Part shown: piece by piece, positions 1 to 64,000 of the stretch
Layout of the letters: every line of letters starts with the position of its first letter
How positions within the stretch are numbered: position 1 is the first letter of the stretch
From: Chelativorans salis
GTDB lineage: Bacteria; Pseudomonadota; Alphaproteobacteria; Rhizobiales; Rhizobiaceae
DNA: 64,000 nt
Assembly: GCF_025336525.1 (NCBI RefSeq)
Contig: NZ_JAOCZP010000003.1
Location: 310,001-374,000 of the forward strand
Direction: 5' to 3'
Made by a program: the position numbers and the translations under genes
Notes under the pieces: model-generated
Told to the model about the DNA's origin: nothing
Database searches by the model: none
Seen by the model: the letters and a program-made list of their open reading frames with translations, nothing else

Positions 1-1
1 T

Positions 2-775
2 ACGCGCACCCAGTCCTCCTTCGAGCTGGCGGGCAAGCGGATGGGCGCCGACGTCATGAATATGTCGGTGGCGAGTTCGTCGACCAAGAAGGGCGAAACC
101 CTGCTCGACACCGCGGCCACGCTCAATGCCATGCGCCCCGACATCCTCGTCATCCGCCATTCGGCTGCGGGGGCAGCTGCACTCCTGGCACAGAAGGTTG
201 GCTGCTCTGTCGTCAATGCCGGCGACGGGGCGCACGAGCATCCCACCCAGGCGCTTCTCGATGCCCTCACCATACGCCGCGCCAAAGGCCGGCTCGCTGG
301 CCTTACGGTCGCCATCTGCGGTGACATCCTGCACTCGCGCGTTGCCCGCTCCAACATCATTCTGCTCAATGCCTTGGGCGCGCGGGTGCGCGTCGTCGCT
401 CCCTCCACGCTACTGCCGGCGGGCGTCGAGCAGATGGGCGTCGAACCCTTCACCACTATGGAGGATGGGCTGAAGGGCGCCGACGTGGTGATGATGCTGA
501 GGCTGCAGCGCGAGCGCATGGCCGGCAGCTTCGTGCCCTCGGTGCGCGAATATTTCCGCTTCTTCGGTCTCGACTCACAGAAGCTGAAAGCTGCGAAGAA
601 GGACGCACTGGTCATGCATCCAGGCCCCATGAACCGCGGCGTCGAGATTGCATCGGAAGTGGCCGACGGCCCACAGAGTGTGATCCAGGAGCAGGTGGAG
701 ATGGGGGTCGCCGTGCGCATGGCGGTGATGGAAGCGCTGCTCGACCCGCGCCGCAACGCGGGGGGCGTGGCATGA
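2..775 (+). CDS. pyrB: Aspartate carbamoyltransferase catalytic chain, 5' truncated by the window edge
   Basis: Catalyses carbamoyl phosphate + aspartate to N-carbamoylaspartate, the first committed step of pyrimidine synthesis. The reading frame is open from base 2, where it reads TRTQSSFE, the end of the carbamoyl-phosphate loop (family motif STRTxxSFE), so roughly the first 55-60 residues lie off the window. [10 protein letters not shown] (about base 240) and the C-terminal [11 protein letters not shown] block (about 617) are the expected family motifs. The stop codon overlaps the start of the next gene (ATGA at 772-775), the arrangement seen when ATCase is made together with a dihydroorotase-like partner. 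Cytoplasmic. Confidence 0.97.
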
Positions 776-2058
776 GCGCCACCGTCTTCGCCAACGCCCG
801 CATCGTCGACCCCTCGCGCGGGCTCGACGAGACCGGCACCGTCGTCGTCGAAGGCGGTGTCATCCGCGCTGCCGGTGCCGGGGCGTTGAACCAGGGCGCG
901 CCCGAAGGCGCCAGGGCAGTCGACTGCGCCGGCAAGGCGATCCTTCCCGGCCTCATCGACGCACGCGTTTTCGTCGGCGAACCGGGAGCCGAGCACCGCG
1001 AGACCATCGCCTCGGCCAGCCAGGCGGCCGCTGCCGGCGGCGTCACTTCCTTCATCATGATGCCGGACACAGCTCCGGTCATCGACGACGTGGCACTGGT
1101 CGAATTCGTCCTGCGCACAGCGCGCGAGACGGCGCTGGTCAACGTCTTCCCCGCCGCCGCCATCACCAAGGGCCTTGCCGGCAGCGACCTGAGCGAATTC
1201 GGTCTTCTGCACGAGGCCGGCGCGGTTGCGCTCACCGAGGGGCGCCGGACGGTCGACAGCGCGCTCGTCATGCGCCGGGCTCTCACCTATGCGCGGGACA
1301 TGGGCATCGTCATCTCCCATTCCACGCAAGATCCCGGCCTCGCCTCCTCCGGCGTTATGAACGAGGGCCTTCTGGCAAGTTGGCTGGGCCTGCCAGGCAT
1401 CCCCCGCGAGGCCGAATCTATCCCGCTTACGCGCGACCTGATGCTGGCGGGCCTGACGGGTGGACGCTACCACGCGGCGGAGATCTCCACCGCCATGTCC
1501 GCCGCCGCCATCCGCCGCGCCAAGAACGACGGCCTATCCGTCACGGCAGGTATCAGCATCAACAACCTCTGTCTCAACGAGAACGACATCGGCGAATACC
1601 GCACCTTCTTCCGTCTCTCGCCGCCACTGCGCGGCGAGGACGACCGGCTGGCGATGGTCGAGGCGCTGAAGGAGGGAACCATAGACATCATCGTTTCCTC
1701 GCACGACCCGCAGGACGTCGATACCAAGCGCCTGCCCTTTGCCGAGGCCGAAGCCGGCGCCATCGGCCTGGAAACCCTCCTTGCGGCTGCCCTTCGGCCT
1801 TATCATTCAGGTGACGTGCCCCTCCTGCGCCTCGTCGAGGCGCTGTCGACGGCGCCGGCGCGGCTCTTTGGCCTGCCTGGCGGCACCTTAAAACCCGGCG
1901 CGCCGGCGGACCTCGTGCTGGTCGACCTGGACGCTCCGTGGCTGGTACGGGAGGCGGATATCCGCTCGCTCTCGAAAAACACCGCCTTCGAGGGTGCGCG
2001 CATGCAGGGCCGAGTCTTGCAAACCATGGTTGCGGGCGCCACAGTGTTTTCAGCTTAA
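772..2058 (+). CDS. Dihydroorotase-like protein, probably non-catalytic PyrC' (PyrX) partner of ATCase
   Basis: 428 residues with the type I dihydroorotase/amidohydrolase fold over the full length. Metal ligands expected in an active enzyme are missing. The DxHVHxREPG motif reads [10 protein letters not shown] (about residues 62-71), so the HxH pair is gone. The PHHLxL motif reads INNLCL (about 263), and the catalytic TDHAPH region reads SSHDPQ (about 304). The rest of the scaffold ([20 protein letters not shown]) is intact, so this is not a decaying pseudogene. In Pseudomonas an inactive dihydroorotase homologue is a structural subunit of ATCase, and the 4-base overlap with pyrB fits that role. 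Automatic pipelines will call this gene pyrC; an active dihydroorotase should be encoded elsewhere. Role inferred. Confidence 0.88.
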
Positions 2059-2079
2059 GGGGAGCGGGAGGGGACAGAG

Positions 2080-2694
2080 ATGCCGGATCCGACAGATTGG
2101 CAGACGGCCCTGCCCTACCTGCTCGCCGCGCTTGGCGTCGGCTATCTCCTTGGTTCCATCCCCTTCGGCCTTCTCATCACGCGCATGGCGGGGCTGGGTG
2201 ACGTGCGCAACATCGGCTCCGGCAACATCGGTGCGACGAACGTGCTGCGCACGGGACACAAGGGGCTGGCGGCACTAACTCTGGTTCTCGACGCGTTGAA
2301 AGGCACTGTGGCCGTGCTTCTGGCCCGCATCTACGGCCTGGACTATGCGCTCGTCGCCGGCTTCGGCGCGTTCCTCGGCCATCTTTTTCCTGTCTGGCTC
2401 GGCTTCAAGGGCGGCAAGGGGGTGGCGACATATCTCGGCGTTCTTACCGCCTTGGCATGGCAGGGTGCGGTGGTATTCGCCGTCGCTTGGCTCGCGGTTG
2501 CGTTCATCACACGCTATTCCTCGCTCGCCGCCCTCGTGGCTGCAGTGAGCGTTCCCGTCGCGCTTTATCTCCTCGGACTTGTCCAGCCGGCGCAGCTTTT
2601 CGTCGTCCTCAGCCTGTTGGTCTTCCTCAAGCACCGGACCAACATCATCCGGCTCGTTCAAGGTCGTGAGACACGCATCGGGGCAAAGGGTTGA
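2080..2694 (+). CDS. plsY: Acyl-phosphate:glycerol-3-phosphate acyltransferase PlsY
   Basis: Inner-membrane enzyme that moves an acyl group from acyl phosphate to glycerol 3-phosphate, the first step of phospholipid synthesis. The 204 residues fit the family length, with five or so hydrophobic segments. Visible family motifs are GSIPFG, the G3P/phosphate loop [15 protein letters not shown] (about residues 39-53), [13 protein letters not shown] (about 108-120) and the C-terminal [10 protein letters not shown] strong ribosome-binding site (GGGAGGGG) precedes the ATG, and the gene starts 21 bases after the dihydroorotase-like gene. It overlaps dprA by 4 bases, so pyrB to dprA can be read as one operon. 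Confidence 0.96.
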
Positions 2695-3815
2695 GCACCG
2701 GCGCCGAACGCCGGCTCAATGACCGACAGCGCCGCGCCTGGTTGCGCCTCATCCGTACAGAAAACGTCGGTCCCGCCACCTTCCGCGATCTCATAAACCG
2801 CTTCGGCTCGGCGGAAGCCGCCCTTGCGGCGCTTCCAGAGCTGGCTCACAAGGGCGGCGCTCAGCGGATCAGAATTCCTTCCGAGGCGGAAGTCGACGCG
2901 GAACTGGACCTAGCGCACCGCATGGGCGCCTGTTTCGTCGCCATCGGAGAGGCGCATTATCCACCGCTTTTGGCGCGCGCCGACCATCCGCCGCCGCTGA
3001 TCGCCGCAAAAGGGCGGCTTGACCTCCTGCGTGAACCGACCATCGCCATCGTCGGCGCGCGCAACGCCTCGCTCGCCGGTATCAAGCTGGCGCAGCGCAT
3101 CGCCGTGGAGCTCGGGCGTCAGGGTTACCTCGTCGCCTCCGGTTTGGCGCGCGGCATCGACGCCGCCGCCCACAGAGGCAGCATCGAAACCGGCACGGCG
3201 GCGGCGATGGCAGGTGGGCTCGACCGGCCCTATCCACCGGAAAACGACGTGCTGTTCGCCGAGATCGCCGAGCGCGGCGCGGTGCTTACGGAAATGCCCT
3301 TCGGCTGGACGCCGCGCGCCAGGGACTTTCCACGCCGCAACCGCATCGTCGCCGGCATGGCGTACGGACTCGTGGTGGTCGAGGCAGCCAGTCGCTCCGG
3401 TTCGCTCATCAGCGCCCGGCTGGCCAACGAGATGGGACGGCTCGTCTTCGCCGTGCCCGGCTCACCGCTCGACCCGCGCGCGGCGGGTACCAACAAGCTG
3501 CTCAAGGATGGTGCCATCCTGACAACCGGCGCGGAGGACGTTCTCGATGCCATCGCTCCTCTCGTCGGCCAGCCGCCGCCGGAGCGCGAGATGGAGGAGC
3601 CGTCGGATTCTCTGGCCGCCCCACCGCCCGGCGACGACGAGCGCGCCCGCGTGTTGGAAGCGCTCGGCCCCACGCCCGTCGGCATCGACGAGATCATCCG
3701 TCATACGGGGCTTCACCCAGCACAGGTATCCCTGATTCTGCTCGAGCTCGACCTTGCCGGCCGGCTGGAGCGGCACTCAGGAGGGAGCGTTTCGCTGCTC
3801 ATGGGTGGGCGGTGA
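2691..3815 (+). CDS. dprA: DNA-processing protein DprA (DNA protecting protein)
   Basis: Binds incoming single-stranded DNA and loads RecA during natural transformation; widely conserved even where competence is unproven. The 374 residues show an N-terminal helical region ([15 protein letters not shown]), a Rossmann-like DNA-binding core ([62 protein letters not shown]) and a C-terminal winged-helix domain (about residues 315-374), so it is the long, three-domain form. I place the start at TTG 2691, whose TTGA overlaps the plsY stop, because no ATG or GTG precedes the conserved N-terminus. The last 39 bases overlap an opposing small gene. Confidence 0.95.
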
Positions 3816-4007
3816 GGATTCCTTCGACTGTACCTGAGGCGGATACTGACCGCGCAGGATATCGCTGACCTCCACATAGGCCATCTCGATCAGGTAGGTG
3901 AGCATGTCACAGCGCTCGCCCCTGGCCATCACCGAAAGCTGGCCAAGCATTGCCTGCACGTAATCCAAGGTCTCATTGCGTTGCCGTCCATAGGATATCC
4001 GGACCAT
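3777..4007 (-). CDS. Small conserved-looking hypothetical protein (76 aa), convergent with dprA
   Basis: An acidic-to-neutral small protein without signal peptide or membrane segment. Its core (QAMLGQLSVMARGERCDML and AYVEVSDILRGQ) looks like a compact helical protein, and from memory resembles small uncharacterised rhizobial proteins. The frame stays open further upstream, but ATG 4007 is preceded by GAGGCGAGGGGAG, an excellent ribosome-binding site, whereas the upstream extension is Lys/Arg-rich and looks non-coding. Its 3' end runs 39 bases into dprA on the other strand. Function unknown; a role linked to dprA or topA would be guesswork. Confidence 0.6.
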   Translation of the reverse strand: MVRISYGRQRNETLDYVQAMLGQLSVMARGERCDMLTYLIEMAYVEVSDILRGQYPPQVQSKESSPPTHEQRNAPS

Positions 4008-4311
4008 CCGGCCATACTCCCCTCGCCTCTTGCCCCTGGTCTCGCCCTCCTGTCCGCCCCTTTTCCCCACTTTGTATAGGTACCCTTCGCTTCCCCGGGG
4101 CCTCTTTGTCCGCTTGAAGAAATATATATACAAATAAGTGCAAAATCGATGTGCCGCACCCAAGGATTGCACACCCTGCCAACAGCGTGAAATGCGATTG
4201 GGGCCTTGACCGCGGCGGAAAGCACAGCCATGTCACGTGCTGGCCGGGCCCGTGAGGCTTGGAAACGCAATAACGGCACCGCCTTGGTGCCGAACAAGGT
4301 AATACCCGTCT
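4008..4311. other. Intergenic region between the small minus-strand gene and topA
   Basis: About 300 bases with no convincing gene. It should carry divergent promoters for the small gene (leftward) and topA (rightward). The AT-rich stretch around 4118-4140 (ATATATATACAAAT) stands out from the GC-rich surroundings and is the most likely leftward promoter area, but I cannot assign -35 and -10 boxes confidently. Confidence 0.5.
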
Positions 4312-6858
4312 ATGGATGTCGTCATCGTCGAGTCGCCGGCCAAGGCGAAAACAATCAATAAATACTTGGGTAAGGATTTCAAGGTCCTAGCCTCCTTCGG
4401 CCATGTGCGCGACCTGCCCGCCAAGGACGGCTCGGTGCGTCCGGATGAGGACTTCGCCATGTCCTGGGCCGTCGACAGCCCGTCTGCCAAGCGCCTCTCC
4501 GACATCGCCAAGGCGATGAAGGATGCCGATGGCCTGGTGCTCGCCACCGACCCCGACCGCGAGGGCGAGGCGATCTCCTGGCACGTTCTGGAGGTGCTGC
4601 GCCAGAAGCGGGCACTCAAGGACAAGCCGGTGCGCCGCGTCGTCTTCAACGCCATCACCAAGAAGGCGGTGCTCGATGCCATGGCCGAGCCGCGCGAGGT
4701 GGATGCCTCGCTTGTGGATGCCTATCTCGCGCGCCGCGCGCTCGACTACCTCGTCGGCTTCACGCTATCGCCCGTCTTGTGGCGCAAGCTGCCCGGCGCC
4801 CGCTCGGCCGGCCGCGTCCAATCCGTCGCGCTCAGGCTCGTCTGCGACCGCGAGGCCGAGATCGAGCGCTTCATCCGCGAAGACTACTGGCAGATCGCTG
4901 CTGCTCTCGACACGCCGCGCAAGGACACCTTTGAGGCGCGGCTGACGGTCCTCGACGGCAAGAAACTGCAGAAACTCGACATCAAGAGCCAGGAGGAAGC
5001 CGACGGCATAAAGGCCATGCTGGACGGCGCTTCCTACAAGGTACTCTCCGTCGAGGCCAAACCGACACGTCGCAATCCTGGCCCGCCTTTCACCACCTCG
5101 ACCCTACAGCAGGCCGCTTCCTCGCGCCTCGGCTTTTCCGCCTCGCGCACCATGCAGGTGGCCCAGCGCCTCTACGAGGGCGTCGATATCGGCGGCGAGA
5201 CCACCGGCCTCATCACCTATATGCGAACCGACGGCGTGCAGATGGCACCGGAGGCGCTGGACCAGGCGCGTGCCGCCGTCGGCAAGACGTTCGGCGACCG
5301 CTACCTGCCGGAGAAGCCGCGGTTCTACTCCGTAAAGGCCAAGAACGCGCAGGAAGCGCACGAGGCCATCCGCCCCACCGACTTCTCGCGCACGCCGGAC
5401 CAGGTCCGCAAATATGTCGATGCCGACCAGGCGCGCCTCTATGAGATGGTCTGGAAGCGCGCTATCGCCAGCCAGATGCAGGCAGCCGAAATCGAGCGCA
5501 CGACCGTGGAGATCGAGGCGAAAGGCGCCGGCCGCACGGCCGGCCTGCGCGCCGTCGGCTCCGTTATCCGCTTCGACGGCTTCCTTGCCGCCTATTCCGA
5601 GATCAAGGAAGACGACAAGGAGGATGAGGAGAACCGCCGCCTGCCGGAGATCAACTCCGGCGAGACGCTTGAGCGCAACAAGATTGACGTTACCAAGCAC
5701 ACGACCGAACCGCCGCCGCGCTATTCGGAAGCGTCCCTCATCAAGAAGATGGAGGAGCTCGGCATCGGTCGCCCTTCGACCTACGCCGCCACGCTCAAGA
5801 CCCTGGAAGATCGCGACTATGTGACGATCGACAAGCGCCGACTCGTGCCGCAGGCCAAGGGTCGCATCGTCACCGCCTTTCTGGAGAACTTTTTCCGGCG
5901 CTACGTCGAATACGACTTCACAGCCGACCTCGAAGAAAAACTCGACGAGATTTCCGATGGCAGGCTTTCCTGGAAGGAGGTGCTGCGCGACTTCTGGCAG
6001 GAGTTCTCCCGTGCCGTCGGCGACATCAAGGAACTGCGCGTGTCGGACGTGCTCGACGCGCTCAACGAGGAGCTGGCACCGCTGGTCTTCCCGCCGCGCG
6101 AGCACGACGGCGATCCTCGCCTTTGCCCCAAATGCGGCGCCGGAAAGCTGTCCCTGAAGCTCGGCCGCTATGGCGCCTTCGTCGGCTGCTCCAACTATCC
6201 CGAGTGCGACTACACGCGCCAGCTCGGCGAGAATGGCGAGAACGGCGGCGCGGAAGCCGGCGTGGACGGCAACAAGGTGCTGGGCGCCGACCCCTACACG
6301 GGCGAGGAGATCACGCTTCGCTCCGGCCGCTTCGGGCCTTACGTGCAGCGCGGCGAGGGCAAGGAGGCCAAGCGTGCAAGCCTGCCCAAGGGCTGGACGC
6401 CGGAAAGCCTCGACCACGAGCGCGCCCTGGCGCTGCTTTCGCTGCCGCGCGACGTCGGCCCGCACCCCGAGACAGGCAAGATGATCTCGGCCGGCATCGG
6501 CCGCTACGGCCCCTTCCTGCTGCATGACGGCACCTACGCCAATCTGGAGTCGGTCGAAGAGGTTTTCTCCGTCGGCCTCAACCGTGCCGTCTCGCTCCTC
6601 GCGGAGAAGAGGGCGAAAGGTAACGGGCGCGCCAAGCCGGCAGCCCTCAAGGAACTCGGGGAACATCCCGACGGCGGCGGAGTCATCACCGTGCGCGATG
6701 GCCGCTACGGGCCCTATGTGAATTTCGGCAAGGTCAACGCAACCCTGCCGAAGGGGAAGGATCCCATGTCTGTCACCAAGGAAGAGGCGCTGGAGCTGAT
6801 TGCCGCCAAGGCCGCCAAGGGCGGCAAGAAACCGGCACGCGGCAAGAGCCGGAGCTGA
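4312..6858 (+). CDS. topA: DNA topoisomerase I (type IA)
   Basis: Relaxes negative supercoils by transient single-strand cleavage. The 848 residues begin with the Toprim domain (VIVESPAKAKTINKYLG; acidic DPDREGEAISWH at about residues 80-91). The catalytic tyrosine is Tyr303 in GLITYMRTDG. The C-terminal part has one four-cysteine zinc ribbon (CPKCG...CSNYPEC, about residues 604-627), followed by three glycine/tyrosine-rich TopA C-terminal repeats (RFGPYVQRG, RYGPFLLHD, RYGPYVNFG) and a basic tail. This one-ribbon architecture is usual for alphaproteobacteria. The start ATG gives the canonical N-terminus MDVVIVESPAKAK. The rnr gene follows 4 bases after the stop. Confidence 0.98.
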   Translation: MDVVIVESPAKAKTINKYLGKDFKVLASFGHVRDLPAKDGSVRPDEDFAMSWAVDSPSAKRLSDIAKAMKDADGLVLATDPDREGEAISWHVLEVLRQKRALKDKPVRRVVFNAITKKAVLDAMAEPREVDASLVDAYLARRALDYLVGFTLSPVLWRKLPGARSAGRVQSVALRLVCDREAEIERFIREDYWQIAAALDTPRKDTFEARLTVLDGKKLQKLDIKSQEEADGIKAMLDGASYKVLSVEAKPTRRNPGPPFTTSTLQQAASSRLGFSASRTMQVAQRLYEGVDIGGETTGLITYMRTDGVQMAPEALDQARAAVGKTFGDRYLPEKPRFYSVKAKNAQEAHEAIRPTDFSRTPDQVRKYVDADQARLYEMVWKRAIASQMQAAEIERTTVEIEAKGAGRTAGLRAVGSVIRFDGFLAAYSEIKEDDKEDEENRRLPEINSGETLERNKIDVTKHTTEPPPRYSEASLIKKMEELGIGRPSTYAATLKTLEDRDYVTIDKRRLVPQAKGRIVTAFLENFFRRYVEYDFTADLEEKLDEISDGRLSWKEVLRDFWQEFSRAVGDIKELRVSDVLDALNEELAPLVFPPREHDGDPRLCPKCGAGKLSLKLGRYGAFVGCSNYPECDYTRQLGENGENGGAEAGVDGNKVLGADPYTGEEITLRSGRFGPYVQRGEGKEAKRASLPKGWTPESLDHERALALLSLPRDVGPHPETGKMISAGIGRYGPFLLHDGTYANLESVEEVFSVGLNRAVSLLAEKRAKGNGRAKPAALKELGEHPDGGGVITVRDGRYGPYVNFGKVNATLPKGKDPMSVTKEEALELIAAKAAKGGKKPARGKSRS

Positions 6859-6862
6859 TCGG

Positions 6863-9169
6863 TTGGCGCGCGGGACCACACGGCGAGGCAGGCCGGCGGC
6901 CAAGGCCGAGAGCGGCAATGCCCACCTGCCTTCGCGCGATGAAGTCCTGCGCTTCATCACTGAAAATCCCGACCGCTCGGGAAAACGCGAGATCGCCAAG
7001 GCCTTCAACATCAAGAGCGGCGACCGTATCTGGCTGAAGGACATGCTGCGCGGGCTGCAGGACGAGGGCCTTGTGAAAAAGCGGCGCAAGAAGATCCTGC
7101 GTCCCGGCGCCCTGCCCCACGTGGTCGTGCTCGACATCTTCTCACGCGATGCCGAAGGCGGCCTGCTCGCCCGCCCCGCCGAGCTCGACGAGGAGCATGA
7201 AGGGCCTGCGCCCATCGTCGCCATCCGCGCCCAGAAGGGCGGCAGGACGGCGGCAGCCGGCATCGGTGACCGGGTGCTTGCCCGCGTTTTCCCTGCCGAG
7301 GACGAGACGGGACCGGCCTATACCGGCCGTGTCATGAAGGTGTTCGAAAAGCGTCGGCGCGCCGTGCTCGGCGTCTTCCGCGAACTCCCCGACGGTTCCC
7401 TGCGCATAGAGCCGGTAGAGCGGCGCCAGCCGGAACTTGTGGTCGACGAGGACTTTCGCAAGGGCGCAAAACACGGCGATCTCGTCGAGGTGGAGCCGGT
7501 CACCCGCGCGCGCTACGGTTTGCCGAAGGCCAAGGTTCTCGAGGTTGTGGGCTCGATCGCCACCGAAAAGGCTGTCTCGCTCATCGCCATCCATGCCCAC
7601 GAAATTCCGCACATCTTCCCCGACGGCGTACTGGAAGAGGCGGAGGCCGCCGAACCCGCCACGACCAAGGGCCGCGAGGACTGGCGCAAGCTGCCGCTTA
7701 TCACCATCGATCCGGCCGACGCCAAAGACCATGACGATGCCGTCTTCGCCAAACCCGACCCGGACGAGAAGAATCGCGGCGGCGTGATCGTCACCGTCGC
7801 CATCGCTGACGTGGCGCACTACGTGCGGTCAGGCTCCGCCCTCGACCGCGAGGCACTGAGGCGGGGCAATTCGGTCTATTTCCCCGATCGCGTCGTGCCC
7901 ATGCTGCCCGAGCGCATCTCCAACGAGCTGTGCTCGCTGCGCGAAGGCGAAGCGCGGCCGGCACTCGCTGTGCGTATGCGCTTCGCGTCCGACGGCCGCA
8001 AGATCGGCCACAGCTTCCACCGCATTATGATGCGCTCCGCCGCCCGTCTCTCTTATCAGCAGACCCAAGCGGCGATCGACGGCCAGCCGGACGACAAGAC
8101 CGGGCCCCTTCTCGACCCGGTTCTGCGCCCGCTGTGGGATGCCTACGCCATCCTGAAGCGCGGGCGCTCGGCGCGAGAGCCGCTGGAGCTCGACCTGCCG
8201 GAACGCAAGATTCTGCTCAAGCCCGACGGCACCGTCGACCGCGTCATAGTGCCGCCGCGCCTCGATGCACACAAGCTCATCGAGGAGTTCATGATCCAAG
8301 CCAACGTGGCCGCCGCCGAGACGCTCGAGGCGGCCCGTCAGTCGCTCGTCTACCGCGTGCACGACCAGCCCTCGCTCGCCAAGCAGGAATCCTTGCGCGA
8401 GTTCCTCGCCTCGCTCGGCACGTCGCTGGCGCGCGGCGCGGCGTTGCGGCCCGCTCAATTCAACAACATCCTTGCCCGCGTGGCGGGCACGGAGCAGGAG
8501 CAGCTGGTCAACGAGGTGGTTCTGCGTAGCCAGAGTCAGGCCATCTACACACCGGAAAACATTGGCCATTTCGGCCTGAATCTGCGCCGCTACGCACATT
8601 TCACCTCGCCCATCCGTCGCTATGCGGACCTGATCGTTCACCGGGCGCTGATCGCAGCCAGGGGCTTCGGCCCGGATGGTCTGCGACCGGAAGACGAGGA
8701 GCGCCTGGAGGAAATTTCGGCCCTCATCTCGGCCACCGAGCGACGCGCCATGGCGGCCGAGCGCGAGACGGTGGACCGGCTGGTGGCCGAGCATCTGGCC
8801 CATCGCATCGACGAAGAATTCTCCGCCCGCATCTCCGGCGTGACCAAGGCCGGCATCTTCGTGCTCCTGCCCCAATACGGCGCCGATGGCTTCATTCCGG
8901 TCTCGTCTCTCGGTGATGACTACTATATCTATGACGAGCCCCGCCACGCGCTGGTCGGCCAGAAAAGCGGACGCGGGTACCAGCTCGGCGATGGCGTCGA
9001 TGTCCGCCTTGTTGAGGTGGCGCCCTTGGCGGGCTCCATGCGCTTCGAGATGATCAGCGAGCCTGAGCGCCTTCCCGGCTCGTCGAAATCGCTGCACAAG
9101 GCGAAGCGGGGCACAACAAGGACTGCCAGGCGTGCGGCTCAGCGTCCGCCGAAGGCCAGGAGACGATGA
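6863..9169 (+). CDS. rnr: Ribonuclease R (RNB/S1 exoribonuclease)
   Basis: Processive 3'-to-5' exoribonuclease that degrades structured RNA. Domains in order: N-terminal winged helix (DEVLRFITENPDRSGKREI), cold-shock/OB segments, RNB catalytic domain with the metal-binding DPADAKDHDDAVF motif (about residues 276-288), C-terminal S1 domain (FSARISGVTKAGIFV, about 652-666) and a Lys/Arg-rich tail. The frame is open back into topA, but I choose TTG 6863, 4 bases after the topA stop, because GGAGC sits 7 bases upstream and the product then begins MARGTTRRGRP, like relatives. Its stop overlaps the next start (ATGATG), so it is coupled to the DUF983 gene. Confidence 0.95.
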   Translation: MARGTTRRGRPAAKAESGNAHLPSRDEVLRFITENPDRSGKREIAKAFNIKSGDRIWLKDMLRGLQDEGLVKKRRKKILRPGALPHVVVLDIFSRDAEGGLLARPAELDEEHEGPAPIVAIRAQKGGRTAAAGIGDRVLARVFPAEDETGPAYTGRVMKVFEKRRRAVLGVFRELPDGSLRIEPVERRQPELVVDEDFRKGAKHGDLVEVEPVTRARYGLPKAKVLEVVGSIATEKAVSLIAIHAHEIPHIFPDGVLEEAEAAEPATTKGREDWRKLPLITIDPADAKDHDDAVFAKPDPDEKNRGGVIVTVAIADVAHYVRSGSALDREALRRGNSVYFPDRVVPMLPERISNELCSLREGEARPALAVRMRFASDGRKIGHSFHRIMMRSAARLSYQQTQAAIDGQPDDKTGPLLDPVLRPLWDAYAILKRGRSAREPLELDLPERKILLKPDGTVDRVIVPPRLDAHKLIEEFMIQANVAAAETLEAARQSLVYRVHDQPSLAKQESLREFLASLGTSLARGAALRPAQFNNILARVAGTEQEQLVNEVVLRSQSQAIYTPENIGHFGLNLRRYAHFTSPIRRYADLIVHRALIAARGFGPDGLRPEDEERLEEISALISATERRAMAAERETVDRLVAEHLAHRIDEEFSARISGVTKAGIFVLLPQYGADGFIPVSSLGDDYYIYDEPRHALVGQKSGRGYQLGDGVDVRLVEVAPLAGSMRFEMISEPERLPGSSKSLHKAKRGTTRTARRAAQRPPKARRR

Positions 9170-9600
9170 TGGACGAACGGGTATTCGGCGCCAAGGAAGC
9201 AGAAGAGCCGGCGCGGCCGGTCTACGAGGCGATGCGGCGCGGCTTCTTCGGCAAGTGCCCCCATTGCGGCCGCGGCCGGCTCTTCCGCGCCTTCCTGAAG
9301 ACTGTTGACGAGTGCCAGGCCTGCGGCGAGGAGATCAGCCATCACCGCGCCGACGACCTGCCCGCCTATCTGGTAATCGTCATCGTCGGCCATGTGGTGA
9401 TCGGTGCCTTCATGGGCGTCCAGGCGATGACGGACTGGCCGACCTGGCTGCACATGGCCCTCTGGACTCCGCTGACGCTGTTGATGTCGCTCGCCCTCAT
9501 CGGCCCCGTGAAGGGCGCCGTCGTGGGCCTGCAATGGGCGCTGCGCATGCACGGATTCGGCGGCGAGGAAGATATCGTCGAAACGTGTCCCGAGCGCTGA
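9166..9600 (+). CDS. DUF983 family membrane protein
   Basis: 143-144 residues with a CPHCG...CQACG zinc-ribbon-like four-cysteine motif (about residues 31-54), then two hydrophobic segments (LVIVIVGHVVIGAFMG and LWTPLTLLMSLALIGPV). This is the standard DUF983 layout: a short cytoplasmic zinc-binding head on a small inner-membrane protein. Function is unknown across the family. ATG 9166 and ATG 9169 are both possible; AGGAG is better spaced for the second. The gene overlaps the rnr stop and is followed one base later by a NUDIX gene, so rnr, DUF983 and NUDIX probably form one transcription unit. Confidence 0.88.
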   Translation: MMDERVFGAKEAEEPARPVYEAMRRGFFGKCPHCGRGRLFRAFLKTVDECQACGEEISHHRADDLPAYLVIVIVGHVVIGAFMGVQAMTDWPTWLHMALWTPLTLLMSLALIGPVKGAVVGLQWALRMHGFGGEEDIVETCPER

Positions 9601-9601
9601 C

Positions 9602-10363
9602 ATGGCCGCGGGAGAGGCGCGCATGGAGGGGATGACGCGAGCTGAGCTCGACGTGGCCGAATCGCGCGACTTCGCACTTGGCGGCCGGCCAATGCGCCCG
9701 CGCGATGCCGCCACGCTCATCGTTATCGAGCGGCGCGCGGGCGCGCCCTTCGTCTTGATGGGCCGCAGGCACCGTCGCCATGCCTTCATGCCCGGCCGCT
9801 TCGTCTTCCCCGGCGGTCGCACGGACCCGACTGACAGCCGCATTCCCGTCGTCCGTCCGTTGCATCCGGACGAGGAGGCCAAGCTGATCGGCTCCGGAGC
9901 CCGCGCCTCCTCCGCGCGGGCCCGTGCCATCGCGCTCTCGGCCCTCCGCGAGACGTATGAGGAAGCGGGCCTGCTCATCGGGCGCAAGGACGCCTTCTCG
10001 ACGAAAAGCCGGCACTGGCAGGGTTTCGCCGAGCACGGCATCAGGCCCTCGCTCGACGGGTTGCGCTATATCGCCCGCGCCATCACCCCGCCCGGCCGAG
10101 TGCGCCGCTTCGACACGCGATTCCTTGCCGCCTGGCGCGATCAGGTTGCGGTGGAGCTTGCGGAGGGCGGGCCGACGGATGAATTGGAGGAGATCGTCTG
10201 GCTGCCGATCGGCGAGGCCATAGAGGCCGAAGTCCCTGTCATCACCCGCACCGTGCTTGACGATCTGGACAAGCGTCTCGCCACCGATCCCGAGCTTTCA
10301 CCGGGCGGCCCGGTGCCCTTCTATTTCATGCGCGCGAACAGATTCATGCGGGTGGTTCTATAG
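9602..10363 (+). CDS. NUDIX hydrolase
   Basis: 253 residues. The NUDIX core is present, with the diphosphate- and metal-binding helix RETYEEAGLLIG (about residues 120-131) preceded by FPGGR. The gap between the two halves of the NUDIX box is longer than the classical motif because of an inserted loop, typical of a larger NUDIX subfamily in alphaproteobacteria. The substrate cannot be read from sequence. ATG 9602 lies one base after the DUF983 stop; ATG 9623 has a better ribosome-binding site (GGGAGAGG) and would shorten the product by seven residues. Confidence 0.88.
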   Translation: MAAGEARMEGMTRAELDVAESRDFALGGRPMRPRDAATLIVIERRAGAPFVLMGRRHRRHAFMPGRFVFPGGRTDPTDSRIPVVRPLHPDEEAKLIGSGARASSARARAIALSALRETYEEAGLLIGRKDAFSTKSRHWQGFAEHGIRPSLDGLRYIARAITPPGRVRRFDTRFLAAWRDQVAVELAEGGPTDELEEIVWLPIGEAIEAEVPVITRTVLDDLDKRLATDPELSPGGPVPFYFMRANRFMRVVL

Positions 10364-10494
10364 GAGCCGCAGCACTCCCTTCGCTGCATACTTGACATTC
10401 CGGGCATTGTCTTTATGTGTCCGGCGAGTTTTCCGCGCGCCCTGCCGCAATCGTGACGGGCCGCCATCTTCATCACCAGAAACGGACGAATGCC

Positions 10495-10662
10495 ATGGCC
10501 AAGGCCACGACCATCAAGATCAAGCTCCAGTCGACGGCCGACACGGGCTACTTCTACGTCGCCAAGAAGAACAGCCGGACGATGACGGAGAAGATGACCA
10601 AGCGCAAATACGATCCGGTGGCGCGCAAGCACGTCGAGTTCAAGGAAGCCAAGATCAAGTAG
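10495..10662 (+). CDS. rpmG: 50S ribosomal protein L33
   Basis: 55 residues beginning [13 protein letters not shown] and ending VEFKEAKIK, a standard bacterial L33. It has no CxxC pairs, so it is the zinc-independent (C-minus) form. The ATG at 10495 is chosen because it gives the family N-terminus; an in-frame upstream extension from 10417 is not conserved-looking. A perfect intrinsic terminator follows 26 bases after the stop, so this is a monocistronic gene. Confidence 0.97.
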
Positions 10663-10688
10663 CTTCGGCTGCTTTCCTCGCATGTAGG

Positions 10689-10714
10689 CGGCGCCCACTG
10701 GGGCGCCGTTTTTT
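10689..10714 (+). terminator. Rho-independent terminator of rpmG
   Basis: Perfect 8-bp stem CGGCGCCC / GGGCGCCG (10689-10696 and 10701-10708) with an ACTG loop, followed directly by six T residues. Confidence 0.95.
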
Positions 10715-11050
10715 ATTGTGCATATCCTACATGAGAGCCGCGGCCGTGCGCGCCGGCTGCCGAGCGATTACCCGTATCCGTTGCAGTGAGAAGGGGGCCG
10801 GTCGGCAATCTGGCAGCGGTACGAGGAGGCCACTTACGCCAGCGCCGGCCGGCCAACCCCACGGACCCAGGAGATGCGGCGGACCTGAGCATCATGGGGT
10901 ATCTGTAAGACGTAACCGCCAGTCCCCTCGAGCGGTTCGTCCACCTTCGGTTGCGACACTCGCGCAAGTACTCAAGAAAATCAACACTTACTTAACCATC
11001 GTGATGAAATGGTTCATGTTAGGGTAAACGCGTAACCATACTCGAGGCGT
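10715..11050. other. Intergenic region between rpmG and pleD
   Basis: About 335 bases between convergent rpmG and pleD. No open frame has codon use or a ribosome-binding site like a gene. The right half (10970-11040) is relatively AT-rich, with a short inverted pair AACCAT / ATGGTT around 10998-11018. I see nothing else I can name. Confidence 0.5.
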
Positions 11051-12424
11051 TCAAGCCGCCGGCGCGACGACGCGGTTGCGTCCCCGCGTCTTGGCTTCAT
11101 AGAGCGCGAGATCGGCCCGCTTCATCAGTGCCTCCACCGTGTCCCCCGGCATCCTCGCGGAAGCAACGCCGAGGCTTGCGGTGACGTCAACGGCTTGATC
11201 GCCCTGGCCGGTCAGGAATGGCCCGCTGGCAATCTCGGCACGAATGCGTTCGGCCACCTTCTCCGCCACGTCGAGTTCCGTGTCCGGCATGACGACGACG
11301 AACTCCTCGCCGCCGTAACGGCAGACGAGGTCGATGCCGCGCAGGTTCTTGCGCAGCCGCTTGGCAAACGTCTTGAGGATGGCGTCGCCGGCGTCATGCC
11401 CCCAGGTGTCGTTGATGGATTTGAAGCGGTCGATGTCGGCGATCATGATGGAAAGCGGCCGCTTGCGCGCCGTCGAACGGTCGAACAGGCTCTGCAGGTG
11501 GCTGTCGAGATAGCGCCGGTTGTGCAGGCCCGTCAGCGGATCGGTGACCGCCATTTCCACCGTCTGCGCGACGCTGGAGCGCAGGCTGTCGTTGTAGCGC
11601 TTGCGACGGATCTGGGTGCGCAGGCGGGCGATCAGTTCCTGGCGCTCGACCGGGCGCAGCACGAAGTCGTTCACCGCGAGCTCCAGCCCGCGGATGATGC
11701 GCTCCTCATCGCCCTCGCCCGCCAGAAGAATAATGGGTACCAGGCGCGTCGATTCGAGCGCCCGGAGCTGCGAGCAAAGCCGCAGCGGGTCATAGTCGGC
11801 AAAGCCTGTAGACACCATGATGCACTCATAAGCGCCCTCGACCGCCTGGCGGAGCCCGGCCTGCGGCTCCTCCGCCACGTCGAGGTCAAAAGTGCCGCTC
11901 AGAAGCCTCCTGATGCGCCGCCCGGTGGCAGCGTCGTCGTCCAACAGGAGCACGCTCGGCGTCTCTTCCACATCTCCGCTCTTCTTCTCGAGGAGTTGCT
12001 CGATGCCGATGTTGCGCGTCGTGGCGGCGCGCAGGCGCAATTCGTCCGTCAGCGCCTTCAGCCGGACCAGGCTTTTCACCCTTGTGAGAAGCTGCAGGTC
12101 GTTGGCCGGTTTGGTGAGGAAATCGTCGGCGCCGGCCTCGAGCCCGCGTACGCGGTCGGCCGGCTGGCCGAGGGCGGTAACCATGATGATGGGAATATGC
12201 GTGGTTGCAGGATCGGACTTCAGTCGGCGGCAGACCTCGAAGCCATCCATGCCCGGCATCATGACGTCGAGCAGCACCACGTCGACCTTGCTGCACTCGC
12301 AGATTTCGATGGCATCCTGACCGGAACGCGCCGTCACCACTTCATAGTACTCGGCCATAAGCCGCGCTTCGAGCAGCCTCAGATTTGCGGCGATGTCATC
12401 GACGACGAGGATGCGGGCTGTCAT
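11051..12424 (-). CDS. pleD: PleD-type response regulator diguanylate cyclase
   Basis: 457 residues, close to the 454 of Caulobacter PleD. First receiver domain: MTARILVVDDIAAN with the phospho-acceptor Asp in VVLLDVMMPGMDGFE (about residue 53). Second, degenerate receiver domain (about 157-275): the region around YECIMVSTGFAD lacks the phospho-Asp, as in known PleD adaptor domains. C-terminal GGDEF domain has the catalytic GGEEF loop and, five residues before it, RGID, the RxxD inhibitory site for c-di-GMP feedback. The product should make c-di-GMP when phosphorylated. I choose ATG 12424 over the longer frame because it yields the canonical receiver start. It lies 34 bases downstream of divK in the same direction. 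Confidence 0.96.
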   Translation of the reverse strand: MTARILVVDDIAANLRLLEARLMAEYYEVVTARSGQDAIEICECSKVDVVLLDVMMPGMDGFEVCRRLKSDPATTHIPIIMVTALGQPADRVRGLEAGADDFLTKPANDLQLLTRVKSLVRLKALTDELRLRAATTRNIGIEQLLEKKSGDVEETPSVLLLDDDAATGRRIRRLLSGTFDLDVAEEPQAGLRQAVEGAYECIMVSTGFADYDPLRLCSQLRALESTRLVPIILLAGEGDEERIIRGLELAVNDFVLRPVERQELIARLRTQIRRKRYNDSLRSSVAQTVEMAVTDPLTGLHNRRYLDSHLQSLFDRSTARKRPLSIMIADIDRFKSINDTWGHDAGDAILKTFAKRLRKNLRGIDLVCRYGGEEFVVVMPDTELDVAEKVAERIRAEIASGPFLTGQGDQAVDVTASLGVASARMPGDTVEALMKRADLALYEAKTRGRNRVVAPAA

Positions 12425-12458
12425 GACCAACTCCGGGTATACTTTTCCGCCGCACTCA

Positions 12459-12830
12459 TCACGCGTCACCGAGATAGGATCTGATGGTCTCAATGAAACT
12501 GGTCACCGAGATCGGCTTAGAGATATAGGCCTCACAGCCGCCCTGGCGGATGCGCTCCTCATCTCCCTTCATGGCAAAGGCGGTGACGGCGATGACGGGG
12601 ATGGAATGTAGTTCGTCGTCCTCCTTCAGCCACTTTGTGACTTCCAGGCCGGAGACTTCGGGGAGCTGAATGTCCATGAGAATGAGGTCGGGGCGGTGGT
12701 CGCGTGCCAGATCCAACGCCTGCAGGCCATTGCGCGTGCGCACGGTCTCGTAGCCGCTGGCCTCGATGAGGTCGCGGAAGAGCTTCATGTTGAGCTCGTT
12801 GTCCTCGACGATCATGACCTTTTTTGGCAT
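12459..12830 (-). CDS. divK: Single-domain response regulator DivK
   Basis: 123 residues, one receiver domain: [18 protein letters not shown], phospho-acceptor Asp in [13 protein letters not shown] (about residue 53), the Thr in VIAVTAFAM and the Lys in YISKPI. DivK controls the CtrA cell-cycle phosphorelay through the histidine kinases DivJ, PleC and DivL; this is established in Caulobacter and rhizobia. ATG 12830 is preferred over 12854 because it gives the family N-terminus. The divK-pleD order and spacing match Caulobacter, so both are probably co-transcribed. Confidence 0.97.
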
Positions 12831-13056
12831 TGGACCCCCATACCGCTGGCACACCCCTTCCCGCCAACGCAGGTACGGGCGCTCTTGCCGGTGTCCCCAA
12901 CTGCTTTATGGCATGATTTGCTTTACGAAAAGAAAAAGTATCCTCTCTGAATTGATTGGTTCAAGCTGGAGCGCCTGCTTTTGTCGCCGCTTGCGCCGGT
13001 CCGTCTTTGCCTTTATCGCACCGGCGAACCCGCAGAATCCTGAGGATGCGCCGCCC

Positions 13057-13341
13057 ATGCAACAAGAACAGGCCGAAGCGATCGCCATTCAGGCGCTCTC
13101 CTTCATCGCCTCCGATCCGGAGCTTCTGCCTCGCTTCCTGGCGCTGACGGGCATCGAGGCGGGGCAGATCCGGCAGGCCGCGAACGAGCCGGGCTTCCTC
13201 GCCGGCGTGCTACAGTTCGTGCTTGCGCACGCGCCCACCCTTCTGAGCTTCAGCGAGCAAAGCGGCGTGCCGCCGCAGGACGTGTCGACCGCGCACAGGC
13301 ACCTCCCCCTCGGCGACGGAGACTGGGATATCCAACCCTGA
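13057..13341 (+). CDS. DUF3572 family protein
   Basis: 94 residues, predicted soluble and helical (QAEAIAIQALSFIASDPE, RFLALTGIEAGQIR), which matches the short DUF3572 proteins found next to divK in rhizobia. ATG 13057 starts the conserved part. Divergent from divK across a 226-base promoter region. Function unknown; the conserved neighbourhood suggests, but does not show, a cell-cycle link. Confidence 0.82.
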   Translation: MQQEQAEAIAIQALSFIASDPELLPRFLALTGIEAGQIRQAANEPGFLAGVLQFVLAHAPTLLSFSEQSGVPPQDVSTAHRHLPLGDGDWDIQP

Positions 13342-13366
13342 CCGCGCTTCGGCGACGGCCGTGTGC

Positions 13367-13942
13367 TCATAGCGCCAGCCGCATCAGGGGTCGGCCTATC
13401 TTGCGCTCGACCACTTCGCTGAAACCAGCCTTGTCGAAAACACGGCGCGAACCGACGAAAAGCCCGATGGAGCGCGCGTCCTTGGACTGCGTCATCGGGC
13501 ACGCTTCGAGAACACGTGCCCCTTCCGCGCGGGCGAAATCGATGCCGGCACGCACCAGCGCATGGGTGTGGCCGCGTCCGCGGGCGCTCGTGCGGATAAA
13601 GAAGCAGGAAATGGCCCATACGGCCGGGTCGTCCGCTGGCGCGTCGTCCAAAGGCGCGGAGACGCGGCCGCGATTGTTCCACTCCGGCACGTCGAGACGG
13701 GGGCCGATCTGCATCCAGCCGTCGGCCCTTTCGCCCTCGAACAGCAAAAGCCCCGGCGGCGGCCCCGCCTCCACCCGCGTCCGGATATGGTCCTTGTTGC
13801 GCTGCCGGTCGTTTTCCCGCCGCACCGCGGGCGGCAGGCGGAAATGCGTGCACCAGCAGCCGTAGCAGGCGCCCTGCTTGCCGAACAGATCCTCGAAAGC
13901 CGGCCAGAGCTCCGGTCTCAACGGGACGATTGAAACCGTCAC
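13367..13942 (-). CDS. GNAT family N-acetyltransferase
   Basis: 191 residues. The acetyl-CoA pyrophosphate loop is visible as RTSARGRGHTHALV (about residues 120-133), after the beta strand WAISCFFI. The N-terminal part has three cysteines (ACYGCWCTHF) and belongs to a GNAT subgroup with an unknown acceptor. The start is GTG 13942 with GAGGAGAGGGAGC just upstream. Convergent with the DUF3572 gene (25-base gap), divergent from dinB. Confidence 0.85.
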   Translation of the reverse strand: MTVSIVPLRPELWPAFEDLFGKQGACYGCWCTHFRLPPAVRRENDRQRNKDHIRTRVEAGPPPGLLLFEGERADGWMQIGPRLDVPEWNNRGRVSAPLDDAPADDPAVWAISCFFIRTSARGRGHTHALVRAGIDFARAEGARVLEACPMTQSKDARSIGLFVGSRRVFDKAGFSEVVERKIGRPLMRLAL

Positions 13943-13990
13943 GCTCCCTCTCCTCTGCTTGTGCTGGCGTGCGCGTTGCTCTATTATCCT

Positions 13991-14005
13991 GTTCCCTTTA
14001 TGTTC
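13991..14005 (+). promoter_or_regulatory. LexA (SOS) box upstream of dinB
   Basis: GTTC-CCTTTAT-GTTC, an exact match to the alphaproteobacterial LexA operator GTTC-N7-GTTC, ending 12 bases before the dinB start. It would place dinB, and possibly the divergent GNAT gene, under SOS control. Confidence 0.85.
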
Positions 14006-14017
14006 TCATAAGCTGCC

Positions 14018-15325
14018 ATGGCTGTCAACGCTCCCGTGCACGGCATTTGCCGCGACTGCCTCTCCCGTGCGAGCCCGGGCGAGCGCCGTTGCAAGGCATG
14101 CGGCAGTCCGCGCGTGCTGCGCCACGAGGAGCTCGGCGCGCTGTCCATCGCCCATATCGACTGCGATGCCTTCTATGCGGCTGTGGAAAAGCGCGACGAC
14201 CCGAGCCTGCGCGACAAGCCGGTGATCATCGGCGGCGGCAAGCGCGGCGTCGTCTCCACCTGCTGTTACATTGCCCGCATCAACGGCGTGCGCTCGGCGA
14301 TGCCCATGTTCAAGGCGCTGGAGGCCTGTCCCGAGGCTGTCGTCATCAAGCCGGACATGGAGAAATACGTGCGTGTCGGCCGACAGGTGCGGGAGATGAT
14401 GCTGGCGCTGACGCCGCTGGTTGAGCCGCTGTCGATCGACGAGGCGTTTCTGGATCTTTCCGGTACGGAGCGGCTGCACGGGGCGGAGCCGGCCTTCGTG
14501 CTCGCCCGCTTCGCCAGGCAGGTCGAGGACGAGATCGGGATTACCGTTTCGGTCGGCCTTTCCTACTGCAAATTCCTCGCCAAGGTGGCTTCCGACTTCA
14601 ACAAGCCGCGCGGCTTCTCCGTCATCGGCCGCGACGAGGCGCTTTCCTTCCTGGCCCAGCAGCCGGTGACGATCATCTGGGGCGTCGGCAAGGCCTTTTC
14701 GGCGACGCTGGCGAATGACGGCATCCGCACCATCGACCAGTTGCAGCGCTTGGAGCGCGCCGACCTCATGCGCCGCTACGGCACGATGGGCGACCGGCTC
14801 CACCGGCTGTCGCGCGGCATGGACACACGCACGGTGGAGCCGCGCGGCGAAGCGAAGAGCGTGTCGTCGGAGACCACCTTCGACAAGGACATCGCCGCCT
14901 TCGAAGAGCTGGTGCCGGTGCTGAGGGCCTTGTCGGAGCGCGTTTCGGCACGGCTGAAGAAGGCGGAGATTGCCGGGCGCACGGTGGTGTTGAAGTTGAA
15001 GACCGCCGACTTCCGCATCCGCACGCGCAACCGGCAACTGGGCGACCCGACGCGGCTTGCCGACCGCATCTTCCACACCGGCCTTGACATGCTGAAGCGC
15101 GAGACCGACGGCACCCGCTTCCGCCTCCTTGGCATCGGCGTGAGCGACCTGACCGATGTGGCCAAGGCCGACCCGCCGGACCTCGTCGACCGCCTGTCGC
15201 ACAAGCGGGCGCTTGCCGAGGGGGCGATCGACAGCCTGCGGGAGAAATACGGACGCGAGGCGGTGGAGACGGGCTATACGTTCGGCCGGGCGAAAAAGGC
15301 GCGGCCGCAGCGGGAGGATGATTAG
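14018..15325 (+). CDS. dinB: DNA polymerase IV (Y family) with an N-terminal zinc-ribbon-like extension
   Basis: 435 residues. Error-prone translesion polymerase. Catalytic carboxylates sit in [17 protein letters not shown] (about residues 47-63) and [13 protein letters not shown] (about 136-148), followed by helix-hairpin-helix ([11 protein letters not shown]) and the little-finger domain. Before the usual N-terminus there are about 40 extra residues with CRDC...CKAC, which could bind a zinc ion; this is known in alphaproteobacterial DinB relatives but absent from E. coli DinB. The LexA box 12 bases upstream indicates SOS induction. Confidence 0.95.
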
Positions 15326-15642
15326 CCGTTCCTCCCCTGAGGGGGTAGCCGCGAAGCCGCCAGGTGGGCTCGTTGCAGTTCGTGCTCGAGATCGATGTTT
15401 CTTTTCCGCTCCACGGTATTCGATTCAGGTCGGGCGCGCGGCGGAGACGACCCACCTTCTGCCGAAGCCGGGCTATGTCAAAGAACATGGGAAGCAGGGG
15501 CGGCTTGGGCAGGGGGAGCGAATTTTCCTGCAAGAAAAGTTTGCAGGTTGTGGGGGATCCATGGGTTAGCGGGAACGAGCGGTAAAATCTATCCCCGCTT
15601 GGATCACGTTGGGCCAGTTGGTGTCCATGGTCAGTGTTCTGG

Positions 15643-15674
15643 CATGGGTCCTCGGGTCAAGCCCGAGGATGACG
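15643..15674 (+). repeat. Palindromic intergenic repeat, copy A
   Basis: 32-base unit with the hairpin TCCTCGGG-TCAAG-CCCGAGGA at its centre. Nearly identical, in opposite orientation, to 15736-15767 (one or two differences). Confidence 0.8.
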
Positions 15675-15735
15675 AATAGCGGACAAGTGGCGGCAAGACG
15701 CCAACGTTGGTGACTAGCGCAGCCATCTCCCCCTT

Positions 15736-15767
15736 CGTCATCCTCGGGCTTGACCCGAGGATCCATG
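15736..15767 (-). repeat. Palindromic intergenic repeat, copy B (inverted)
   Basis: Reverse-complement copy of 15643-15674, so the two can also pair with each other into a longer structure. Units of this kind are scattered between genes in many rhizobial genomes. Confidence 0.8.
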
Positions 15768-15827
15768 CCGTGCCTCGTCCACATTCCGGAATGGGGGCCG
15801 GCTTGTCCTATGGCGGAGGACCGGACG

Positions 15828-16211
15828 TCATTTACGCGCTGGCTGGAACAGCTCGACGAAATTTCCGGAAGGATCGACCAGCAGGGTCTGCGAGCCTCCC
15901 GGCCCCGTGACGATCTCATTACGGAACTGGACGCCGCCGCCACGCAGCCGTGCTACCTCGGCGGACAGATCGTCGACGATCAGGTGAATGCGGTTCCAGC
16001 CGCCGGGCCGGGGCTGCTCGCCGTCAGGCATCGGCCGGCCCGCCGAGCTCGTCGGCCCGCTGAGCAAGAGCCGCAACGCTCCGCGCTGCACATCCGCGAA
16101 GGCAGGTGCATAGCTCGATAGAAGCGAGAAGCCGAGGTGGCGCGTATACCACGCGATTGCGGCCTCGACATCATCGACCATGTAACGGACATTGACGGTC
16201 GTCTCGGACAT
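15828..16211 (-). CDS. VOC (glyoxalase/bleomycin-resistance fold) family protein
   Basis: 127 residues with two beta-alpha-beta-beta-beta modules: VRYMVDDVEAAIAWYTRHLGF (N-terminal half) and IHLIVDDLSAEVARLR followed by LLVDPSGNFVELFQP at the C-terminus, where the Glu of FVELF is the usual metal ligand. Substrate unknown; such proteins include dioxygenases, isomerases and drug-binding proteins. GGGAGAAAGAG precedes the ATG. It lies about 100 bases downstream of the AraC-type regulator, in the same direction, and may be co-regulated with it. Confidence 0.85.
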   Translation of the reverse strand: MSETTVNVRYMVDDVEAAIAWYTRHLGFSLLSSYAPAFADVQRGALRLLLSGPTSSAGRPMPDGEQPRPGGWNRIHLIVDDLSAEVARLRGGGVQFRNEIVTGPGGSQTLLVDPSGNFVELFQPARK

Positions 16212-16314
16212 CTCTTTCTCCCATTGCCGGAAAGGCGCGGCCAGCCTCGACCGCCGACGCGCGTTCGCTTCCCTGTATCAGCCGAAGCGCGGCGCGGATT
16301 GGATAAAATGGAAG

Positions 16315-17190
16315 TCAGTCTGCGGACGGGAGATGATGGCGCTTCACGTGCATGCCTGATCGGTCGAACGTATTCAGGCGTTCGTGGAATTGGGCCGGGG
16401 TCAGCCCCGAGAACTCGACAAACTCGCGAATGAGATGAGACTGGTCGAAATAGCCGCATTCGACGGCAAGCTTAGCCCAGTCGGTTCTTGCCGCGCTTCG
16501 CGACGATGCGGCGGCATGCTGGAACCGGCGCACGCGGCCGAAAAGCTTCGGCGTCAGGCCGACTTCGGCGGTGAACACCTCGATGAAGCGTCGCGGACTC
16601 AAATCCACGGCTTTCGCGATGTCGCGGACCCGTTCCCGGCCATGGGTGCGCATCAGGACGTCCAACCCGACACCGACGGCGCCATGACGGGCCGGAGGCT
16701 CGTAAAGCTTTCCCAAAAGTACTTGTTCGAGAAGCTGGAATCGCGCGAGCGGCCGGGTCATCACGCACAGGCGTTCCCGGAGCATGGTAGCGGCAGGTCC
16801 CCAGATCGTCCGCAGATCGACATGCAGATTGGTGAACGCGGCGGCTGGCAGACCGAGGATGGCGAAGGCGCCGCCCGGCTTGAAGTGGACCCCTAAAAGT
16901 GCCGCTTCCTCCGCCGTGTCGCTCACGAATGCGCCGGCATAGGGGCCGGAAACCGCCGCTCCGGCAAAGCGCCGGCATTCACGCGGATCGGAGGCGCTAT
17001 AGATGCGCAGCTCGTCCTCGCGCAGGTTGAACACCATCTCGAACGTTCCACTTGGCAGAATCCGTTCCCAGGAATGCGCACCCGTATAATCTTCGTAGAG
17101 CCAGAAATCGTCTACGAATTCCGAGAGCGGAGCACGCGGAACATAGGATCGAAACAGCATCGAAACGGCCCGAACCTGGTCGAAGGGCAT
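16315..17190 (-). CDS. AraC family transcriptional regulator
   Basis: 291 residues. The N-terminal ligand or sensor domain (YVPRAPLSEFVDDFWLYE, LPSGTFEMVFNLRE) is of the DUF6597 type. The C-terminal double helix-turn-helix (about residues 185-275) has RVRDIAKAVDLSPRRFIEVF and the second helix pair AVECGYFDQSHLIREFVEFSG, which matches the AraC signature. The start may instead be the second Met (17160); neither has a strong ribosome-binding site. It follows dnaE by 46 bases in the same direction. Confidence 0.88.
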   Translation of the reverse strand: MPFDQVRAVSMLFRSYVPRAPLSEFVDDFWLYEDYTGAHSWERILPSGTFEMVFNLREDELRIYSASDPRECRRFAGAAVSGPYAGAFVSDTAEEAALLGVHFKPGGAFAILGLPAAAFTNLHVDLRTIWGPAATMLRERLCVMTRPLARFQLLEQVLLGKLYEPPARHGAVGVGLDVLMRTHGRERVRDIAKAVDLSPRRFIEVFTAEVGLTPKLFGRVRRFQHAAASSRSAARTDWAKLAVECGYFDQSHLIREFVEFSGLTPAQFHERLNTFDRSGMHVKRHHLPSAD

Positions 17191-17236
17191 CTCTATTCGG
17201 TATGGAGCCTACAAAATCAGGCCGGACGATTGAAGC

Positions 17237-20200
17237 TTATACCAGCTCCACGTCCACCACGCCTGGCACGGCGCGCATGGCAGCGGCGATCTGGGGGGAG
17301 ATGCGATAGCGGTCGGGCAGGCCGATCTCGATCTCGCCTTGGCCGCCCTCCTTGATGACGATGAGGCTTACCTGTCCCTCGCCGCGGCCCTTGAGCTGGG
17401 AGGAGATGGCGTCGAGGGGGGCGGCGTTGCGCAGGTAGACGCGCAGCGCCTTCTGCATGCGGCTTGCCTCATCCTCCAGGGACTGGACGGTCTGGATGCG
17501 CAGGTTCACGCCCTCCGGGCGGTCCTCGGCCGAGACCATGATGACGACCGAACTGCCCGGCTCCAGGAGGTCGCGGTACTGGTGGAGCGTCTCCGAGAAG
17601 AGGACGGCCTCGTACTGGCCGGTGGCGTCGGAGAACTGGACGATGCCCATCTTGTTTCCGGTGCGGGTCTTGCGCTCCTGCCTGGCCGTGACCGTGCCGG
17701 CGAGCCGGCCGGCGGTGGCGCCGTGCTTGACGGCGGCCTGGAAGGCGGCCCAGCTCTGCACGCGCATCTTTTCCAGCGTCGGCAGATAGTCATCGAGGGG
17801 GTGGGCGGACAGGTAGCAGCCGACCATTTGGAACTCGCGGTGCAACTTTTCGGCCGGCAGCCAGGGATCGGCGGCTGGCAGGTGCAGCTTCTGCGGCTCC
17901 AAGGCGGCGAGGCCGAAGATATCGCCCTGCCCCATCGCCGCGTCCTCCGCGGCGCGCGCGGCCATACCCATCAGGCGGTCGACGCCGGCGAAGAGCGCGG
18001 CGCGGTCGTGGCCGAAGCAATCGAAGGCACCGGCGCAGATGAGGCTTTCCAGGACCCGCTTGCCGACGATGCGGGGCTCGACGCGGGCGCAGAAGTCCTC
18101 AAGGCTTTCGAAGGGCTTTTCGTTGCGCTTCTCAACGATGTGCTCCACCGCGGCATCGCCGACGCCCTTGATGGCGGCGAGCGAATAGTAGATGCGGTTC
18201 TCGCCCACCTCGAAATCGCGGTAGCTGGTGAGCACGGAGGGCAGCACGACCTCGATGCCGAGACGCATGGCGTCGCGCCGGAAATCGTTGAGTTTGTCGG
18301 AATTGGCCATGTCGTAGGTCATGGACGCAGCCAGGAATTCGACAGGATAGTGCGCCTTCAGATAGGCCGTCTGGTAGGAGACGATGGCGTAGGCGGCGGC
18401 GTGGGACTTGTTGAAGCCGTAGTCGGCGAATTTGGCCAGGAGATCGAAGATGAAGTCGGCTTGCGGCTTTTCCAGCCCGCGCTCGACGGCGCCTTCCACG
18501 AAACGCACGCGCTGCTTGTCCATCTCGGCGCGGATCTTCTTGCCCATGGCGCGGCGCAGGAGGTCCGCTTCGCCGAGGGAGTAGCCTGAGAGCTCCTGCG
18601 CGATCTGCATCACCTGCTCTTGGTAGACGATGACGCCCTGCGTCTCCTTCACCAGGTGGTCGATCTTCGGGTGGATCGAGGAAAGCTCCTCCTCGCCGTG
18701 CTTGCGCGCGTTGTAGGTGGGAATGTTCTCCATCGGGCCGGGGCGGTAGAGCGCCACCAGCGCGATGATGTCCTCGATGCGGTCGGGCTTCATGCCGATC
18801 AGCGCCTTGCGCATGCCCGCACTTTCCACCTGGAAGATGCCGACCGTTTCGCCGCGCGACAGCATGGCGTAGGTCTCTGGATCGTCGAGCGGGATCTTCG
18901 ACAGGTCGATCTCGATGCCGCGACGGCGGATGAGCTTGACCGCCGTGTCGAGGACCGTAAGCGTCTTCAGGCCGAGGAAGTCGAACTTGACGAGGCCCGC
19001 ATCCTCAACCTTCTTCATGTTGAACTGCGTGACCGGCATGTCGGAGCGCGGGTCGCGGTACATGGGCACCAGTTCCCACAGGGGCCGGTCGCCGATGACG
19101 ATGCCGGCGGCGTGGGTGGAGGCGTGACGGTAGAGGCCTTCGAGCTTCTGGGCGATCTCCAGCAGCGTGCCGACGATGGGTTCCTTTTCCACCTCCTCGG
19201 CGAAGCGCGGCTCGTCCTCGATCGCTTTGCCGAGCGGCGTCGGGTTGGCCGGGTTGGAGGGAACCATCTTGCACAGCCGGTCCACCTGGCCGTAAGGCAT
19301 TTGCAATACGCGGCCGACGTCACGGAGCACGGCGCGGGCCTGCAGCGTTCCGAAGGTGATGATCTGGGCCACCTGGTCGCGGCCGTACTTCTCCTGCACG
19401 TAGCGGATCACCTCGTCGCGCCGGTCCTGGCAGAAGTCGATGTCGAAGTCGGGCATCGACACGCGATCGGGGTTCAGGAAGCGCTCGAAGAGGAGGGAGA
19501 AGCGCAAGGGGTCGACGTCGGTGATGGTGAGCGCGTAGGCGACCAGCGAGCCGGCGCCCGAGCCGCGGCCGGGGCCGACGGGGATGCCTCTCGCCTTGGC
19601 CCATTTGATGAAGTCGGCGACGATAAGAAAGTAGCCGGGATACTTCATGCGCTCGATGATGCCGAGCTCGTGTTCCAGGCGCTCGGAGTAGTTTTCCGGC
19701 GTATAGCCTTCGGCAAGGCCCTGGTCGGCCAGCCGCCTTTCCAGACCCTCGCGCGCCTGGCGGCGCAACTCGTCGGCCTCCGCCTTCAGCGCGGCTTCGG
19801 CATCCTCGGCATCACCGCCGGCGAAGCGCGGCAGGATCGGATCACGGTTCTTCGGATAATAGGAGCAGCGCAGCGCGATTTCGACCGTGTTGTCGACGGC
19901 TTCCGGCAGGTCGGCGAAGAGCCGGGCCATCTCCGCCTGGCTCTTCAGATGGTTGTCCGGGGTCAGGCGGCGGCGGTCGTCCATGGCAATGACGGCGCCC
20001 TCAGCGATGGCGATCAGTGCGTCGTGGGCCTCGAAATCGTCGCGGGCGGGGAAGAAGGCCTCGTTAGTAGCGACCAATGGCAGGTCGTGGCGGTAGGCGA
20101 GACCGACCGTCGCGGCTTCCAGCGCCCGGTCGTAGCCTTCCAGGCGCTCCAGCTCCACGTAGAGCCGGTCGCCATAGGTCTCCTTCAGGAAGGAAAGCCG

Positions 20201-20755
20201 CGCCTCGGCCACCTCCGGCCGCTCGGCCCTGAACGCGGCGCCCAGCGGGCCGCGCGGGCCGCCGGTGAGGCAGATGATGCCGTCGCTGTGCTCGGCAAGC
20301 CACTCGGCGGCCACGTGGACGGCGGCGCCCGCCTCGTTGTCGAGATAGGCGCGGCTGACGAGCCGGACGAGGTTCGTGTAGCCAATCTCGTTCGCCGCGA
20401 TCAGCACCAGCGGGTCGTACTCGGCCACGGCCTTGCGGCCGTTCGCCCGCCGCGCCTCACTGAGCGCATCCTCGAAGGCGACGGCGAGCTGGCAGCCGAT
20501 GATGGGCTGCACGCCCTCCTTCACCGCCTTCTGGGCAAACTCCAGGGCGCCGAAGAGGTTGTTGGTGTCGGTGACGGCGATGGCTGGCGCCTCGTCCTTG
20601 ACGGCATGGCCGATAATCTTGCCGAGCGGCAGGGCGCCTTCGAGCAGCGAATAGGCCGAATGCACGCGCAGATGGATGAACGGCCGCTCCGGCCGCCTCT
20701 TCTCGCGCTCTGCTTCCAGCAGGATCGGGTCGCGCTGTCGCCTGTCACTCGCCAT
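17237..20755 (-). CDS. dnaE: DNA polymerase III alpha subunit (replicative DnaE1)
   Basis: 1172 residues, full length for DnaE1. Order: PHP domain at the N-terminus (FIHLRVHSAYSLLEGALPL), C-family polymerase core with the catalytic aspartates in MPDFDIDFCQDRR and PGRGSGAGSLVAYAL, the fingers (KSHAAAYAIVSYQTAYLKAHYP), tandem HhH, OB fold (GRLAGTVTARQERKTRTG) and a C-terminal tau-binding region. Length and the C-terminal OB/tau region argue for the replicative enzyme rather than the SOS-induced DnaE2. It is the main chromosomal replicase subunit. Confidence 0.97.
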   Translation of the reverse strand: MASDRRQRDPILLEAEREKRRPERPFIHLRVHSAYSLLEGALPLGKIIGHAVKDEAPAIAVTDTNNLFGALEFAQKAVKEGVQPIIGCQLAVAFEDALSEARRANGRKAVAEYDPLVLIAANEIGYTNLVRLVSRAYLDNEAGAAVHVAAEWLAEHSDGIICLTGGPRGPLGAAFRAERPEVAEARLSFLKETYGDRLYVELERLEGYDRALEAATVGLAYRHDLPLVATNEAFFPARDDFEAHDALIAIAEGAVIAMDDRRRLTPDNHLKSQAEMARLFADLPEAVDNTVEIALRCSYYPKNRDPILPRFAGGDAEDAEAALKAEADELRRQAREGLERRLADQGLAEGYTPENYSERLEHELGIIERMKYPGYFLIVADFIKWAKARGIPVGPGRGSGAGSLVAYALTITDVDPLRFSLLFERFLNPDRVSMPDFDIDFCQDRRDEVIRYVQEKYGRDQVAQIITFGTLQARAVLRDVGRVLQMPYGQVDRLCKMVPSNPANPTPLGKAIEDEPRFAEEVEKEPIVGTLLEIAQKLEGLYRHASTHAAGIVIGDRPLWELVPMYRDPRSDMPVTQFNMKKVEDAGLVKFDFLGLKTLTVLDTAVKLIRRRGIEIDLSKIPLDDPETYAMLSRGETVGIFQVESAGMRKALIGMKPDRIEDIIALVALYRPGPMENIPTYNARKHGEEELSSIHPKIDHLVKETQGVIVYQEQVMQIAQELSGYSLGEADLLRRAMGKKIRAEMDKQRVRFVEGAVERGLEKPQADFIFDLLAKFADYGFNKSHAAAYAIVSYQTAYLKAHYPVEFLAASMTYDMANSDKLNDFRRDAMRLGIEVVLPSVLTSYRDFEVGENRIYYSLAAIKGVGDAAVEHIVEKRNEKPFESLEDFCARVEPRIVGKRVLESLICAGAFDCFGHDRAALFAGVDRLMGMAARAAEDAAMGQGDIFGLAALEPQKLHLPAADPWLPAEKLHREFQMVGCYLSAHPLDDYLPTLEKMRVQSWAAFQAAVKHGATAGRLAGTVTARQERKTRTGNKMGIVQFSDATGQYEAVLFSETLHQYRDLLEPGSSVVIMVSAEDRPEGVNLRIQTVQSLEDEASRMQKALRVYLRNAAPLDAISSQLKGRGEGQVSLIVIKEGGQGEIEIGLPDRYRISPQIAAAMRAVPGVVDVELV

Positions 20756-20844
20756 TGTTCACCGCATCCACGTTGAGGATTCGTGCCCATTGTTCAGCAA
20801 CGCGCCCAGCCGGTAAAGGGCGCCGGTGCTCTGCGCACGGGTTT

Positions 20845-21528
20845 TCAGGCTGGCAACGGTGTCAGGGTCTCGGCAATTGCACGGGGAAGTTTCTCCGGGC
20901 GGGCGACGATTTCGGCGGCGCCGGCTTCGGCCAGTTCGGCGCGGGCGCCGAAGCCCCACAGGACGCCGATCGCCGGCAGCGCATTGGCCTTTGCGCCGAT
21001 GATGTCGTGCGAGCGGTCGCCGACCATGACGGTGCGGGCGGGGTCCACGGGCTCGCTTGCGAGGATGTGTCGGATCAGGTCGGCCTTGTTGGAATTGGTG
21101 CCGTCGAGGGCGGAGCCGTGTACGGCGTCGAAGAAGCGGCTGAGGCCGAAGTGATCGAGGATGTCGCCCGTGTAGGTTTCCACCTTGGAGGTGGCGACGG
21201 ACAGGAAGAAACCGGCGTCCTCGCAGTGCGCCAGCGCCTCGGGAATGCCGGGAATGACCTTGTTCTCGAACTTGCCGATCTCGCCGTAGCGCTGCCGGTA
21301 GTGACCGACGGCTTCCCATATGAGAGCCTCGTCGGAACTTTCGAGCAGCCTTGCGAAGGTGTCCTGGATCGGCGGGCCGATGCACACGCGCAGGTCCTCG
21401 GCGGCGGGCGCCGTGCGGCCCATCTTCTGCAGGACGTGGCGGATGCCGTTGGTGATGCCGAAGAACGGGTCCGTCAGCGTCCCGTCGAGGTCGAACAGAA
21501 TCGCTGGGCGCTTCTCTTGGGATTCCAT
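20845..21528 (-). CDS. HAD family hydrolase, phosphoglycolate phosphatase-like
   Basis: About 227 residues. HAD motif I ILFDLDGTLTD with the nucleophilic Asp, motif II Thr/Ser in VATSKVETYTG, motif III Lys and motif IV VGDRSHDIIGAKAN are all present, with an alpha-helical cap (about residues 25-90). The best match by eye is the Gph/PgmB-like group; substrate not determinable. ATG 21528 has GGAG at suitable distance and lies one base after the pccA stop, so it is the distal gene of a pccA transcript. Confidence 0.87.
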   Translation of the reverse strand: MESQEKRPAILFDLDGTLTDPFFGITNGIRHVLQKMGRTAPAAEDLRVCIGPPIQDTFARLLESSDEALIWEAVGHYRQRYGEIGKFENKVIPGIPEALAHCEDAGFFLSVATSKVETYTGDILDHFGLSRFFDAVHGSALDGTNSNKADLIRHILASEPVDPARTVMVGDRSHDIIGAKANALPAIGVLWGFGARAELAEAGAAEIVARPEKLPRAIAETLTPLPA

Positions 21529-21529
21529 G

Positions 21530-23545
21530 TCAGGCGAACTCCATGATGACGGCATCGACGGCGAGGCTGTCGCCGGGGGCGGCTTTGATCGAGGTGACGG
21601 TGCAGTCGCGCTCGGCGCGCAGGACGTTTTCCATCTTCATCGCCTCGACCACAGCCAGGATCTCGCCTGCCTTCACCTCCTGGCCCTCGCTGACGGCGAT
21701 GGAGACGACGAGCCCGGGCATCGGGCAAAGAAGCATTTTCGAGGTGTCGGGCGCCGCGCATACGGGCATCAGACGGTCGAGCTCGGCGATGCGCGGCGGC
21801 ATGACATGCGCCGTCGCCGCAACGCCCTGCCAGGAAAGCCTGACGCCGTTGAGCACCGAACGCACCTGGACGGCCACCGCGCGCCCGCCCACGCTGCCGT
21901 GCCATACGGGCTCGCCGGGCCGCCAGGACGAGACGACATCGAGTGCAGTGCCCTCCCCCACTTTCACCTTCAGCCTGGTCGGAACGGCTATGGCACATTC
22001 CGAGACCGCAATGGGCACATAGTCATCCGCGCCAAGCCGCACCATCCAATCGCGCCTGATCTTGCCGGAGTGCGGGGCGAGACGGCCGGGCAGCCGGTCG
22101 AGCCGGTCGCGGCGCAGGAGTTCGACCGCCAGGGCCACGGCGCACAGGATCGCGCGCTCGTTCTTTGAAGGCGGGGGCGGCGCGAAGCCTTGCGGATATT
22201 CCTCTGCGATGAAGCCCGTGGAAAGCCGCCCCTCGCGCCAGCGCGGATGGCGCATGATGGCTGCGAGAAAGGGGATATTATGCTCGATCCCGTCGATCAC
22301 GAAGCGGTCGAGCGCATCGGACATGGCGTCGATGGCGGCAAGGCGGTCCGGCGCCCATGTGACGAGCTTGGCGATCATCGGGTCGTAGAACATGGAGATT
22401 TCCAGGCCTTCGGCCACACCCGTGTCATTGCGGACGACGACGTCGCCCCGCTGCTCCTCCTCAGGCGGGCGGTAGCGCGCGAGGCGTCCGATGGAAGGCA
22501 GGAAGTTGCGTACCGGATCTTCCGCATAGAGCCGGCTTTCGACGGCCCAGCCCTTCAGCTTCACCGCGTCCTGGGCGATCCGCAGCTTTTCACCGGCGGC
22601 GATGCGAATCATCTCCTCCACCAGGTCGATGCCGGTGACGAGCTCGGTCACCGGGTGCTCGACCTGGAGGCGCGTATTCATCTCCAGGAAGTAGAAGTTG
22701 CGGTCCCTGTCGACGATGAATTCCACGGTGCCGGCGCTCTGATAGTCGACGGCCTTCGCCAGCGCCACGGCTTCCGCGCCCATCGCCGCACGCGTCTCCG
22801 CGTCGAGAAAGGGCGACGGCGCCTCCTCGATGATCTTCTGGTTGCGCCGCTGGATAGAGCACTCGCGCTCACCGAGGTGGATGCAGTGGCCGAAGGCGTC
22901 GCCCAGCACCTGGATCTCGATGTGGCGCGGCTCCTCGATGAATTTTTCGATAAAGATGCGGTCGTCGCCGAAGGAGCTAGCAGCTTCCGACTTCGCCCGT
23001 GCGAAGCCGTCGCGCGCTTCCTGCTCGTTCCAGGCGATGCGCATCCCCTTGCCGCCGCCGCCGGCCGAAGCCTTGAGCATCACCGGATAGCCGATTTCCG
23101 TGGCGATCTCTGCAGCGTGTTCGGCATCCTCGATCAGACCCATGAAGCCGGGGACGGTGGAGACACCGGCGTCGGCGGCGATCTTCTTCGACGTGATCTT
23201 GTCGCCCATGGCGCGGATCGCCTTGGGCTTGGGACCGATGAAGACGATTCCCGCCGCCTCCAGCTTCTCGCAGAAATCCGCGTTCTCCGAGAGGAAGCCG
23301 TAACCTGGATGCACGGCTTCGGCGCCTGTTTCCTTGCAGGCGGCGAGAATGCGCTCGGTGGAGAGATAACTTTGGCTTGCCGCCGCAGGACCGATCGCCA
23401 CCGCCTCGTCCGCCATCTCCACATGCACCGCGTCGGCGTCGGCTTCCGAATAGACGGCGACGGTGGCGATGCCCATCCGTTGGGCCGTCTTGATCACACG
23501 GCAGGCTATCTCCCCCCGGTTGGCAATCAATATCGTCTTGAACAT
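21530..23545 (-). CDS. pccA: Propionyl-CoA carboxylase alpha subunit (biotin carboxylase + biotin carrier)
   Basis: 671 residues. N-terminal biotin carboxylase (MFKTILIANRGEIACRV; ATP-grasp glycine loop KASAGGGGKGMR; EMNTRLQVEHPVTE), a middle BT-linking domain, and a C-terminal biotinyl domain whose acceptor Lys637 lies in EAMKMENVLRAE. Length and C-terminal wording fit the alphaproteobacterial PccA group better than acetyl- or methylcrotonyl-CoA carboxylase, but these paralogues are similar and no pccB partner lies in the window. Propionyl-CoA carboxylation feeds methylmalonyl-CoA into the TCA cycle and the ethylmalonyl-CoA pathway. Confidence 0.85.
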   Translation of the reverse strand: MFKTILIANRGEIACRVIKTAQRMGIATVAVYSEADADAVHVEMADEAVAIGPAAASQSYLSTERILAACKETGAEAVHPGYGFLSENADFCEKLEAAGIVFIGPKPKAIRAMGDKITSKKIAADAGVSTVPGFMGLIEDAEHAAEIATEIGYPVMLKASAGGGGKGMRIAWNEQEARDGFARAKSEAASSFGDDRIFIEKFIEEPRHIEIQVLGDAFGHCIHLGERECSIQRRNQKIIEEAPSPFLDAETRAAMGAEAVALAKAVDYQSAGTVEFIVDRDRNFYFLEMNTRLQVEHPVTELVTGIDLVEEMIRIAAGEKLRIAQDAVKLKGWAVESRLYAEDPVRNFLPSIGRLARYRPPEEEQRGDVVVRNDTGVAEGLEISMFYDPMIAKLVTWAPDRLAAIDAMSDALDRFVIDGIEHNIPFLAAIMRHPRWREGRLSTGFIAEEYPQGFAPPPPSKNERAILCAVALAVELLRRDRLDRLPGRLAPHSGKIRRDWMVRLGADDYVPIAVSECAIAVPTRLKVKVGEGTALDVVSSWRPGEPVWHGSVGGRAVAVQVRSVLNGVRLSWQGVAATAHVMPPRIAELDRLMPVCAAPDTSKMLLCPMPGLVVSIAVSEGQEVKAGEILAVVEAMKMENVLRAERDCTVTSIKAAPGDSLAVDAVIMEFA

Positions 23546-23695
23546 GCGGACATTTCCCCGGCAACCTTCTCCTTGTATGAGGTTGCGCGGGAGGGCTCAA
23601 GACATGCCCTGCTGAAGCTTGTGGGCCGTATGGGCGGACTTGCACGGCAGTGTGTTTCCTGAAAAACGTTCGACCGAGCGTGGTGAACTACTGAG

Positions 23696-24154
23696 GTGGA
23701 GCCGTTGCCGGCGATCTATGTCGATGCCGATGCCTGCCCGGTGAAGGCGGAGGTGACGCGGGTTGCCGAGCGGCATGGCGTTCCGGTTGTCTTCGTCTCC
23801 AATGGCGGCCTGCGCCCCTCGCGCGATCCGATGATCCGCCACGTGGTGGTGCCGGGGAAAGCAGACGCGGCGGACGACTGGATCGCCGAGGACGCTGCCG
23901 CCGGCGATATCGCGATCACCGCCGATGTGCCGCTGGCCGCCCGGCTGGTGGAGAAAGGCCTCCACGTGCTCGGCCCGACCGGCCGCGCCTTCACGCGGCA
24001 GACCATCGGCATGGATGTCGCCATGCGCAACCTGAAGCAAGATTTGCGCGAGGCAGGCGAGATCAAGGGCTATAACGCCGGCTTTACCGCCAGGGACCGC
24101 TCAGCCTTCCTGCAGGCGCTGGACCTGGCCGTGCGGCGAGCGCTGAAGGCGTAG
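23696..24154 (+). CDS. YaiI/YqxD (UPF0178, DUF188) family protein
   Basis: 152 residues with a PIN-like fold signature IYVDADACPVKAEVTRVA at the N-terminus and DDWIAEDAAAGDIAITADVPLA in the middle, a typical YaiI/YqxD protein. Function is uncertain; the fold suggests a nuclease-like metal site. The start is either GTG 23696 or TTG 23705; GAGGTGGAG sits just ahead of the latter, which would remove three residues. Divergent from pccA across 150 bases. Confidence 0.88.
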   Translation: MEPLPAIYVDADACPVKAEVTRVAERHGVPVVFVSNGGLRPSRDPMIRHVVVPGKADAADDWIAEDAAAGDIAITADVPLAARLVEKGLHVLGPTGRAFTRQTIGMDVAMRNLKQDLREAGEIKGYNAGFTARDRSAFLQALDLAVRRALKA

Positions 24155-24233
24155 GCGCCGGCGCGGCTATTGTGCACAGGACTTCAAGATCGTTGTGCAA
24201 CATTCTGATGTGGCCCGCCTTTTTTGGCATATG

Positions 24234-24263
24234 GATAACAATTTTCCGCCCTGGCTTGTTATC
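24234..24263. promoter_or_regulatory. Inverted repeat GATAACAA-N14-TTGTTATC
   Basis: Perfect 8-bp arms at 24234-24241 and 24256-24263, about 85 bases upstream of the XRE regulator gene. Possible operator for that regulator; inferred from position and symmetry only. Confidence 0.4.
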
Positions 24264-24289
24264 GTGGGCCGGGTCCTTCATGCTTTAAG

Positions 24290-24336
24290 CCTCCTCGCCG
24301 CACCCCCTGCGGCATGATCCAGTTCAGATAAGGAGG
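24290..24336 (+). promoter_or_regulatory. Structured leader with anti-SD/SD pairing before the XRE gene
   Basis: CCTCCT (24290-24295) is exactly complementary to the strong Shine-Dalgarno AGGAGG (24331-24336), which serves the GTG start at 24346. Between them lies a perfect inner hairpin GCCGCA-CCCCC-TGCGGC (24297-24313). The folded RNA would hide the ribosome-binding site. No known riboswitch class is recognised. Confidence 0.45.
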
Positions 24337-24345
24337 AACGCCCCG

Positions 24346-24726
24346 GTGCCTGACACCGTAGATATTTATTCCGATACCCGCGACCTCGACACGATGGGCG
24401 GACGCCTGTCGCGCGCCCGCGATGCGGCCGGCCTCACGGTGGCCGAACTCGCCCGCCGCCTCGGCGTGAAGACGTCGACCATACAGGCGTGGGAGACCGA
24501 CCGTTCGCAACCGCGCGCCAACCGGCTGGCCATGCTGGCGGGCGTCCTCAACGTCAGCCTCTCCTGGCTCCTGCACGGCGTCGGCACCTCGCCGGCGGAC
24601 GAGAGCCGCTCGGAGCTGGTGCAGGCGGTTTCGGCGAACCTCAAGCGCCTGCGCCGCCTGCATAGCGAATCGGCTCGCGTCATCGCACAGATCGAAGAGG
24701 ATCTGGCACGCGCCGGACAGGGATAA
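24346..24726 (+). CDS. XRE family helix-turn-helix regulator
   Basis: 126 residues. The HTH (about residues 18-75) reads GGRLSRARDAAGLTVAELARRLGVK, TSTIQAWETDRSQPRANRL, a clear XRE/Cro domain. The C-terminal half is a helical, charged region that may mediate dimerisation. The start is GTG with AGGAGG nine bases upstream. The leader can pair with this site (see the adjacent feature), and an inverted repeat lies about 85 bases upstream, so autoregulation is possible. Target genes unknown. Confidence 0.88.
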   Translation: MPDTVDIYSDTRDLDTMGGRLSRARDAAGLTVAELARRLGVKTSTIQAWETDRSQPRANRLAMLAGVLNVSLSWLLHGVGTSPADESRSELVQAVSANLKRLRRLHSESARVIAQIEEDLARAGQG

Positions 24727-24820
24727 GAGGTCCCGCAGACGCGCGAAGCGTTGTTCTCTCTGGCCCAAGGACGCCGTTCATGCGATCATACGATGATGCG
24801 TCAGGCTTGGGGGGAAGGAC

Positions 24821-26251
24821 ATGCGGCTGCGCGCGATCGTGGGGGGAATATTCGCACTGTCGGCCGCGGTCGGACTAGCGTCCGCAAACGACGATATCGC
24901 ATGCGTTCAGCAGCGCTTGGCCGAGTTCGGCTACGATCCAGGGCCGGCGGATGGAATTCCCGGCCGGCGCACGCAGGCGGCCGCACACGTCTTCGCCGAG
25001 CAGATGGCCGGCAAATCCGACATTCTCGCCGGTCTTGACGCGTTGAAGGAGGATAACGCGGGCGTCTGGTGCCAGGCCCTGACGAATGCAGCTGCCACGC
25101 CCATTCTCAAAACGCTCTCTTCGCCGGCTCGATACCTGCTGCCGACGGACGTGCTTTCGGCCCTGGCGAACGCTCCCAAGAAATCCGGCGCTCTTTGCCA
25201 GCCGGCAGCGGGCCAAGAATGGGCACTCGCAAACGTTCCGGTCAAGAAGATCAGCGGCCTCAATTCCCGTCAGGACAACGTGCGCTCCGTCGACGGAGCA
25301 TGGGAGGTGGAGAAGTTCGCGGGCGCTTTCAGCGGTGAGGCGGTCTACGCACTTGCCTCCGGCGACGAGGAGCGGAAGCGAAAGCTGATCACCGTGCTGG
25401 CACGCTGGGCCCGAGAAGGTGCCCTCCTGGAAACCATAAGCTGCGTGGACCGAGGCGGAAACCTCAACACCAGCGGCAAGTGCTCGGAATGGCGCGATCC
25501 GGAGGGGCGCGACCCTTCGGGGATGAAGGACGCCACGTTCGCTACGTTCATCGGTGCGGGGCTTGTCCGCGCATACTACGTCGCCCTGGCGGATACGGCG
25601 ACGGAGGAATTGAGGAGCGAGCACGCGGCGATCCAGCAATGGATCGGTCAGTGGTCGCGGCGGCTCAAGCGTCCGACGCAGGTCTATTTCGGCCTGAATA
25701 TGGGCTGGTACTGGCCCACGGTCGTCAACGATCTCGCGGCGGGACGAAAGAACCAGGCCGTTCGCCGCCTGAAGGATCTGGAAGCGGGAATGCTTCGCCT
25801 GATCAACGCAGACGGATCGATCGTCGACCGGACCACGCGCGGCGACAGGGCGCTCTGGTATCACTACACCAGCATCGGCGAGATCGTCGTCTCCATGGAA
25901 CTGATGCGGGCGGCGGGAATCGCGCCATCAGGGCGGCTGGAAGAGCGGTTGCACAAGGCCGTGGCGCTGTTCCTTGCTGCCATCGACGACGAAAGCATCC
26001 TCGACAAATGGGCGCGGCAACGCCGGAACAGCCGCTATGCGGGAAAGCAGGACTGGAATTTCCAATCCTGGCCGAACAGCGACTTCGCAGGAAGCTGGCT
26101 ACACATCTATCCCTACCGGTACGGCGGCCTCGAAACGGGAAGGAAGCTGCGGACGCTTGTTCCCGTGAAAGCCCAGTCCGCCGTGACCGACATCGATCTC
26201 GGGATGGGTCTGGGCTGCATCTACAACGTGGCCGCGACCGGGAGCGGCTAG
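24821..26251 (+). CDS. Secreted alginate-lyase-family protein with an N-terminal peptidoglycan-binding-like domain
   Basis: 476 residues. Signal peptide (about residues 1-22, ending LASANDD), then a short peptidoglycan-binding-1-like motif (VQQRLAEFGYDPGPADGIPG, about 29-48), then an alpha/alpha-toroid region of the alginate lyase type (about 110-450) including YFGLNMGWYWPTVVND and WYHYTSIGEIVVSMELM. An aromatic-rich C-terminus (WNFQSWPNSDFAGSWLHIYPYRYG) follows. It should act in the periplasm or outside the cell on an acidic polysaccharide; alginate itself is not proven. GGGGGAAGG precedes the ATG. Monocistronic. Confidence 0.65.
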   Translation: MRLRAIVGGIFALSAAVGLASANDDIACVQQRLAEFGYDPGPADGIPGRRTQAAAHVFAEQMAGKSDILAGLDALKEDNAGVWCQALTNAAATPILKTLSSPARYLLPTDVLSALANAPKKSGALCQPAAGQEWALANVPVKKISGLNSRQDNVRSVDGAWEVEKFAGAFSGEAVYALASGDEERKRKLITVLARWAREGALLETISCVDRGGNLNTSGKCSEWRDPEGRDPSGMKDATFATFIGAGLVRAYYVALADTATEELRSEHAAIQQWIGQWSRRLKRPTQVYFGLNMGWYWPTVVNDLAAGRKNQAVRRLKDLEAGMLRLINADGSIVDRTTRGDRALWYHYTSIGEIVVSMELMRAAGIAPSGRLEERLHKAVALFLAAIDDESILDKWARQRRNSRYAGKQDWNFQSWPNSDFAGSWLHIYPYRYGGLETGRKLRTLVPVKAQSAVTDIDLGMGLGCIYNVAATGSG

Positions 26252-26363
26252 GATCCGCGGCTGCCGCCATACGGCGATTGCTGTGCACGGACCTGTCGGC
26301 GCCACGTGACAAGCCTGCCCGCCTGCGCTAAGTAAAAGACCGTCGAGGGCGAAAGCCCTGCCT

Positions 26364-26433
26364 GTCCGTGGGAGAGAGCAGCCGAAGCTGCCGCCGAAGG
26401 GGAAATCGCCCGAAATCTCTCAGGCAAAAGGAC
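26364..26433 (+). promoter_or_regulatory. Glycine riboswitch, aptamer I
   Basis: Upstream of gcvT. P1 is GTCC/GGAC (26364-26367, 26430-26433). Conserved core elements of the glycine class are present: GGGAGAG, GCCGCCGAAGGGG and CTCTCAGGCAAAAGGACC. Glycine binding normally turns on gcv expression. Confidence 0.95.
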
Positions 26434-26450
26434 CGCTGACGGGTCAGACA

Positions 26451-26542
26451 CTCTGGAAAGTCGGGGCGAAAGCCCCGCGCCGAAGGTGTAAGCGTTGCCG
26501 ACAGAGTTCCGGCCGCGCGAGTCTCTCAGGCTTCCGACAGAG
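26451..26542 (+). promoter_or_regulatory. Glycine riboswitch, aptamer II
   Basis: Second aptamer of the tandem pair, 17 bases after the first. P1 CTCTGGAAAG (26451-26460) pairs with CTTCCGACAGAG. The core shows GCGCCGAAGGTG and GAGTCTCTCAGGC. The spacing and order of a tandem glycine riboswitch are intact. Confidence 0.93.
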
Positions 26543-26552
26543 GGGCACGGAT

Positions 26553-26570
26553 ATGCCGCACAGGCGGCAT
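26553..26570 (+). promoter_or_regulatory. Hairpin between the glycine riboswitch and gcvT, probable expression platform
   Basis: Perfect 7-bp stem ATGCCGC / GCGGCAT with an ACAG loop, ending 12 bases before the Shine-Dalgarno GGAGGA at 26583. There is no T-run after it, which favours control of translation or an antiterminator role over intrinsic termination. Confidence 0.5.
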
Positions 26571-26591
26571 GCGTGCAGCTTTGGAGGAACG

Positions 26592-27695
26592 ATGAGCGTC
26601 GGCAACACCCTAAAACACCTACCGCTTGAAGCGATGCATGAAGAAGCCGGCGCGCGCTTTGGCGCTTTTGCCGGCTGGCACATGCCGCTTACCTATCCCG
26701 CCGGCGTGATGAAGGAGCACCTTCACACGCGGGAAAAAGCGGGACTGTTCGACATCTCCCACATGCAGCTCTTCGCGGTCGAGGGCGCCCAGGCGGCCAC
26801 CTTCCTGTCGCGCGCTTGTCCTCTGGATACGGCGGGGCTTGGGGAGGCAAAGTCGAAATATACGGTGCTCCTCAATGAGGAGGCCGGCATCATAGACGAC
26901 CTTATCGTCACCCGGCTTGGCGACGAGCGCTTCATGGTGGTGGCGAATGCCGGCAATGCGGTGAAGGACGAGGCACATCTCAACGCTATTGCCGATGGTT
27001 TTGAGGTGACGGTGAGGCCGCTCAAGCGCGTGTTCCTGGCGCTGCAGGGGCCGGAGGCAGAGGGTGTTCTTATCGGTGCGGGGCTGGATCTGAGCGACCT
27101 CACCTTCATGACCGCTGCCGAACCACGCCAGAACTGGTTTGCCACGCGTTCGGGCTATACGGGCGAGGATGGATTCGAGATCGCGCTACCGCCCGAGGAG
27201 GCGCCTGCCTTCGCCGAGAAGATACTGGCCGACGAGCGGGCCCAGTGGATCGGCCTTGCGGCGCGCGACAGCCTGCGGCTGGAAGCCGGGCTTTGCCTGC
27301 ATGGGCAGGACATTAACGAGACGACAGACCCGGCGAGCGCGGCGCTCCTGTGGGCCATCCCGAAACGCCTGCGCGAGGAAGGCGGCTTCATCGGCGCCGA
27401 GGCGCTGCGCCGCATCGTCTCCGAGGGTGCTGAGGAAAAGCGCGTCGGGCTGAAGCCGGAAGGGCGCCAGCCGGTGCGCTCCGGTGCACCGCTGATGAAC
27501 CAGAACAGGGAGACCGTCGGTCGTGTGACCTCCGGCGGCTTCGGCCCCTCGGCTGGGCATCCCGTCGCCATGGGCTATGTCGCCAAGGCGCTCGCCGAGG
27601 CTGGGACGCCGCTTATCGCCGAAGTGCGCGGAAACAGCGTGCCCGTTCACGTCCATCCCCTGCCCTTCACGCCGCATCGCTACCACAAAGGATAA
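26592..27695 (+). CDS. gcvT: Aminomethyltransferase, T protein of the glycine cleavage system
   Basis: 367 residues. Transfers the aminomethyl carbon from the lipoyl arm of GcvH to tetrahydrofolate, releasing ammonia. Starts MSVGNTLKHLPLEAMHEEAGARF; the folate-binding core shows FDISHMQ, SKYTVLLNE, RSGYTGEDGFEI (about residues 184-195) and GLAARDSLRLEAGLCLHG. ATG 26592 is chosen for its GGAGGA seven bases upstream. First gene of gcvT-gcvH-gcvP and under a tandem glycine riboswitch. Confidence 0.97.
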   Translation: MSVGNTLKHLPLEAMHEEAGARFGAFAGWHMPLTYPAGVMKEHLHTREKAGLFDISHMQLFAVEGAQAATFLSRACPLDTAGLGEAKSKYTVLLNEEAGIIDDLIVTRLGDERFMVVANAGNAVKDEAHLNAIADGFEVTVRPLKRVFLALQGPEAEGVLIGAGLDLSDLTFMTAAEPRQNWFATRSGYTGEDGFEIALPPEEAPAFAEKILADERAQWIGLAARDSLRLEAGLCLHGQDINETTDPASAALLWAIPKRLREEGGFIGAEALRRIVSEGAEEKRVGLKPEGRQPVRSGAPLMNQNRETVGRVTSGGFGPSAGHPVAMGYVAKALAEAGTPLIAEVRGNSVPVHVHPLPFTPHRYHKG

Positions 27696-27701
27696 ACAGG
27701 C

Positions 27702-28070
27702 ATGAGCAAGACCTATTTCACCGAAGATCACGAATGGATCCGCGTCGAGGGTGGCACGGCCACCGTCGGCATCACCGACTATGCACAGGAGCAGCTTGGC
27801 GACCTCGTGTTCGTGGAGTTGCCGGAGACGGGCAAGGCCCTTGCCAAGGGCGAGACGGCGGTGGTGGTCGAATCGGTGAAGGCCGCTTCGGACGTCTATG
27901 CGCCCGCCGACGGCGAGGTGGCGGAGGTCAACGAGGCACTCGCCAGCGATCCCTCCCTCGTCAACACCGCACCCATGGGCGACGGCTGGCTGTGGAAGAT
28001 GAAGCTTTCCGACGAAAGCCAGCTCGACGGCCTGATGGACGAAGACGCTTACAAGAAAAGCGTGGCTTAG
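27702..28070 (+). CDS. gcvH: Glycine cleavage system H protein
   Basis: 122 residues, the lipoyl carrier that shuttles the aminomethyl group between P, T and L proteins. The lipoylated Lys60 is in [15 protein letters not shown]; the N-terminal [14 protein letters not shown] and [21 protein letters not shown] are standard. It starts 6 bases after the gcvT stop and ends 9 bases before gcvP. Confidence 0.98.
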
Positions 28071-28079
28071 GAACACTAT

Positions 28080-30881
28080 ATGTCTGAGATGACACAACCC
28101 TTCTTCGCCCGCCACATCGGCCCGCGCGAGGACGAGACGAAGACCATGCTGGCTGCCCTCGGCGTTCCCTCCGTGGAGACGCTGATAAGCCAGGCGGTGC
28201 CGAAATCAATTCGCCTCGACCGGCCGCTCGCCCTGCCGGAGCCCGCGAGCGAGGCCGAGGCGCTGGCCGAGATGCAGGCGCATATGCGGGAGAACACGGT
28301 GCTGAAGAGCTTCATCGGCACCGGCTATCATGGCTGCCACCTGCCGCCCGTCATCCAGCGCAACATGTTCGAGAACCCCGCCTGGTATACGGCCTACACG
28401 CCCTACCAGTCCGAGATCAGCCAGGGGCGGCTGGAGATGCTGTTCCACTTCCAGACGCTGGTCACGGAGCTGACGGGCCTGCCGGTCGCCTCCGCCTCGC
28501 TGCTCGATGAGGCTTCGGCCGTGGCCGAGGCCGTCGGCATCGCCTGGCGCCACCACCGGGGCAAGCGCAACAAGGTCTCGATTGTCGGAGCGCTCAACCC
28601 GCAGACCCGCGACGTGGTGGAGACGCGCGCCGAGCCGCTCGGCCTTGAGATCGGCAACGGCACAGTGGACGACGATACCTGCGCGCTGGTGGTTCCCTGG
28701 GCGGATACTTACGGGGTCTATGAAGATCATTCGGCCATCATCGCCGAAGCCAAAGTGAGGGACGTGATCGTCGTCTTCGTCGCCGATCCGCTGGGCCTTG
28801 TCATGAGCGACACGCCGGCGGCACTGGGTGCCGAGATCGCCGTCGGTTCGATGCAGCGCTTCGGCGTGCCGATGGGTTTCGGCGGGCCGCATGCGGCCTA
28901 TTGCGCCGTCTCCGACCGGCTGACGCGGCTGATGCCGGGCCGGCTGGTCGGCCAGTCGACGGATGCTCACGGCCGCCCCGGCTACCGCCTGGCGCTGCAG
29001 ACGCGCGAGCAGCACATCCGCCGCGACAAGGCGACCTCCAACATCTGCACGGCGCAGGCGCTGCTTGCCAACATGGCGGCGGCCTATGCCATCTGGCACG
29101 GGCCGGAGGGGCTGAAGGCGGTGGCGGGGCATGTGCATGGCTTAGCTTCCCGGCTTCATGCAGCGTTCAAGAAATCAGGCGTAACAGTCTCCGGCGAAAT
29201 GATTTTCGATACGGTGACGGTTACCGTAAAGGGCAAGGCCGAGGCGATCGCAGCAGAGGCGGAGAAGAGCGGGCGGCTCCTGCGGGTGATCGACAGGGAC
29301 CGGCTGGGGATCACCTTCGACGAGACCTCGACCGAGGCCGATCTCGAGGCGATTGCGGCACTCTTCGGTGCGTCCGTGACCGACGGGGCGGAGGCCATTG
29401 CGCCCGCCGCGCCGCGCGGCAAGACATTCCTGACGCAGCCGGTTTTCCACGAGAACCGCTCGGAAACGCAGATGATGCGCTTCCTGCGGCGGCTGGCGGA
29501 CAAGGATCTGGCGCTCGACCGAGCGATGATCCCGCTCGGCTCCTGTACCATGAAGCTGAACGCGGCCGCCGAGATGATGCCGGTGAGTTGGCCGGAGGTG
29601 GCGGGGCTGCATCCCTTCGCGCCTGAGGGCCACACAATGGGCTACCGCCGCATGATCGGAGAGCTGGAAGAGTGGCTTGGTGAGATCACCGGGTTCGACG
29701 CCGTCTCGCTGCAGCCCAATGCCGGCAGCCAGGGCGAATATGCCGGGCTTCTGGCGATCCGCCGCTACCATGCCGAACGCGGCGAAGGGGAGCGCGACGT
29801 CTGCCTCATCCCCTCCTCCGCTCACGGCACCAACCCGGCTTCCGCCTCGATGGCCGGCATGCGGGTCGTCGTCGTGCGCTGCACGGAGAATGGCGATATC
29901 GACGGGGAGGACCTGCAGGCCAAGGCGGCGGAGCATGCCGAACGGCTGGCGGCGCTGATGATCACCTACCCATCCACCCACGGCGTGTTCGAGGAAGGCG
30001 TGCGCGACATGTGCGCTGTGATCCATGAGCATGGCGGGCAGGTCTATCTCGACGGGGCCAACCTCAATGCGTTGGTGGGGCTTGCGAGGCCGGGGGATCT
30101 GGGCGCCGACGTCTGCCACATGAACCTGCACAAGACCTTCTGCATCCCGCATGGCGGTGGCGGCCCGGGTATCGGCCCGATCGGCGTGAAGGCGCATCTG
30201 AAGCCTTTCCTGCCGGGGCATGCGGCGCTGGGGACCCGAAATGCGGTGACGGCCGCACCCTTCGGCAGCGCCTCGATCCTGCCGATCACCTGGATGTATA
30301 TCCGCATGATGGGTGCCGACGGGCTGAAGCGGGCGACGGAGATCGCCATCCTCAATGCCAACTATGTCGCCGAGCGGCTGAAGGCGCACTATCCGGTGCT
30401 CTACAAGGGCCGCAACCGGCGCGTGGCGCATGAATGCATTCTCGACACGCGGGTGTTGAAGGATCGTGCCGGCGTCACCGTCGAGGACATTGCAAAACGC
30501 CTTATCGACTACGGCTTCCACGCGCCCACCATGAGTTGGCCGGTGGCCGGCACGCTGATGGTGGAGCCGACGGAGTCGGAGCCCAAGGAAGAGCTCGACC
30601 GCTTCTGCGAGGCGATGATCGCAATCGCCAAGGAAGCCGCCCGCGTGGAAAAGGGCGAATGGCCGAAGGAGGACAACCCACTCGTCAACGCCCCGCATAC
30701 GGCGGCCGAACTGATGGCGGATCGCTGGACGCATCCCTACGGGCGCGCGGAAGCCGCCTTTCCGTCGGGCAGCATGGACGCAGCGTCCAAGTACTGGCCG
30801 CCCGTCTCGCGCGTCGACAACGTTGCCGGCGACCGCAACCTGGTGTGCGCCTGCCCGCCAATGGAGGCGCTGGCGAGTTGA
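28080..30881 (+). CDS. gcvP: Glycine dehydrogenase (decarboxylating), P protein, single-chain form
   Basis: 933 residues, the fused homodimeric form rather than split GcvPA/GcvPB. PLP-dependent decarboxylation of glycine; the Schiff-base lysine is Lys685 in [16 protein letters not shown]. The N-terminal half shows [27 protein letters not shown] and [14 protein letters not shown]; the C-terminal half [20 protein letters not shown]. Third gene of the gcv operon; the L protein is not here and is probably shared with another dehydrogenase complex. Confidence 0.98.
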
Positions 30882-30913
30882 GGTAGTAGGAGTGCGCGTG
30901 GGTCAACTTCACC

Positions 30914-31027
30914 GCCCGTCATCCCGGAGCTGGAGCGATAGCTGAGGCTGTCGGGGACCCAGTCCGGAGCGTGGAAAAGTCGCGGAATGGTTTCCGGACA
31001 AGCCTTCGGCTTTCCGGGATGACGGGC
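30914..31027. repeat. Long intergenic inverted-repeat element
   Basis: Bounded by perfect 14-bp inverted ends GCCCGTCATCCCGG (30914-30927) and its complement (31014-31027), with a GC-rich interior of about 86 bases. It lies between the 3' ends of gcvP and the HxlR gene, so it may serve as a two-way transcription barrier. It looks like a dispersed rhizobial repeat and differs from the one at 15.6 kb. Confidence 0.75.
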
Positions 31028-31079
31028 AGTGAACTGCACATTCGGCTCCGGACTTCGCTGCCCAGCGGCTTCCTTCTAG

Positions 31080-31460
31080 CTAAGATGACGCGTCACCCCC
31101 GCCTGTCCGCTTCCGCATGAAGTGGTCAGGCGGCGTCCATGTGTCGGGCATGTAGCGATTGGCCCAGCGGCAGATGTCCTGCAGCACCGGCAGAAGCGCC
31201 TCGCCCTTCTCGGTGAGAACGTATTCGTAGCGCTTCGGGCGCTCCTGATAGGAGCGCCGGATCACGAGACCGTCTTCCTCCATCGCCGCCAGGCGGTCGG
31301 TGAGCACGTTGGTGGTGATGCGCTCGGGTGAGGCAAGGAATTGCGAAAAACGCTTCTTGCCGCAAATCAGGTCGCGCATGATCACCATCGTCCAGCGGTC
31401 GCCGACCATGTCGAGCGTTGTGGCGATGGGGCAAGCGGAGCGCGGTTCGCGTCTTGTCAT
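31080..31460 (-). CDS. HxlR/DUF24 family winged-helix transcriptional regulator
   Basis: 126 residues. CPIATTLDMVGDRWTMVIMRDL near the N-terminus is the HxlR signature, with the conserved cysteine (Cys10) that in YodB- or HypR-like members senses electrophiles or oxidation. The winged helix continues FSQFLASPERITTNVLTDRLAAME and RRSYQERPKRYEYVLTEKGEAL. It is divergent from a GFA-TfoX-DUF2461 cluster, with a large palindrome between them, so it probably controls itself and that cluster. Confidence 0.9.
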   Translation of the reverse strand: MTRREPRSACPIATTLDMVGDRWTMVIMRDLICGKKRFSQFLASPERITTNVLTDRLAAMEEDGLVIRRSYQERPKRYEYVLTEKGEALLPVLQDICRWANRYMPDTWTPPDHFMRKRTGGGDASS

Positions 31461-31478
31461 GAGATGTCAGTGCTATCT

Positions 31479-31504
31479 AGCTTGTTACTTGCAAGTTACA
31501 AGCT
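31479..31504. promoter_or_regulatory. 26-bp palindrome, probable HxlR operator
   Basis: Near-perfect symmetry (one mismatched pair) around the centre at 31491/31492; the core is TTACTTGCAAGTTA. HxlR/DUF24 regulators commonly bind TTACTT-type palindromes. It lies 19 bases upstream of the HxlR start and 59 bases upstream of the GFA start. Confidence 0.7.
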
Positions 31505-31562
31505 ATGTGAGATGATGCGCCTAATCAACATGCAATATCGTCAGCCGAATGGGAGGCACGAC

Positions 31563-32042
31563 ATGTCGAAGGCTTCGTCATCTCAGGGTTTTTCGGGCGG
31601 TTGCCTGTGCAGCGCCGTGCGCTACCGCAGCAAGGAGGCGCCGATGATCGTCGGCCATTGCCACTGCGTGGACTGCCGCAAGTCGAGCGGCACCGGGCAC
31701 TGCACCCATATCGTTGTGCCCGCGCAGGGTTTCTCGGTTACCGGCGAGGTGAAGTTTTATAGCCGTCCGGCCGACAGCGGCAATGTCGTCAATCGCGGCT
31801 TCTGCCCCAATTGCGGCTCGGCCGTCTACTCGACCAATGAGGGCATGCCCGACCTCGCCTTTCTGCGCGCCTCCAGCCTCGACGATCCGGAGATGGTCAC
31901 GCCCGCGATGGTCGTCTATGCGAGCCGGGCGCCCTCCTGGGATTATGTGGAAGCGGGATTGCCCTCCTTCGCCACACATCCCGAAGGCGGCCCTGGACGC
32001 GCTATCGCAGCGCAAGCCGGAGGCTCGGCACATGGCCTATGA
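31563..32042 (+). CDS. GFA (CENP-V type) zinc-binding family protein
   Basis: 159 residues. Zinc-coordinating cysteines in the GFA arrangement: GGCLCSAVRY, GHCHCVDCRKSSGTGH and FCPNCGSAVY. The fold is that of glutathione-dependent formaldehyde-activating enzyme, but the family is broad and true Gfa activity is doubtful. ATG 31563 has GGGAGG seven bases upstream; an open upstream extension overlaps the HxlR promoter and is not credible. First gene of the cluster divergent from hxlR; its stop overlaps the next gene by 11 bases. Confidence 0.85.
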   Translation: MSKASSSQGFSGGCLCSAVRYRSKEAPMIVGHCHCVDCRKSSGTGHCTHIVVPAQGFSVTGEVKFYSRPADSGNVVNRGFCPNCGSAVYSTNEGMPDLAFLRASSLDDPEMVTPAMVVYASRAPSWDYVEAGLPSFATHPEGGPGRAIAAQAGGSAHGL

Positions 32043-32373
32043 CGAGCAGCTTACAGCCCGCATGCGCGGCGGGCTGGAAGGCCTGCAAGGCATCTCGGAA
32101 AAGCGCATGATGGGCGGCGTGTGCTTTCTGCTCGACGGCAACATGCTTTCCGGCGCCGACCGCACGAAGACGGGCGAAGGCCGCTTCATGTTCCGTGTCG
32201 GCAAGGAAAACCAGACGGAGGCGCTCGCCCGCCCTGGCGCGCAAGCGATGGAAATGGGCGGGCGGCGCATGAATGGCTTCGTCTTCGTCGACGCGGAGGC
32301 TTGCGACGGTGAAGCGCTGAAGGGGTGGATTTCACTGGCGCTTGGGTTCGTCGGGGGCCTTCCGCCGAAGTGA
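32032..32373 (+). CDS. TfoX N-terminal domain family protein
   Basis: 113 residues. KRMMGGVCFLLDGNMLSG and RFMFRVGKENQTEAL match the TfoX_N domain (KxMFGGxxxxxxG... pattern), here standing alone without the C-terminal half of the competence regulator. Stand-alone TfoX_N proteins are common and uncharacterised. ATG 32032 has GGAGG eight bases upstream and overlaps the GFA gene by 11 bases, so translation is probably coupled. Located between the GFA and DUF2461 genes. Confidence 0.87.
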   Translation: MAYDEQLTARMRGGLEGLQGISEKRMMGGVCFLLDGNMLSGADRTKTGEGRFMFRVGKENQTEALARPGAQAMEMGGRRMNGFVFVDAEACDGEALKGWISLALGFVGGLPPK

Positions 32374-32379
32374 GGAAGC

Positions 32380-33045
32380 ATGAAAGCGGATGGATTTTCC
32401 CATTTCCCGGCCGAGACGCTGGAATTTCTCGTCGCCCTCCGCGCGAACAACGACCGTGACTGGTTCGCGCAGAACAAGGCCGCCTATGAGCGCGCCGTTA
32501 AGCGGCCCGCCGAAGACTTCTGCCGCGCCATAACGGCGCGCCTGGACGAGCTGAGTGGCCTGCCGCACCGGCCAAAGATATTCCGCATCCACCGGGATAT
32601 CCGCTTTTCCCGCGACAAGACGCCGTACAACACGCATCTGCACATCTCCTTCACGCCAGACACGGACGCGGGGCATCGCCCCGGCTGGTATTTCGGCCTC
32701 GAGCCGGAGCTGCTGACGGTCGGCACCGGCGTTTTCGAGTTCAAGAACGCCGACCTCGACGCCTTCCGCGCCCGCGTGGCGGGCGAGGACGGAGAAAGGC
32801 TTGCAACTCTGATCGAAGATTTCCCGGTCGGCATTCGGCTGAGCAAGCCGGAACTGAAGCGTGTGCCGCAACCCTACCCGGCTGATCACCCCCGCGCCGA
32901 GCTTCTGCGCAGGAAGTCGCTGGCCGGCTGGGTCGACTTCGCAGACCCGAGCAAGGCCTGCGAGAGCGGTTTCGCCGACCGCTGCTTCGATGCGTTCGTC
33001 CGGCTGAAGCCACTGTTCGACTGGTTGAATGCCGAGTCGCATTGA
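32380..33045 (+). CDS. DUF2461 (TIGR02453) family protein
   Basis: 221 residues. FSHFPAETLEFLVALRANND, WFAQNKAAYERAVKRPAEDF, RIHRDIRFSRDKTPYNTHL and GWYFGLEPE are the characteristic family blocks. Function unknown. GAGGAAG precedes the ATG, six bases after the TfoX_N stop. Last gene of the cluster opposite hxlR. Confidence 0.9.
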   Translation: MKADGFSHFPAETLEFLVALRANNDRDWFAQNKAAYERAVKRPAEDFCRAITARLDELSGLPHRPKIFRIHRDIRFSRDKTPYNTHLHISFTPDTDAGHRPGWYFGLEPELLTVGTGVFEFKNADLDAFRARVAGEDGERLATLIEDFPVGIRLSKPELKRVPQPYPADHPRAELLRRKSLAGWVDFADPSKACESGFADRCFDAFVRLKPLFDWLNAESH

Positions 33046-33217
33046 AGGCGGCGGCGTCTTCCCCTATGACGCGATCCACATTCGAATTCGGCACTTATGC
33101 CGGCGCAACCTGATTAACGCCCGTCTTAACCGAACGGAACCGGAACGGCCTTAGCTTTGCCATGGAAAGCATGGCAAGATCGCGGTGATTCGCGGGTACG
33201 GGGAAGAACACGACTTG

Positions 33218-35266
33218 ATGGACGATACCAACGATCTTTTTGCCGGGCTCACTTCCAATACGGAACGGGTGAAGCAGCCGGAAGCACCGGCGGCGCCGCA
33301 GCGCAAGACGCCGCGTGCGGCCGCGACGCGGGACACCGGCGAGGGCTACAGCGCGGCCGATATCGAGGTGCTGGAGGGGCTGGAGCCGGTGCGCAGGCGG
33401 CCCGGCATGTATATCGGCGGCACAGACAACAAGGCGCTGCACCACCTCTTCGCCGAGGTCATCGACAACTCGATGGACGAGGCGGTGGCGGGGCATGCGT
33501 CTTTCATCGAGGTGGAGCTCGGCGCCGACGGCTTCCTCACCGTCACCGACAACGGCCGCGGCATCCCGGTCGACCCGCATCCGAAGTTTAAGGACAAGTC
33601 AGCGCTCGAAGTCATCATGACGACGCTGCATGCCGGCGGCAAGTTCGATTCCAAGGTCTACGAGACCTCGGGCGGCCTGCACGGCGTGGGTGTGTCGGTG
33701 GTCAACGCGCTTTCCGAGGTGCTTGAGGTGGAGGTGGCGCGTGGCCGAAAGCTCTACCGCCAGCGCTTTTCGCGCGGTGCGCCGCAGGGCAAGCTGGAGG
33801 CGCTTGGCGATGCGCCCAACCGGCGTGGCACGCGTGTGCGCTTCAAGCCGGACGAGGAGATTTTCGGGGCCGGCGCGAAATTCCAGCCCGCCCGCCTCTA
33901 CCGCATGGCCCGCTCCAAGGCCTATCTCTTCGGCGGCGTGGAAATCCGCTGGACCTGCGCCCCTTCCCTTCTCGGCGAGAAAGACGAGACGCCGGAAAAG
34001 GCCACCTTCCACTTCCCCGGCGGGCTCAAGGACTTTTTGGCCGCCTCGCTCGACGGCGAGTTTCAGGTAACGCGCGAGGCCTTTTCCGGGCGCAGCGAGA
34101 AGCGCGGTGGACATGGGGCGGTGGAGTGGGCCGTCACCTGGTATGGCGGCGACGCCTTCCTGAACTCCTACTGCAACACCATTCCGACGCCCGAGGGCGG
34201 CACGCATGAGCTTGGCTTCCGCTCGGCGCTTCTTAAGGGCCTTCGCGGCTATGCGGAGTTGACCGGCAACAAACGCGCCTCGATTATCGCCGCCGAGGAC
34301 GTGATGATCTCGGCCGCCGGCATGCTGTCGGTCTTCGTGCGCGAGCCGGAATTCGTCGGCCAGACCAAGGACAAGCTGGCCACCGCCGCGGCCATGCGTA
34401 TGGTCGAGAACGCGGTGCGCGATCCGTTCGACCATTGGCTGGCCGACAATCCGCAAGAGGCCTCGAAGCTGCTCGACTGGGTGATCGCGCGGGCCGACGA
34501 GCGACTCAAGCGTCGCCAGGAGCGCGAGGTGAGCCGGAAGAGTGCCGTGCGCAAGCTGCGCCTGCCGGGCAAGCTCGCCGATTGCACGGTGGGCGCGGCG
34601 GCGGGCGCGGAGATCTTCATCGTCGAGGGCGATTCGGCCGGTGGCTCGGCCAAGCAGGCGCGCAACCGCGCCACCCAGGCCGTGCTGCCGCTGCGCGGCA
34701 AGATCCTCAATGTCGCCAGCGCCGGCCACGGCAAGCTCGCCGCCAACCAGCAGATTTCCGACCTGGTGCAGGCGCTTGGCTGCGGCACGCGCTCGAAATA
34801 CCGCGAGGACGACCTGCGCTACGAGCGCGTTATCATCATGACCGACGCCGACGTGGACGGCGCCCACATCGCCTCGCTGCTCATCACCTTCTTCTATCAG
34901 GAGATGCCGCAGTTGATCGAGGGCGGGCACCTGTTCCTCGCGGTGCCGCCGCTCTACAAGATCACCCAGGGCGGCAAGACCATGTATGCGCGCGACGACG
35001 CGCACAAGGAAGAGCTTTTACGCGAGGAGTTCACCGGCCGCGGCAAGGTGGAGATCGGCCGCTTCAAGGGGCTCGGCGAGATGCTGCCGAAGCAGCTCAA
35101 GGACACGACGATGGACCCCGCCCAGCGCATGTTGCTGCGCATCGACGTGCTGGACAGCGTGGAGGCGACGAAGATGGCCGTCGACGCATTGATGGGAACG
35201 AAACCCGAGGCACGCTTCCGCTTTATCCAGGATAATGCGGAGTTCGTGGAGGAATTGGATATTTAG
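33218..35266 (+). CDS. parE: DNA topoisomerase IV subunit B
   Basis: 682 residues. GHKL ATPase domain (EVIDNSMDEAVAGHA, DNGRGIP, GGLHGVGVSVVNALS), transducer, Toprim domain (EGDSAGGSAKQARNRATQAV, DADVDGAHIASLLITFF) and C-terminal GLGEMLPKQLKDTTMDP. The subunit decatenates daughter chromosomes with ParC. Lack of the long GyrB insertion and the wording of the Toprim end favour ParE over GyrB. ATG 33218 gives MDDTNDLFAG; GTG 33185 is possible but lacks a good ribosome-binding site. Confidence 0.95.
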   Translation: MDDTNDLFAGLTSNTERVKQPEAPAAPQRKTPRAAATRDTGEGYSAADIEVLEGLEPVRRRPGMYIGGTDNKALHHLFAEVIDNSMDEAVAGHASFIEVELGADGFLTVTDNGRGIPVDPHPKFKDKSALEVIMTTLHAGGKFDSKVYETSGGLHGVGVSVVNALSEVLEVEVARGRKLYRQRFSRGAPQGKLEALGDAPNRRGTRVRFKPDEEIFGAGAKFQPARLYRMARSKAYLFGGVEIRWTCAPSLLGEKDETPEKATFHFPGGLKDFLAASLDGEFQVTREAFSGRSEKRGGHGAVEWAVTWYGGDAFLNSYCNTIPTPEGGTHELGFRSALLKGLRGYAELTGNKRASIIAAEDVMISAAGMLSVFVREPEFVGQTKDKLATAAAMRMVENAVRDPFDHWLADNPQEASKLLDWVIARADERLKRRQEREVSRKSAVRKLRLPGKLADCTVGAAAGAEIFIVEGDSAGGSAKQARNRATQAVLPLRGKILNVASAGHGKLAANQQISDLVQALGCGTRSKYREDDLRYERVIIMTDADVDGAHIASLLITFFYQEMPQLIEGGHLFLAVPPLYKITQGGKTMYARDDAHKEELLREEFTGRGKVEIGRFKGLGEMLPKQLKDTTMDPAQRMLLRIDVLDSVEATKMAVDALMGTKPEARFRFIQDNAEFVEELDI

Positions 35267-35588
35267 GCATTACCTGAATATGCAGTAGACAGGCGCAAAC
35301 CGCGCCGAGACGTTGAATTGCACCAGGCTCACCGGCAGCCAAGGGAAATGGTCTAAATCGCCGGTCGCTCCATGGCAGCGCTCGGCCTGCTGTTTGCTCC
35401 CGCCGTGAACCTGGTCCTATTCGTACCGGGCGGAATGCTCGTAGGCTACTTGCTCTCTGGGATCGGCCGAGAAGAACGGTAGCTGACGAAAGGCCAGACG
35501 TGTGCGTCCGCAGGAAGTGCAGGTGCGTTCTGCGCTGTCCGCCCATCTAATATGCGGTGTATGCCACGACGGGAACGCACCCAGCACA
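35267..35588. other. Intergenic region after parE
   Basis: About 320 bases between convergent parE and the DUF2336 gene. The only item of note is a 36-codon hydrophobic frame at 35372-35482, listed separately. I see no terminator hairpin with a T-run or known repeat. Confidence 0.45.
35372..35482 (+). CDS. Possible 36-aa hydrophobic mini-protein or gene remnant
   Basis: ATG 35372 to TAG gives a peptide with one potential membrane segment (GLLFAPAVNLVLFVPGGMLV) and a charged end GIGREER. No ribosome-binding site of note. Chance or a decayed gene is as likely as a real small protein. Confidence 0.2.
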   Translation: MAALGLLFAPAVNLVLFVPGGMLVGYLLSGIGREER

Positions 35589-36728
35589 TCAGGCTGCAGC
35601 GAGCGTCAAAGCCTGAAGCCGAGCATTCTCGCGCAGGGCATCCAGATGGATGCGCTTTAAGAGAGTTGCCAGGGCGACGCGGTCGGCTTCCGTGCCGGCG
35701 GATGAGGCGTCGAGTGCTTTCAGCATGTGCCAGGAGACTTCCTGCGGGCCTGCCGTGCGCTTGCCGTTGGCCACTTCGCGCCAGATCGCCAATGCCGTGA
35801 GGATGGGGGCGTGGGCGGCGGGCTTCAGTCCGGCGCTGGAAAGGAGGGCGCTAAGGGCGGTGCTGCGGGCGCGGGACAGGAGGGTCTGGACGCGAGGCTC
35901 GCTCTGACCTGTCAGGGCGACCAGCGCGGCGCCGAAGAAATCCACCTTGCCGTGCGCCACACTGCGCACGAGAAAGCCTGAGGTGAGGTCGCCGCGCAGG
36001 CGCAGATGCTCCACCAGGGCGGCGTGCTCGCGGGGTTCGGTGCGGTCTATGAGGGTGATGGAGGCGCGGATGCAGGCTTCATGTGCCAGCTTCTCGGCGC
36101 GCGCGGCACCCATCAGCGCCTGTACGAGGGGGGCGGCCGAGAGCGCCTCCCCTACCCGCACGACGAGCATGTGCCGGCAATCGGGCGGCAGGCGGCGGTC
36201 CGTGGCAAGGGCGGCGCGCAGGACCGCACTGCCGCCGTGGCGCTCGATCATGCGGCGGAAGCTGACGGCGGCGATCTCCGCGCCTTCGTTGTGGATGAGC
36301 GCCGTACAGGCCTCGACGGTACCGACCTCGGCGAGTGCGGCCGAAAGCGCCATGGAGACCTGCGGCCGCGAGGCCAGGAGAAGCTGGATCTCGGGCTCGC
36401 CCGTCGCCGCGCGGTCGACCAGGTCGCTGTCGGAAAGAAGCGGCGAGCGCACGAGGATGGGGGCGGCGACCTCCGGCTGGTCGTCGGCAAGGGCGGCGAC
36501 CACCTGGGCGGGCGCGCGGCGGCTCAGCGAAAGTGTTTCTGACAGCGCCAGCCGCACCTTGGCCGACGGGTCGTCCAGAAGCAGCGTGAGAGCGGCCTCG
36601 GCCGCCATTCGGTCGTCGAAGGAAAGGTCGCTCCGGATATAGGCGCGCGCCAGCGCAGCAGCCGCCTCCGCCCGCTCGGAGACCTTCGCCGTCTCGATCC
36701 ATTTCAGGAAATGCCGGATCACGTTCAA
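35589..36728 (-). CDS. DUF2336 family helical-repeat protein
   Basis: 379 residues made almost entirely of alanine/leucine-rich helices in HEAT-like repeats (VKVSERAEAAAALARAYIRS, KVRLALSETLSLSRRAP, DLVDRAATGEPEIQLLLASR), as in DUF2336. No signal peptide. Function unknown; some DUF2336 proteins are linked to cell-cycle or motility control in alphaproteobacteria. Start is TTG 36728 (GGGGG seven bases upstream) or GTG 36722. Divergent from the MaoC gene. Confidence 0.82.
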   Translation of the reverse strand: MNVIRHFLKWIETAKVSERAEAAAALARAYIRSDLSFDDRMAAEAALTLLLDDPSAKVRLALSETLSLSRRAPAQVVAALADDQPEVAAPILVRSPLLSDSDLVDRAATGEPEIQLLLASRPQVSMALSAALAEVGTVEACTALIHNEGAEIAAVSFRRMIERHGGSAVLRAALATDRRLPPDCRHMLVVRVGEALSAAPLVQALMGAARAEKLAHEACIRASITLIDRTEPREHAALVEHLRLRGDLTSGFLVRSVAHGKVDFFGAALVALTGQSEPRVQTLLSRARSTALSALLSSAGLKPAAHAPILTALAIWREVANGKRTAGPQEVSWHMLKALDASSAGTEADRVALATLLKRIHLDALRENARLQALTLAAA

Positions 36729-36854
36729 TTATATGCCCCCACCTGGAATCCAAGCTAGCGGCAATTCGTATAGGAATGGTTTACCATAATGCGCGCCTTG
36801 CGGGCCGGCCTGCCGGCGCCTATCAAAAGCGGGTCGGAAGCCGGGAGAAGAGAG

Positions 36855-37307
36855 ATGGCGGGACTTTATCTGGAGGATTTCGAGCCCGGGCACGTCTTCA
36901 GGCACACGCTGCGCAAGACGATCACCGAGAGCGACAACGTGCTTTTCTCCGTCATGACGCTGAACCCGCAGCCGCTGCACATCGACTTCGATTTCGCGGA
37001 GAAGACCGAGTGGGGAAAACCGCTCGTCAACTCGCTCTTCACGCTTGGGCTGATGATCGGCATTTCCGTGCACGACACCACGCTCGGCACAACGATCGCC
37101 AATCTGGGGATGACGGAGACGACCTTCCCACACCCCCTCTTCCACGGCGATACCGTGCGCGTGGAGACGGAGGTGAAGAGCGTGCGCGAATCGAAGTCGA
37201 AGCCGGATCGCGGCATCGTTGAGTTCGAGCACCGCGCCTATAACCAGAACGACGTGCTGGTGGCCCGCTGCCTGCGCCAGGCGATGATCGTCAAGAGGCC
37301 GGCCTGA
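36855..37307 (+). CDS. MaoC family dehydratase (hot-dog fold)
   Basis: 150 residues, single hot-dog domain. LNPQPLHIDFDFAEKTEWGKP carries the Asp/His hydratase pair of the MaoC motif, and FPHPLFHGDTVRVETEV follows. It should hydrate an enoyl-CoA. At 150 residues it is much shorter than the mesaconyl-CoA hydratase (about 340), so it is a different subfamily. ATG 36855 follows GGGAGAAGAG. Overlaps the CitE-like gene by one base (TGATG), suggesting consecutive steps on one CoA ester. Confidence 0.88.
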   Translation: MAGLYLEDFEPGHVFRHTLRKTITESDNVLFSVMTLNPQPLHIDFDFAEKTEWGKPLVNSLFTLGLMIGISVHDTTLGTTIANLGMTETTFPHPLFHGDTVRVETEVKSVRESKSKPDRGIVEFEHRAYNQNDVLVARCLRQAMIVKRPA

Positions 37308-38182
37308 TGCGCTCGCTGTTGTTCGTTCCCGGCGATTCTGAAAGGAAGCTGGAGAAGGCGCTTCTGACGAGCGCGGACGTGCTTATCCTCGACCTGGAGG
37401 ATTCGGTGGCGCCGGGGCGCAAGGAGGCGGCGCGGCGGACCACCGCTGACTTCCTGTCGGTAAACAGCAACGGCCCTACCCTTTTCTATGTGCGCGTAAA
37501 TGCCTTGTCGACAGGGCTCATGGACGGTGACCTTGCCGCCGTCATGCCGGCGCGGCCGGCCGGCATCATGCTGCCCAAGGCCGAGGGCGGGCAGGACGTC
37601 ACGCAGCTTTCAGTGAAGCTGCGTGTTCACGAGGCAGAGAGCGGCATCGAGGACGGGGTGACGGCCATCCTGCCCATCATTACCGAGACCGCGAAGGCGG
37701 TCTTTTCGGCTGGCACCTACGCACAGGCGAGCAAACGGCTTTCCGGGCTCACCTGGGGCGCGGAGGATCTTTCTGCGGAGATCGGGGCTCGTACGGCACG
37801 TGACGATGACGGGCGCTATACCGGCGTCTTCGCGCTTGCCCGCGCCACGACGCTGCTTTCGGCAAGTGCGGCGGACGTGCCGGCCGTCGATACGGTCTTC
37901 CCCAATTTCCGCGACGAGACGGGGTTTGCCAGAGAATGCCTGGAGGCCGAGCGCGACGGGTTCACTGCCAAGATGGCGATCCACCCGGCGCAGGTGCCGG
38001 TCATCAACGCAGCATTCACACCGTCGGAGGAAGCGGTGGCGCAGGCGAGCCGCATCGTCGCCGCATTCGAGGAAGCGGGCGAGACGGGGGTGGCGAGCGT
38101 CGACGGCGAGATGGTGGACCGGCCGCATCTCCTCCGCGCCGAGCGCATCCTGGAACGGGCGCGGCTCGCCGGACGTGGCTAG
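37307..38182 (+). CDS. CitE-like CoA ester lyase (HpcH/HpaI fold)
   Basis: 291 residues, TIM-barrel. RSLLFVPGDSERKLEKAL, ADVLILDLEDSVAPGRKE (with the substrate/metal Asp-Glu), IMLPKAEGG, LTWGAEDLSAEIGA (metal Glu-Asp) and KMAIHPAQVPVINAAF are the signature blocks of citrate lyase beta-like enzymes. Candidates are malyl-CoA/beta-methylmalyl-CoA lyase or citramalyl-CoA lyase; sequence alone does not decide. Directly coupled to the MaoC hydratase. Confidence 0.88.
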   Translation: MRSLLFVPGDSERKLEKALLTSADVLILDLEDSVAPGRKEAARRTTADFLSVNSNGPTLFYVRVNALSTGLMDGDLAAVMPARPAGIMLPKAEGGQDVTQLSVKLRVHEAESGIEDGVTAILPIITETAKAVFSAGTYAQASKRLSGLTWGAEDLSAEIGARTARDDDGRYTGVFALARATTLLSASAADVPAVDTVFPNFRDETGFARECLEAERDGFTAKMAIHPAQVPVINAAFTPSEEAVAQASRIVAAFEEAGETGVASVDGEMVDRPHLLRAERILERARLAGRG

Positions 38183-38338
38183 ATGTGGAGCATCGCGCTT
38201 TCCGAAAGATCGATTCCAATTTTCGGGCCGATTCTGTAGCGGCCAAGGGTAGCACGAACCCCTGCCTGTCTTGTCATCTCCGTATCGTGCGACTTCTGCT
38301 ATCCTGCCGCCGCGCCGGCGAGACGGCAGGAGGGTGAC

Positions 38339-39400
38339 ATGAACCTGAAACGGTTGAGCATCGGTACCTTCAATCTCTACAACCTCAACGAACCGGCCCT
38401 GCCCGTCTACACGGACGCCGATGGCTGGTCGGAGGAGCAATATACGCGCAAGATTGACTGGACACAGCGCACGATCCGGCAGCTGCGGCCGGATGTCCTG
38501 GGATTCCAGGAGCTTTGGCACGCGGATTCGATCACCCGGGCACTGGAGGCCTCGGGACTGGCCGAGGACTACGATCTGCTGGCTCCCGAAAACGCCAACG
38601 GCACCCGCATCGTCTGCGCGGCGATCGTCCGCAAGGGTCTTTTAGCGGGGGAAGCGGAGTGGATCGAGGCGTTCCCGGAAAAGCTCGTTCTAAAAAGTTC
38701 CGGCGACGATCCACAGACGCCGGAGATCGGCGTGAATATCGACAGCTTCTCACGGCCAGTTCTTGCATTTCGGATCAGCCCGCGTGAGGATCACGAGCCC
38801 GTTCACGTGTATGTCTGCCACTTGAAATCGAAAGCGCCGGCGAAGGTCTACCGCGAGGACTGGTTCAGGGCTAACGAGGAGATCTACAAGAAGCACCAGA
38901 CAAACCTGGGGGCAGCCATCTCCACGATCCGCCGTACGGCGGAAGCGGCAGCGTTGCGCTTCATGCTGACGGAGGTGATGAAGGGCACGCGCTCGCCGGT
39001 GATCGTTCTGGGCGACATCAATGACGGGCAGCAGAGCAACACGGCGAACATCCTGACCGAGCAGCCGCGTTATCTCGTCGGCGCTTCCAGGGGCGGCGGC
39101 GACGTGAGCCTTTACACCGCACAGACGCTTCAAGAATACCGCAGCACGCGCGACGTCTACTACACGCACATCCACCAGGACATGATGGAATCGCTCGACC
39201 ACATCCTGGTGAGCGAGGAATTTTACGACAACAGCAGGCGGCGCCTGTGGATGTTCGACGGGATGACGGTCAGCAATGACCACCTCCATTTCGACGACCA
39301 CAAGGAGAGCGGCACCAACGATCACGGCGTCGTCTGTGCAACGTTCAAGCACGGGCCGATCAAGACCGAGGCGCGGGAGATCGCGGAGGATGTCGGCTGA
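38339..39400 (+). CDS. Endonuclease/exonuclease/phosphatase (EEP) family protein
   Basis: 353 residues with no signal peptide. EEP motifs in order: IGTFNLYNL, DVLGFQELW (metal Glu), VYVCHLKSKAP, VIVLGDIND (Asp/Asn), ESLDHILVS and GTNDHGVVCA (catalytic His). The group includes DNases, RNases, sphingomyelinases and phosphatases; the target is unknown. Isolated transcription unit with GGAGGGTGAC before the ATG. Confidence 0.88.
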   Translation: MNLKRLSIGTFNLYNLNEPALPVYTDADGWSEEQYTRKIDWTQRTIRQLRPDVLGFQELWHADSITRALEASGLAEDYDLLAPENANGTRIVCAAIVRKGLLAGEAEWIEAFPEKLVLKSSGDDPQTPEIGVNIDSFSRPVLAFRISPREDHEPVHVYVCHLKSKAPAKVYREDWFRANEEIYKKHQTNLGAAISTIRRTAEAAALRFMLTEVMKGTRSPVIVLGDINDGQQSNTANILTEQPRYLVGASRGGGDVSLYTAQTLQEYRSTRDVYYTHIHQDMMESLDHILVSEEFYDNSRRRLWMFDGMTVSNDHLHFDDHKESGTNDHGVVCATFKHGPIKTEAREIAEDVG

Positions 39401-39512
39401 GGCGTGCCGGTTTCAGCGGGCGGGATCAATGGAAAGGATGGCGTCCTTTCAGCCCCCTCTGTCCTGCCGGATAGGGGGGCGAAGAGGCGCTGACTGTTTC
39501 CCAGAGAACGCC

Positions 39513-40127
39513 CTACCTATCCTTCCAGCGCGGGCGGCGCATGGCGAAGGTTTCAGTCACCGCCGTGTAGTCCATGTAGCCGAGGCGGGCGAGATTCTGT
39601 GCCTTGGTGGTGTCGAAGAGACCGTCAGTCAGCATCGCCTCGTCGATGTGCACGCCCACCACCTCGCCGGTGACCACGAAGACACCGGCGTGGTTTCCCT
39701 TAAGATCGCGCGGCTCCAGCACCTCCGTCACCTTGCATTCGAGCGTGGCGGCAGCCTCGGCGACGCGCGGACAGGCGATATGCCTGCAGGGAGCGGGCGT
39801 CAGCCCGGCGAGCTCGAATTCGCTGATGCCGGGCGGCGCGTCGATGGCGGTCTGGTTCATCTTCTCGGCAAGCGCGAGACTTACCAGGTTGACAGCGAAC
39901 TCGCCCGTGTCACGAGCGATCGAGGCGCTGTCTTTCTCGCCTTCTGAGGAGAACCACACGAGATGCGGGTTCGATGAGAAGGCGTTGAAGTAGGAATATG
40001 GCGCCAGGTTGAGCTCGCCCCCCGGCCGACGGGTGGAAATCCAGCCGATGGGCCTCGGCGCAACAATGGCCTTGAAGGGATCGTGCGGGAGGCCGTGGCC
40101 GTTGCGCGGCTCATAGAACATGGTCAT
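39513..40127 (-). CDS. Flavin reductase-like FMN-binding protein
   Basis: 204 residues, split-barrel fold: APRPIGWISTRRPGGELNLAPYSYFNAFSSNPHLVWFSS is spread over residues 20-60, and CKVTEVLEPRDLKGNHAG is in the middle. Binds FMN and either reduces flavin or acts as a flavin-dependent oxidoreductase. The frame runs further upstream into the nitroreductase, but ATG 40127, overlapping that gene's stop by one base and preceded by GGGAGGG, is the true start. Coupled to the nitroreductase. Confidence 0.9.
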   Translation of the reverse strand: MTMFYEPRNGHGLPHDPFKAIVAPRPIGWISTRRPGGELNLAPYSYFNAFSSNPHLVWFSSEGEKDSASIARDTGEFAVNLVSLALAEKMNQTAIDAPPGISEFELAGLTPAPCRHIACPRVAEAAATLECKVTEVLEPRDLKGNHAGVFVVTGEVVGVHIDEAMLTDGLFDTTKAQNLARLGYMDYTAVTETFAMRRPRWKDR

Positions 40128-40711
40128 CAGCCCTCCCAGGGGCCGGCATAGTCGCTGACAAGACCGCCGATACCCGGGCGCGGCCTGTCGGGCGTGCCGC
40201 CGGGATGCCGGCCGACATGCACGAAGCCCACCACGCGCTCGCGGGGGCGAAGGCCGAGAATGCGGCGACCTTCCTCGACGTCCGAATACCAGTTGGTGAC
40301 CATGTTGGCGTGATAGCCGAGCGCGCCCGCCGCATGGATGAGGTTCATGGCCGCCATGCCGCCTGACAAGAACATCTCCCACTCGGGAATCTTGGGGCTC
40401 TCCTTGGGGCTCGAGATGACACCGATCACCAGCGGCGCGCGCGAAAAGCGCGTCAGCTCCTGCGTGCGCCGTGCCTCGTTCAGCGGTCCCTCGCGTGCCT
40501 CGGCCAGATTTACCAGCATCTGCCCCACCTTCTCGCGCGCCTCGCCGCGATAAAGGATGAAGCGCCACGGCGTGAGCATCCCGTGGTCGGGAACGCGCGT
40601 GGCGACCTTGAGCATTTTCTCCACCTCGCCGTCGGAGGGTGCCGGGCCGGCAAGCTCGTGAATGGGCGCGGAACGGCGGGCGAGCATGAAGTCGATAACC
40701 TGCTGGTTCAA
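40127..40711 (-). CDS. Nitroreductase family protein (YdjA-like)
   Basis: 194 residues. FMLARRSAPIHELAGPAPSD, RVPDHGMLTPWRFILYRGE and LGYHANMVTNWYSD are the YdjA-type minimal nitroreductase motifs; FMN-dependent, NAD(P)H-using. The start is TTG 40711 with AGGAG nine bases upstream. First gene of a two-gene unit with a flavin reductase-like protein, a plausible flavin-redox pair. Confidence 0.9.
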   Translation of the reverse strand: MNQQVIDFMLARRSAPIHELAGPAPSDGEVEKMLKVATRVPDHGMLTPWRFILYRGEAREKVGQMLVNLAEAREGPLNEARRTQELTRFSRAPLVIGVISSPKESPKIPEWEMFLSGGMAAMNLIHAAGALGYHANMVTNWYSDVEEGRRILGLRPRERVVGFVHVGRHPGGTPDRPRPGIGGLVSDYAGPWEG

Positions 40712-40811
40712 AAGTGGAGCTCCTATTTCGGGTGGGGACGCGGTGGAAGCCGCGGGTATGTTGGCATCAGCAGCCTTGAAATTGCCACCCCGTTAGGCTT
40801 CAAAGCAAGCC

Positions 40812-41771
40812 ATGAGGTGTTTTGCCGGGCGATTCATTACGATTATTGCAGCAGCTCTTGCCGCGACGGCTGTCGACGCCGCCGCCCAGGACGAAGCATT
40901 TCCGGTGGAGGATATGCGCGTGCCGGGCCTGAGCGAATATGCGGCACCGCAACGAACAGAACCGCTGGCGCTGGCAGAGACCGGAGAAGTGACCCTTTCG
41001 GCGCAGTTGACCGAGGAGACCGAGGACATTCCGCGCGGCCTCGTCTGGCGCGTGTTCTCGCCGGAGCCGGGACAGGACGGCACGCTGCCGCTGGTGGCTA
41101 CCGCCCAGGGAGGGACGAGCACCTTCATGCTGCCGCCTGGCGGCTATCTCGTACACGCCGCTTACGGCCGCGCCGGCGCGACGAAGCGCATCACCGTCGG
41201 CGATAAGCCGAAGAGCGAGCGCCTGGTGCTCGACGCGGGCGGACTGAAGCTCGACGCGGTGCTTTCCGGCGGTGTGCGCATTCCGCCCAAAAAGCTGCGC
41301 TTCTCCGTCTATGACCACGAGCCGGACGCGACAGGCGAGCGCTCGCTCATCGTGCCCAATGTGCGGCCCAACGCCGTGGTGCGGCTCAACGCCGGCACCT
41401 ACCACATCATCTCCAACTACGGCGCCATCAACGCCGTCATCCGCGCCGACATCCGCGTGGAGGCGGGCGAATTGACGGAGGCGACGGTGGAGCACCGCGC
41501 AGCACAACTCACCATGAAGCTGGTGCGCGAGCCGGGTGGCGAGGCGATCGCCGACACGGCCTGGTCCATCCTCTCGGAGACGGGTGAAATCGTCGCCGAG
41601 ACCGTCAGCGCCTTCGCCTCGATGGTGCTGGCGGAAGGGGAATACACGATCGTGGCGAAAAACCGTGACCGCCTCTACCAGCGCGATTTCACCGTGACCC
41701 CCGGCCGCAACCAGGATGTAGAGCTTCTGCCCGACGACCTGGTGGAGCGGGTAAGCGAAGTTACGGAATAG
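40812..41771 (+). CDS. Exported hypothetical protein with beta-sandwich-like repeats
   Basis: 319 residues. Signal peptide about 1-25 (IITIIAAALAATAVDAAAQ region). The mature part holds three or four similar beta-rich segments, for example GTSTFMLPPGGYLVHAAYGR, VVRLNAGTYHIISNYG and ASMVLAEGEYTIVAKNRD, each ending in a G-x-Y aromatic strand, which resembles carboxypeptidase-regulatory-like or transthyretin-like domains. Periplasmic function unknown. Convergent with thrS. Confidence 0.75.
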   Translation: MRCFAGRFITIIAAALAATAVDAAAQDEAFPVEDMRVPGLSEYAAPQRTEPLALAETGEVTLSAQLTEETEDIPRGLVWRVFSPEPGQDGTLPLVATAQGGTSTFMLPPGGYLVHAAYGRAGATKRITVGDKPKSERLVLDAGGLKLDAVLSGGVRIPPKKLRFSVYDHEPDATGERSLIVPNVRPNAVVRLNAGTYHIISNYGAINAVIRADIRVEAGELTEATVEHRAAQLTMKLVREPGGEAIADTAWSILSETGEIVAETVSAFASMVLAEGEYTIVAKNRDRLYQRDFTVTPGRNQDVELLPDDLVERVSEVTE

Positions 41772-41798
41772 GCCGCCCGCGCTGCAGCGGGGGCGGCC
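41771..41798. terminator. GC-rich hairpin between the exported protein and thrS, probable bidirectional terminator
   Basis: GGCCGCCC (41771-41778) pairs with GGGCGGCC (41791-41798); an inner CGCTG/CAGCG extends it. It begins at the last base of the upstream stop codon and ends seven bases before the thrS stop. No T-run, so strength is uncertain. Confidence 0.5.
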
Positions 41799-41804
41799 AT
41801 CGGT

Positions 41805-43775
41805 TCAGCTCTTCGCGCGGCGGATATCTGGCGGCGTCGCCTCCTCGGCGAGGCTGGCGACAGCTTCGCCGAGCGACAGTGAGGTTTGGTCGCGGCTGCC
41901 CAATCGACGGATATTCACCGTCCCCTCCTCCGCCTCGCGCTTGCCGCAGACGAGGATAACCGGCACTTTGGCAAGCGAGTGCTCACGCACCTTGTAGTTG
42001 ATCTTCTCGTTGCGCAGGTCGGTCTCGACCTGCAGCCCCGCCGCCTTCAACCGGCGCGCCACGTCTTCTGCATAGCCGTCGGCATCCGAAGTGATGGTAG
42101 CCACCACCACCTGCAGCGGCGCGAACCACAGTGGGAAGTGGCCGGCGAAATCCTCGATGAGGATGCCGAGGAAGCGCTCCATGGAGCCGCAGATGGCGCG
42201 GTGGATCATCACCGGCTGCTTCTTTTCCGATTCCTTATCGATATAGAAGGCGCCGAAGCGCTCCGGCAGGTTGAAATCCACCTGTGTCGTGCCGCACTGC
42301 CACTCGCGGCCGATGGCGTCCTTCAGCGTGTACTCGAACTTGGGACCGTAGAAGGTGCCCTCGCCCTCGTTGATGCCGGCCTCTATTCGGCCGCCCGACT
42401 CGGCCTCCATCTTGATGAGCGCTCGCTTCAGGATGTCTTCGGCGTGATCCCACATGGCGTCGGTGCCCACGCGCTTTTCGGGCCGGGTCGCGAGCTTGAC
42501 CACCACCTTCTCGAAGCCGAAGTCCTCGTAGACCGACATCATGAGATCATTGATCTTCAGGATTTCCGCCTCAAGCTGCTCCTCCGTGCAGAAGACGTGC
42601 GCGTCGTCTTGCGTGAAGCCGCGCACACGCATCAGTCCGTGCAGCGCGCCGGATGGCTCGTAGCGGTGGACGGCGCCGAACTCGGCAAGCCGGATCGGCA
42701 GATCGCGGTAAGACTTCAGACCGTGCTTGAATATCTGCACGTGGCCGGGGCAGTTCATAGGCTTCAATGCGAAGACGCGCTGGTCCTCCGCCTCCTCGTC
42801 GGCGCAGCGGACCGCGAACATGTTCTCCTTGTACCAGCCCCAGTGGCCTGAAGTCTGCCAAAGCGAGGAATCAAGCACTTGCGGCGCGTTGACCTCCTCA
42901 TACTCGCCGTCGAGCCGGCGGCGCATGTAGGAGACGAGGTTCTGGAACATGCGCCAGCCCTTCGAATGCCAGAAGACGACGCCCGGCCCCTCTTCCTGGA
43001 AGTGGAACAGGTCCATCTCGCGGCCAAGCCGGCGATGATCGCGCTTTTCCGCCTCCTCCAGCATGTGGAGATACTGGTCAAGCTGCTCCTGGTTTGCCCA
43101 GGCGGTGCCGTAGATGCGGGTGAGCATGGCGTTGTCGGAATCGCCGCGCCAATAAGCGCCGGCCACCTTCATCAGCTTGAAGGCGTTGCCGATCTGCCCC
43201 GTGGAGGCCATGTGCGGACCGCGGCACAGGTCGAACCATTCGCCCTGCGCGTAGATTTTCACGTCGTCGCCCTCGGGGATCGCGTCAATCAACTCGACCT
43301 TGTACATCTCGCCCTTGTCGCGGAAGACCTCTTTTGCCTTCTTCCGCGCCCAAACCTCCTTGGTGAAGGGCTTGTTGCGGGCGATGATCTCGCGCATCTT
43401 CTTCTCAATCACCGGCAGATCATCCGGCGTGAAGGGCTCGTTGCGGGCGAAATCGTAATAGAAACCGTTCTCGATCACCGGGCCGATGGTGACCTGCGTG
43501 CCGGGATAAAGCTCCTGCACGGCCTCGGCCATCACATGCGCGGCGTCGTGGCGGATCAGCTCCAGCGTGCGCGGGTCTTCGCGAGTGAGGATCTCGATCC
43601 CGCCCTGGCGGCCGACCGGGTCGGCCAGATCGCGCAGTTCCCCATCGAGCGCGTAGGCGACCGCCTTCTTGGCCAGCGATTTGGAGATCGATTCGGCAAG
43701 CTCGGCGCCGGTGATGGCGGCGGGGTAATCCCGCGATGAACCGTCGGGAAACGTAAGGGAAATGGCGTCAGCCAT
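41805..43775 (-). CDS. thrS: Threonyl-tRNA synthetase
   Basis: 656 residues: TGS domain ([19 protein letters not shown]), editing domain ([17 protein letters not shown] with the zinc-like HxxxH region), class II catalytic core ([13 protein letters not shown] with the zinc Cys, [40 protein letters not shown]) and the anticodon-binding domain ([20 protein letters not shown]). I prefer ATG 43775 over 43781 because the AGGA site lies only one base from the first ATG. A strong hairpin lies in the leader. Confidence 0.97.
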
Positions 43776-43880
43776 GCTCATGTCCTTTCTATCCAGTCCC
43801 GCATACGAGCGCGGGTGGTGTGGTCTATGGTCGGCGATGGCACGCGGGCATGCCGCGGCACGCGCGCTACATAATAGCAG

Positions 43881-43914
43881 AGCCGGCGCGCGTAAAGGCT
43901 ACGCTGCGCCGGCT
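43881..43914. promoter_or_regulatory. Long hairpin between yegP-like gene and thrS
   Basis: AGCCGGCGC/GCGCCGGCT (43881-43889, 43906-43914) extended by GCGT/ACGC with a seven-base loop, 13 paired bases with one bulge. It may end the upstream small gene's transcript or form part of the thrS leader, whose mRNA is autoregulated in E. coli. No T-run follows on either strand. Confidence 0.45.
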
Positions 43915-43966
43915 CCTGGTGTCCTGGGATTCAGGGCGAAAACCTAAAGGCTTCCGCCTATCGAAC

Positions 43967-44143
43967 TTAGCTGATGTCCTCGGTCGGTGCTTCCGGCCCG
44001 TTTTTCTTGATCGAGTCAATCGCGTTCTGCGCGCTCGCCTTGGCGGTGTATCCTTCCGTCGCGAAGATCACCTCGCTGTTGTATTTGAAGCGCACGCGAT
44101 ATTCGCCAGCCTTGTCCTTATAAATTTCGAACTTATGAGCCAT
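43967..44143 (-). CDS. YegP-like DUF1508 protein
   Basis: 58 residues, one DUF1508 unit: FEIYKDKAGEYRVRFKYNSEV with the C-terminal EGYTAKASAQNAIDSIKKN helix. Small antiparallel alpha-beta fold, function unknown; the E. coli protein carries two such units. ATG 44143 is chosen because AGGAGGG lies 11 bases upstream; TTG 44152 would be too close to that site. Confidence 0.9.
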   Translation of the reverse strand: MAHKFEIYKDKAGEYRVRFKYNSEVIFATEGYTAKASAQNAIDSIKKNGPEAPTEDIS

Positions 44144-44236
44144 ATCGGTCAATCCCTCCTAAGCTGCTGACCTTAACGATTCTTAATCTGCCAGCAGCGG
44201 GCGGGCGGAACAAGAAGAAGATGCTTGTTTCGAGCT

Positions 44237-44581
44237 TTAATCGCTCCGGCGCCTTGCCGATACGCGCCAGAAGCGCCACGGCGTGTACCAGTGCAACTCC
44301 GATTCCAGTGCCTCGGGCACCGGATCGATCCCGTGGGTGCCGCCGGGCCCGCAGCGCATGAAGCGAAAAAGCCCCAGCCAGCCGCCGGACCAGAGCCCGT
44401 GGCGGGCAATCGCCTCGTAGGCGTATTCCGAGCAGGTAGGAAAATGGCGGCAGGAATTGCCCACAAAACCCGACAAGGTGAGTTGGTAGAAGCGTACGAA
44501 AGCCGTACCGAACACGCGTCCCGGCGTCTTTGGCCAGGGGCCCTGCCAGTTGCGGGACAGTCTTGCAGGTGGTGCAGTCAA
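44237..44581 (-). CDS. yidD: Membrane protein insertion efficiency factor YidD
   Basis: About 114 residues. RFYQLTLSGFVGNSCRHFPTCSEYAYEAI and GLFRFMRCGPGGTHGIDPVP (read in two parts) are the YidD signature with its conserved cysteines. Associates with the YidC insertion path at the inner membrane. No ATG is available; TTG 44581, three bases after the upstream stop with GGAGAAGG ahead, gives the best N-terminus (MTAPPARLSRN). Normally next to rnpA-yidC in other bacteria; here it follows an Fe-S scaffold gene, as in other rhizobia. Confidence 0.9.
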   Translation of the reverse strand: MTAPPARLSRNWQGPWPKTPGRVFGTAFVRFYQLTLSGFVGNSCRHFPTCSEYAYEAIARHGLWSGGWLGLFRFMRCGPGGTHGIDPVPEALESELHWYTPWRFWRVSARRRSD

Positions 44582-44583
44582 CG

Positions 44584-45030
44584 CTAAGCGGCCTTCTCCG
44601 CGCGCTTCTTCTCGATCTGGTCTATGCAGTCGACCACCGCGTCGAAGGTCAGCATGGTGGAGGCGTGGCGGGCCTTGTAGTCGCGCACGGGCTCCAGATA
44701 TTTGAGGTCGGCGAAGCGACCGTCGGGCGGTGCGCCGTTCTCCTTCAGCATGCGCCGCATGGCCTCGCGCACGGCTCTCAGTTCCTCGGCGCTGGCGCCG
44801 ACGACGTTCTGCGCCATAATGGAGGAGGAGGCTTGACCGAGCGCGCAGGCGCGTACCTCGTGCGCAAAGTCGCTCACCACGCCGTCGGCCATCTTCAGGT
44901 CGACCGTCACGGTGGAGCCGCACAGCTTGGAATGGGCGGTGGCACTTGCATCCGGCTTCGCCAAACGGCCGATACGGCCGATATTGCCCGCAAAGCCAAG
45001 AATTTTCGTGTTATAGACGTCGTCGATCAT
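44584..45030 (-). CDS. NifU-like/IscU-like iron-sulfur cluster scaffold protein
   Basis: 148 residues. Three cysteines in the NifU N-terminal arrangement: SKLCGSTVTVDL, VRACALGQASSS and VVDCIDQIEK, the ligands for a transient [2Fe-2S] cluster. DDVYNTKILGFAGNIGRIGRL starts the domain. ATG 45030 with AGGCGGA upstream is chosen; the frame is open further up but not conserved-looking. It is not beside iscS or suf genes here. Two bases separate its stop from the yidD start. Confidence 0.87.
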   Translation of the reverse strand: MIDDVYNTKILGFAGNIGRIGRLAKPDASATAHSKLCGSTVTVDLKMADGVVSDFAHEVRACALGQASSSIMAQNVVGASAEELRAVREAMRRMLKENGAPPDGRFADLKYLEPVRDYKARHASTMLTFDAVVDCIDQIEKKRAEKAA

Positions 45031-45271
45031 CAATTTCCGCCTGACGGCGCAGACCAAGCATGGCTTGTCGCGCATATGTCTTTCATTTGCGCCCGAACAA
45101 ACTATATAATGATCGTATCCGGTTGAGGGCAAGAAGGGGTGAACATACCTGCCCTACCGGTTCCGCGAGCCGCTTTCGGGCGGGACTGTGTACAGTTCCC
45201 AGAAAACCCGCGAAGGCTGTGAACCGTTTAACTCGTCCCTGCGCGACAGGGACTACGGGAGACGCCTCCTC

Positions 45272-45937
45272 ATGGACGCAATTGTCAAAAGCTTCCCGCC
45301 CCGTCCCGAAGCGGACGCAGAGCAGGCCACTAAACACTATCTGGATAAGCCCGTCACCGACCGGCCGAGCCGCGAGGAGGCGGAGGCCGCCGTGCGCACA
45401 CTTCTGCGCTGGGCGGGTGACGATCCTGAGCGCGAGGGGCTGAAGGAGACGCCCGAGCGCGTGGTGAAGTCTTACCAGGAGCTGTTCTCCGGCTATGACC
45501 GGTCTCCCGTCGAGGAGCTCGGCCGTACCTTCGAGGAGGTCGCGGGCTACGACGACATGGTGCTCGTGAAGGATATCTCCTTCCATTCCCATTGCGAGCA
45601 CCACATGGTGCCGATCATCGGCAAGGCCCACGTCGCCTACTTGCCGAAGGGCAAGGTGGTCGGCCTGTCGAAGATCGCCCGCGCGGTCGACATCTACGCC
45701 CGCCGCCTGCAGACGCAGGAGGCCATGACGGCGCAGATCGCCACGGCGATCCAGGATGTGCTGAAGCCTCGCGGCGTGGCCGTGATGATCGAGGCGGAGC
45801 ACATGTGCATGTCCATGCGCGGCATCCAGAAGCAGGGTTCGACGACGCTCACCTCCACCTTCACCGGCGTCTTCAAGGAAAAGCCGGAAGAGCAGGTGCG
45901 GTTCGTCACGATGGTCCGCGACAGCCGGAACGGCTGA
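45272..45937 (+). CDS. folE: GTP cyclohydrolase I
   Basis: 221 residues. Converts GTP to dihydroneopterin triphosphate, the first step of folate synthesis. Zinc and active-site residues: [20 protein letters not shown] and [15 protein letters not shown] with the second Cys. [21 protein letters not shown] is the N-terminal signature. ATG 45272 is used; the upstream in-frame extension is not family-like. hisI follows after 3 bases. Confidence 0.97.
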
Positions 45938-45940
45938 TCC

Positions 45941-46354
45941 ATGCCGGAAATCGCTTTTTCCCAACCCTCATCCGATAAGCATGAGCTTGAAGAAGGCGCG
46001 GCGTTTACGCCGCGCTTCGACGCGAATGGGCTTATAACAGCCGTCGTCACCGATGCCGGGGACGGCGCACTGCTCATGGTCGCCCATATGAACGCCGAGG
46101 CACTCTCCAAAACGCTCGAGACCGGCATCGCCCACTACTGGTCGCGCTCGCGCGGCACCTTGTGGAAGAAGGGTGAGACGTCGGGCAACGTACAGTACGT
46201 CGAAAGTGTAAGTACCGATTGCGATCAAGATGCCGTGCATCTGACCGTGCGAGTCGAAGGCGACGGTGCAACCTGCCACACCGGAAGACGTTCCTGCTTC
46301 TACAGGAATGTGAGTCTTGATCGCGATCGTCCCGTCCTCGTAGCAAAAAGTTGA
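45941..46354 (+). CDS. hisI: Phosphoribosyl-AMP cyclohydrolase
   Basis: 137 residues, the third step of histidine synthesis. [32 protein letters not shown] and the metal ligands [11 protein letters not shown] and [13 protein letters not shown] are present. Single-function HisI, not fused to HisE, as usual in alphaproteobacteria. Three bases after folE in the same direction; both enzymes open a purine-type ring, and the pairing is common in rhizobia. Confidence 0.96.
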
Positions 46355-46460
46355 TGCTACTCATCCTACTGGCGGGGTAGCTTCGAATCGCCGCCGTGCT
46401 CATATTCATAAATTGGATACCATCCCGCGCCAGAATAGAGGCCGGGACGAGGAGAGGACG

Positions 46461-47444
46461 ATGCTCGATCGAATACAGCATCGCGCGAAGGAGGAAGGCC
46501 TGGAGCCGGCCGCGCCTCCACCGCTTGCTTCGGCGCCTTTTCCGCAGGAAGAGAAGCTGCCGTCGATAGCGCTTGCGTTGGGCGGCGGTGCTGCGCGTGG
46601 CTGGGCCCATATCGGCGTCTTGAGGGCGCTGGATGAGGCGGGCATCCCCATCGGCATGATCGCCGGCACCTCCATCGGCGCGCTCGTCGGCGGCTGCTAT
46701 CTGGCCGGCAAGCTGGACGAGCTGGAGGATTTTGCCCGCTCTTTGACGCGCCGGCGCATCTTCGGCCTGCTCGACCTTAGTTTCGGCGGCAGCGGCTTGT
46801 TCGGCGGCATGAAGCTGACCAGCCGCATGGAGGAGCACCTGAAAGGCGTCACTTTCGCCGAATTGTCGAAACCTTTCGTGTGTGTAGCGGCAGAAATCCG
46901 CACCGGCCACGAGGTGTGGCTGTCCAGCGGCACGTTGATCACCGCCATGCGCGCTTCCTATGCACTGCCCGGCGTGTTTGAGCCGGTGGTCTGCAACGGC
47001 CGCGTTCTGGTCGACGGTGCGCTGGTGAACCCGGTACCGGTGTCCGTGTGCCGTGCGTATGAGCAGCCGCTGGTGGTAGCGGTCAACCTGCACTACGACC
47101 TTTTCGGCCGCGCCGCGGTCATCAAGCATTCGGCCGACCTGCCGGATATGGAAGAAAAGCAGCCGAACGGCAGGAAGACGCCGCTGGTGGTGGACAAGGG
47201 ACCGCGCCAGCGCGAGTCGCGCCTGGGGATCACCGGCGTCATGGTCGAGGCGTTCAACATCATCCAGGATCGCATCTCGCGGGCCCGCATGGCCGGCGAC
47301 CCGCCCGACATGTCGCTGCAGCCGAAGCTCGGCCATATCGGGCTTACCGAGTTCTACCGCGCGGACGAGGCCATCAAGCTGGGCTACGACGCAACGAAAT
47401 CTCAGCTGCCGGAACTGCAGCGAGTCCTAAGCGTACTTGCCTGA
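46461..47444 (+). CDS. Patatin-like phospholipase family protein
   Basis: 327 residues. Patatin dyad: oxyanion loop ALGGGAARGWAHIGVL, nucleophile Ser in GTSIGAL (about residue 76) and the Asp in VDGALVNPVPV (about residue 193). Similar in layout to RssA/NTE-type bacterial patatins; predicted cytoplasmic. ATG 46461 with GGAGAGG upstream gives MLDRIQHRAKEEG. Convergent with recJ, leaving only two bases between stops. Confidence 0.9.
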   Translation: MLDRIQHRAKEEGLEPAAPPPLASAPFPQEEKLPSIALALGGGAARGWAHIGVLRALDEAGIPIGMIAGTSIGALVGGCYLAGKLDELEDFARSLTRRRIFGLLDLSFGGSGLFGGMKLTSRMEEHLKGVTFAELSKPFVCVAAEIRTGHEVWLSSGTLITAMRASYALPGVFEPVVCNGRVLVDGALVNPVPVSVCRAYEQPLVVAVNLHYDLFGRAAVIKHSADLPDMEEKQPNGRKTPLVVDKGPRQRESRLGITGVMVEAFNIIQDRISRARMAGDPPDMSLQPKLGHIGLTEFYRADEAIKLGYDATKSQLPELQRVLSVLA

Positions 47445-47446
47445 AA

Positions 47447-49228
47447 TCAATCGCCCGCCGCATCGGTGATGCGGAATTGCACGGAGCGCGAGCCGTTCCA
47501 GTGATTGGCGGCTAGTGTGCCGGCGAGATGGATTGTCGCGCCGCGACGCGAAAGCAGGAATTCCCCCAGCTCGCTTTCGGCGGCACGGAAAGCGATGGCC
47601 TGCAGCCGTACGCCTGAGTGGGTGCGCAGATCGGCCCGCACATGGCCGTTGCCGACAATGCGGGCGTCGGCAAGGCGGTGGCGCGGCAGCGCCAGCATCG
47701 GCGCGGGATGGCCGGAGCCGTAGGGTCCGGCGGCCTCCAGCGTGTCGAGAAGCTCGAAGGTCGCCCCCTCGGCGGACAGTGCCGCGTCGATGCGCAGGCT
47801 CTCCGCGGCGCGGAGCGTCGTGACGGCGGCGGCCGCCCTCTCCTCGAAGAACGCACGCAGGCGCCCGAGGTTCTTGCGCTCCACTGTGATGCCGGCCGCC
47901 ATGGCATGCCCGCCGCCCTTGACCAAAAGCCCTTCCGAGACAGCCTCGCGCACCAGCTTGCCCAGATCGAAGCCGGGAATCGAGCGGCCGGAGCCGGTGC
48001 CCATGCCGTTGCCGTCGAAGGCGATGGCGAAGGTGGGCCGGCGGGCGTGATCCTTCAGCCGTGAGGCGATCAGACCGACGATGCCGGCATGCCAGCCTTC
48101 GCTCGCCGTCACCAGCACGGCCGGCCCGTCGCCGGCTGCCAGTTCCGCGTCGGCCTCGGCACGCGCCTCGGCCAGCATGGCCACCTCCATCGCCTGGCGC
48201 TCCTGGTTCAGCCGGTCGAGCGTGGCGGCGATCGTCTCCGCCTCGCTCGGGTCCGATGTCGCCAGAAGATTGCTGCCGAGGGCGGCATTGCCGATGCGCC
48301 CGCCGGCGTTGATGCGCGGGCCGACGAGGAAGCCGAAATGGTAGGGGTTGAGCGGCTCGCCGATGCGCGCCAGGCGAGCGAGCGCGGCAAGTCCCGGCGT
48401 CTGCATCTGCCTTGCCGCTGCAAGGCCCTTGACGACGAAGGCACGGTTGACGCCGACGAGCGGCACCACGTCGCAGATGGTGGCGAGCGCCACGAGATCG
48501 AGCAGCATGAGCAGGTCGAAGGGGGGCGTGGCCGGCAGCTTCTCCCGCAGGAAGCGGCTCGTACGCACCAGCGTCAGGAAGACCACGCCCGCCGCGCAGA
48601 GATGCCCCTGACCGGAAAGGTCGTCCTCGCGGTTGGGATTGACGATGGCAACCGCCTCGGGGAGCACCCCGCCCACCTGGTGGTGGTCGAGCACCACGAC
48701 ATCGGCCCCTACCTCTCCTGCCGCGGCGATGGCTTCGGCGCTGTTGGTGCCGCAGTCGACGGTGACGATCAGCGTGGCGCGCGCGGCAAGCTCGCGCATG
48801 GCGGCAGGGTTGGGACCATATCCTTCGAAGATGCGGTCGGGGATGTAGATCTCGGCTTCGGCGCCGTAATGGGCGAGGAAGCGTTTCATCATGGCCGAGG
48901 AGGCCGCGCCGTCGACGTCGTAGTCGCCGAAAATCGCCACGCGCTCGCGCCGCCGTGCCGCCTCGGCAATGCGTTCTGCCGCCTTGTCCATATCCGTCAG
49001 GGATGCCGGGTCGGGCAGGAGATCACGGATCGAGGGGGCGAGAAAGGATACCGCCTGTTCCAGCCCCACGCCGCGCCCGGCCAGAACGCGGGCGACGATC
49101 TCCAGCATTCCATGGCTTTGCGCCATGCCGAGCGCCAGGTTCTCGCCGCGCGCATCCAGCCGATGCTCCCACGAGACCCCGCGCGCCGACTTCCTGACGT
49201 CGAGAAAATACCGCCTTTCGCCGCTCAA
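47447..49228 (-). CDS. recJ: Single-stranded-DNA-specific exonuclease RecJ
   Basis: 593 residues. DHH phosphoesterase motifs: IFGDYDVDGAASSAMM (motif I), VDCGTNS, VVLDHHQVGG (DHH-like), the DHHA1 domain (GWHAGIVGLIASRLKD, GSGRSIPGFDLG, GGHAMAAGITV) and the C-terminal OB fold. 5'-to-3' exonuclease in recombination and mismatch repair. The start is TTG 49228 with GGGAGATAAGGG upstream. Two genes before it in the same direction lies glpX. Confidence 0.96.
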   Translation of the reverse strand: MSGERRYFLDVRKSARGVSWEHRLDARGENLALGMAQSHGMLEIVARVLAGRGVGLEQAVSFLAPSIRDLLPDPASLTDMDKAAERIAEAARRRERVAIFGDYDVDGAASSAMMKRFLAHYGAEAEIYIPDRIFEGYGPNPAAMRELAARATLIVTVDCGTNSAEAIAAAGEVGADVVVLDHHQVGGVLPEAVAIVNPNREDDLSGQGHLCAAGVVFLTLVRTSRFLREKLPATPPFDLLMLLDLVALATICDVVPLVGVNRAFVVKGLAAARQMQTPGLAALARLARIGEPLNPYHFGFLVGPRINAGGRIGNAALGSNLLATSDPSEAETIAATLDRLNQERQAMEVAMLAEARAEADAELAAGDGPAVLVTASEGWHAGIVGLIASRLKDHARRPTFAIAFDGNGMGTGSGRSIPGFDLGKLVREAVSEGLLVKGGGHAMAAGITVERKNLGRLRAFFEERAAAAVTTLRAAESLRIDAALSAEGATFELLDTLEAAGPYGSGHPAPMLALPRHRLADARIVGNGHVRADLRTHSGVRLQAIAFRAAESELGEFLLSRRGATIHLAGTLAANHWNGSRSVQFRITDAAGD

Positions 49229-49287
49229 CCCTTATCTCCCGTCCTTTGAAGGACGATAGACGGTCGGCGGCGCGAATTGAAAGGGAT

Positions 49288-50274
49288 TCAGAACTTATCC
49301 AAATCCTGATGTTGCGCCTTGATCTCACGCACCGTGCGTGAGGAGGAGCGCATGACGATGGTGTGGGTCTCGATCGCCCCGCGGCCGAACTTCACGCCGG
49401 CAAGCATGTTGCCGTCCGTCACCCCGGTGGCGGCGAAGAGCACGTCGCCGCTCGCCATCTCGTCCATGCGGTAGACCTTATTGGGATCGGAGATGCCCAT
49501 CTTGGCGGCGCGCGCCAGCTTCTCCTCCGTATTGAGCTGCAGGCGCCCCTGCATCTGGCCGCCGATGCAGCGCAAGGCGGCAGCGGCCAGAACGCCCTCG
49601 GGAGCGCCACCAATGCCCATGTAGATGTCGATGCCGGTCTCCTCCGGATCGGTGGTGTGGATGACGCCGGCGACGTCGCCGTCGCCGATCAGGCGGATCG
49701 CCGCGCCCGTCGCCCGCACGGCCTCGACGAGGCGCGCATGGCGCGGGCGGTCGAGGATGCAGGCGGTGATCTCGGAAACGGGCACGCCCTTGGCCTTGGC
49801 CAGGTTCTCGATGTTCTCCGTCGCCGGCGCATCGAGATCGACGATGCCTTCGGGATAGCCGGGCCCGACGGCGATCTTCTCCATGTAGACGTCTGGCGCG
49901 TAGAGCAGGCTGCCGCGCTCGGCGATGGCGATCACGGCGAGCGCGTTGGGCAGGTTCTTTGCGCAGATGGTGGTGCCTTCGAGCGGGTCGAGCGCGATGT
50001 CCACCTCGGGCCCCTCGCCCACGCCCACCTCCTCGCCGATATAGAGCATCGGCGCCTCGTCGCGCTCGCCCTCGCCGATGACCACCGTGCCGGAGATCGG
50101 CAGGCGGTTCAGCTCCGTGCGCATGGCATCGACAGCCGCCTGGTCGGCGGCTTTCTCGTCGCCGCGCCCGCGCAGCCTTGCCGCGGCCACCGCCGCGCGC
50201 TCGGTGACGCGGACAAGCTCGAGCGTGAGGATCCGGTCGAGGCCGGTCTGCGGGTTCTTTGGCATGAAGGTCAT
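49288..50274 (-). CDS. glpX: Fructose-1,6-bisphosphatase class II (GlpX type)
   Basis: 328 residues. Lithium-sensitive phosphatase motifs: GEGERDEAPMLYIGE, DIALDPLEGTTICAKN (metal Asp) and GGAPEGVLAAAALRCIGG. Gluconeogenic fructose-1,6-bisphosphatase; some class II enzymes also act on sedoheptulose bisphosphate. Starts ATG 50274 or 50265; GGAG fits the first, AGGA the second. The order hom, glpX, recJ in one direction is common in rhizobia. Confidence 0.95.
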   Translation of the reverse strand: MTFMPKNPQTGLDRILTLELVRVTERAAVAAARLRGRGDEKAADQAAVDAMRTELNRLPISGTVVIGEGERDEAPMLYIGEEVGVGEGPEVDIALDPLEGTTICAKNLPNALAVIAIAERGSLLYAPDVYMEKIAVGPGYPEGIVDLDAPATENIENLAKAKGVPVSEITACILDRPRHARLVEAVRATGAAIRLIGDGDVAGVIHTTDPEETGIDIYMGIGGAPEGVLAAAALRCIGGQMQGRLQLNTEEKLARAAKMGISDPNKVYRMDEMASGDVLFAATGVTDGNMLAGVKFGRGAIETHTIVMRSSSRTVREIKAQHQDLDKF

Positions 50275-50413
50275 TCCTGTACTCCGGAAAGGGCGCGGCA
50301 GGCGCGCGGGTCGCGGATGTTCATCCAACCCTTGTGGCAAAGAGAGGGATGGACGGCAAGAGCCGTGCTGCCCTTCCTACTAACTTGAATCGATTGAATA
50401 AATATGACGTGAT

Positions 50414-50456
50414 CTTCCCTCCCCTTTATGAGGGGGAAGAGGCGGCTCAGGCCGCC
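50414..50456 (-). terminator. Two hairpins at the 3' end of hom
   Basis: GGCGGC/GCCGCC (50441-50446, 50451-50456) spans the hom stop codon; next to it CTTCCC/GGGAAG with a bulge (50414-50439). There is no clean T-run after either on the minus strand, so this is a weak terminator call. Confidence 0.3.
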
Positions 50457-51757
50457 CGTTCGATGCGGATGACCTGCGGCTTGGTCGTCAGATGGCCGTC
50501 CCTGGTGATGCCGTCGACCGCCTTGCGCACCGAGGCTTCCATGGTCTCGTGGGTGACGAGGATCACGGTCTTGTGCGCCTCTTCGCTCGCATCGCCATGC
50601 TGGACGATGGATTCGAGCGAGATGTCGTTGTCGGCCATGCGCTTGGCGATGGCCGCGAAGACGCCCGTGCGGTCATGGACCGTCAGGCGGATGAAATAGC
50701 CGCCGGCGTGAGCGCGCATGCGGGCGCGCTTGTAGGGGGCGAGTTCCCTGGCGGGCCAGCCGAAAACGGGGCCGTGCTGGAAGCCGGGGCGGCTCTTGGC
50801 GATGTCGGCGACGTCGCCGATGACGGCGGACGCCGTGGCATCGCCGCCGGCACCGGGACCGGTAAGCAGAAGCTCGCCCAGCATGTCGGTCTCGACGGCC
50901 ACCGCGTTTGTGACGCCGTGCACCTGGGCGATGACGGAGCTTACCGGCACCATGGTCGGGTGCACGCGCTGCTCTATGCCGCTTTCGGTCTTTTGGGCCA
51001 CGCCCAGAAGCTTGATGCGGTAGCCGAGTTCGCTTGCTGCGCGGATGTCGGCCTGGGTGATGTTGGAGATGCCTTCCATGTAGATATCGTCGGCAGAGAT
51101 GCGGCAGCCGAAGGCGAGGCTCGTCAGGATGGAGAGCTTGTGAGCGGTGTCGTGGCCTTCGATGTCGAAGGTGGGGTCGGCCTCGGCATAGCCAAGCTTC
51201 TGCGCGTCCTTGAGGCAGTCTTCGAAGCTCAGGCCGTCGGCTTCCATCCGGGTGAGGATGTAGTTGCAGGTGCCGTTCATGATGCCGAAGACGCGGTTGA
51301 CATGGTTGCCTGCCAGCGCCTCGCGCATGGTCTTGATGACGGGGATGCCGCCGGCGACCGCCGCCTCATAGTTGAGCAGGACGCCCCTCTTCTCGGCGAT
51401 CGCGGCGAGCTGGACGCCGTGCTTGGACAGAAGCGCCTTGTTGGCCGTCACCACGTGGCGGCCGGCCTCGAGGGCGGCGCGCACCGAGGCGAGTGCCACG
51501 CCATCCTCGCCGCCGATCAGCTCAACGAACACCTCGATCTCGGAGCTTTGCGCCAGCGTCACCGGATCGTCGAACCACTGCGCATTGCCAAGATCGATGC
51601 CGCGGTCGCGGGTGCGGTCGCGCGCCGACACGGCGACTGGCGCGATCTGGCGGCCGCACTGCCGCGTGAGCTCCGACGCCTTGTTCTGGAGCATGCGAAC
51701 GACACTGGCACCCACGGTGCCCAGACCGGCAATTCCTACGCGCAAGGCTTCGGCCAT
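50447..51757 (-). CDS. hom: Homoserine dehydrogenase
   Basis: 436 residues. NAD(P)-binding Rossmann fold (VGIAGLGTVGASVVRML), catalytic domain (GTCNYILTRMEADGLSF, AEADPTFDIEGHDTAHKL) and a C-terminal ACT domain (FIRLTVHDRTGVFAAIAKRM, about residues 356-375) for feedback inhibition by threonine. Reduces aspartate semialdehyde to homoserine on the way to threonine and methionine. GGAGG precedes the ATG. Follows the aminotransferase gene after 45 bases. Confidence 0.97.
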   Translation of the reverse strand: MAEALRVGIAGLGTVGASVVRMLQNKASELTRQCGRQIAPVAVSARDRTRDRGIDLGNAQWFDDPVTLAQSSEIEVFVELIGGEDGVALASVRAALEAGRHVVTANKALLSKHGVQLAAIAEKRGVLLNYEAAVAGGIPVIKTMREALAGNHVNRVFGIMNGTCNYILTRMEADGLSFEDCLKDAQKLGYAEADPTFDIEGHDTAHKLSILTSLAFGCRISADDIYMEGISNITQADIRAASELGYRIKLLGVAQKTESGIEQRVHPTMVPVSSVIAQVHGVTNAVAVETDMLGELLLTGPGAGGDATASAVIGDVADIAKSRPGFQHGPVFGWPARELAPYKRARMRAHAGGYFIRLTVHDRTGVFAAIAKRMADNDISLESIVQHGDASEEAHKTVILVTHETMEASVRKAVDGITRDGHLTTKPQVIRIERAA

Positions 51758-51802
51758 ATCGGGCGAGTTCCTCCGATTGTCTTTTCAGGTGATGGATAGA
51801 GA

Positions 51803-53020
51803 TTAGCGCCTTGCGGCCAGCGGAATGACGTTGTCGAGCGTCTCTCCGGCGGTCGCGAGGAAGCGCTTGATAGAGCGCGCGGCCTGGCGGATGCGGTGCT
51901 CGTTCTCCACCAGGGCGATGCGCACATAATCGTCGCCATGCTCGCCGAAGCCGACGCCGGGGGCGACGGCGACCTCCGCCTTCTCGACCAGGAGCTTTGA
52001 GAACTCCAGCGAGCCGAGCGGCCGGAAGGGTTCGGGGATCGGCGCCCAGGCGAACATGGTGGCAGGCGGCGGCGGCACGTGCCAGCCGGCGCGGCCGAAG
52101 GCCTCCACCAGTACGTCGCGACGGCGATGATAGACCGAGCGCACCTCCTCGATCTCCGCGCCGTCCGAATTGAGCGCGGCGGCGGCGGCCACCTGGATCG
52201 GCGTGAAGGCACCGTAGTCGAGATAGGATTTGACGCGCGCGAGGGCTGCCACCAGCCGCTCGTTGCCGACGGCGAAGCCCATGCGCCAGCCGGGCATGGA
52301 GAAGGTCTTCGACATGGAGGTGAACTCGACCGCCACGTCCATCGCGCCCGGCACCTGAAGCACGGAGGGCGGCGGGTTGCCGTCGAAATAGATCTCCGCA
52401 TAGGCAAGGTCGGACAGGATGATGATGTCGTTCTTGCGCGCGAATGCGACGACGTCCTTGTAGAAGTCGAGGGAAGCCACGCAAGCGGTTGGGTTGGAAG
52501 GATAATTCAGGATAAGCGCCAGGGGCTTGGGGATCGAATGGCGCACCGCCCGCTCAAGGGCGGGAATGAAGCCGTCGTCGGGCTCGGCCTGCATGGAGCG
52601 GATAACGCCGCCGGACATGATGAAGCCGAAGGCGTGGATCGGATAGGTCGGGTTGGGGCACATCACCACGTCGCCCGGCGCGGTGATGGCCTGCGCCATG
52701 TTGGCGAAACCTTCCTTGGAGCCGAGCGTGGCGACGACCTGCGTCTCCGGATTGAGCTTCACGCCGAAGCGGCGCGCGTAATAGGCGGCTTGCGCCCGGC
52801 GCAGACCGGGGATGCCGCGCGAGGCCGAGTAGCGGTGCGTGCGCGGATCGCGCACCACGTCGCACAATTTGTCGACGATCGCCTGCGGAGTGGGAAGGTC
52901 CGGATTGCCCATGCCAAGGTCGACGATGTCGGCGCCGCTCGAGCGGGCGCTGGCCTTGAGCCGGTTGACCTGCTCGAACACGTAAGGCGGCAGCCTGCGG
53001 ACCTTGTGAAACTCTTCCAT
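51803..53020 (-). CDS. Class I/II aminotransferase, AlaC-like
   Basis: 405 residues, fold type I PLP enzyme. PLP lysine in SMSKTFSMPGWRMGFAVG (about residue 238), YPSNPTACV, DLAYAEIYFDG and YVRIALVENEHRIRQA. The best match by eye is AlaC/YfdZ (glutamate-pyruvate aminotransferase); in rhizobia such genes are often named LL-diaminopimelate or aspartate aminotransferase. The neighbour hom supports an amino-acid role. AAAAGG precedes the ATG. Confidence 0.87.
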   Translation of the reverse strand: MEEFHKVRRLPPYVFEQVNRLKASARSSGADIVDLGMGNPDLPTPQAIVDKLCDVVRDPRTHRYSASRGIPGLRRAQAAYYARRFGVKLNPETQVVATLGSKEGFANMAQAITAPGDVVMCPNPTYPIHAFGFIMSGGVIRSMQAEPDDGFIPALERAVRHSIPKPLALILNYPSNPTACVASLDFYKDVVAFARKNDIIILSDLAYAEIYFDGNPPPSVLQVPGAMDVAVEFTSMSKTFSMPGWRMGFAVGNERLVAALARVKSYLDYGAFTPIQVAAAAALNSDGAEIEEVRSVYHRRRDVLVEAFGRAGWHVPPPPATMFAWAPIPEPFRPLGSLEFSKLLVEKAEVAVAPGVGFGEHGDDYVRIALVENEHRIRQAARSIKRFLATAGETLDNVIPLAARR

Positions 53021-53123
53021 GGTACCTTTTCCGGTGAAGATGTACCCCGCGCCTATACACCCGTTCGCCGGGGCGGTCGATAGTTTGTGCGGCGCAAGGA
53101 AGGCGGGAGTGTGGTCTTAAAGC

Positions 53124-53516
53124 CTATTGCGGGGCTTCGATCCCTTCCAGCGCGCGTTCGCCGTGGGAGCGTCCGAGGAGGCGCAGCCGCTCGGCCTCCG
53201 AGAGGGCCCGCGTCGAATCCTCTCCCGTCGCATGCTTTTCGCGCAGGTCGGTCAATTCCTCGACGAGTTGCCGCCGTTCGTCCGCCTCGAACTGCGGCGA
53301 CGCCCTCTCGACCGGAACGTTCAAGTTGGGGTAGCCGTCGGGCTGGGTCGGGCGCGGCGGTGGGGCATCGGCCTGAGCGGTGACGGCGGGTTGCGATGCC
53401 GGGAGCGGCGCCACTTCCTCAAGGGCGAGCGAGGAGCAGGATGCCGGCACGGCCAGAAATGGCAGCACAACGAGGCTCATGCGCAGAAAAGAGGAATGCG
53501 GGCTGCCAACTTTCAT
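53124..53516 (-). CDS. Putative exported or lipoprotein-like small protein
   Basis: 130 residues. N-terminal hydrophobic segment with a lipobox-like Cys (MSLVVLPFLAVPASCSS; the -3 residue is Pro, so lipidation is doubtful), then a Pro/Ala-rich linker and a charged helical C-terminus (FEADERRQLVEELTDLREKH). Probably anchored at the envelope with a coiled-coil tail. ATG 53516 is the start of the signal-like region; the longer frame overlaps phaC antisense. Function unknown. Divergent from phaC. Confidence 0.65.
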   Translation of the reverse strand: MKVGSPHSSFLRMSLVVLPFLAVPASCSSLALEEVAPLPASQPAVTAQADAPPPRPTQPDGYPNLNVPVERASPQFEADERRQLVEELTDLREKHATGEDSTRALSEAERLRLLGRSHGERALEGIEAPQ

Positions 53517-53591
53517 ATTGTTTTTCCGATCATCCGCTACGCTAAGTGCTAATGTGGCAATATGGCGTCTAGAGGAGGTTAAGCCTGAAGA

Positions 53592-55424
53592 ATGGTGCAG
53601 TCCGGCAATCAGAACAAGCGAGAAACGGACGGCGGCACATCGCTTGAGTCCTACACGGTGAGAGATCCGGAGCGTTTCGCTCTCAACCTTGCCCGCGCGC
53701 TGGAGGAGGCCGGCAAGGCGGCGGCCGCCTGGTCGCGCCCGCGCGAGGCCGGCGAAAAGCCCGATACCATGGCCGAGCCGCTGGCCGACATGGTCAAGAC
53801 CTTCTCCAAGCTGACCGAGTACTGGATGTCGGACCCCGCCCGCGCGCTGGAGGCACAGACGCGGCTGTTCTCCAGCTATATGGGCATATGGGCGAACTCC
53901 ATCCGGCGCATGAGCGGCGAGCCGGCGGAGGGCGAGCCGGTCGAGCCGGAGGCCGGGGATAAGCGCTTTCAGGACCCGGACTGGGCGACGCACGCCTTCT
54001 TCGACTTTCTCAAGCAGGCCTATCTGGTGACCAGCCGCTGGGCGTCGGACCTGGTGGAGAACGCCGAGGGGCTGGACGAGCAGTCGCGCCACAAGGCGCG
54101 CTTCTATGTGCGGCAGGTGAGCGAGGCACTGTCGCCGACGAACTTCATCATGACCAACCCGCAGCTTTTGCGCGAGACGTTCGAATCGGACGGCGAGAAC
54201 CTGGTGCGCGGCATGCGCATGCTGGCCGAGGACATTGCCGCCGGAAAGGGCGAACTCAGGCTGCGCCAGTCGGACTATTCCAAGTTCGAGCTCGGCCGCA
54301 ACCTAGCGACGACGCCCGGCAAGGTGGTGGCGCGCAGCGACCTGGCCGAGATCATCCAGTACGCGCCGGCGAGCCAGACTGTGCTGCGGCGACCGCTGTT
54401 GATCGTGCCGCCGTGGATCAACAAGTTCTACGTGCTCGACCTTAATCCTGAACGCTCCTTCATCCGCTGGGCGGTGGAACAGGGGCATACCGTCTTCGTC
54501 GTCTCCTGGGTGAACCCCGACGAACGGCACGGCAACAAGGGGTGGGACGAATATTTCCGCGAGGGGATCGAATTTGGTCTCGACACAATCGCCGAGCGGA
54601 CCGGGGAACGGCAGGTCAACGTCCTCGGCTATTGCGTCGGCGGGACGCTCCTTGCGGCAAGCCTCGCCCTGATGGCGCAGGAGACGGACGACCGCATCGC
54701 CTCAGCGACGCTGCTGACCACTCAGGTCGACTTCACCCATGCCGGCGATCTCAAGGTCTTCGCCGACGAAGAGCAGGTGGAAGCCATAGACCGGGCCATG
54801 AAAGAGAAGGGGTATCTGGAAGGCAGCCGCATGGCCACCGCCTTCAACATGCTCAGGGCGCGGGATCTCATCTGGCCCTATGTGGTCAACAACTACCTGC
54901 GCGGGCGTGATCCCCTGCCCTTCGACCTACTCTATTGGAACGCCGATTCGACGCGCATGGCCGCCGCCAATCATTCCTATTACCTGCGCAACTGCTATTT
55001 GGAGAACAATCTAGCTAAGGGCCGGGCAACGCTCTGCGGTAAGAGGCTTTCGCTCGCCGAGGTCAAGGTGCCGGTCTACAATCTCGCCACCATCGAGGAT
55101 CATATCGCGCCGGCGAAATCAGTGTTCACCGGCAGCCGGCTGTTCGGTGGGCCGGTCGAGTTCGTGCTGGCCGGGTCTGGCCACATCGCCGGGGTCGTCA
55201 ACCCACCGGGCCTCAACAAATACCAGCACTGGATCGGTGGCGCGCTCGGTGAAAGCCTGGAAGGATGGCTGGAGACGGCGCAGGCCGCCGCCGGCTCCTG
55301 GTGGCCTCACTGGCAGGCCTGGATCGAAAAACTCGACGACACGCGTGTGCCGGCGCGCAAGCTCGACCGGCGCAAGAAGATGCTGGGCGAGGCGCCGGGC
55401 GAGTATGTGCGGGCGCGGGTGTAA
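53592..55424 (+). CDS. phaC: Class I polyhydroxyalkanoate synthase
   Basis: 610 residues. Polymerises 3-hydroxyacyl-CoA into PHA granules. Catalytic Cys348 in the lipase-like box LGYCVGGT, Asp in [14 protein letters not shown] and IEDHIAP, His in [14 protein letters not shown]-terminal region [19 protein letters not shown] and [15 protein letters not shown] are class I hallmarks. GAGGAGG 12 bases upstream of the ATG. Stand-alone; no phaAB or phasin gene is adjacent, so those lie elsewhere. Confidence 0.96.
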
Positions 55425-55593
55425 GGGTGCGGGCAGGTATCCAGTACACCGGCTTCGACCGTCATTAAGCATAACATGTTGCAAAAGGAGCACTATTTCG
55501 CTACCACTCGCATATTGTTCGGGTGCGTCGGGGGGACTTTAAGCGACGCATGCGGCTCCTGATCCGCAGAGCGCGTGCCGGAGAGGAAGGCTT

Positions 55594-56751
55594 TTGTTTG
55601 CCAGTGATCCGGCTTCGGCTGGAAAAAACAAATTTGGCGATTCGGTAAGGTGGCGCGCTCTGGGGGTGGTGTTTGCCTGCGCGCTTGCGGCTTCGTGCTC
55701 GGCATCACCCGATGGGGGCGCCTCGTTCGGCCTTGCCCCCGGCTCCTACGAGACATCGTCCGATGAAGACGGCGTGAGCCCGCTGCAGGCAGCCATGGAG
55801 GCGAGCGCCGCGGCTGCACGCCCCTCGCCTCGACCTGGAACGGAGGCTGCGACCGAGGACGGAGCGGAAATGGCCGTGACGGCTGAAGCGGAAGCTCAGC
55901 CCGAAGAACAGCAGGCGGCAGCAGACGGGACGGGCGAGCAGCCGGAGGTGACCGCAGCCGAGGAAACGTCTGGCGAACAGCCGCAGGAAGAACAGGTGGC
56001 CGAAGCCGACCCGCCGGCGGCGACCGAGGAGGATACGGCAGCCAAGAGGCGCGGCTTCCTCTCTGCCTTCTTCTCGTCCGCCGAGGCGGCTCCGGCCAAG
56101 GAAAGCCCCATCGCCGCGGCGATGGCACAGGGCGACGAGCAAACCACCGCCGAGACGGCCGAGACCGGCCAGCAGGACGCGAAGGAAGAAAAAAAACCGA
56201 TCATCGCCCTTGCCTCCAATACCGAGGCTACCCCGATGCAAGCCTCCTTCAGCATGGACGCGCTGCCCGGCGTGCGCGATGGGGAAGAGCTTTTCGAGAT
56301 CGTTCGCAAGTCCAATATCGACGACACCAGCGACCTCGATCTCTACGAACAGGTCGGCACCTACGAGGTGGCCTCGGCGGCGGGGCTTGCCCGCCTTGCG
56401 CCGAACGGGCTTCTGAAGCAGCGCGAGAGCGTCGACGTTTCGTGCTTCAAGCCGGAGCTGATGCGCATGCTGAAGACCATCGAGCGCCATTACGGCCGGC
56501 GCGTCCTCGTCACCTCAGGCTACCGCAGCCGGGAATACAACAGACGCGTGCGCGGCGCGCGCAACTCCATGCACATGTATTGCGCCGCCGCCGATATCCA
56601 GGTCGAGGGTGTCAGCAAGTGGGAGCTGGCACGCTTCACCCGCGCACTGCCGGGCCGCGGCGGTGTCGGCACCTATTGCCACACCAAATCGGTTCACGTG
56701 GACGTCGGGCCGGAGCGTGACTGGAACTGGAACTGCCGGGGCAAGAACTAG
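55594..56751 (+). CDS. M15-type peptidase (YcbK/DUF882-like D-Ala-D-Ala carboxypeptidase fold) with long acidic linker
   Basis: 385 residues. N-terminal hydrophobic segment with Cys (GVVFACALAASCSAS), possibly a lipoprotein signal with an atypical lipobox. Then about 180 residues of Ala/Glu/Pro-rich, probably disordered, linker. The C-terminal 130 residues hold the peptidase M15A/VanY-like domain: VTSGYRSREYNRRV, NSMHMYCAAADIQVEG and the terminal HTKSVHVDVG give the zinc His/Asp set. Likely a periplasmic cell-wall enzyme. The start is TTG 55594 with AGAGGAAGG upstream. Confidence 0.8.
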   Translation: MFASDPASAGKNKFGDSVRWRALGVVFACALAASCSASPDGGASFGLAPGSYETSSDEDGVSPLQAAMEASAAAARPSPRPGTEAATEDGAEMAVTAEAEAQPEEQQAAADGTGEQPEVTAAEETSGEQPQEEQVAEADPPAATEEDTAAKRRGFLSAFFSSAEAAPAKESPIAAAMAQGDEQTTAETAETGQQDAKEEKKPIIALASNTEATPMQASFSMDALPGVRDGEELFEIVRKSNIDDTSDLDLYEQVGTYEVASAAGLARLAPNGLLKQRESVDVSCFKPELMRMLKTIERHYGRRVLVTSGYRSREYNRRVRGARNSMHMYCAAADIQVEGVSKWELARFTRALPGRGGVGTYCHTKSVHVDVGPERDWNWNCRGKN

Positions 56752-56846
56752 GCGAAAAGGCCGCCGGAGCGAAAAAGTCCGCGAACGCCCAAGAACACGA
56801 CTTGCCGGAGCGAGCGAAGCTCTCTATAAGGCGCCTCGTCTTGCCT

Positions 56847-56922
56847 GCGCCCATCGTCTAGCGGTCTAGGACGCCGCCCTTTCACGGCGGAAACACGGGT
56901 TCGAGTCCCGTTGGGCGTGCCA
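56847..56922 (+). tRNA. tRNA-Glu (anticodon TTC)
   Basis: 76 bases with encoded CCA. Anticodon stem CCGCC/GGCGG (56874-56878, 56886-56890) around the loop CTTTCAC, giving anticodon TTC; T-arm with TTCGAGT; acceptor GCGCCCA against TGGGCGT with a G-U closing pair. The sequence downstream turns phage-like, so this gene is a likely attachment site. Confidence 0.97.
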
Positions 56923-57051
56923 AAGATTTCAAGGACTTAGCTAATTCACCATCCTATCTGTCCAACTCCTGGCCAATAAGCAGGGTGGGACATGGGCGGA
57001 TGGAGACTGTTTCCTGCCACTATCGGCAGGCTTGGGCGACATGGAGGGGTA

Positions 57052-57324
57052 ATGATTGATTGGCATAAAATTCGCGCAAATCGATACGCATCAGACGATC
57101 CGCCCCATGACTGGCCCGTTGGGGTGAAGCCGATCAGCATTAATGGAGTCTCGCTGATTGGGGTGCACCCGGCAAACAACCGAATCTATTGGGACGGTCA
57201 GGAACTCGTCACTGAAAAGCACCTCGCGAGGTATGAGCGAATCCTAGCCACGCTAGCAACCGGCGCAGCAGTCGTAGTTGCGGCTGTAGAACTCGGACGG
57301 GTACTCGTCTGGCTGCTCACGTAA
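57052..57324 (+). CDS. Small phage-type hypothetical membrane protein
   Basis: 90 residues. N-terminal half is polar with WHKIRANRYASDDPPHDWPVG; the C-terminus is one hydrophobic span (ATLATGAAVVVAAVELGRVLVWLL, split over residues 66-89). GGAGGGG five bases ahead of ATG 57052. It could be a membrane-associated phage protein, but a holin role cannot be claimed. First gene right of the tRNA, and the only rightward one of the element in view. Confidence 0.6.
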   Translation: MIDWHKIRANRYASDDPPHDWPVGVKPISINGVSLIGVHPANNRIYWDGQELVTEKHLARYERILATLATGAAVVVAAVELGRVLVWLLT

Positions 57325-57351
57325 GCTGAGCGCGCTCGAGACGCGACCGCC

Positions 57352-57383
57352 AACGAAAAGCCCGCCACCGTGAGGCAGCGGGC
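57352..57383 (-). terminator. Rho-independent terminator of the leftward small operon
   Basis: Read leftward, stem GCCCGC/GCGGGC (57378-57383, 57360-57365) is followed by TTTTCGTT. It lies about 40 bases past the stop of the gene at 57422. Confidence 0.8.
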
Positions 57384-57384
57384 C

Positions 57385-57405
57385 ATCTGATAACGGTTAT
57401 CAGAT
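57385..57405. promoter_or_regulatory. 21-bp perfect palindrome
   Basis: ATCTGATAAC-G-GTTATCAGAT, ten perfectly matched arms around one central G, immediately beside the terminator and 17 bases from the stop of the 57422 gene. Odd-centred symmetry of this length suggests a dimeric protein-binding site. Confidence 0.45.
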
Positions 57406-57421
57406 ACGGGCAGCGAAACTC

Positions 57422-57757
57422 CTATTCCTCCTCCATCTCAAGCGAGCTTCCAGCGCAAATGATTCGTGCTTGCGCTGCCCCAATCACCGTCAGTGCATTC
57501 TTCATGTCTTTTTCGACCGACAAGAACTCGTTCATCAACTCATATCCTACGGCTTCGTCCAGGTTCCTAAGCATTTCGATTAGCTCGGGCTTAGATTTGA
57601 ACATCACCTCCGACGCAATCCGAAGAATGGTAAAGGCTCTTGGCGAGAACTCTTTCCAAACCTCCCTCGTTGGCGGCTGCCAGCCTTCGCCCTCGCGCGA
57701 CCATGGTGTGAAATCGAGAGCGGCCGCTTGCTCAACGGTACATTTCTCGGTGCTCAC
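57422..57757 (-). CDS. Phage-type hypothetical protein, 111 aa
   Basis: Soluble, acidic, helical; VEQAAALDFTPWSREGEGW and ELMNEFLSVEKDMKNALTVIG. No family recognised. The start is GTG 57757 with GAGGAGGACGC upstream, overlapping the previous gene's stop by 4 bases (GTGA), so it is translationally coupled to it. Ends before an intrinsic terminator. Confidence 0.6.
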   Translation of the reverse strand: MSTEKCTVEQAAALDFTPWSREGEGWQPPTREVWKEFSPRAFTILRIASEVMFKSKPELIEMLRNLDEAVGYELMNEFLSVEKDMKNALTVIGAAQARIICAGSSLEMEEE

Positions 57758-58041
57758 GATGCGTCCTCCTCTGCGGCACGGACCCGTTCCATGGCCTCCT
57801 GAAGTCTCTTCCCGCCTGGGTCATGGATGGCGTAGAGCTGCCCCTTCGCGTCAGCAAGCCGTTGCAGGGCCACATGGAGTACATGGGACATGGCGTTGCG
57901 GGAGGTGCTGTCTAGCGCCTCCGTGGCCATGAAGGCGGTTTCAAACAGACCCTCGGCTTCCGCCAGGGTGTCGATTGCATTGATAAGGGACGATTTGGCA
58001 GCGGGCATAGCTTCGCCCGCTATAGAAGCTGTTTTTTTCAT
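57754..58041 (-). CDS. Phage-type hypothetical protein, 95 aa
   Basis: Helical protein beginning MKKTASIAGEAMPAAKSSL; INAIDTLAEAEGLFETAFMA and RVRAAEEDAS follow. Conserved family not recognised. ATG 58041 is chosen because it starts the coding-like part; the frame upstream runs through a hairpin leader. First gene of a two-gene leftward unit. Confidence 0.6.
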   Translation of the reverse strand: MKKTASIAGEAMPAAKSSLINAIDTLAEAEGLFETAFMATEALDSTSRNAMSHVLHVALQRLADAKGQLYAIHDPGGKRLQEAMERVRAAEEDAS

Positions 58042-58048
58042 GATACTT

Positions 58049-58123
58049 GTCTCGCTGGTTTGGCTTCTCACAGCCCTTCCGGGATCGGCCCGGAGCCGGG
58101 GGGTGAGAACCTGCCAGCGAGAC
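58049..58123 (-). promoter_or_regulatory. Stem-loop in the leader of the small phage operon
   Basis: Arms 58049-58071 and 58103-58123 are inverted copies sharing GTCTCGCTGG and TTCTCAC with a small internal mismatch; the loop is about 30 bases. It ends eight bases before ATG 58041 and overlaps the region where a ribosome-binding site should be, so it could control translation. GGTTCTCAC and CCAGCGA recur at 58297-58315 near the candidate promoter. Confidence 0.5.
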
Positions 58124-58316
58124 AGGTCGAACGATTTTAAGGGTTTCCCCTCTGGACATAGCGCTCGCCCCCGGCCATATTGGCCGAGTTGGAACGCCCG
58201 CCAAGGCGTTACCGCGCGCACAGGAGCCCGCCAAGGCCCCTAGCGCCTCAGCAGCACCTACGACGCCAATCGAGGTTCTGCTTTATCGCTGGTCCGGGTT
58301 CTCACACCCAGCGAAC

Positions 58317-58345
58317 ATACTGTTCCTATTCTGCTATGTCGTCAA
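58317..58345 (-). promoter_or_regulatory. Candidate promoter for the leftward small operon
   Basis: Leftward TTGACG (58345-58340), 17 bases, CAGTAT (58322-58317). The -35 is good, the -10 weak. It would give a leader of about 270 bases containing the stem-loop. Confidence 0.35.
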
Positions 58346-58389
58346 GCGCGCCCTTCTGGGCAGCGCTGCGTCCATGGTGGGGTGTCCTT

Positions 58390-58475
58390 GATTTTTGGGG
58401 CGGCGTGGAAAGCAGACACGCAGCGGACAGGCACCGTGGAGTGTGAGCCGGTTCGAATCCGGGGTTGCCTATGGT
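58390..58475 (+). other. Degenerate tRNA-like element
   Basis: A T-arm-like hairpin CCGG-TTCGAAT-CCGG (58448-58462) follows a D-arm-like hairpin GCGTG-GAAAGCAGA-CACGC (58403-58421) and an anticodon-arm-like CGG-ACAGGCA-CCG. No matching acceptor stem and no U at position 33, so it is not a working tRNA. It may be a phage tRNA relic or an old attachment site. Confidence 0.35.
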
Positions 58476-58505
58476 CTTTCCTCTCGGATTTGGGCTTAAA
58501 TCAAC

Positions 58506-58592
58506 TCAGGAATCGCGTAGGATCGCCGCGCCCTTGGGCACGATGCGGTCCATTGGTGTGATGTTTCTGGCGCGGGGCTTGGCGTTTGGGGT
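58506..58592 (-). pseudogene. Fragment resembling the N-terminus of a phage lysozyme/endolysin
   Basis: The stop-bounded leftward frame reads ITPMDRIVPKGAAILRDS then TGA. VPKGAAIL resembles the start of phage endolysins (xxPKGAAILLDFI) as I recall them. No start with a ribosome-binding site, and the rest of the gene is absent. It lies 11-50 bases past the lyase stop, where a lysis gene would sit in a late operon. Confidence 0.35.
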
Positions 58593-58602
58593 CTAGGGAC
58601 GG

Positions 58603-60189
58603 CTAAAGGTCTATATCCCAGCGGATAGTTCTATCCTGGCCAGGGCAGATGGCGCGCACAACTGTCGCGGGCTTCATTTTCAAATAGGACACTGTTGCCC
58701 ATCCCAGTGGTGAAGGCTCAGATTCCCCTCTGATAGCTTCGATCTTGCAATCGTGCTCGGCCAGCGTTGCCGTTACCCTCTGCCCATCAATATCGACTTC
58801 GAAGCCGTCCTCGGTGAACGCGGGCTCAAGATCAGGGGCCAAATGCAGGCTGCTGACGTATTCTCTCGGCACTTCCGACGAAAGACGATCCTCGATCACC
58901 AGCCTTTCACCGGGGCTGTATTCGATCCGCCGATTCTGCCGAAACAGATCGAGCCGCTCCGCCTCGCCAGAGATCACGAAGCGGCCACCTTCGATTTGCG
59001 TCTCTGCCAGAAGGGAACCGGTCAATCGAATACTGCGCCTACCGATTCTATCATCTTCAAGCGCAACAGTGTTGTGCGCCGCTGCGCTGCGGACGTAATC
59101 GCGCATCGCGTCTTGCGCATAGCCATACTTTCCGCTGTCGATGAAGATCCGACGGCCATGTTCAAACAGTTCAAAGCTCAACTCGTCGGCCTGCTTGTGC
59201 TTCCAGGATTGCGCCATCCCTGTGACAAACAGCATGGACGGCCCCTGTGGGTCTTCGGAACGGACGATTGCGTAGCCGGACTTCTCGAAATCTGCCACTG
59301 CAAAGCAGCCACCATCCGGCAAGCACTCTCGCTGTCCACCTTCAAGCCGCTCCGGCAGTTCTGTCCTGGCGCGACCATCGCTGTCACCCACGCTTGGCCA
59401 CCTACCGTCCGGCATAATCAGCCAAGGCTCAACGGTGTCGGCTTTGCGTAAAAGGGCTTCTATTCCTGCATCGGCGAACCTTTCGGGACCTCCGAGACGG
59501 CGGATAACACGCATGGCAAACTGATGATACGCAGGCGAATTCTCCTTATGGACGCCCTGCTCCGTGAACTGGTGAGAGAAAATCCATCGGAACTTCTCGG
59601 CCGCAAACTCCTTGCCATTCGAACATTCCTGAATGTCTGTCGCGGAACATAGGAGATTTAGGCCGAACACCTGAAAGAGCCCATGGTTGCCAGAGCTTAC
59701 AAACTCGTCAACCTGCAGGCGTTTCGCATGCTCGCGCGCCAACTCCACAAGGTCATCGCGATATATGGCACTCAGCGTGCCTTCGCGGATTAGGTCCAGA
59801 AACAGCGCTATTTTCAAGGCACGGATGCCTGTCGGCATATCGTGCCAGGAATACGTAGCTTCATTCGATTGGTGCCAGCGGTGCCAATCGACAGCGATCC
59901 GAGCCGCGTATTCAATGGCGCCGTCCTCGCCGCTAAAATACCGAGCGATGAGCGGGTCCATGATCCGCCACATATGAAGCTGCGATTGCCAGTTCGGGTC
60001 ATTGAAGGGGTCAGCCGCCCAATCGATCGGCAGAGAGTACTCCCACGCTGGCACATCGGATCGGGGCCGATACGTCGATTCATCGCCCTTGACCTGCGAC
60101 AGATATATATCGTCTGGCCCAATCGAATTGGCGAGAGCGGATGCAGATGACAGAATGAGCGCAAGCAGGAGCGTGAAGATATTGGTCAT
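58603..60189 (-). CDS. Exported heparinase II/III-family polysaccharide lyase, phage-borne
   Basis: 528 residues. Signal peptide about 1-21 (FTLLLALILSSASALANS). N-terminal alpha/alpha toroid with SSGNHGLFQVFGLNLL (Asn/His) and ENSPAYHQFAMRVIRRLGG (Tyr), matching the catalytic Asn-His-Tyr layout of heparinase/alginate lyases. The C-terminal beta-sandwich holds KHKQADELSFELFEHGRRIF and AAAHNTVALED, the Heparinase_II_III signature. Substrate unknown: an acidic exopolysaccharide is likely. Same direction and 44 bases after a tail-spike-like gene. Low GC like the phage genes. The ribosome-binding site is weak. A Sec signal argues for a cargo enzyme exported by the lysogen rather than a virion part. 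Confidence 0.8.
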   Translation of the reverse strand: MTNIFTLLLALILSSASALANSIGPDDIYLSQVKGDESTYRPRSDVPAWEYSLPIDWAADPFNDPNWQSQLHMWRIMDPLIARYFSGEDGAIEYAARIAVDWHRWHQSNEATYSWHDMPTGIRALKIALFLDLIREGTLSAIYRDDLVELAREHAKRLQVDEFVSSGNHGLFQVFGLNLLCSATDIQECSNGKEFAAEKFRWIFSHQFTEQGVHKENSPAYHQFAMRVIRRLGGPERFADAGIEALLRKADTVEPWLIMPDGRWPSVGDSDGRARTELPERLEGGQRECLPDGGCFAVADFEKSGYAIVRSEDPQGPSMLFVTGMAQSWKHKQADELSFELFEHGRRIFIDSGKYGYAQDAMRDYVRSAAAHNTVALEDDRIGRRSIRLTGSLLAETQIEGGRFVISGEAERLDLFRQNRRIEYSPGERLVIEDRLSSEVPREYVSSLHLAPDLEPAFTEDGFEVDIDGQRVTATLAEHDCKIEAIRGESEPSPLGWATVSYLKMKPATVVRAICPGQDRTIRWDIDL

Positions 60190-60233
60190 GCCCTAGGGCA
60201 ATAAACCAACCGGCCCCAACTTGTCATGCCTTC

Positions 60234-61790
60234 TTACGCCCCGCCCCACAAAATACCCCGCGCCGCAAGGGTTGCGTTCGCCAATCCGGTGACATCAGCC
60301 GCCGGTATGCCGGAGCCGTGGAGGCGGATAAGCGATCCGTCGAGACAGTTGACGGCGGCATTCGGATAGCTGTGCGTGCCTCCAATGATACTAAGAGAGC
60401 TGCCGTTATCCACCACCGCCATCGATGTTTCAGTGCTGCTTGCGGTCAGATTGGTGCCGGTACATAGGACTTCCGAATTATCCAGAATGTTTATCAGCCG
60501 GTCGCCATCGCCGCCCGACACCGATCCCCCTCGGATCACTATCTTGGCGCCATAGACAGCCGACAGTGCCCGCGCCCCTGTGTTGGTGATGGTTGGGTTT
60601 TCGAGCGCGACCACGCTTCCATCGTCGGCGCGCACGCTACCACTCGTAGACACGGCGTTGGTCGCTTTGATGCGGCTATTGCCCAGCGCAACAAAGGCGG
60701 AGGTGACCGCATCGCATGTCACGCTATCGGCGGTGATCACCGAGTTATTTTCCGCCTGGTAGGCGTTGCCCAGGGAGCCCGTCGCCGTAGAGTCGGTCGC
60801 ATGGATAATGCCGCTGTCAAAGGCCCTAAATCCAGTGACGCCACAGTTATCGGATGACGCCCCGCGAGCATTGACTAAGGCGCAGTTAGTGGCCCTGACC
60901 CCGTGACGAGCCGCGCCATCGGCTATGCCGTTGCGGAAATGGAGTGTTCCTGAAGCGGCGGCCTGTGCACCGTAATAGAGCGAACCACTGACATCTGCAC
61001 CCAGTGCTGAAATGCGCGATGCCCAAGCCAGTATCCCGGAATAAGCCGGCGCCGCCTGTGATGCCTCTTTGAAAAGGCTGTTGTCTGCGAAAATAGTGGA
61101 GCCGGCGTTTGCATAGCATGCCTGCTGAGCGGCACGATAGATGCCGCAACTCGCATGAACGAAGCCGATGGACCCCTGATCTGCAAAATAGCCATTAGTG
61201 CCAAGCCCATTTGCATCGATGAGGCAATTGAGCTGGGGCATGCGGGCATTCACACCCTTGATGATGTCCACGGCGGGGAAGGCCGCATCAAGGCTCACAG
61301 TGGCGTCAACCGCGCTGATGACGAAGTGGCCAAAATCCCCATTCTCAACCAACACACCTGCCGTCAGGGCGTGCCCCGTCTCGATCATTAGAATAATCGT
61401 TGCGCCCTGCTTAACCGGCCTCATGCTCAAAGCATCAATGGCGTCTTGAAGTGTCGGATAATCAGTCGGGATGTTGACGGTGAGATCGACCGTCTCACCC
61501 AAGGCCGCAAGGGCGGTTTCCTTGGTTGCAGATTCGAAGACGGAAATACCCGTGGCGGAGCCGCCAAGTGTTGCCTGAGCATCGGCCTTTGTCTCATCTT
61601 CCAGTAGTGCAAGGCCGGTGGCGCCAAGGGTGGTGGTGCCGGAGGAAAGGGTGTCTAGGTTGGAGTCTGCGTCCTGCTTCGCGGACGGATCGGCCCAATC
61701 CTTGTTTTCTAGGCCCTTCCCGTTAGAACGCCAGCCAAGAACCTTGCCGGCGACATTTCGGGGATACTGCCACTGTTCACGGTCGCCCAT
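60234..61790 (-). CDS. Phage tail-spike/tail-fibre-like protein with beta-helix
   Basis: 518 residues. N-terminal virion-binding-like part (QYPRNVAGKVLGWRSNGKGL), two short repeats typical of tail spikes (GLALLEDETKADAQATLG and ISVFESATKETALAALG, about residues 58-94), then from about 100 on a parallel beta-helix: IPTDYPTLQDAIDAL and many Asn/Ser/Gly-rich turns (SGIIHATDSTATGS, NSRIKATNAVSTSGS). No catalytic motif identified in the helix. AAGGAG seven bases ahead of the ATG. The helix would bind a host surface glycan. Confidence 0.75.
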   Translation of the reverse strand: MGDREQWQYPRNVAGKVLGWRSNGKGLENKDWADPSAKQDADSNLDTLSSGTTTLGATGLALLEDETKADAQATLGGSATGISVFESATKETALAALGETVDLTVNIPTDYPTLQDAIDALSMRPVKQGATIILMIETGHALTAGVLVENGDFGHFVISAVDATVSLDAAFPAVDIIKGVNARMPQLNCLIDANGLGTNGYFADQGSIGFVHASCGIYRAAQQACYANAGSTIFADNSLFKEASQAAPAYSGILAWASRISALGADVSGSLYYGAQAAASGTLHFRNGIADGAARHGVRATNCALVNARGASSDNCGVTGFRAFDSGIIHATDSTATGSLGNAYQAENNSVITADSVTCDAVTSAFVALGNSRIKATNAVSTSGSVRADDGSVVALENPTITNTGARALSAVYGAKIVIRGGSVSGGDGDRLINILDNSEVLCTGTNLTASSTETSMAVVDNGSSLSIIGGTHSYPNAAVNCLDGSLIRLHGSGIPAADVTGLANATLAARGILWGGA

Positions 61791-61887
61791 AATAGGCTCC
61801 TTCTAAGGGACGGGCGCGTCATCACGACGGGCCAAAGACCTTGCCTAAGGGTCGTTTCGGCTAGGCGGGTTTCCCCGCCAAAATCAT

Positions 61888-62112
61888 CTATGCCTCGCCT
61901 AAGCGTTTCTTTGTTCCCTGCACCCCGCCGAGTGTCCGTTGCCGCGCCGCTGCCGCCGCTTCATCGTCAGACAGGCGCGTGAGGATGTTGGCCGCCGCAC
62001 CCTGGCGCTGCTGTGCCTGACGACGCTGCTCTTCGGCTGCCGCGAGGGAAGCGTCAGACTTCTGCGGTGGGGCTGGCGCGGGCTTGGGCGTGGGCGGTCT
62101 TGCGATGCACAT
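61888..62112 (-). CDS. Small phage protein, 74 aa
   Basis: Pro/Lys-rich start (CIARPPTPKPAPAPPQKSD), a Gln/Ala-rich helix (AEEQRRQAQQRQGAAANIL) and a C-terminal RTLGG motif. This layout recalls the short proteins that lie near portal genes in podophages. ATG 62112 or 62115 (ATGA overlap with the previous stop). Function unknown. Confidence 0.6.
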   Translation of the reverse strand: MCIARPPTPKPAPAPPQKSDASLAAAEEQRRQAQQRQGAAANILTRLSDDEAAAAARQRTLGGVQGTKKRLGEA

Positions 62113-62540
62113 CATCGCCTCCCTGGTTTTTGCTCGCCCATGGCCTGCGAGAAGAATATCCAGCTCAGGATTCCGGCCTCGTCGTCCCGCTCGCTGTGCA
62201 TGTGCGGGCGCGACTGCCGAGGGGCTGGCCTGTCCTTTTCCGCCTCAGCACGCTCCCGGATCATCGCGCGATCCTGCTCTGCCGCCCGTTCCATCGACGC
62301 CTCAAAGCCGAACGCGTTGGGGTATCTTTGGAAAAACAGGTCGCGCAACCCGCTCTCGACCGCAGTCATAGCTATCTCGACCGCATTGTAGCGGTCCCAC
62401 CAATAGTATTTGTGCCGAGGCGTTGTAACATTCTCTGACGGCTTCTGTTGCGCTATCAGCCGGTCACGGAACGAGCGCCCGGACGGCTCTTCCAGATAAT
62501 CAACAACGCTCAGCTCCTTGCGGCGCGGGAATTTGGGCAT
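62112..62540 (-). CDS. Phage hypothetical protein, 142 aa
   Basis: Charged, Arg/Glu-rich; KYYWWDRYNAVEIAMTAVES and RDLFFQRYPNAFGFEASMERA. No family recognised. ATG 62540 overlaps the previous stop by one base (TGATG), with AAGGA nine bases ahead. Part of the coupled late-type operon. Confidence 0.6.
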   Translation of the reverse strand: MPKFPRRKELSVVDYLEEPSGRSFRDRLIAQQKPSENVTTPRHKYYWWDRYNAVEIAMTAVESGLRDLFFQRYPNAFGFEASMERAAEQDRAMIRERAEAEKDRPAPRQSRPHMHSERDDEAGILSWIFFSQAMGEQKPGRR

Positions 62541-63139
62541 CACGCGGCGTCCTTCTTCTGGACACGTCCGGGAAACAGGCGCTCAAGCGGGGGCATCTTG
62601 CTAGCGACGGAGCCAGCGGGCGTTCCAGAGACCAGCACCCTGTCCATCGTCATGCGCATGCCGCGCGAAGTGTCGGTCTTCATGCGCTGCAATATTTGGC
62701 CGTTCCATGAACCCATTTGCAGGATAGTACGGCAGCCGCCGTTCATGCCTAACGAGCCATATTCAGCGATAAGGGAGCGACCTTGGCTTTCTGCGCGCTG
62801 CATCAGCGTGGCCAGTTTCTCCAAGGTCCTGTCGATTGCCTCGCCGGTAGCGCGAAGGTCATGAACCGCATGTTCCGCCGCAGACCATTTGGCCTCAATG
62901 TCAGCCTGGCGCACGGCCTCAGATGCATCTCGTTCGGCCTGTTCTGCACGAACGGTGGCCGCCTGAATGACCTTTGCGGCAAGCTGGGCGTCTTCCAGCG
63001 CGGCTTCTGCCTTCTGGACCTTTGCCTTTAGAGCAGCGCTGGCCTTGCCGTCAGCAAGAGCCTCGCCATATTCAGCTTGAAGGCGCTCAAGTTCCTCTTG
63101 CGCCGCCAGGACTGCGGCATGTGCTTCCTGAGGTGTCAT
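62540..63139 (-). CDS. Phage coiled-coil protein, 199 aa
   Basis: Long heptad-rich coiled coil from about residue 5 to 100 (AAVLAAQEELERLQAEYGEAL, split in two; VQKAEAALEDAQLAAKVIQ; RAEQAERDASEAVRQADIEA), then a globular end (RSLIAEYGSLGMNGGCRTIL). Could be scaffold- or tail-related; not determinable. ATG 63139 with AAAAGGA nine bases upstream; the frame is open further up but reads as Arg/Ser-rich non-coding. Confidence 0.6.
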   Translation of the reverse strand: MTPQEAHAAVLAAQEELERLQAEYGEALADGKASAALKAKVQKAEAALEDAQLAAKVIQAATVRAEQAERDASEAVRQADIEAKWSAAEHAVHDLRATGEAIDRTLEKLATLMQRAESQGRSLIAEYGSLGMNGGCRTILQMGSWNGQILQRMKTDTSRGMRMTMDRVLVSGTPAGSVASKMPPLERLFPGRVQKKDAA

Positions 63140-63786
63140 GCGAAATATCCTTTTCGTTTCGCAACAGTGATTAGCTTGTCGATAACCTGAGGATTCGCAG
63201 CGAAAGCCGGGTTTTGGTCCAGAAACTCCCGCAAGCCGAATGTCTCGTCCGCTACTCGTAGCGCTGCCGTGGCAGTCGCGCCCATGTCCGGGCCGTATTT
63301 CCTGCGCATGTGCTCTTGAGCGATGATCTCGGCACGTTCCAGCGCCACCGGGTCGGCTTGGGTTTCCAGGGCTGCGGCGTATTGCAGGGAAAGGCCCTCG
63401 ACTTCGACAGCGTTCAACTCGCCGGCAACCGCCCATTCTCGGGCGACGGCTTCAAGCTGCTCGTCAGATTCAGCGCCGGGAATGTCCTTTGCCTTGAGGC
63501 TGCTGAAATCCACCTCCGACGCCTGCGAGATCGGCTTATCTAGGCTTTGCGCCGGCTCATCGCCGCCCACCACGTCAAGTTCGCGCTCAGGGGCTGCTGC
63601 CGGTTCGGTCGACGTGGTGTCACCGGAATACTTCTTTTCGAACAACGCGCTCAGCTGCGCCGACCGTACGCTGTGCTCGGGATGCGCGCGAGAGTTCAAA
63701 GCCTCGTCGTATTGCGCCCGGAAGTCGGTGATTTCGGTGTCTATCGCCGGTGGTGGCGCAGGCACATCAATGATGGTGTCCGTCAT
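63136..63786 (-). CDS. Phage acidic protein, 216 aa, possible scaffold-like
   Basis: Acidic, Pro/Ala/Glu-rich N-terminal half (DVPAPPPAIDTEITDFRAQY, TEPAAAPERELDVVGGDEPA), then a helical C-terminus (LREFLDQNPAFAANPQVIDK). Charge and low complexity suit a phage scaffolding protein, but no signature proves it. GAGGAGATG precedes the ATG. Overlaps the next gene by 4 bases. Confidence 0.6.
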   Translation of the reverse strand: MTDTIIDVPAPPPAIDTEITDFRAQYDEALNSRAHPEHSVRSAQLSALFEKKYSGDTTSTEPAAAPERELDVVGGDEPAQSLDKPISQASEVDFSSLKAKDIPGAESDEQLEAVAREWAVAGELNAVEVEGLSLQYAAALETQADPVALERAEIIAQEHMRRKYGPDMGATATAALRVADETFGLREFLDQNPAFAANPQVIDKLITVAKRKGYFA

Positions 63787-63998
63787 GGGATCATCTCCTC
63801 TACTGTCGGTACGGCCTTCCGCGCATCGCGGATTTGCTCATATCGAGGCACCCAGGCCGACAGGCGGCGGGAACGGCCCTCAGCAGACAGGCGATCACTG
63901 ATGACTGGCGCCCATAGGCTTTTGTGTAGCGGTGAAACGTCCATATGGTCCGCCAGCTCAGCCGCCACCGAACGAGCCGCGTCGTCAAAATCGGCCAT
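63783..63998 (-). CDS. Phage hypothetical protein, at least 71 aa, at the window edge
   Basis: DAARSVAAELADHMDVSPLHK and WVPRYEQIRDARKAVPTVEE; helical. ATG 63998 lies two bases from the edge, so a longer start cannot be excluded. Overlaps the 216-aa gene by 4 bases (ATGA). Function unknown. Confidence 0.5.
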   Translation of the reverse strand: MADFDDAARSVAAELADHMDVSPLHKSLWAPVISDRLSAEGRSRRLSAWVPRYEQIRDARKAVPTVEEMIP

Positions 63999-64000
63999 GT

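Follow-up and report, generated by a model that had tools for sequence, protein, structure and literature searches.

Phage satellites are usually thought to take their tail, and hence their host range, from a helper phage, and heparinase-type enzymes also belong to bacteria, HepP of Pseudomonas aeruginosa reportedly being one. PICIs and capsid-forming PICIs (PMC11389934, PMC13345588) are small integrated elements with an integrase, an AlpA-like regulator, a primase/helicase-type gene and a partial structural set, as is the element described below. AH14b of Pseudomonas sp. ANT_H14, a satellite of 16.8 kb, likewise has a similar gene set (PMC4936722). Soluble enzymes come into the picture through free phage depolymerases, which could act as public goods (PMC10521650).

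We analysed a window of 64,000 nucleotides from Chelativorans salis, in which a lyase gene and a tail-spike gene are carried by a 14.1-kb element integrated in tRNA-Glu and bounded by 47-bp att repeats. We give about an even chance to the reading that spike and lyase form a two-part polysaccharide module of a phage-satellite-like element, the lyase being a receptor-destroying enzyme for the polymer of the spike. The two genes and their parts are as follows (window positions, all on the minus strand).

58603..60189, heparinase II/III-type (PL12-like) polysaccharide lyase, 528 aa (ORF, profile, alignment, model)
59197..59199, codon of putative catalytic His331 (alignments)
59527..59529, codon of putative catalytic Tyr221 (alignments)
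59686..59688, codon of putative catalytic Asn168 (alignments)
60130..60189, Sec-like signal segment of the lyase, residues 1-20 (hydropathy; pLDDT <50)
60190..60233, spike-lyase spacer, 44 bp (sequence)
60234..61790, tail-spike protein, 518 aa (ORF, homology, model, fold search)
60291..61496, beta-helix domain of the spike, residues about 99-500 (AlphaFold2, homology)
61701..61790, putative N-terminal virion anchor of the spike, residues 1-30 (homology; role inferred)

The lyase matched PF07940 (E 1.5e-26) and PF16889 (E 4.4e-13), both past the curated cut-offs, and its AlphaFold2 model (mean pLDDT 88.9) found heparinase III structures as its top PDB folds (5jmd, 4mmi/4mmh and 4fnv), at 15-18% identity. 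In a phmmer alignment counted by hand, N168, Y221 and H331 fell opposite residues 216, 270 and 400 of the Pedobacter HepC chain, which we take to be the catalytic Asn240, Tyr294 and His424 of the full-length numbering (offset 24). All three residues were invariant across an alignment of 21 rows and a separate one of 7 rows. The protein combines both family domains, the predicted fold and the putative catalytic Asn/Tyr/His set; the heparinase II/III assignment and the Asn-His-Tyr layout of the preliminary description were both borne out. Fold and residue set are common to the PL12 heparinase III enzymes (5jmd, 4mmh, 4fnv), whereas the window lyase is element-borne and has 528 aa against about 640-660 aa for the solved enzymes.

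The AlphaFold2 model of the spike, run as a monomer, is a beta-helix over about residues 99-500, mostly with pLDDT >90; the Pfam Beta_helix match (E 0.0025) was under its cut-off. Fold searches of the PDB matched the tail of phage Andhra (8egr), LKA1 gp49 and the alginate epimerases AlgE4/AlgE6 at E <=0.001, and the P22 and Sf6 tailspikes at E 0.003-0.01, all with modest TM-scores. The long beta-helix is thus shared with the four phage proteins, and the epimerases fit the fold as well. By tblastn the domain was found in 9 of 50,697 phage records, under six phage names; seven of the nine matches are annotated as tail proteins and two as hypothetical; the tail protein of Aeromonas phage Aer_P220 is one sequence match. 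The part common to other phages is the first two thirds of the beta-helix domain. With a predicted beta-helical body and relatives annotated as tail proteins, the gene can be kept as the tail-spike-like gene it was first taken for. Unlike the known beta-helix spikes, it carries a putative N-terminal anchor found elsewhere only in the S. meliloti protein P0133, with which residues 1-30 are conserved; the anchor was absent from the phage records and viral contigs searched, and among 394 genomes of the family it occurred once, in the window's own.

The positions of both ORFs confirm that the lyase lies on the same strand, 44 bp after the spike gene. The spacer holds most of a 13-codon ORF, the stop of which overlaps the lyase start (ATGA). 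Spike and lyase may be co-transcribed. Between the body of the spike and the lyase, the minus strand has weak terminator-like hairpins (60272-60255 and 60270-60256) and one promoter-like site (60412-60385), which count against this, although sites of both kinds are about as common in the region as chance predicts (three promoter-like against 1.9 expected, six terminator-like against a shuffle mean of 4.8).

The remaining features of the element are given below; positions above 64000 are window-equivalent and lie past the window.

56847..56922, plus strand, tRNA-Glu (TTC), integration site (ARAGORN)
56876-56922, att repeat, 47 bp exact, at the end of tRNA-Glu; second copy 70952-70998
57359..57384, minus strand, intrinsic-terminator-like hairpin closing the run of minus-strand genes (11 pairs, 8 G-C, T-rich tail)
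57422..57757, minus strand, 111-aa ORF downstream of the lyase (weak PHROG match, E 0.0018)
57754..58221, minus strand, 155-aa ORF downstream of the lyase (ORF call, profile scans)
61888..62115, minus strand, 75-aa Pro-rich ORF, phage-structural-like by eye only
62112..62543, minus strand, 143-aa ORF (no match in profile scans)
62540..63436, minus strand, 298-aa ORF, true start probably internal (weak matches only)
63136..63786, minus strand, 216-aa ORF (matched in the window's own genome alone among 199 searched)
63783..64000, minus strand, 154-aa ORF, continuing to 64247
64244-64495, 83-aa ORF
64431-66011, TerL
66008-66424, 138-aa ORF in the TerS place
66698-67741 and 67693-68070, D5 helicase, in two frames
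68750-68974, HTH/AlpA-like
69519-70883, integrase

The hairpin at 57359..57384 is one of the six terminator-like sites of the region and a mere consensus match. Profile searches recognised no portal, capsid or tail tube among the ORFs scanned, which were those of the element other than two short ones on the minus strand (64 and 66 aa) and five on the opposite strand (60-88 aa). On these scanned ORFs a complete prophage was rejected as the carrier, and the prophage of the preliminary description gives way to a satellite-like element. The element is small and tRNA-integrated, with an integrase, a weak AlpA-like match (Pfam E 0.011; phrog_66 E 5.7e-06) and a frameshifted D5 helicase gene. As a capsid-forming PICI it was rejected, since capsid genes of its own were not recognised in the scanned ORFs. 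In the host genome, PF04860 and PF05065 matched only within a GTA-like cluster.

The same gaps would fit a decayed prophage that has lost its head and tail genes and left spike and lyase stranded; the frameshift in D5 and the 216-aa gene at 63136-63786, with its match in its own genome alone, point the same way. We regard this history as quite unlikely, because the frames of spike, lyase, integrase and TerL are all open and because TerL has relatives at nine loci in eight other genomes, read by eye as lying near integrase-like and often replication genes. Exact att repeats (matches of at least 24 bp, within the stretches taken) bound 9.85-16.0 kb at three of these nine loci, one of them at the same tRNA-Glu. 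Since the TerL relatives include such tRNA-integrated islands, the 14.1-kb element looks, from its genes, phage-satellite-like. One TerL-related island, G011, has 15.8 kb between its att repeats and carries a tail-fibre gene, so in this satellite family such genes may regularly fill one cargo slot; no capsid was found in the five ORFs downstream of its TerL that were scanned singly. A set of 47 proteins, the 75-aa Pro-rich ORF among them, was scanned in pooled tallies, and ten proteins, all from related islands and nine of them from the 47, were scanned singly; reading of the sequences assigned the capsid and protease matches to another island, L118.

Members of the same spike-domain and lyase families occur together in three divergent elements: the window, a Qipengyuania prophage and a Pseudovibrio phage locus. 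In the Qipengyuania prophage the spike domain is 41% identical to that of the window (E 1e-40) and the lyase 44%, and the order is spike, small genes (one transglycosylase-like and one weakly Rz-like among them), lyase and integrase, with 2.9 kb between spike and lyase. In the Pseudovibrio locus, a 5-kb contig, the identities are 34% (E 1e-41) and 39%, the two genes are 79 bp apart, and the pair adjoins a tail protein (phrog_5616, E 1.2e-31) and the central-fibre-J family phrog_31. Spike-lyase pairs do, then, recur in other phage loci, a point that the preliminary description had raised for prophages. Viral contig L099 has genes for a tape measure and a tail protein (phrog_5616, E 1.3e-127), followed by a gene for 814 aa and, 78 bp on, by a lyase; the 814-aa gene is in the spike position and has no similarity to the window spike. 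Identity among the four phage-borne lyases is 35-55%, and the catalytic residues are retained in all four.

Elsewhere the two families are mostly found apart. None of the nine spike-domain phage records held a lyase, and one of 22 viral spike loci did, many of these being short contigs and four being repeats by identical scores. Single-sequence scans of viral contigs for lyase, TerL and spike gave no matches, the last lyase scan of viral contigs returned L099 again, and no plasmids with spike or lyase were found. Among bacterial genomes, 78 of 80 lyase loci had no spike domain beside the lyase, and 4 of the 10 read by eye (as was the Brucella locus) had the look of polysaccharide clusters. These figures, and the spike-domain phage loci that mostly do without a lyase, would suit a chance neighbour, a lyase gene picked up from an EPS cluster with no functional tie to the spike. 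That origin appears very improbable, as two further co-occurrences were found for a domain present in just 9 of 50,697 phage records, a rarity that makes the recurrence hard to put down to chance. Purely coincidental pairing was accordingly set aside as the leading reading. The preliminary description would have called the pairing coincidental if lyase homologues lay in non-phage surroundings without the spike; half of this was found, at the 78 loci, yet the rare spike domain recurs with the lyase. The pairing in two other, distantly related phage loci suggests that spike and lyase act on the same bacterial coat.

The 78 spike-free loci and the four polysaccharide-cluster-like ones also point to an EPS-type origin of the phage lyases, and phages probably acquired such an enzyme repeatedly. 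In the lyase tree, where the phage label covers the window, L099 and L028, the phage-borne lyases are spread over different parts, save the window and L099. L028 sits on a long branch with weak support (81-93). The Qipengyuania lyase, which duplicates P0055, was left out of the run and positioned by eye, and row L015 holds only a piece of the Brucella copy. The closest lyase, from Brucella daejeonensis (60%), lies 317 bp outside the att repeat of a prophage with no spike adjoining. A distant heparinase-family gene is also present elsewhere in the host genome, within a cluster that looks polysaccharide-type by eye. A core gene of the host group was considered for the lyase and rejected: searches of the order found it, at E 1e-60, in 2 of 397 genomes, that of the window included, and searches of the family in 5 of 199 at E 1e-10, its own included and only one other close. 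The Qipengyuania-type lyase was found only in itself among 298 genomes of the Qipengyuania family.

The N-terminus of the window lyase, MTNIFTLLLALILSSASALA|NS, is Sec-like as judged from hydropathy alone, and residues 1-20 have pLDDT <50 in the AlphaFold2 model. Sec export in Gram-negative bacteria ends in the periplasm, not outside the cell. Of the exported enzyme first described, the Sec-like N-terminus therefore stands and delivery to the outside does not. By hydropathy, no hydrophobic or signal-like N-terminus was seen in L099, L026 or L028, all three of the other phage copies. The stand-alone gene of the preliminary description is likewise retained, whereas its secretion by the lysogen is ill-suited to phage lyases as a group, given the periplasmic destination and these three copies. 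Lack of the segment is not peculiar to phage lyases: on a home-made score that varies with the start codon chosen, 35 of 85 tree proteins reached at least 1.9, eight lay at 1.5-1.9 and 42 fell below 1.5, some of the low scorers being fragments or having doubtful starts.

The signal-like segment would also suit lysogenic-conversion cargo, a periplasmic lyase that trims the nascent polysaccharide of its carrier in quiescence, alters the coat and blocks superinfection, its spike neighbour merely marking a cargo slot at the element end. The lyase does lie at the att-proximal end, opposite the integrase, the promoter-like site at 60412-60385 (chance level) is upstream of it, and the Brucella daejeonensis copy is likewise beside an att site without a spike. 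We think this role unlikely, since it leaves the recurring spike domain unexplained and the lyases of L099, L026 and L028 have no signal segment. Release at lysis would suit the phage-borne lyases better than secretion by the lysogen.

Under the two-part module, a (helper) particle would carry the beta-helix spike, with residues 1-30 as a putative virion anchor, and the spike would bind, and perhaps cut, a host surface polysaccharide or exopolysaccharide. The lyase would be a separate, soluble PL12-like enzyme made from the same gene run, presumably late, and would cleave a uronic-acid-containing chain by putative beta-elimination. Before lysis the window lyase would be held in the periplasm by its signal segment, and the other phage copies in the cytoplasm; lysis would free the enzyme to strip the polymer that the spike binds, which would keep progeny from sticking to debris and lay neighbouring cells open. 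On the most likely reading, then, one polysaccharide is both the ligand of the spike and the target of the soluble lyase. Counting against such a module, most spike-domain phages do without the lyase, the Brucella daejeonensis lyase (60%) has no spike, the L099 gene is unlike the window spike and D5 is frameshifted.

It is possible, if rather doubtful, that the element is a satellite with its own adsorption specificity, its own terminase packaging, its own spike decorating borrowed helper particles and a matched soluble receptor-destroying lyase. If so, host choice would rest with the satellite itself, through its spike and the matching polysaccharide lyase. The recurring pair offers a direct way to ask about a soluble receptor-destroying enzyme beside a receptor-binding spike in phages, and connects phage modules with the lyases found in bacterial polysaccharide clusters. 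Among the matches listed from the open-access literature, no paper describing a heparinase-type lyase carried by a phage or a satellite came to our notice, nor one on a satellite with its own spike. Unlike the satellites above, the window element carries TerL, a tail spike and a lyase; the capsid-forming PICI has its own capsid, whereas none was recognised in the window element. Diffusible phage depolymerases likewise embody the notion of phages releasing a soluble enzyme that cuts polysaccharide, but the enzymes meant in PMC10521650 are freed from tails, while the window lyase is a separate gene of a family also present in bacterial polysaccharide clusters. In logic, the proposed pairing of spike and lyase is comparable to haemagglutinin and neuraminidase, a binding and a destroying partner.

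The lyase and spike genes were found with the position, shared strand and 44-bp gap given in the preliminary description, the spike lying upstream.

58603-60189, minus strand: lyase, 528 aa (ORF, Pfam, predicted fold)
60234-61790, minus strand: spike, 518 aa (ORF, predicted fold, phage matches)

Both Pfam domains of the heparinase II/III family scored above cut-off in the lyase, and the top PDB matches of its AlphaFold2 model (pLDDT 88.9) in a structure search were heparinase III structures, in agreement with the family proposed earlier. The proposed Asn-His-Tyr layout was also recovered: N168, Y221 and H331 align with the catalytic positions of Pedobacter HepC and are invariant in 21 of 21 aligned proteins. 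The spike model contains a predicted beta-helix at approximately residues 99-500, with pLDDT mostly above 90. Among viral models it resembled phage tail proteins; its PDB matches, at modest TM-scores, included alginate epimerases as well as tail spikes and appendages. The spike sequence matched nine of 50,697 phage records, under six phage names, seven annotated as tail proteins and two as hypothetical; the beta-helix and these matches support its description as a phage-type protein. P0133, a Sinorhizobium meliloti protein whose name is given as pyocin knob domain-containing, has the N-terminal 30 residues and part of the beta-helix in common with the spike; its genomic place was looked for and not found.

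The following sites bear on expression of the pair.

60412-60385, minus strand: promoter-like site, near the spike gene end
60272-60255 and 60270-60256, minus strand: weak terminator-like hairpins, near the spike gene end
60186-60227, minus strand: 13-codon ORF preceded by a GAAGG motif, its stop overlapping the lyase start (ATGA)
57384-57359, minus strand: better terminator-like hairpin, after the last downstream ORF

Because promoter-like and terminator-like sites occur at chance level for the region, a single transcript carrying spike and lyase is plausible. The 13-codon ORF may couple lyase translation.

Relatives of the lyase, collected with a lyase alignment (A1), were present at 88 genome loci, 80 of which were kept, and on three viral contigs. 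ORFs from the fetched loci were compared against a spike-domain profile (A2, 13 proteins). With up to 10 kb read per side, less at contig ends, the spike domain was present at only two of the 80 genome loci, both phage loci, so that the pair does recur elsewhere. In Qipengyuania pacifica (L026; almost the same stretch occurs as viral contig L100) the order is spike-domain protein, small genes (one transglycosylase-like, one weakly Rz-like), lyase and then, in L100, integrase. On a 5-kb contig of Pseudovibrio sp. Ad37 (L028; identical in genome G541) a J-like tail protein is followed by a spike-domain protein and, 79 bp on, a convergent lyase. On phage contig L099 the lyase (57%) lies 78 bp behind an 814-aa gene, which comes after a tail protein sharing its family with the L028 tail protein and has no similarity to the window's spike. 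Three of the four examined phage-borne lyase loci therefore carry the spike domain, the window being the query. A fifth viral contig with a distant lyase relative (L101, 25%) has no spike domain; there the heparinase-like gene (L101:7347-9428) lies behind a 585-aa gene on a prophage-like contig whose other strand carries tail-like genes. On a gut phage contig (MT836252.1, L006:3092-3823) the lyase match was weak, with 24% identity across 41% of the query. The spike domain is usually without a lyase, which was found in one of 22 viral spike-domain loci, many on short contigs (the one being L100 again), and in none of the nine spike-matching phage records.

From anatomy and recurrence we favour a matched pair, in which the spike would bind a polysaccharide and the soluble lyase would destroy it, one polymer serving for both. 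Chance pairing, the coincidence that spikeless homologues had been expected to indicate, ranks third of three rivals. Most homologues (78 of the 80 genome loci) do lack the spike, and both loci that have it are phage loci.

Lysogenic conversion, in which the lyase would act for the lysogen, is ranked first among the rivals, and export bears on it. Residues 1-20 of the lyase form a Sec-like hydrophobic segment by hydropathy score, as the earlier claim of secretion had it; but a Sec signal leads to the periplasm, and the phage copies in L099, L026 (P0055) and L028 lack the segment, as do the related P0049, P0052, P0058 and P0003. Among 85 tree proteins, scored from the first ATG/GTG/TTG or the database start against a threshold of our own, 35 were at or above threshold, eight just below (including the Brucella daejeonensis copy) and 42, some of them fragments, clearly below. 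Absence of the segment is thus common in the family. Release at lysis would be the one route available both to copies with it and to copies without it.

The four phage-borne lyases share 35-55% identity. The window, Brucella daejeonensis, P0003, L099, P0002 and P0004 copies form one group in the tree (SH-aLRT 99), and P0055 and L028 are placed elsewhere, L028 having a long branch and weak support. Ten lyase loci were read by eye: two are the phage loci L026 and L028, four look like polysaccharide clusters, and L021, L024, L025 and L027 had no nameable polysaccharide-type neighbours.

L019: Halomonas, wecB-like genes
L022: Rhizobium, wecB-like genes
L020: capsule-type ABC transporter
L029: glycosyltransferases

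A distant relative (30%) is encoded on a different contig of the window's genome (L152:9226-10848), adjoining UDP-GlcNAc-epimerase-like, glycosyltransferase and sulfotransferase-like genes by eye. These contexts place the family in polysaccharide clusters, and phages probably acquired it on more than one occasion. The closest homologue (60%; Brucella daejeonensis, G016:C4:127353-129038) lies beyond the edge of a 36.7-kb prophage at tRNA-Pro, 317 bp away, with no spike beside it and low GC3 for its surroundings; it is perhaps a leftover of an earlier element at that site.

The pair is carried on a 736-kb contig by a 14.1-kb element bounded by a tRNA gene and an exact partial copy of it.

56847-56922: tRNA-Glu (tRNA scan)
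70952 (window-equivalent): 47-bp exact copy of the tRNA-Glu 3' end
66698-68070 (window-equivalent; L002:12699-14071): D5-type helicase, split over two overlapping frames

Encoded in the element are an integrase (PF00589, E 1e-26), an HTH protein that matches AlpA weakly, the D5 helicase, a large terminase (TerL; phrog_2, E 1.2e-25) preceded by a 138-aa ORF at the position of a small terminase, six small ORFs, the spike, the lyase and a further two or three small ORFs. Pfam and PHROG scans of the element's ORFs, other than two on the minus strand (64 and 66 aa) and five on the opposite strand (60-88 aa), recognised no portal, capsid or tail tube. The two helicase frames align with successive segments of the D5_N profile: a frameshift, real or from sequencing. 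This is a sign of decay of the element, the rival ranked second.

TerL relatives (40-48% identity) were found at nine loci in eight genomes besides the window's own, among 199 searched. Exact att repeats (at least 24 bp, within fetched DNA) bound three of the nine.

G011: 15.8 kb, tRNA-Ser
G192: 16.0 kb, tRNA-Arg
G032: 9.85 kb, tRNA-Glu, the window's own site by flanking sequence

By eye, the order is integrase, small genes, replication gene, small ORF, TerL and cargo. Cargo includes phage structural genes, since capsid, head-protease, tape-measure and tail-fibre families each have one or two members among 47 island proteins (one is the window's, and some are encoded upstream of TerL), with no complete structural set seen among them; the G011 tail-fibre gene matches phrog_12796 (E 1.6e-31). 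Individual islands (L113-L121) carry odd cargo, such as tape-measure, neck, capsid or tail-fibre genes, again with no complete set seen. Given these islands and their cargo, the element is more like a member of a satellite-like island family than an isolated remnant left by deletion. In G167, a member of the same genus, the same tRNA-Glu site holds other genes as far as sfsA; in G090 the 6 kb read at this site include an integrase-like gene (names by eye).

The element might be a satellite equipped with a spike and lyase of its own, a reading drawn from three things: no head genes were recognised in it, related islands exist, and one of those islands has a tail-fibre gene. The genome's only PF04860 portal and PF05065 capsid genes lie in one gene-transfer-agent-like cluster, and hence no resident helper phage was found by search with these two families. 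That cluster (G000:C13, approximately 718713-731501) has portal, capsid, NlpC/P60-like and 1317-aa last proteins and no integrase seen by eye, and looks like an alphaproteobacterial gene transfer agent.

We noticed no description of a spike and heparinase-type lyase pair in the open-access text searched. In the parts of the sources consulted, satellite families listed include PICI, cfPICI and PICMI, among others (PMC11389934), and cfPICIs use diverse phage tails (PMC13345588). The 16.8-kb Pseudomonas satellite AH14b has an integrase, an AlpA-like protein, a primase and a tail-assembly homologue (PMC4936722). In the Mulch and Flayer systems, Streptomyces satellites possess genes for encapsidation, the Flayer satellite also a tail adaptation (PMC10690885), and diffusible depolymerases have been discussed as public goods (PMC10521650).
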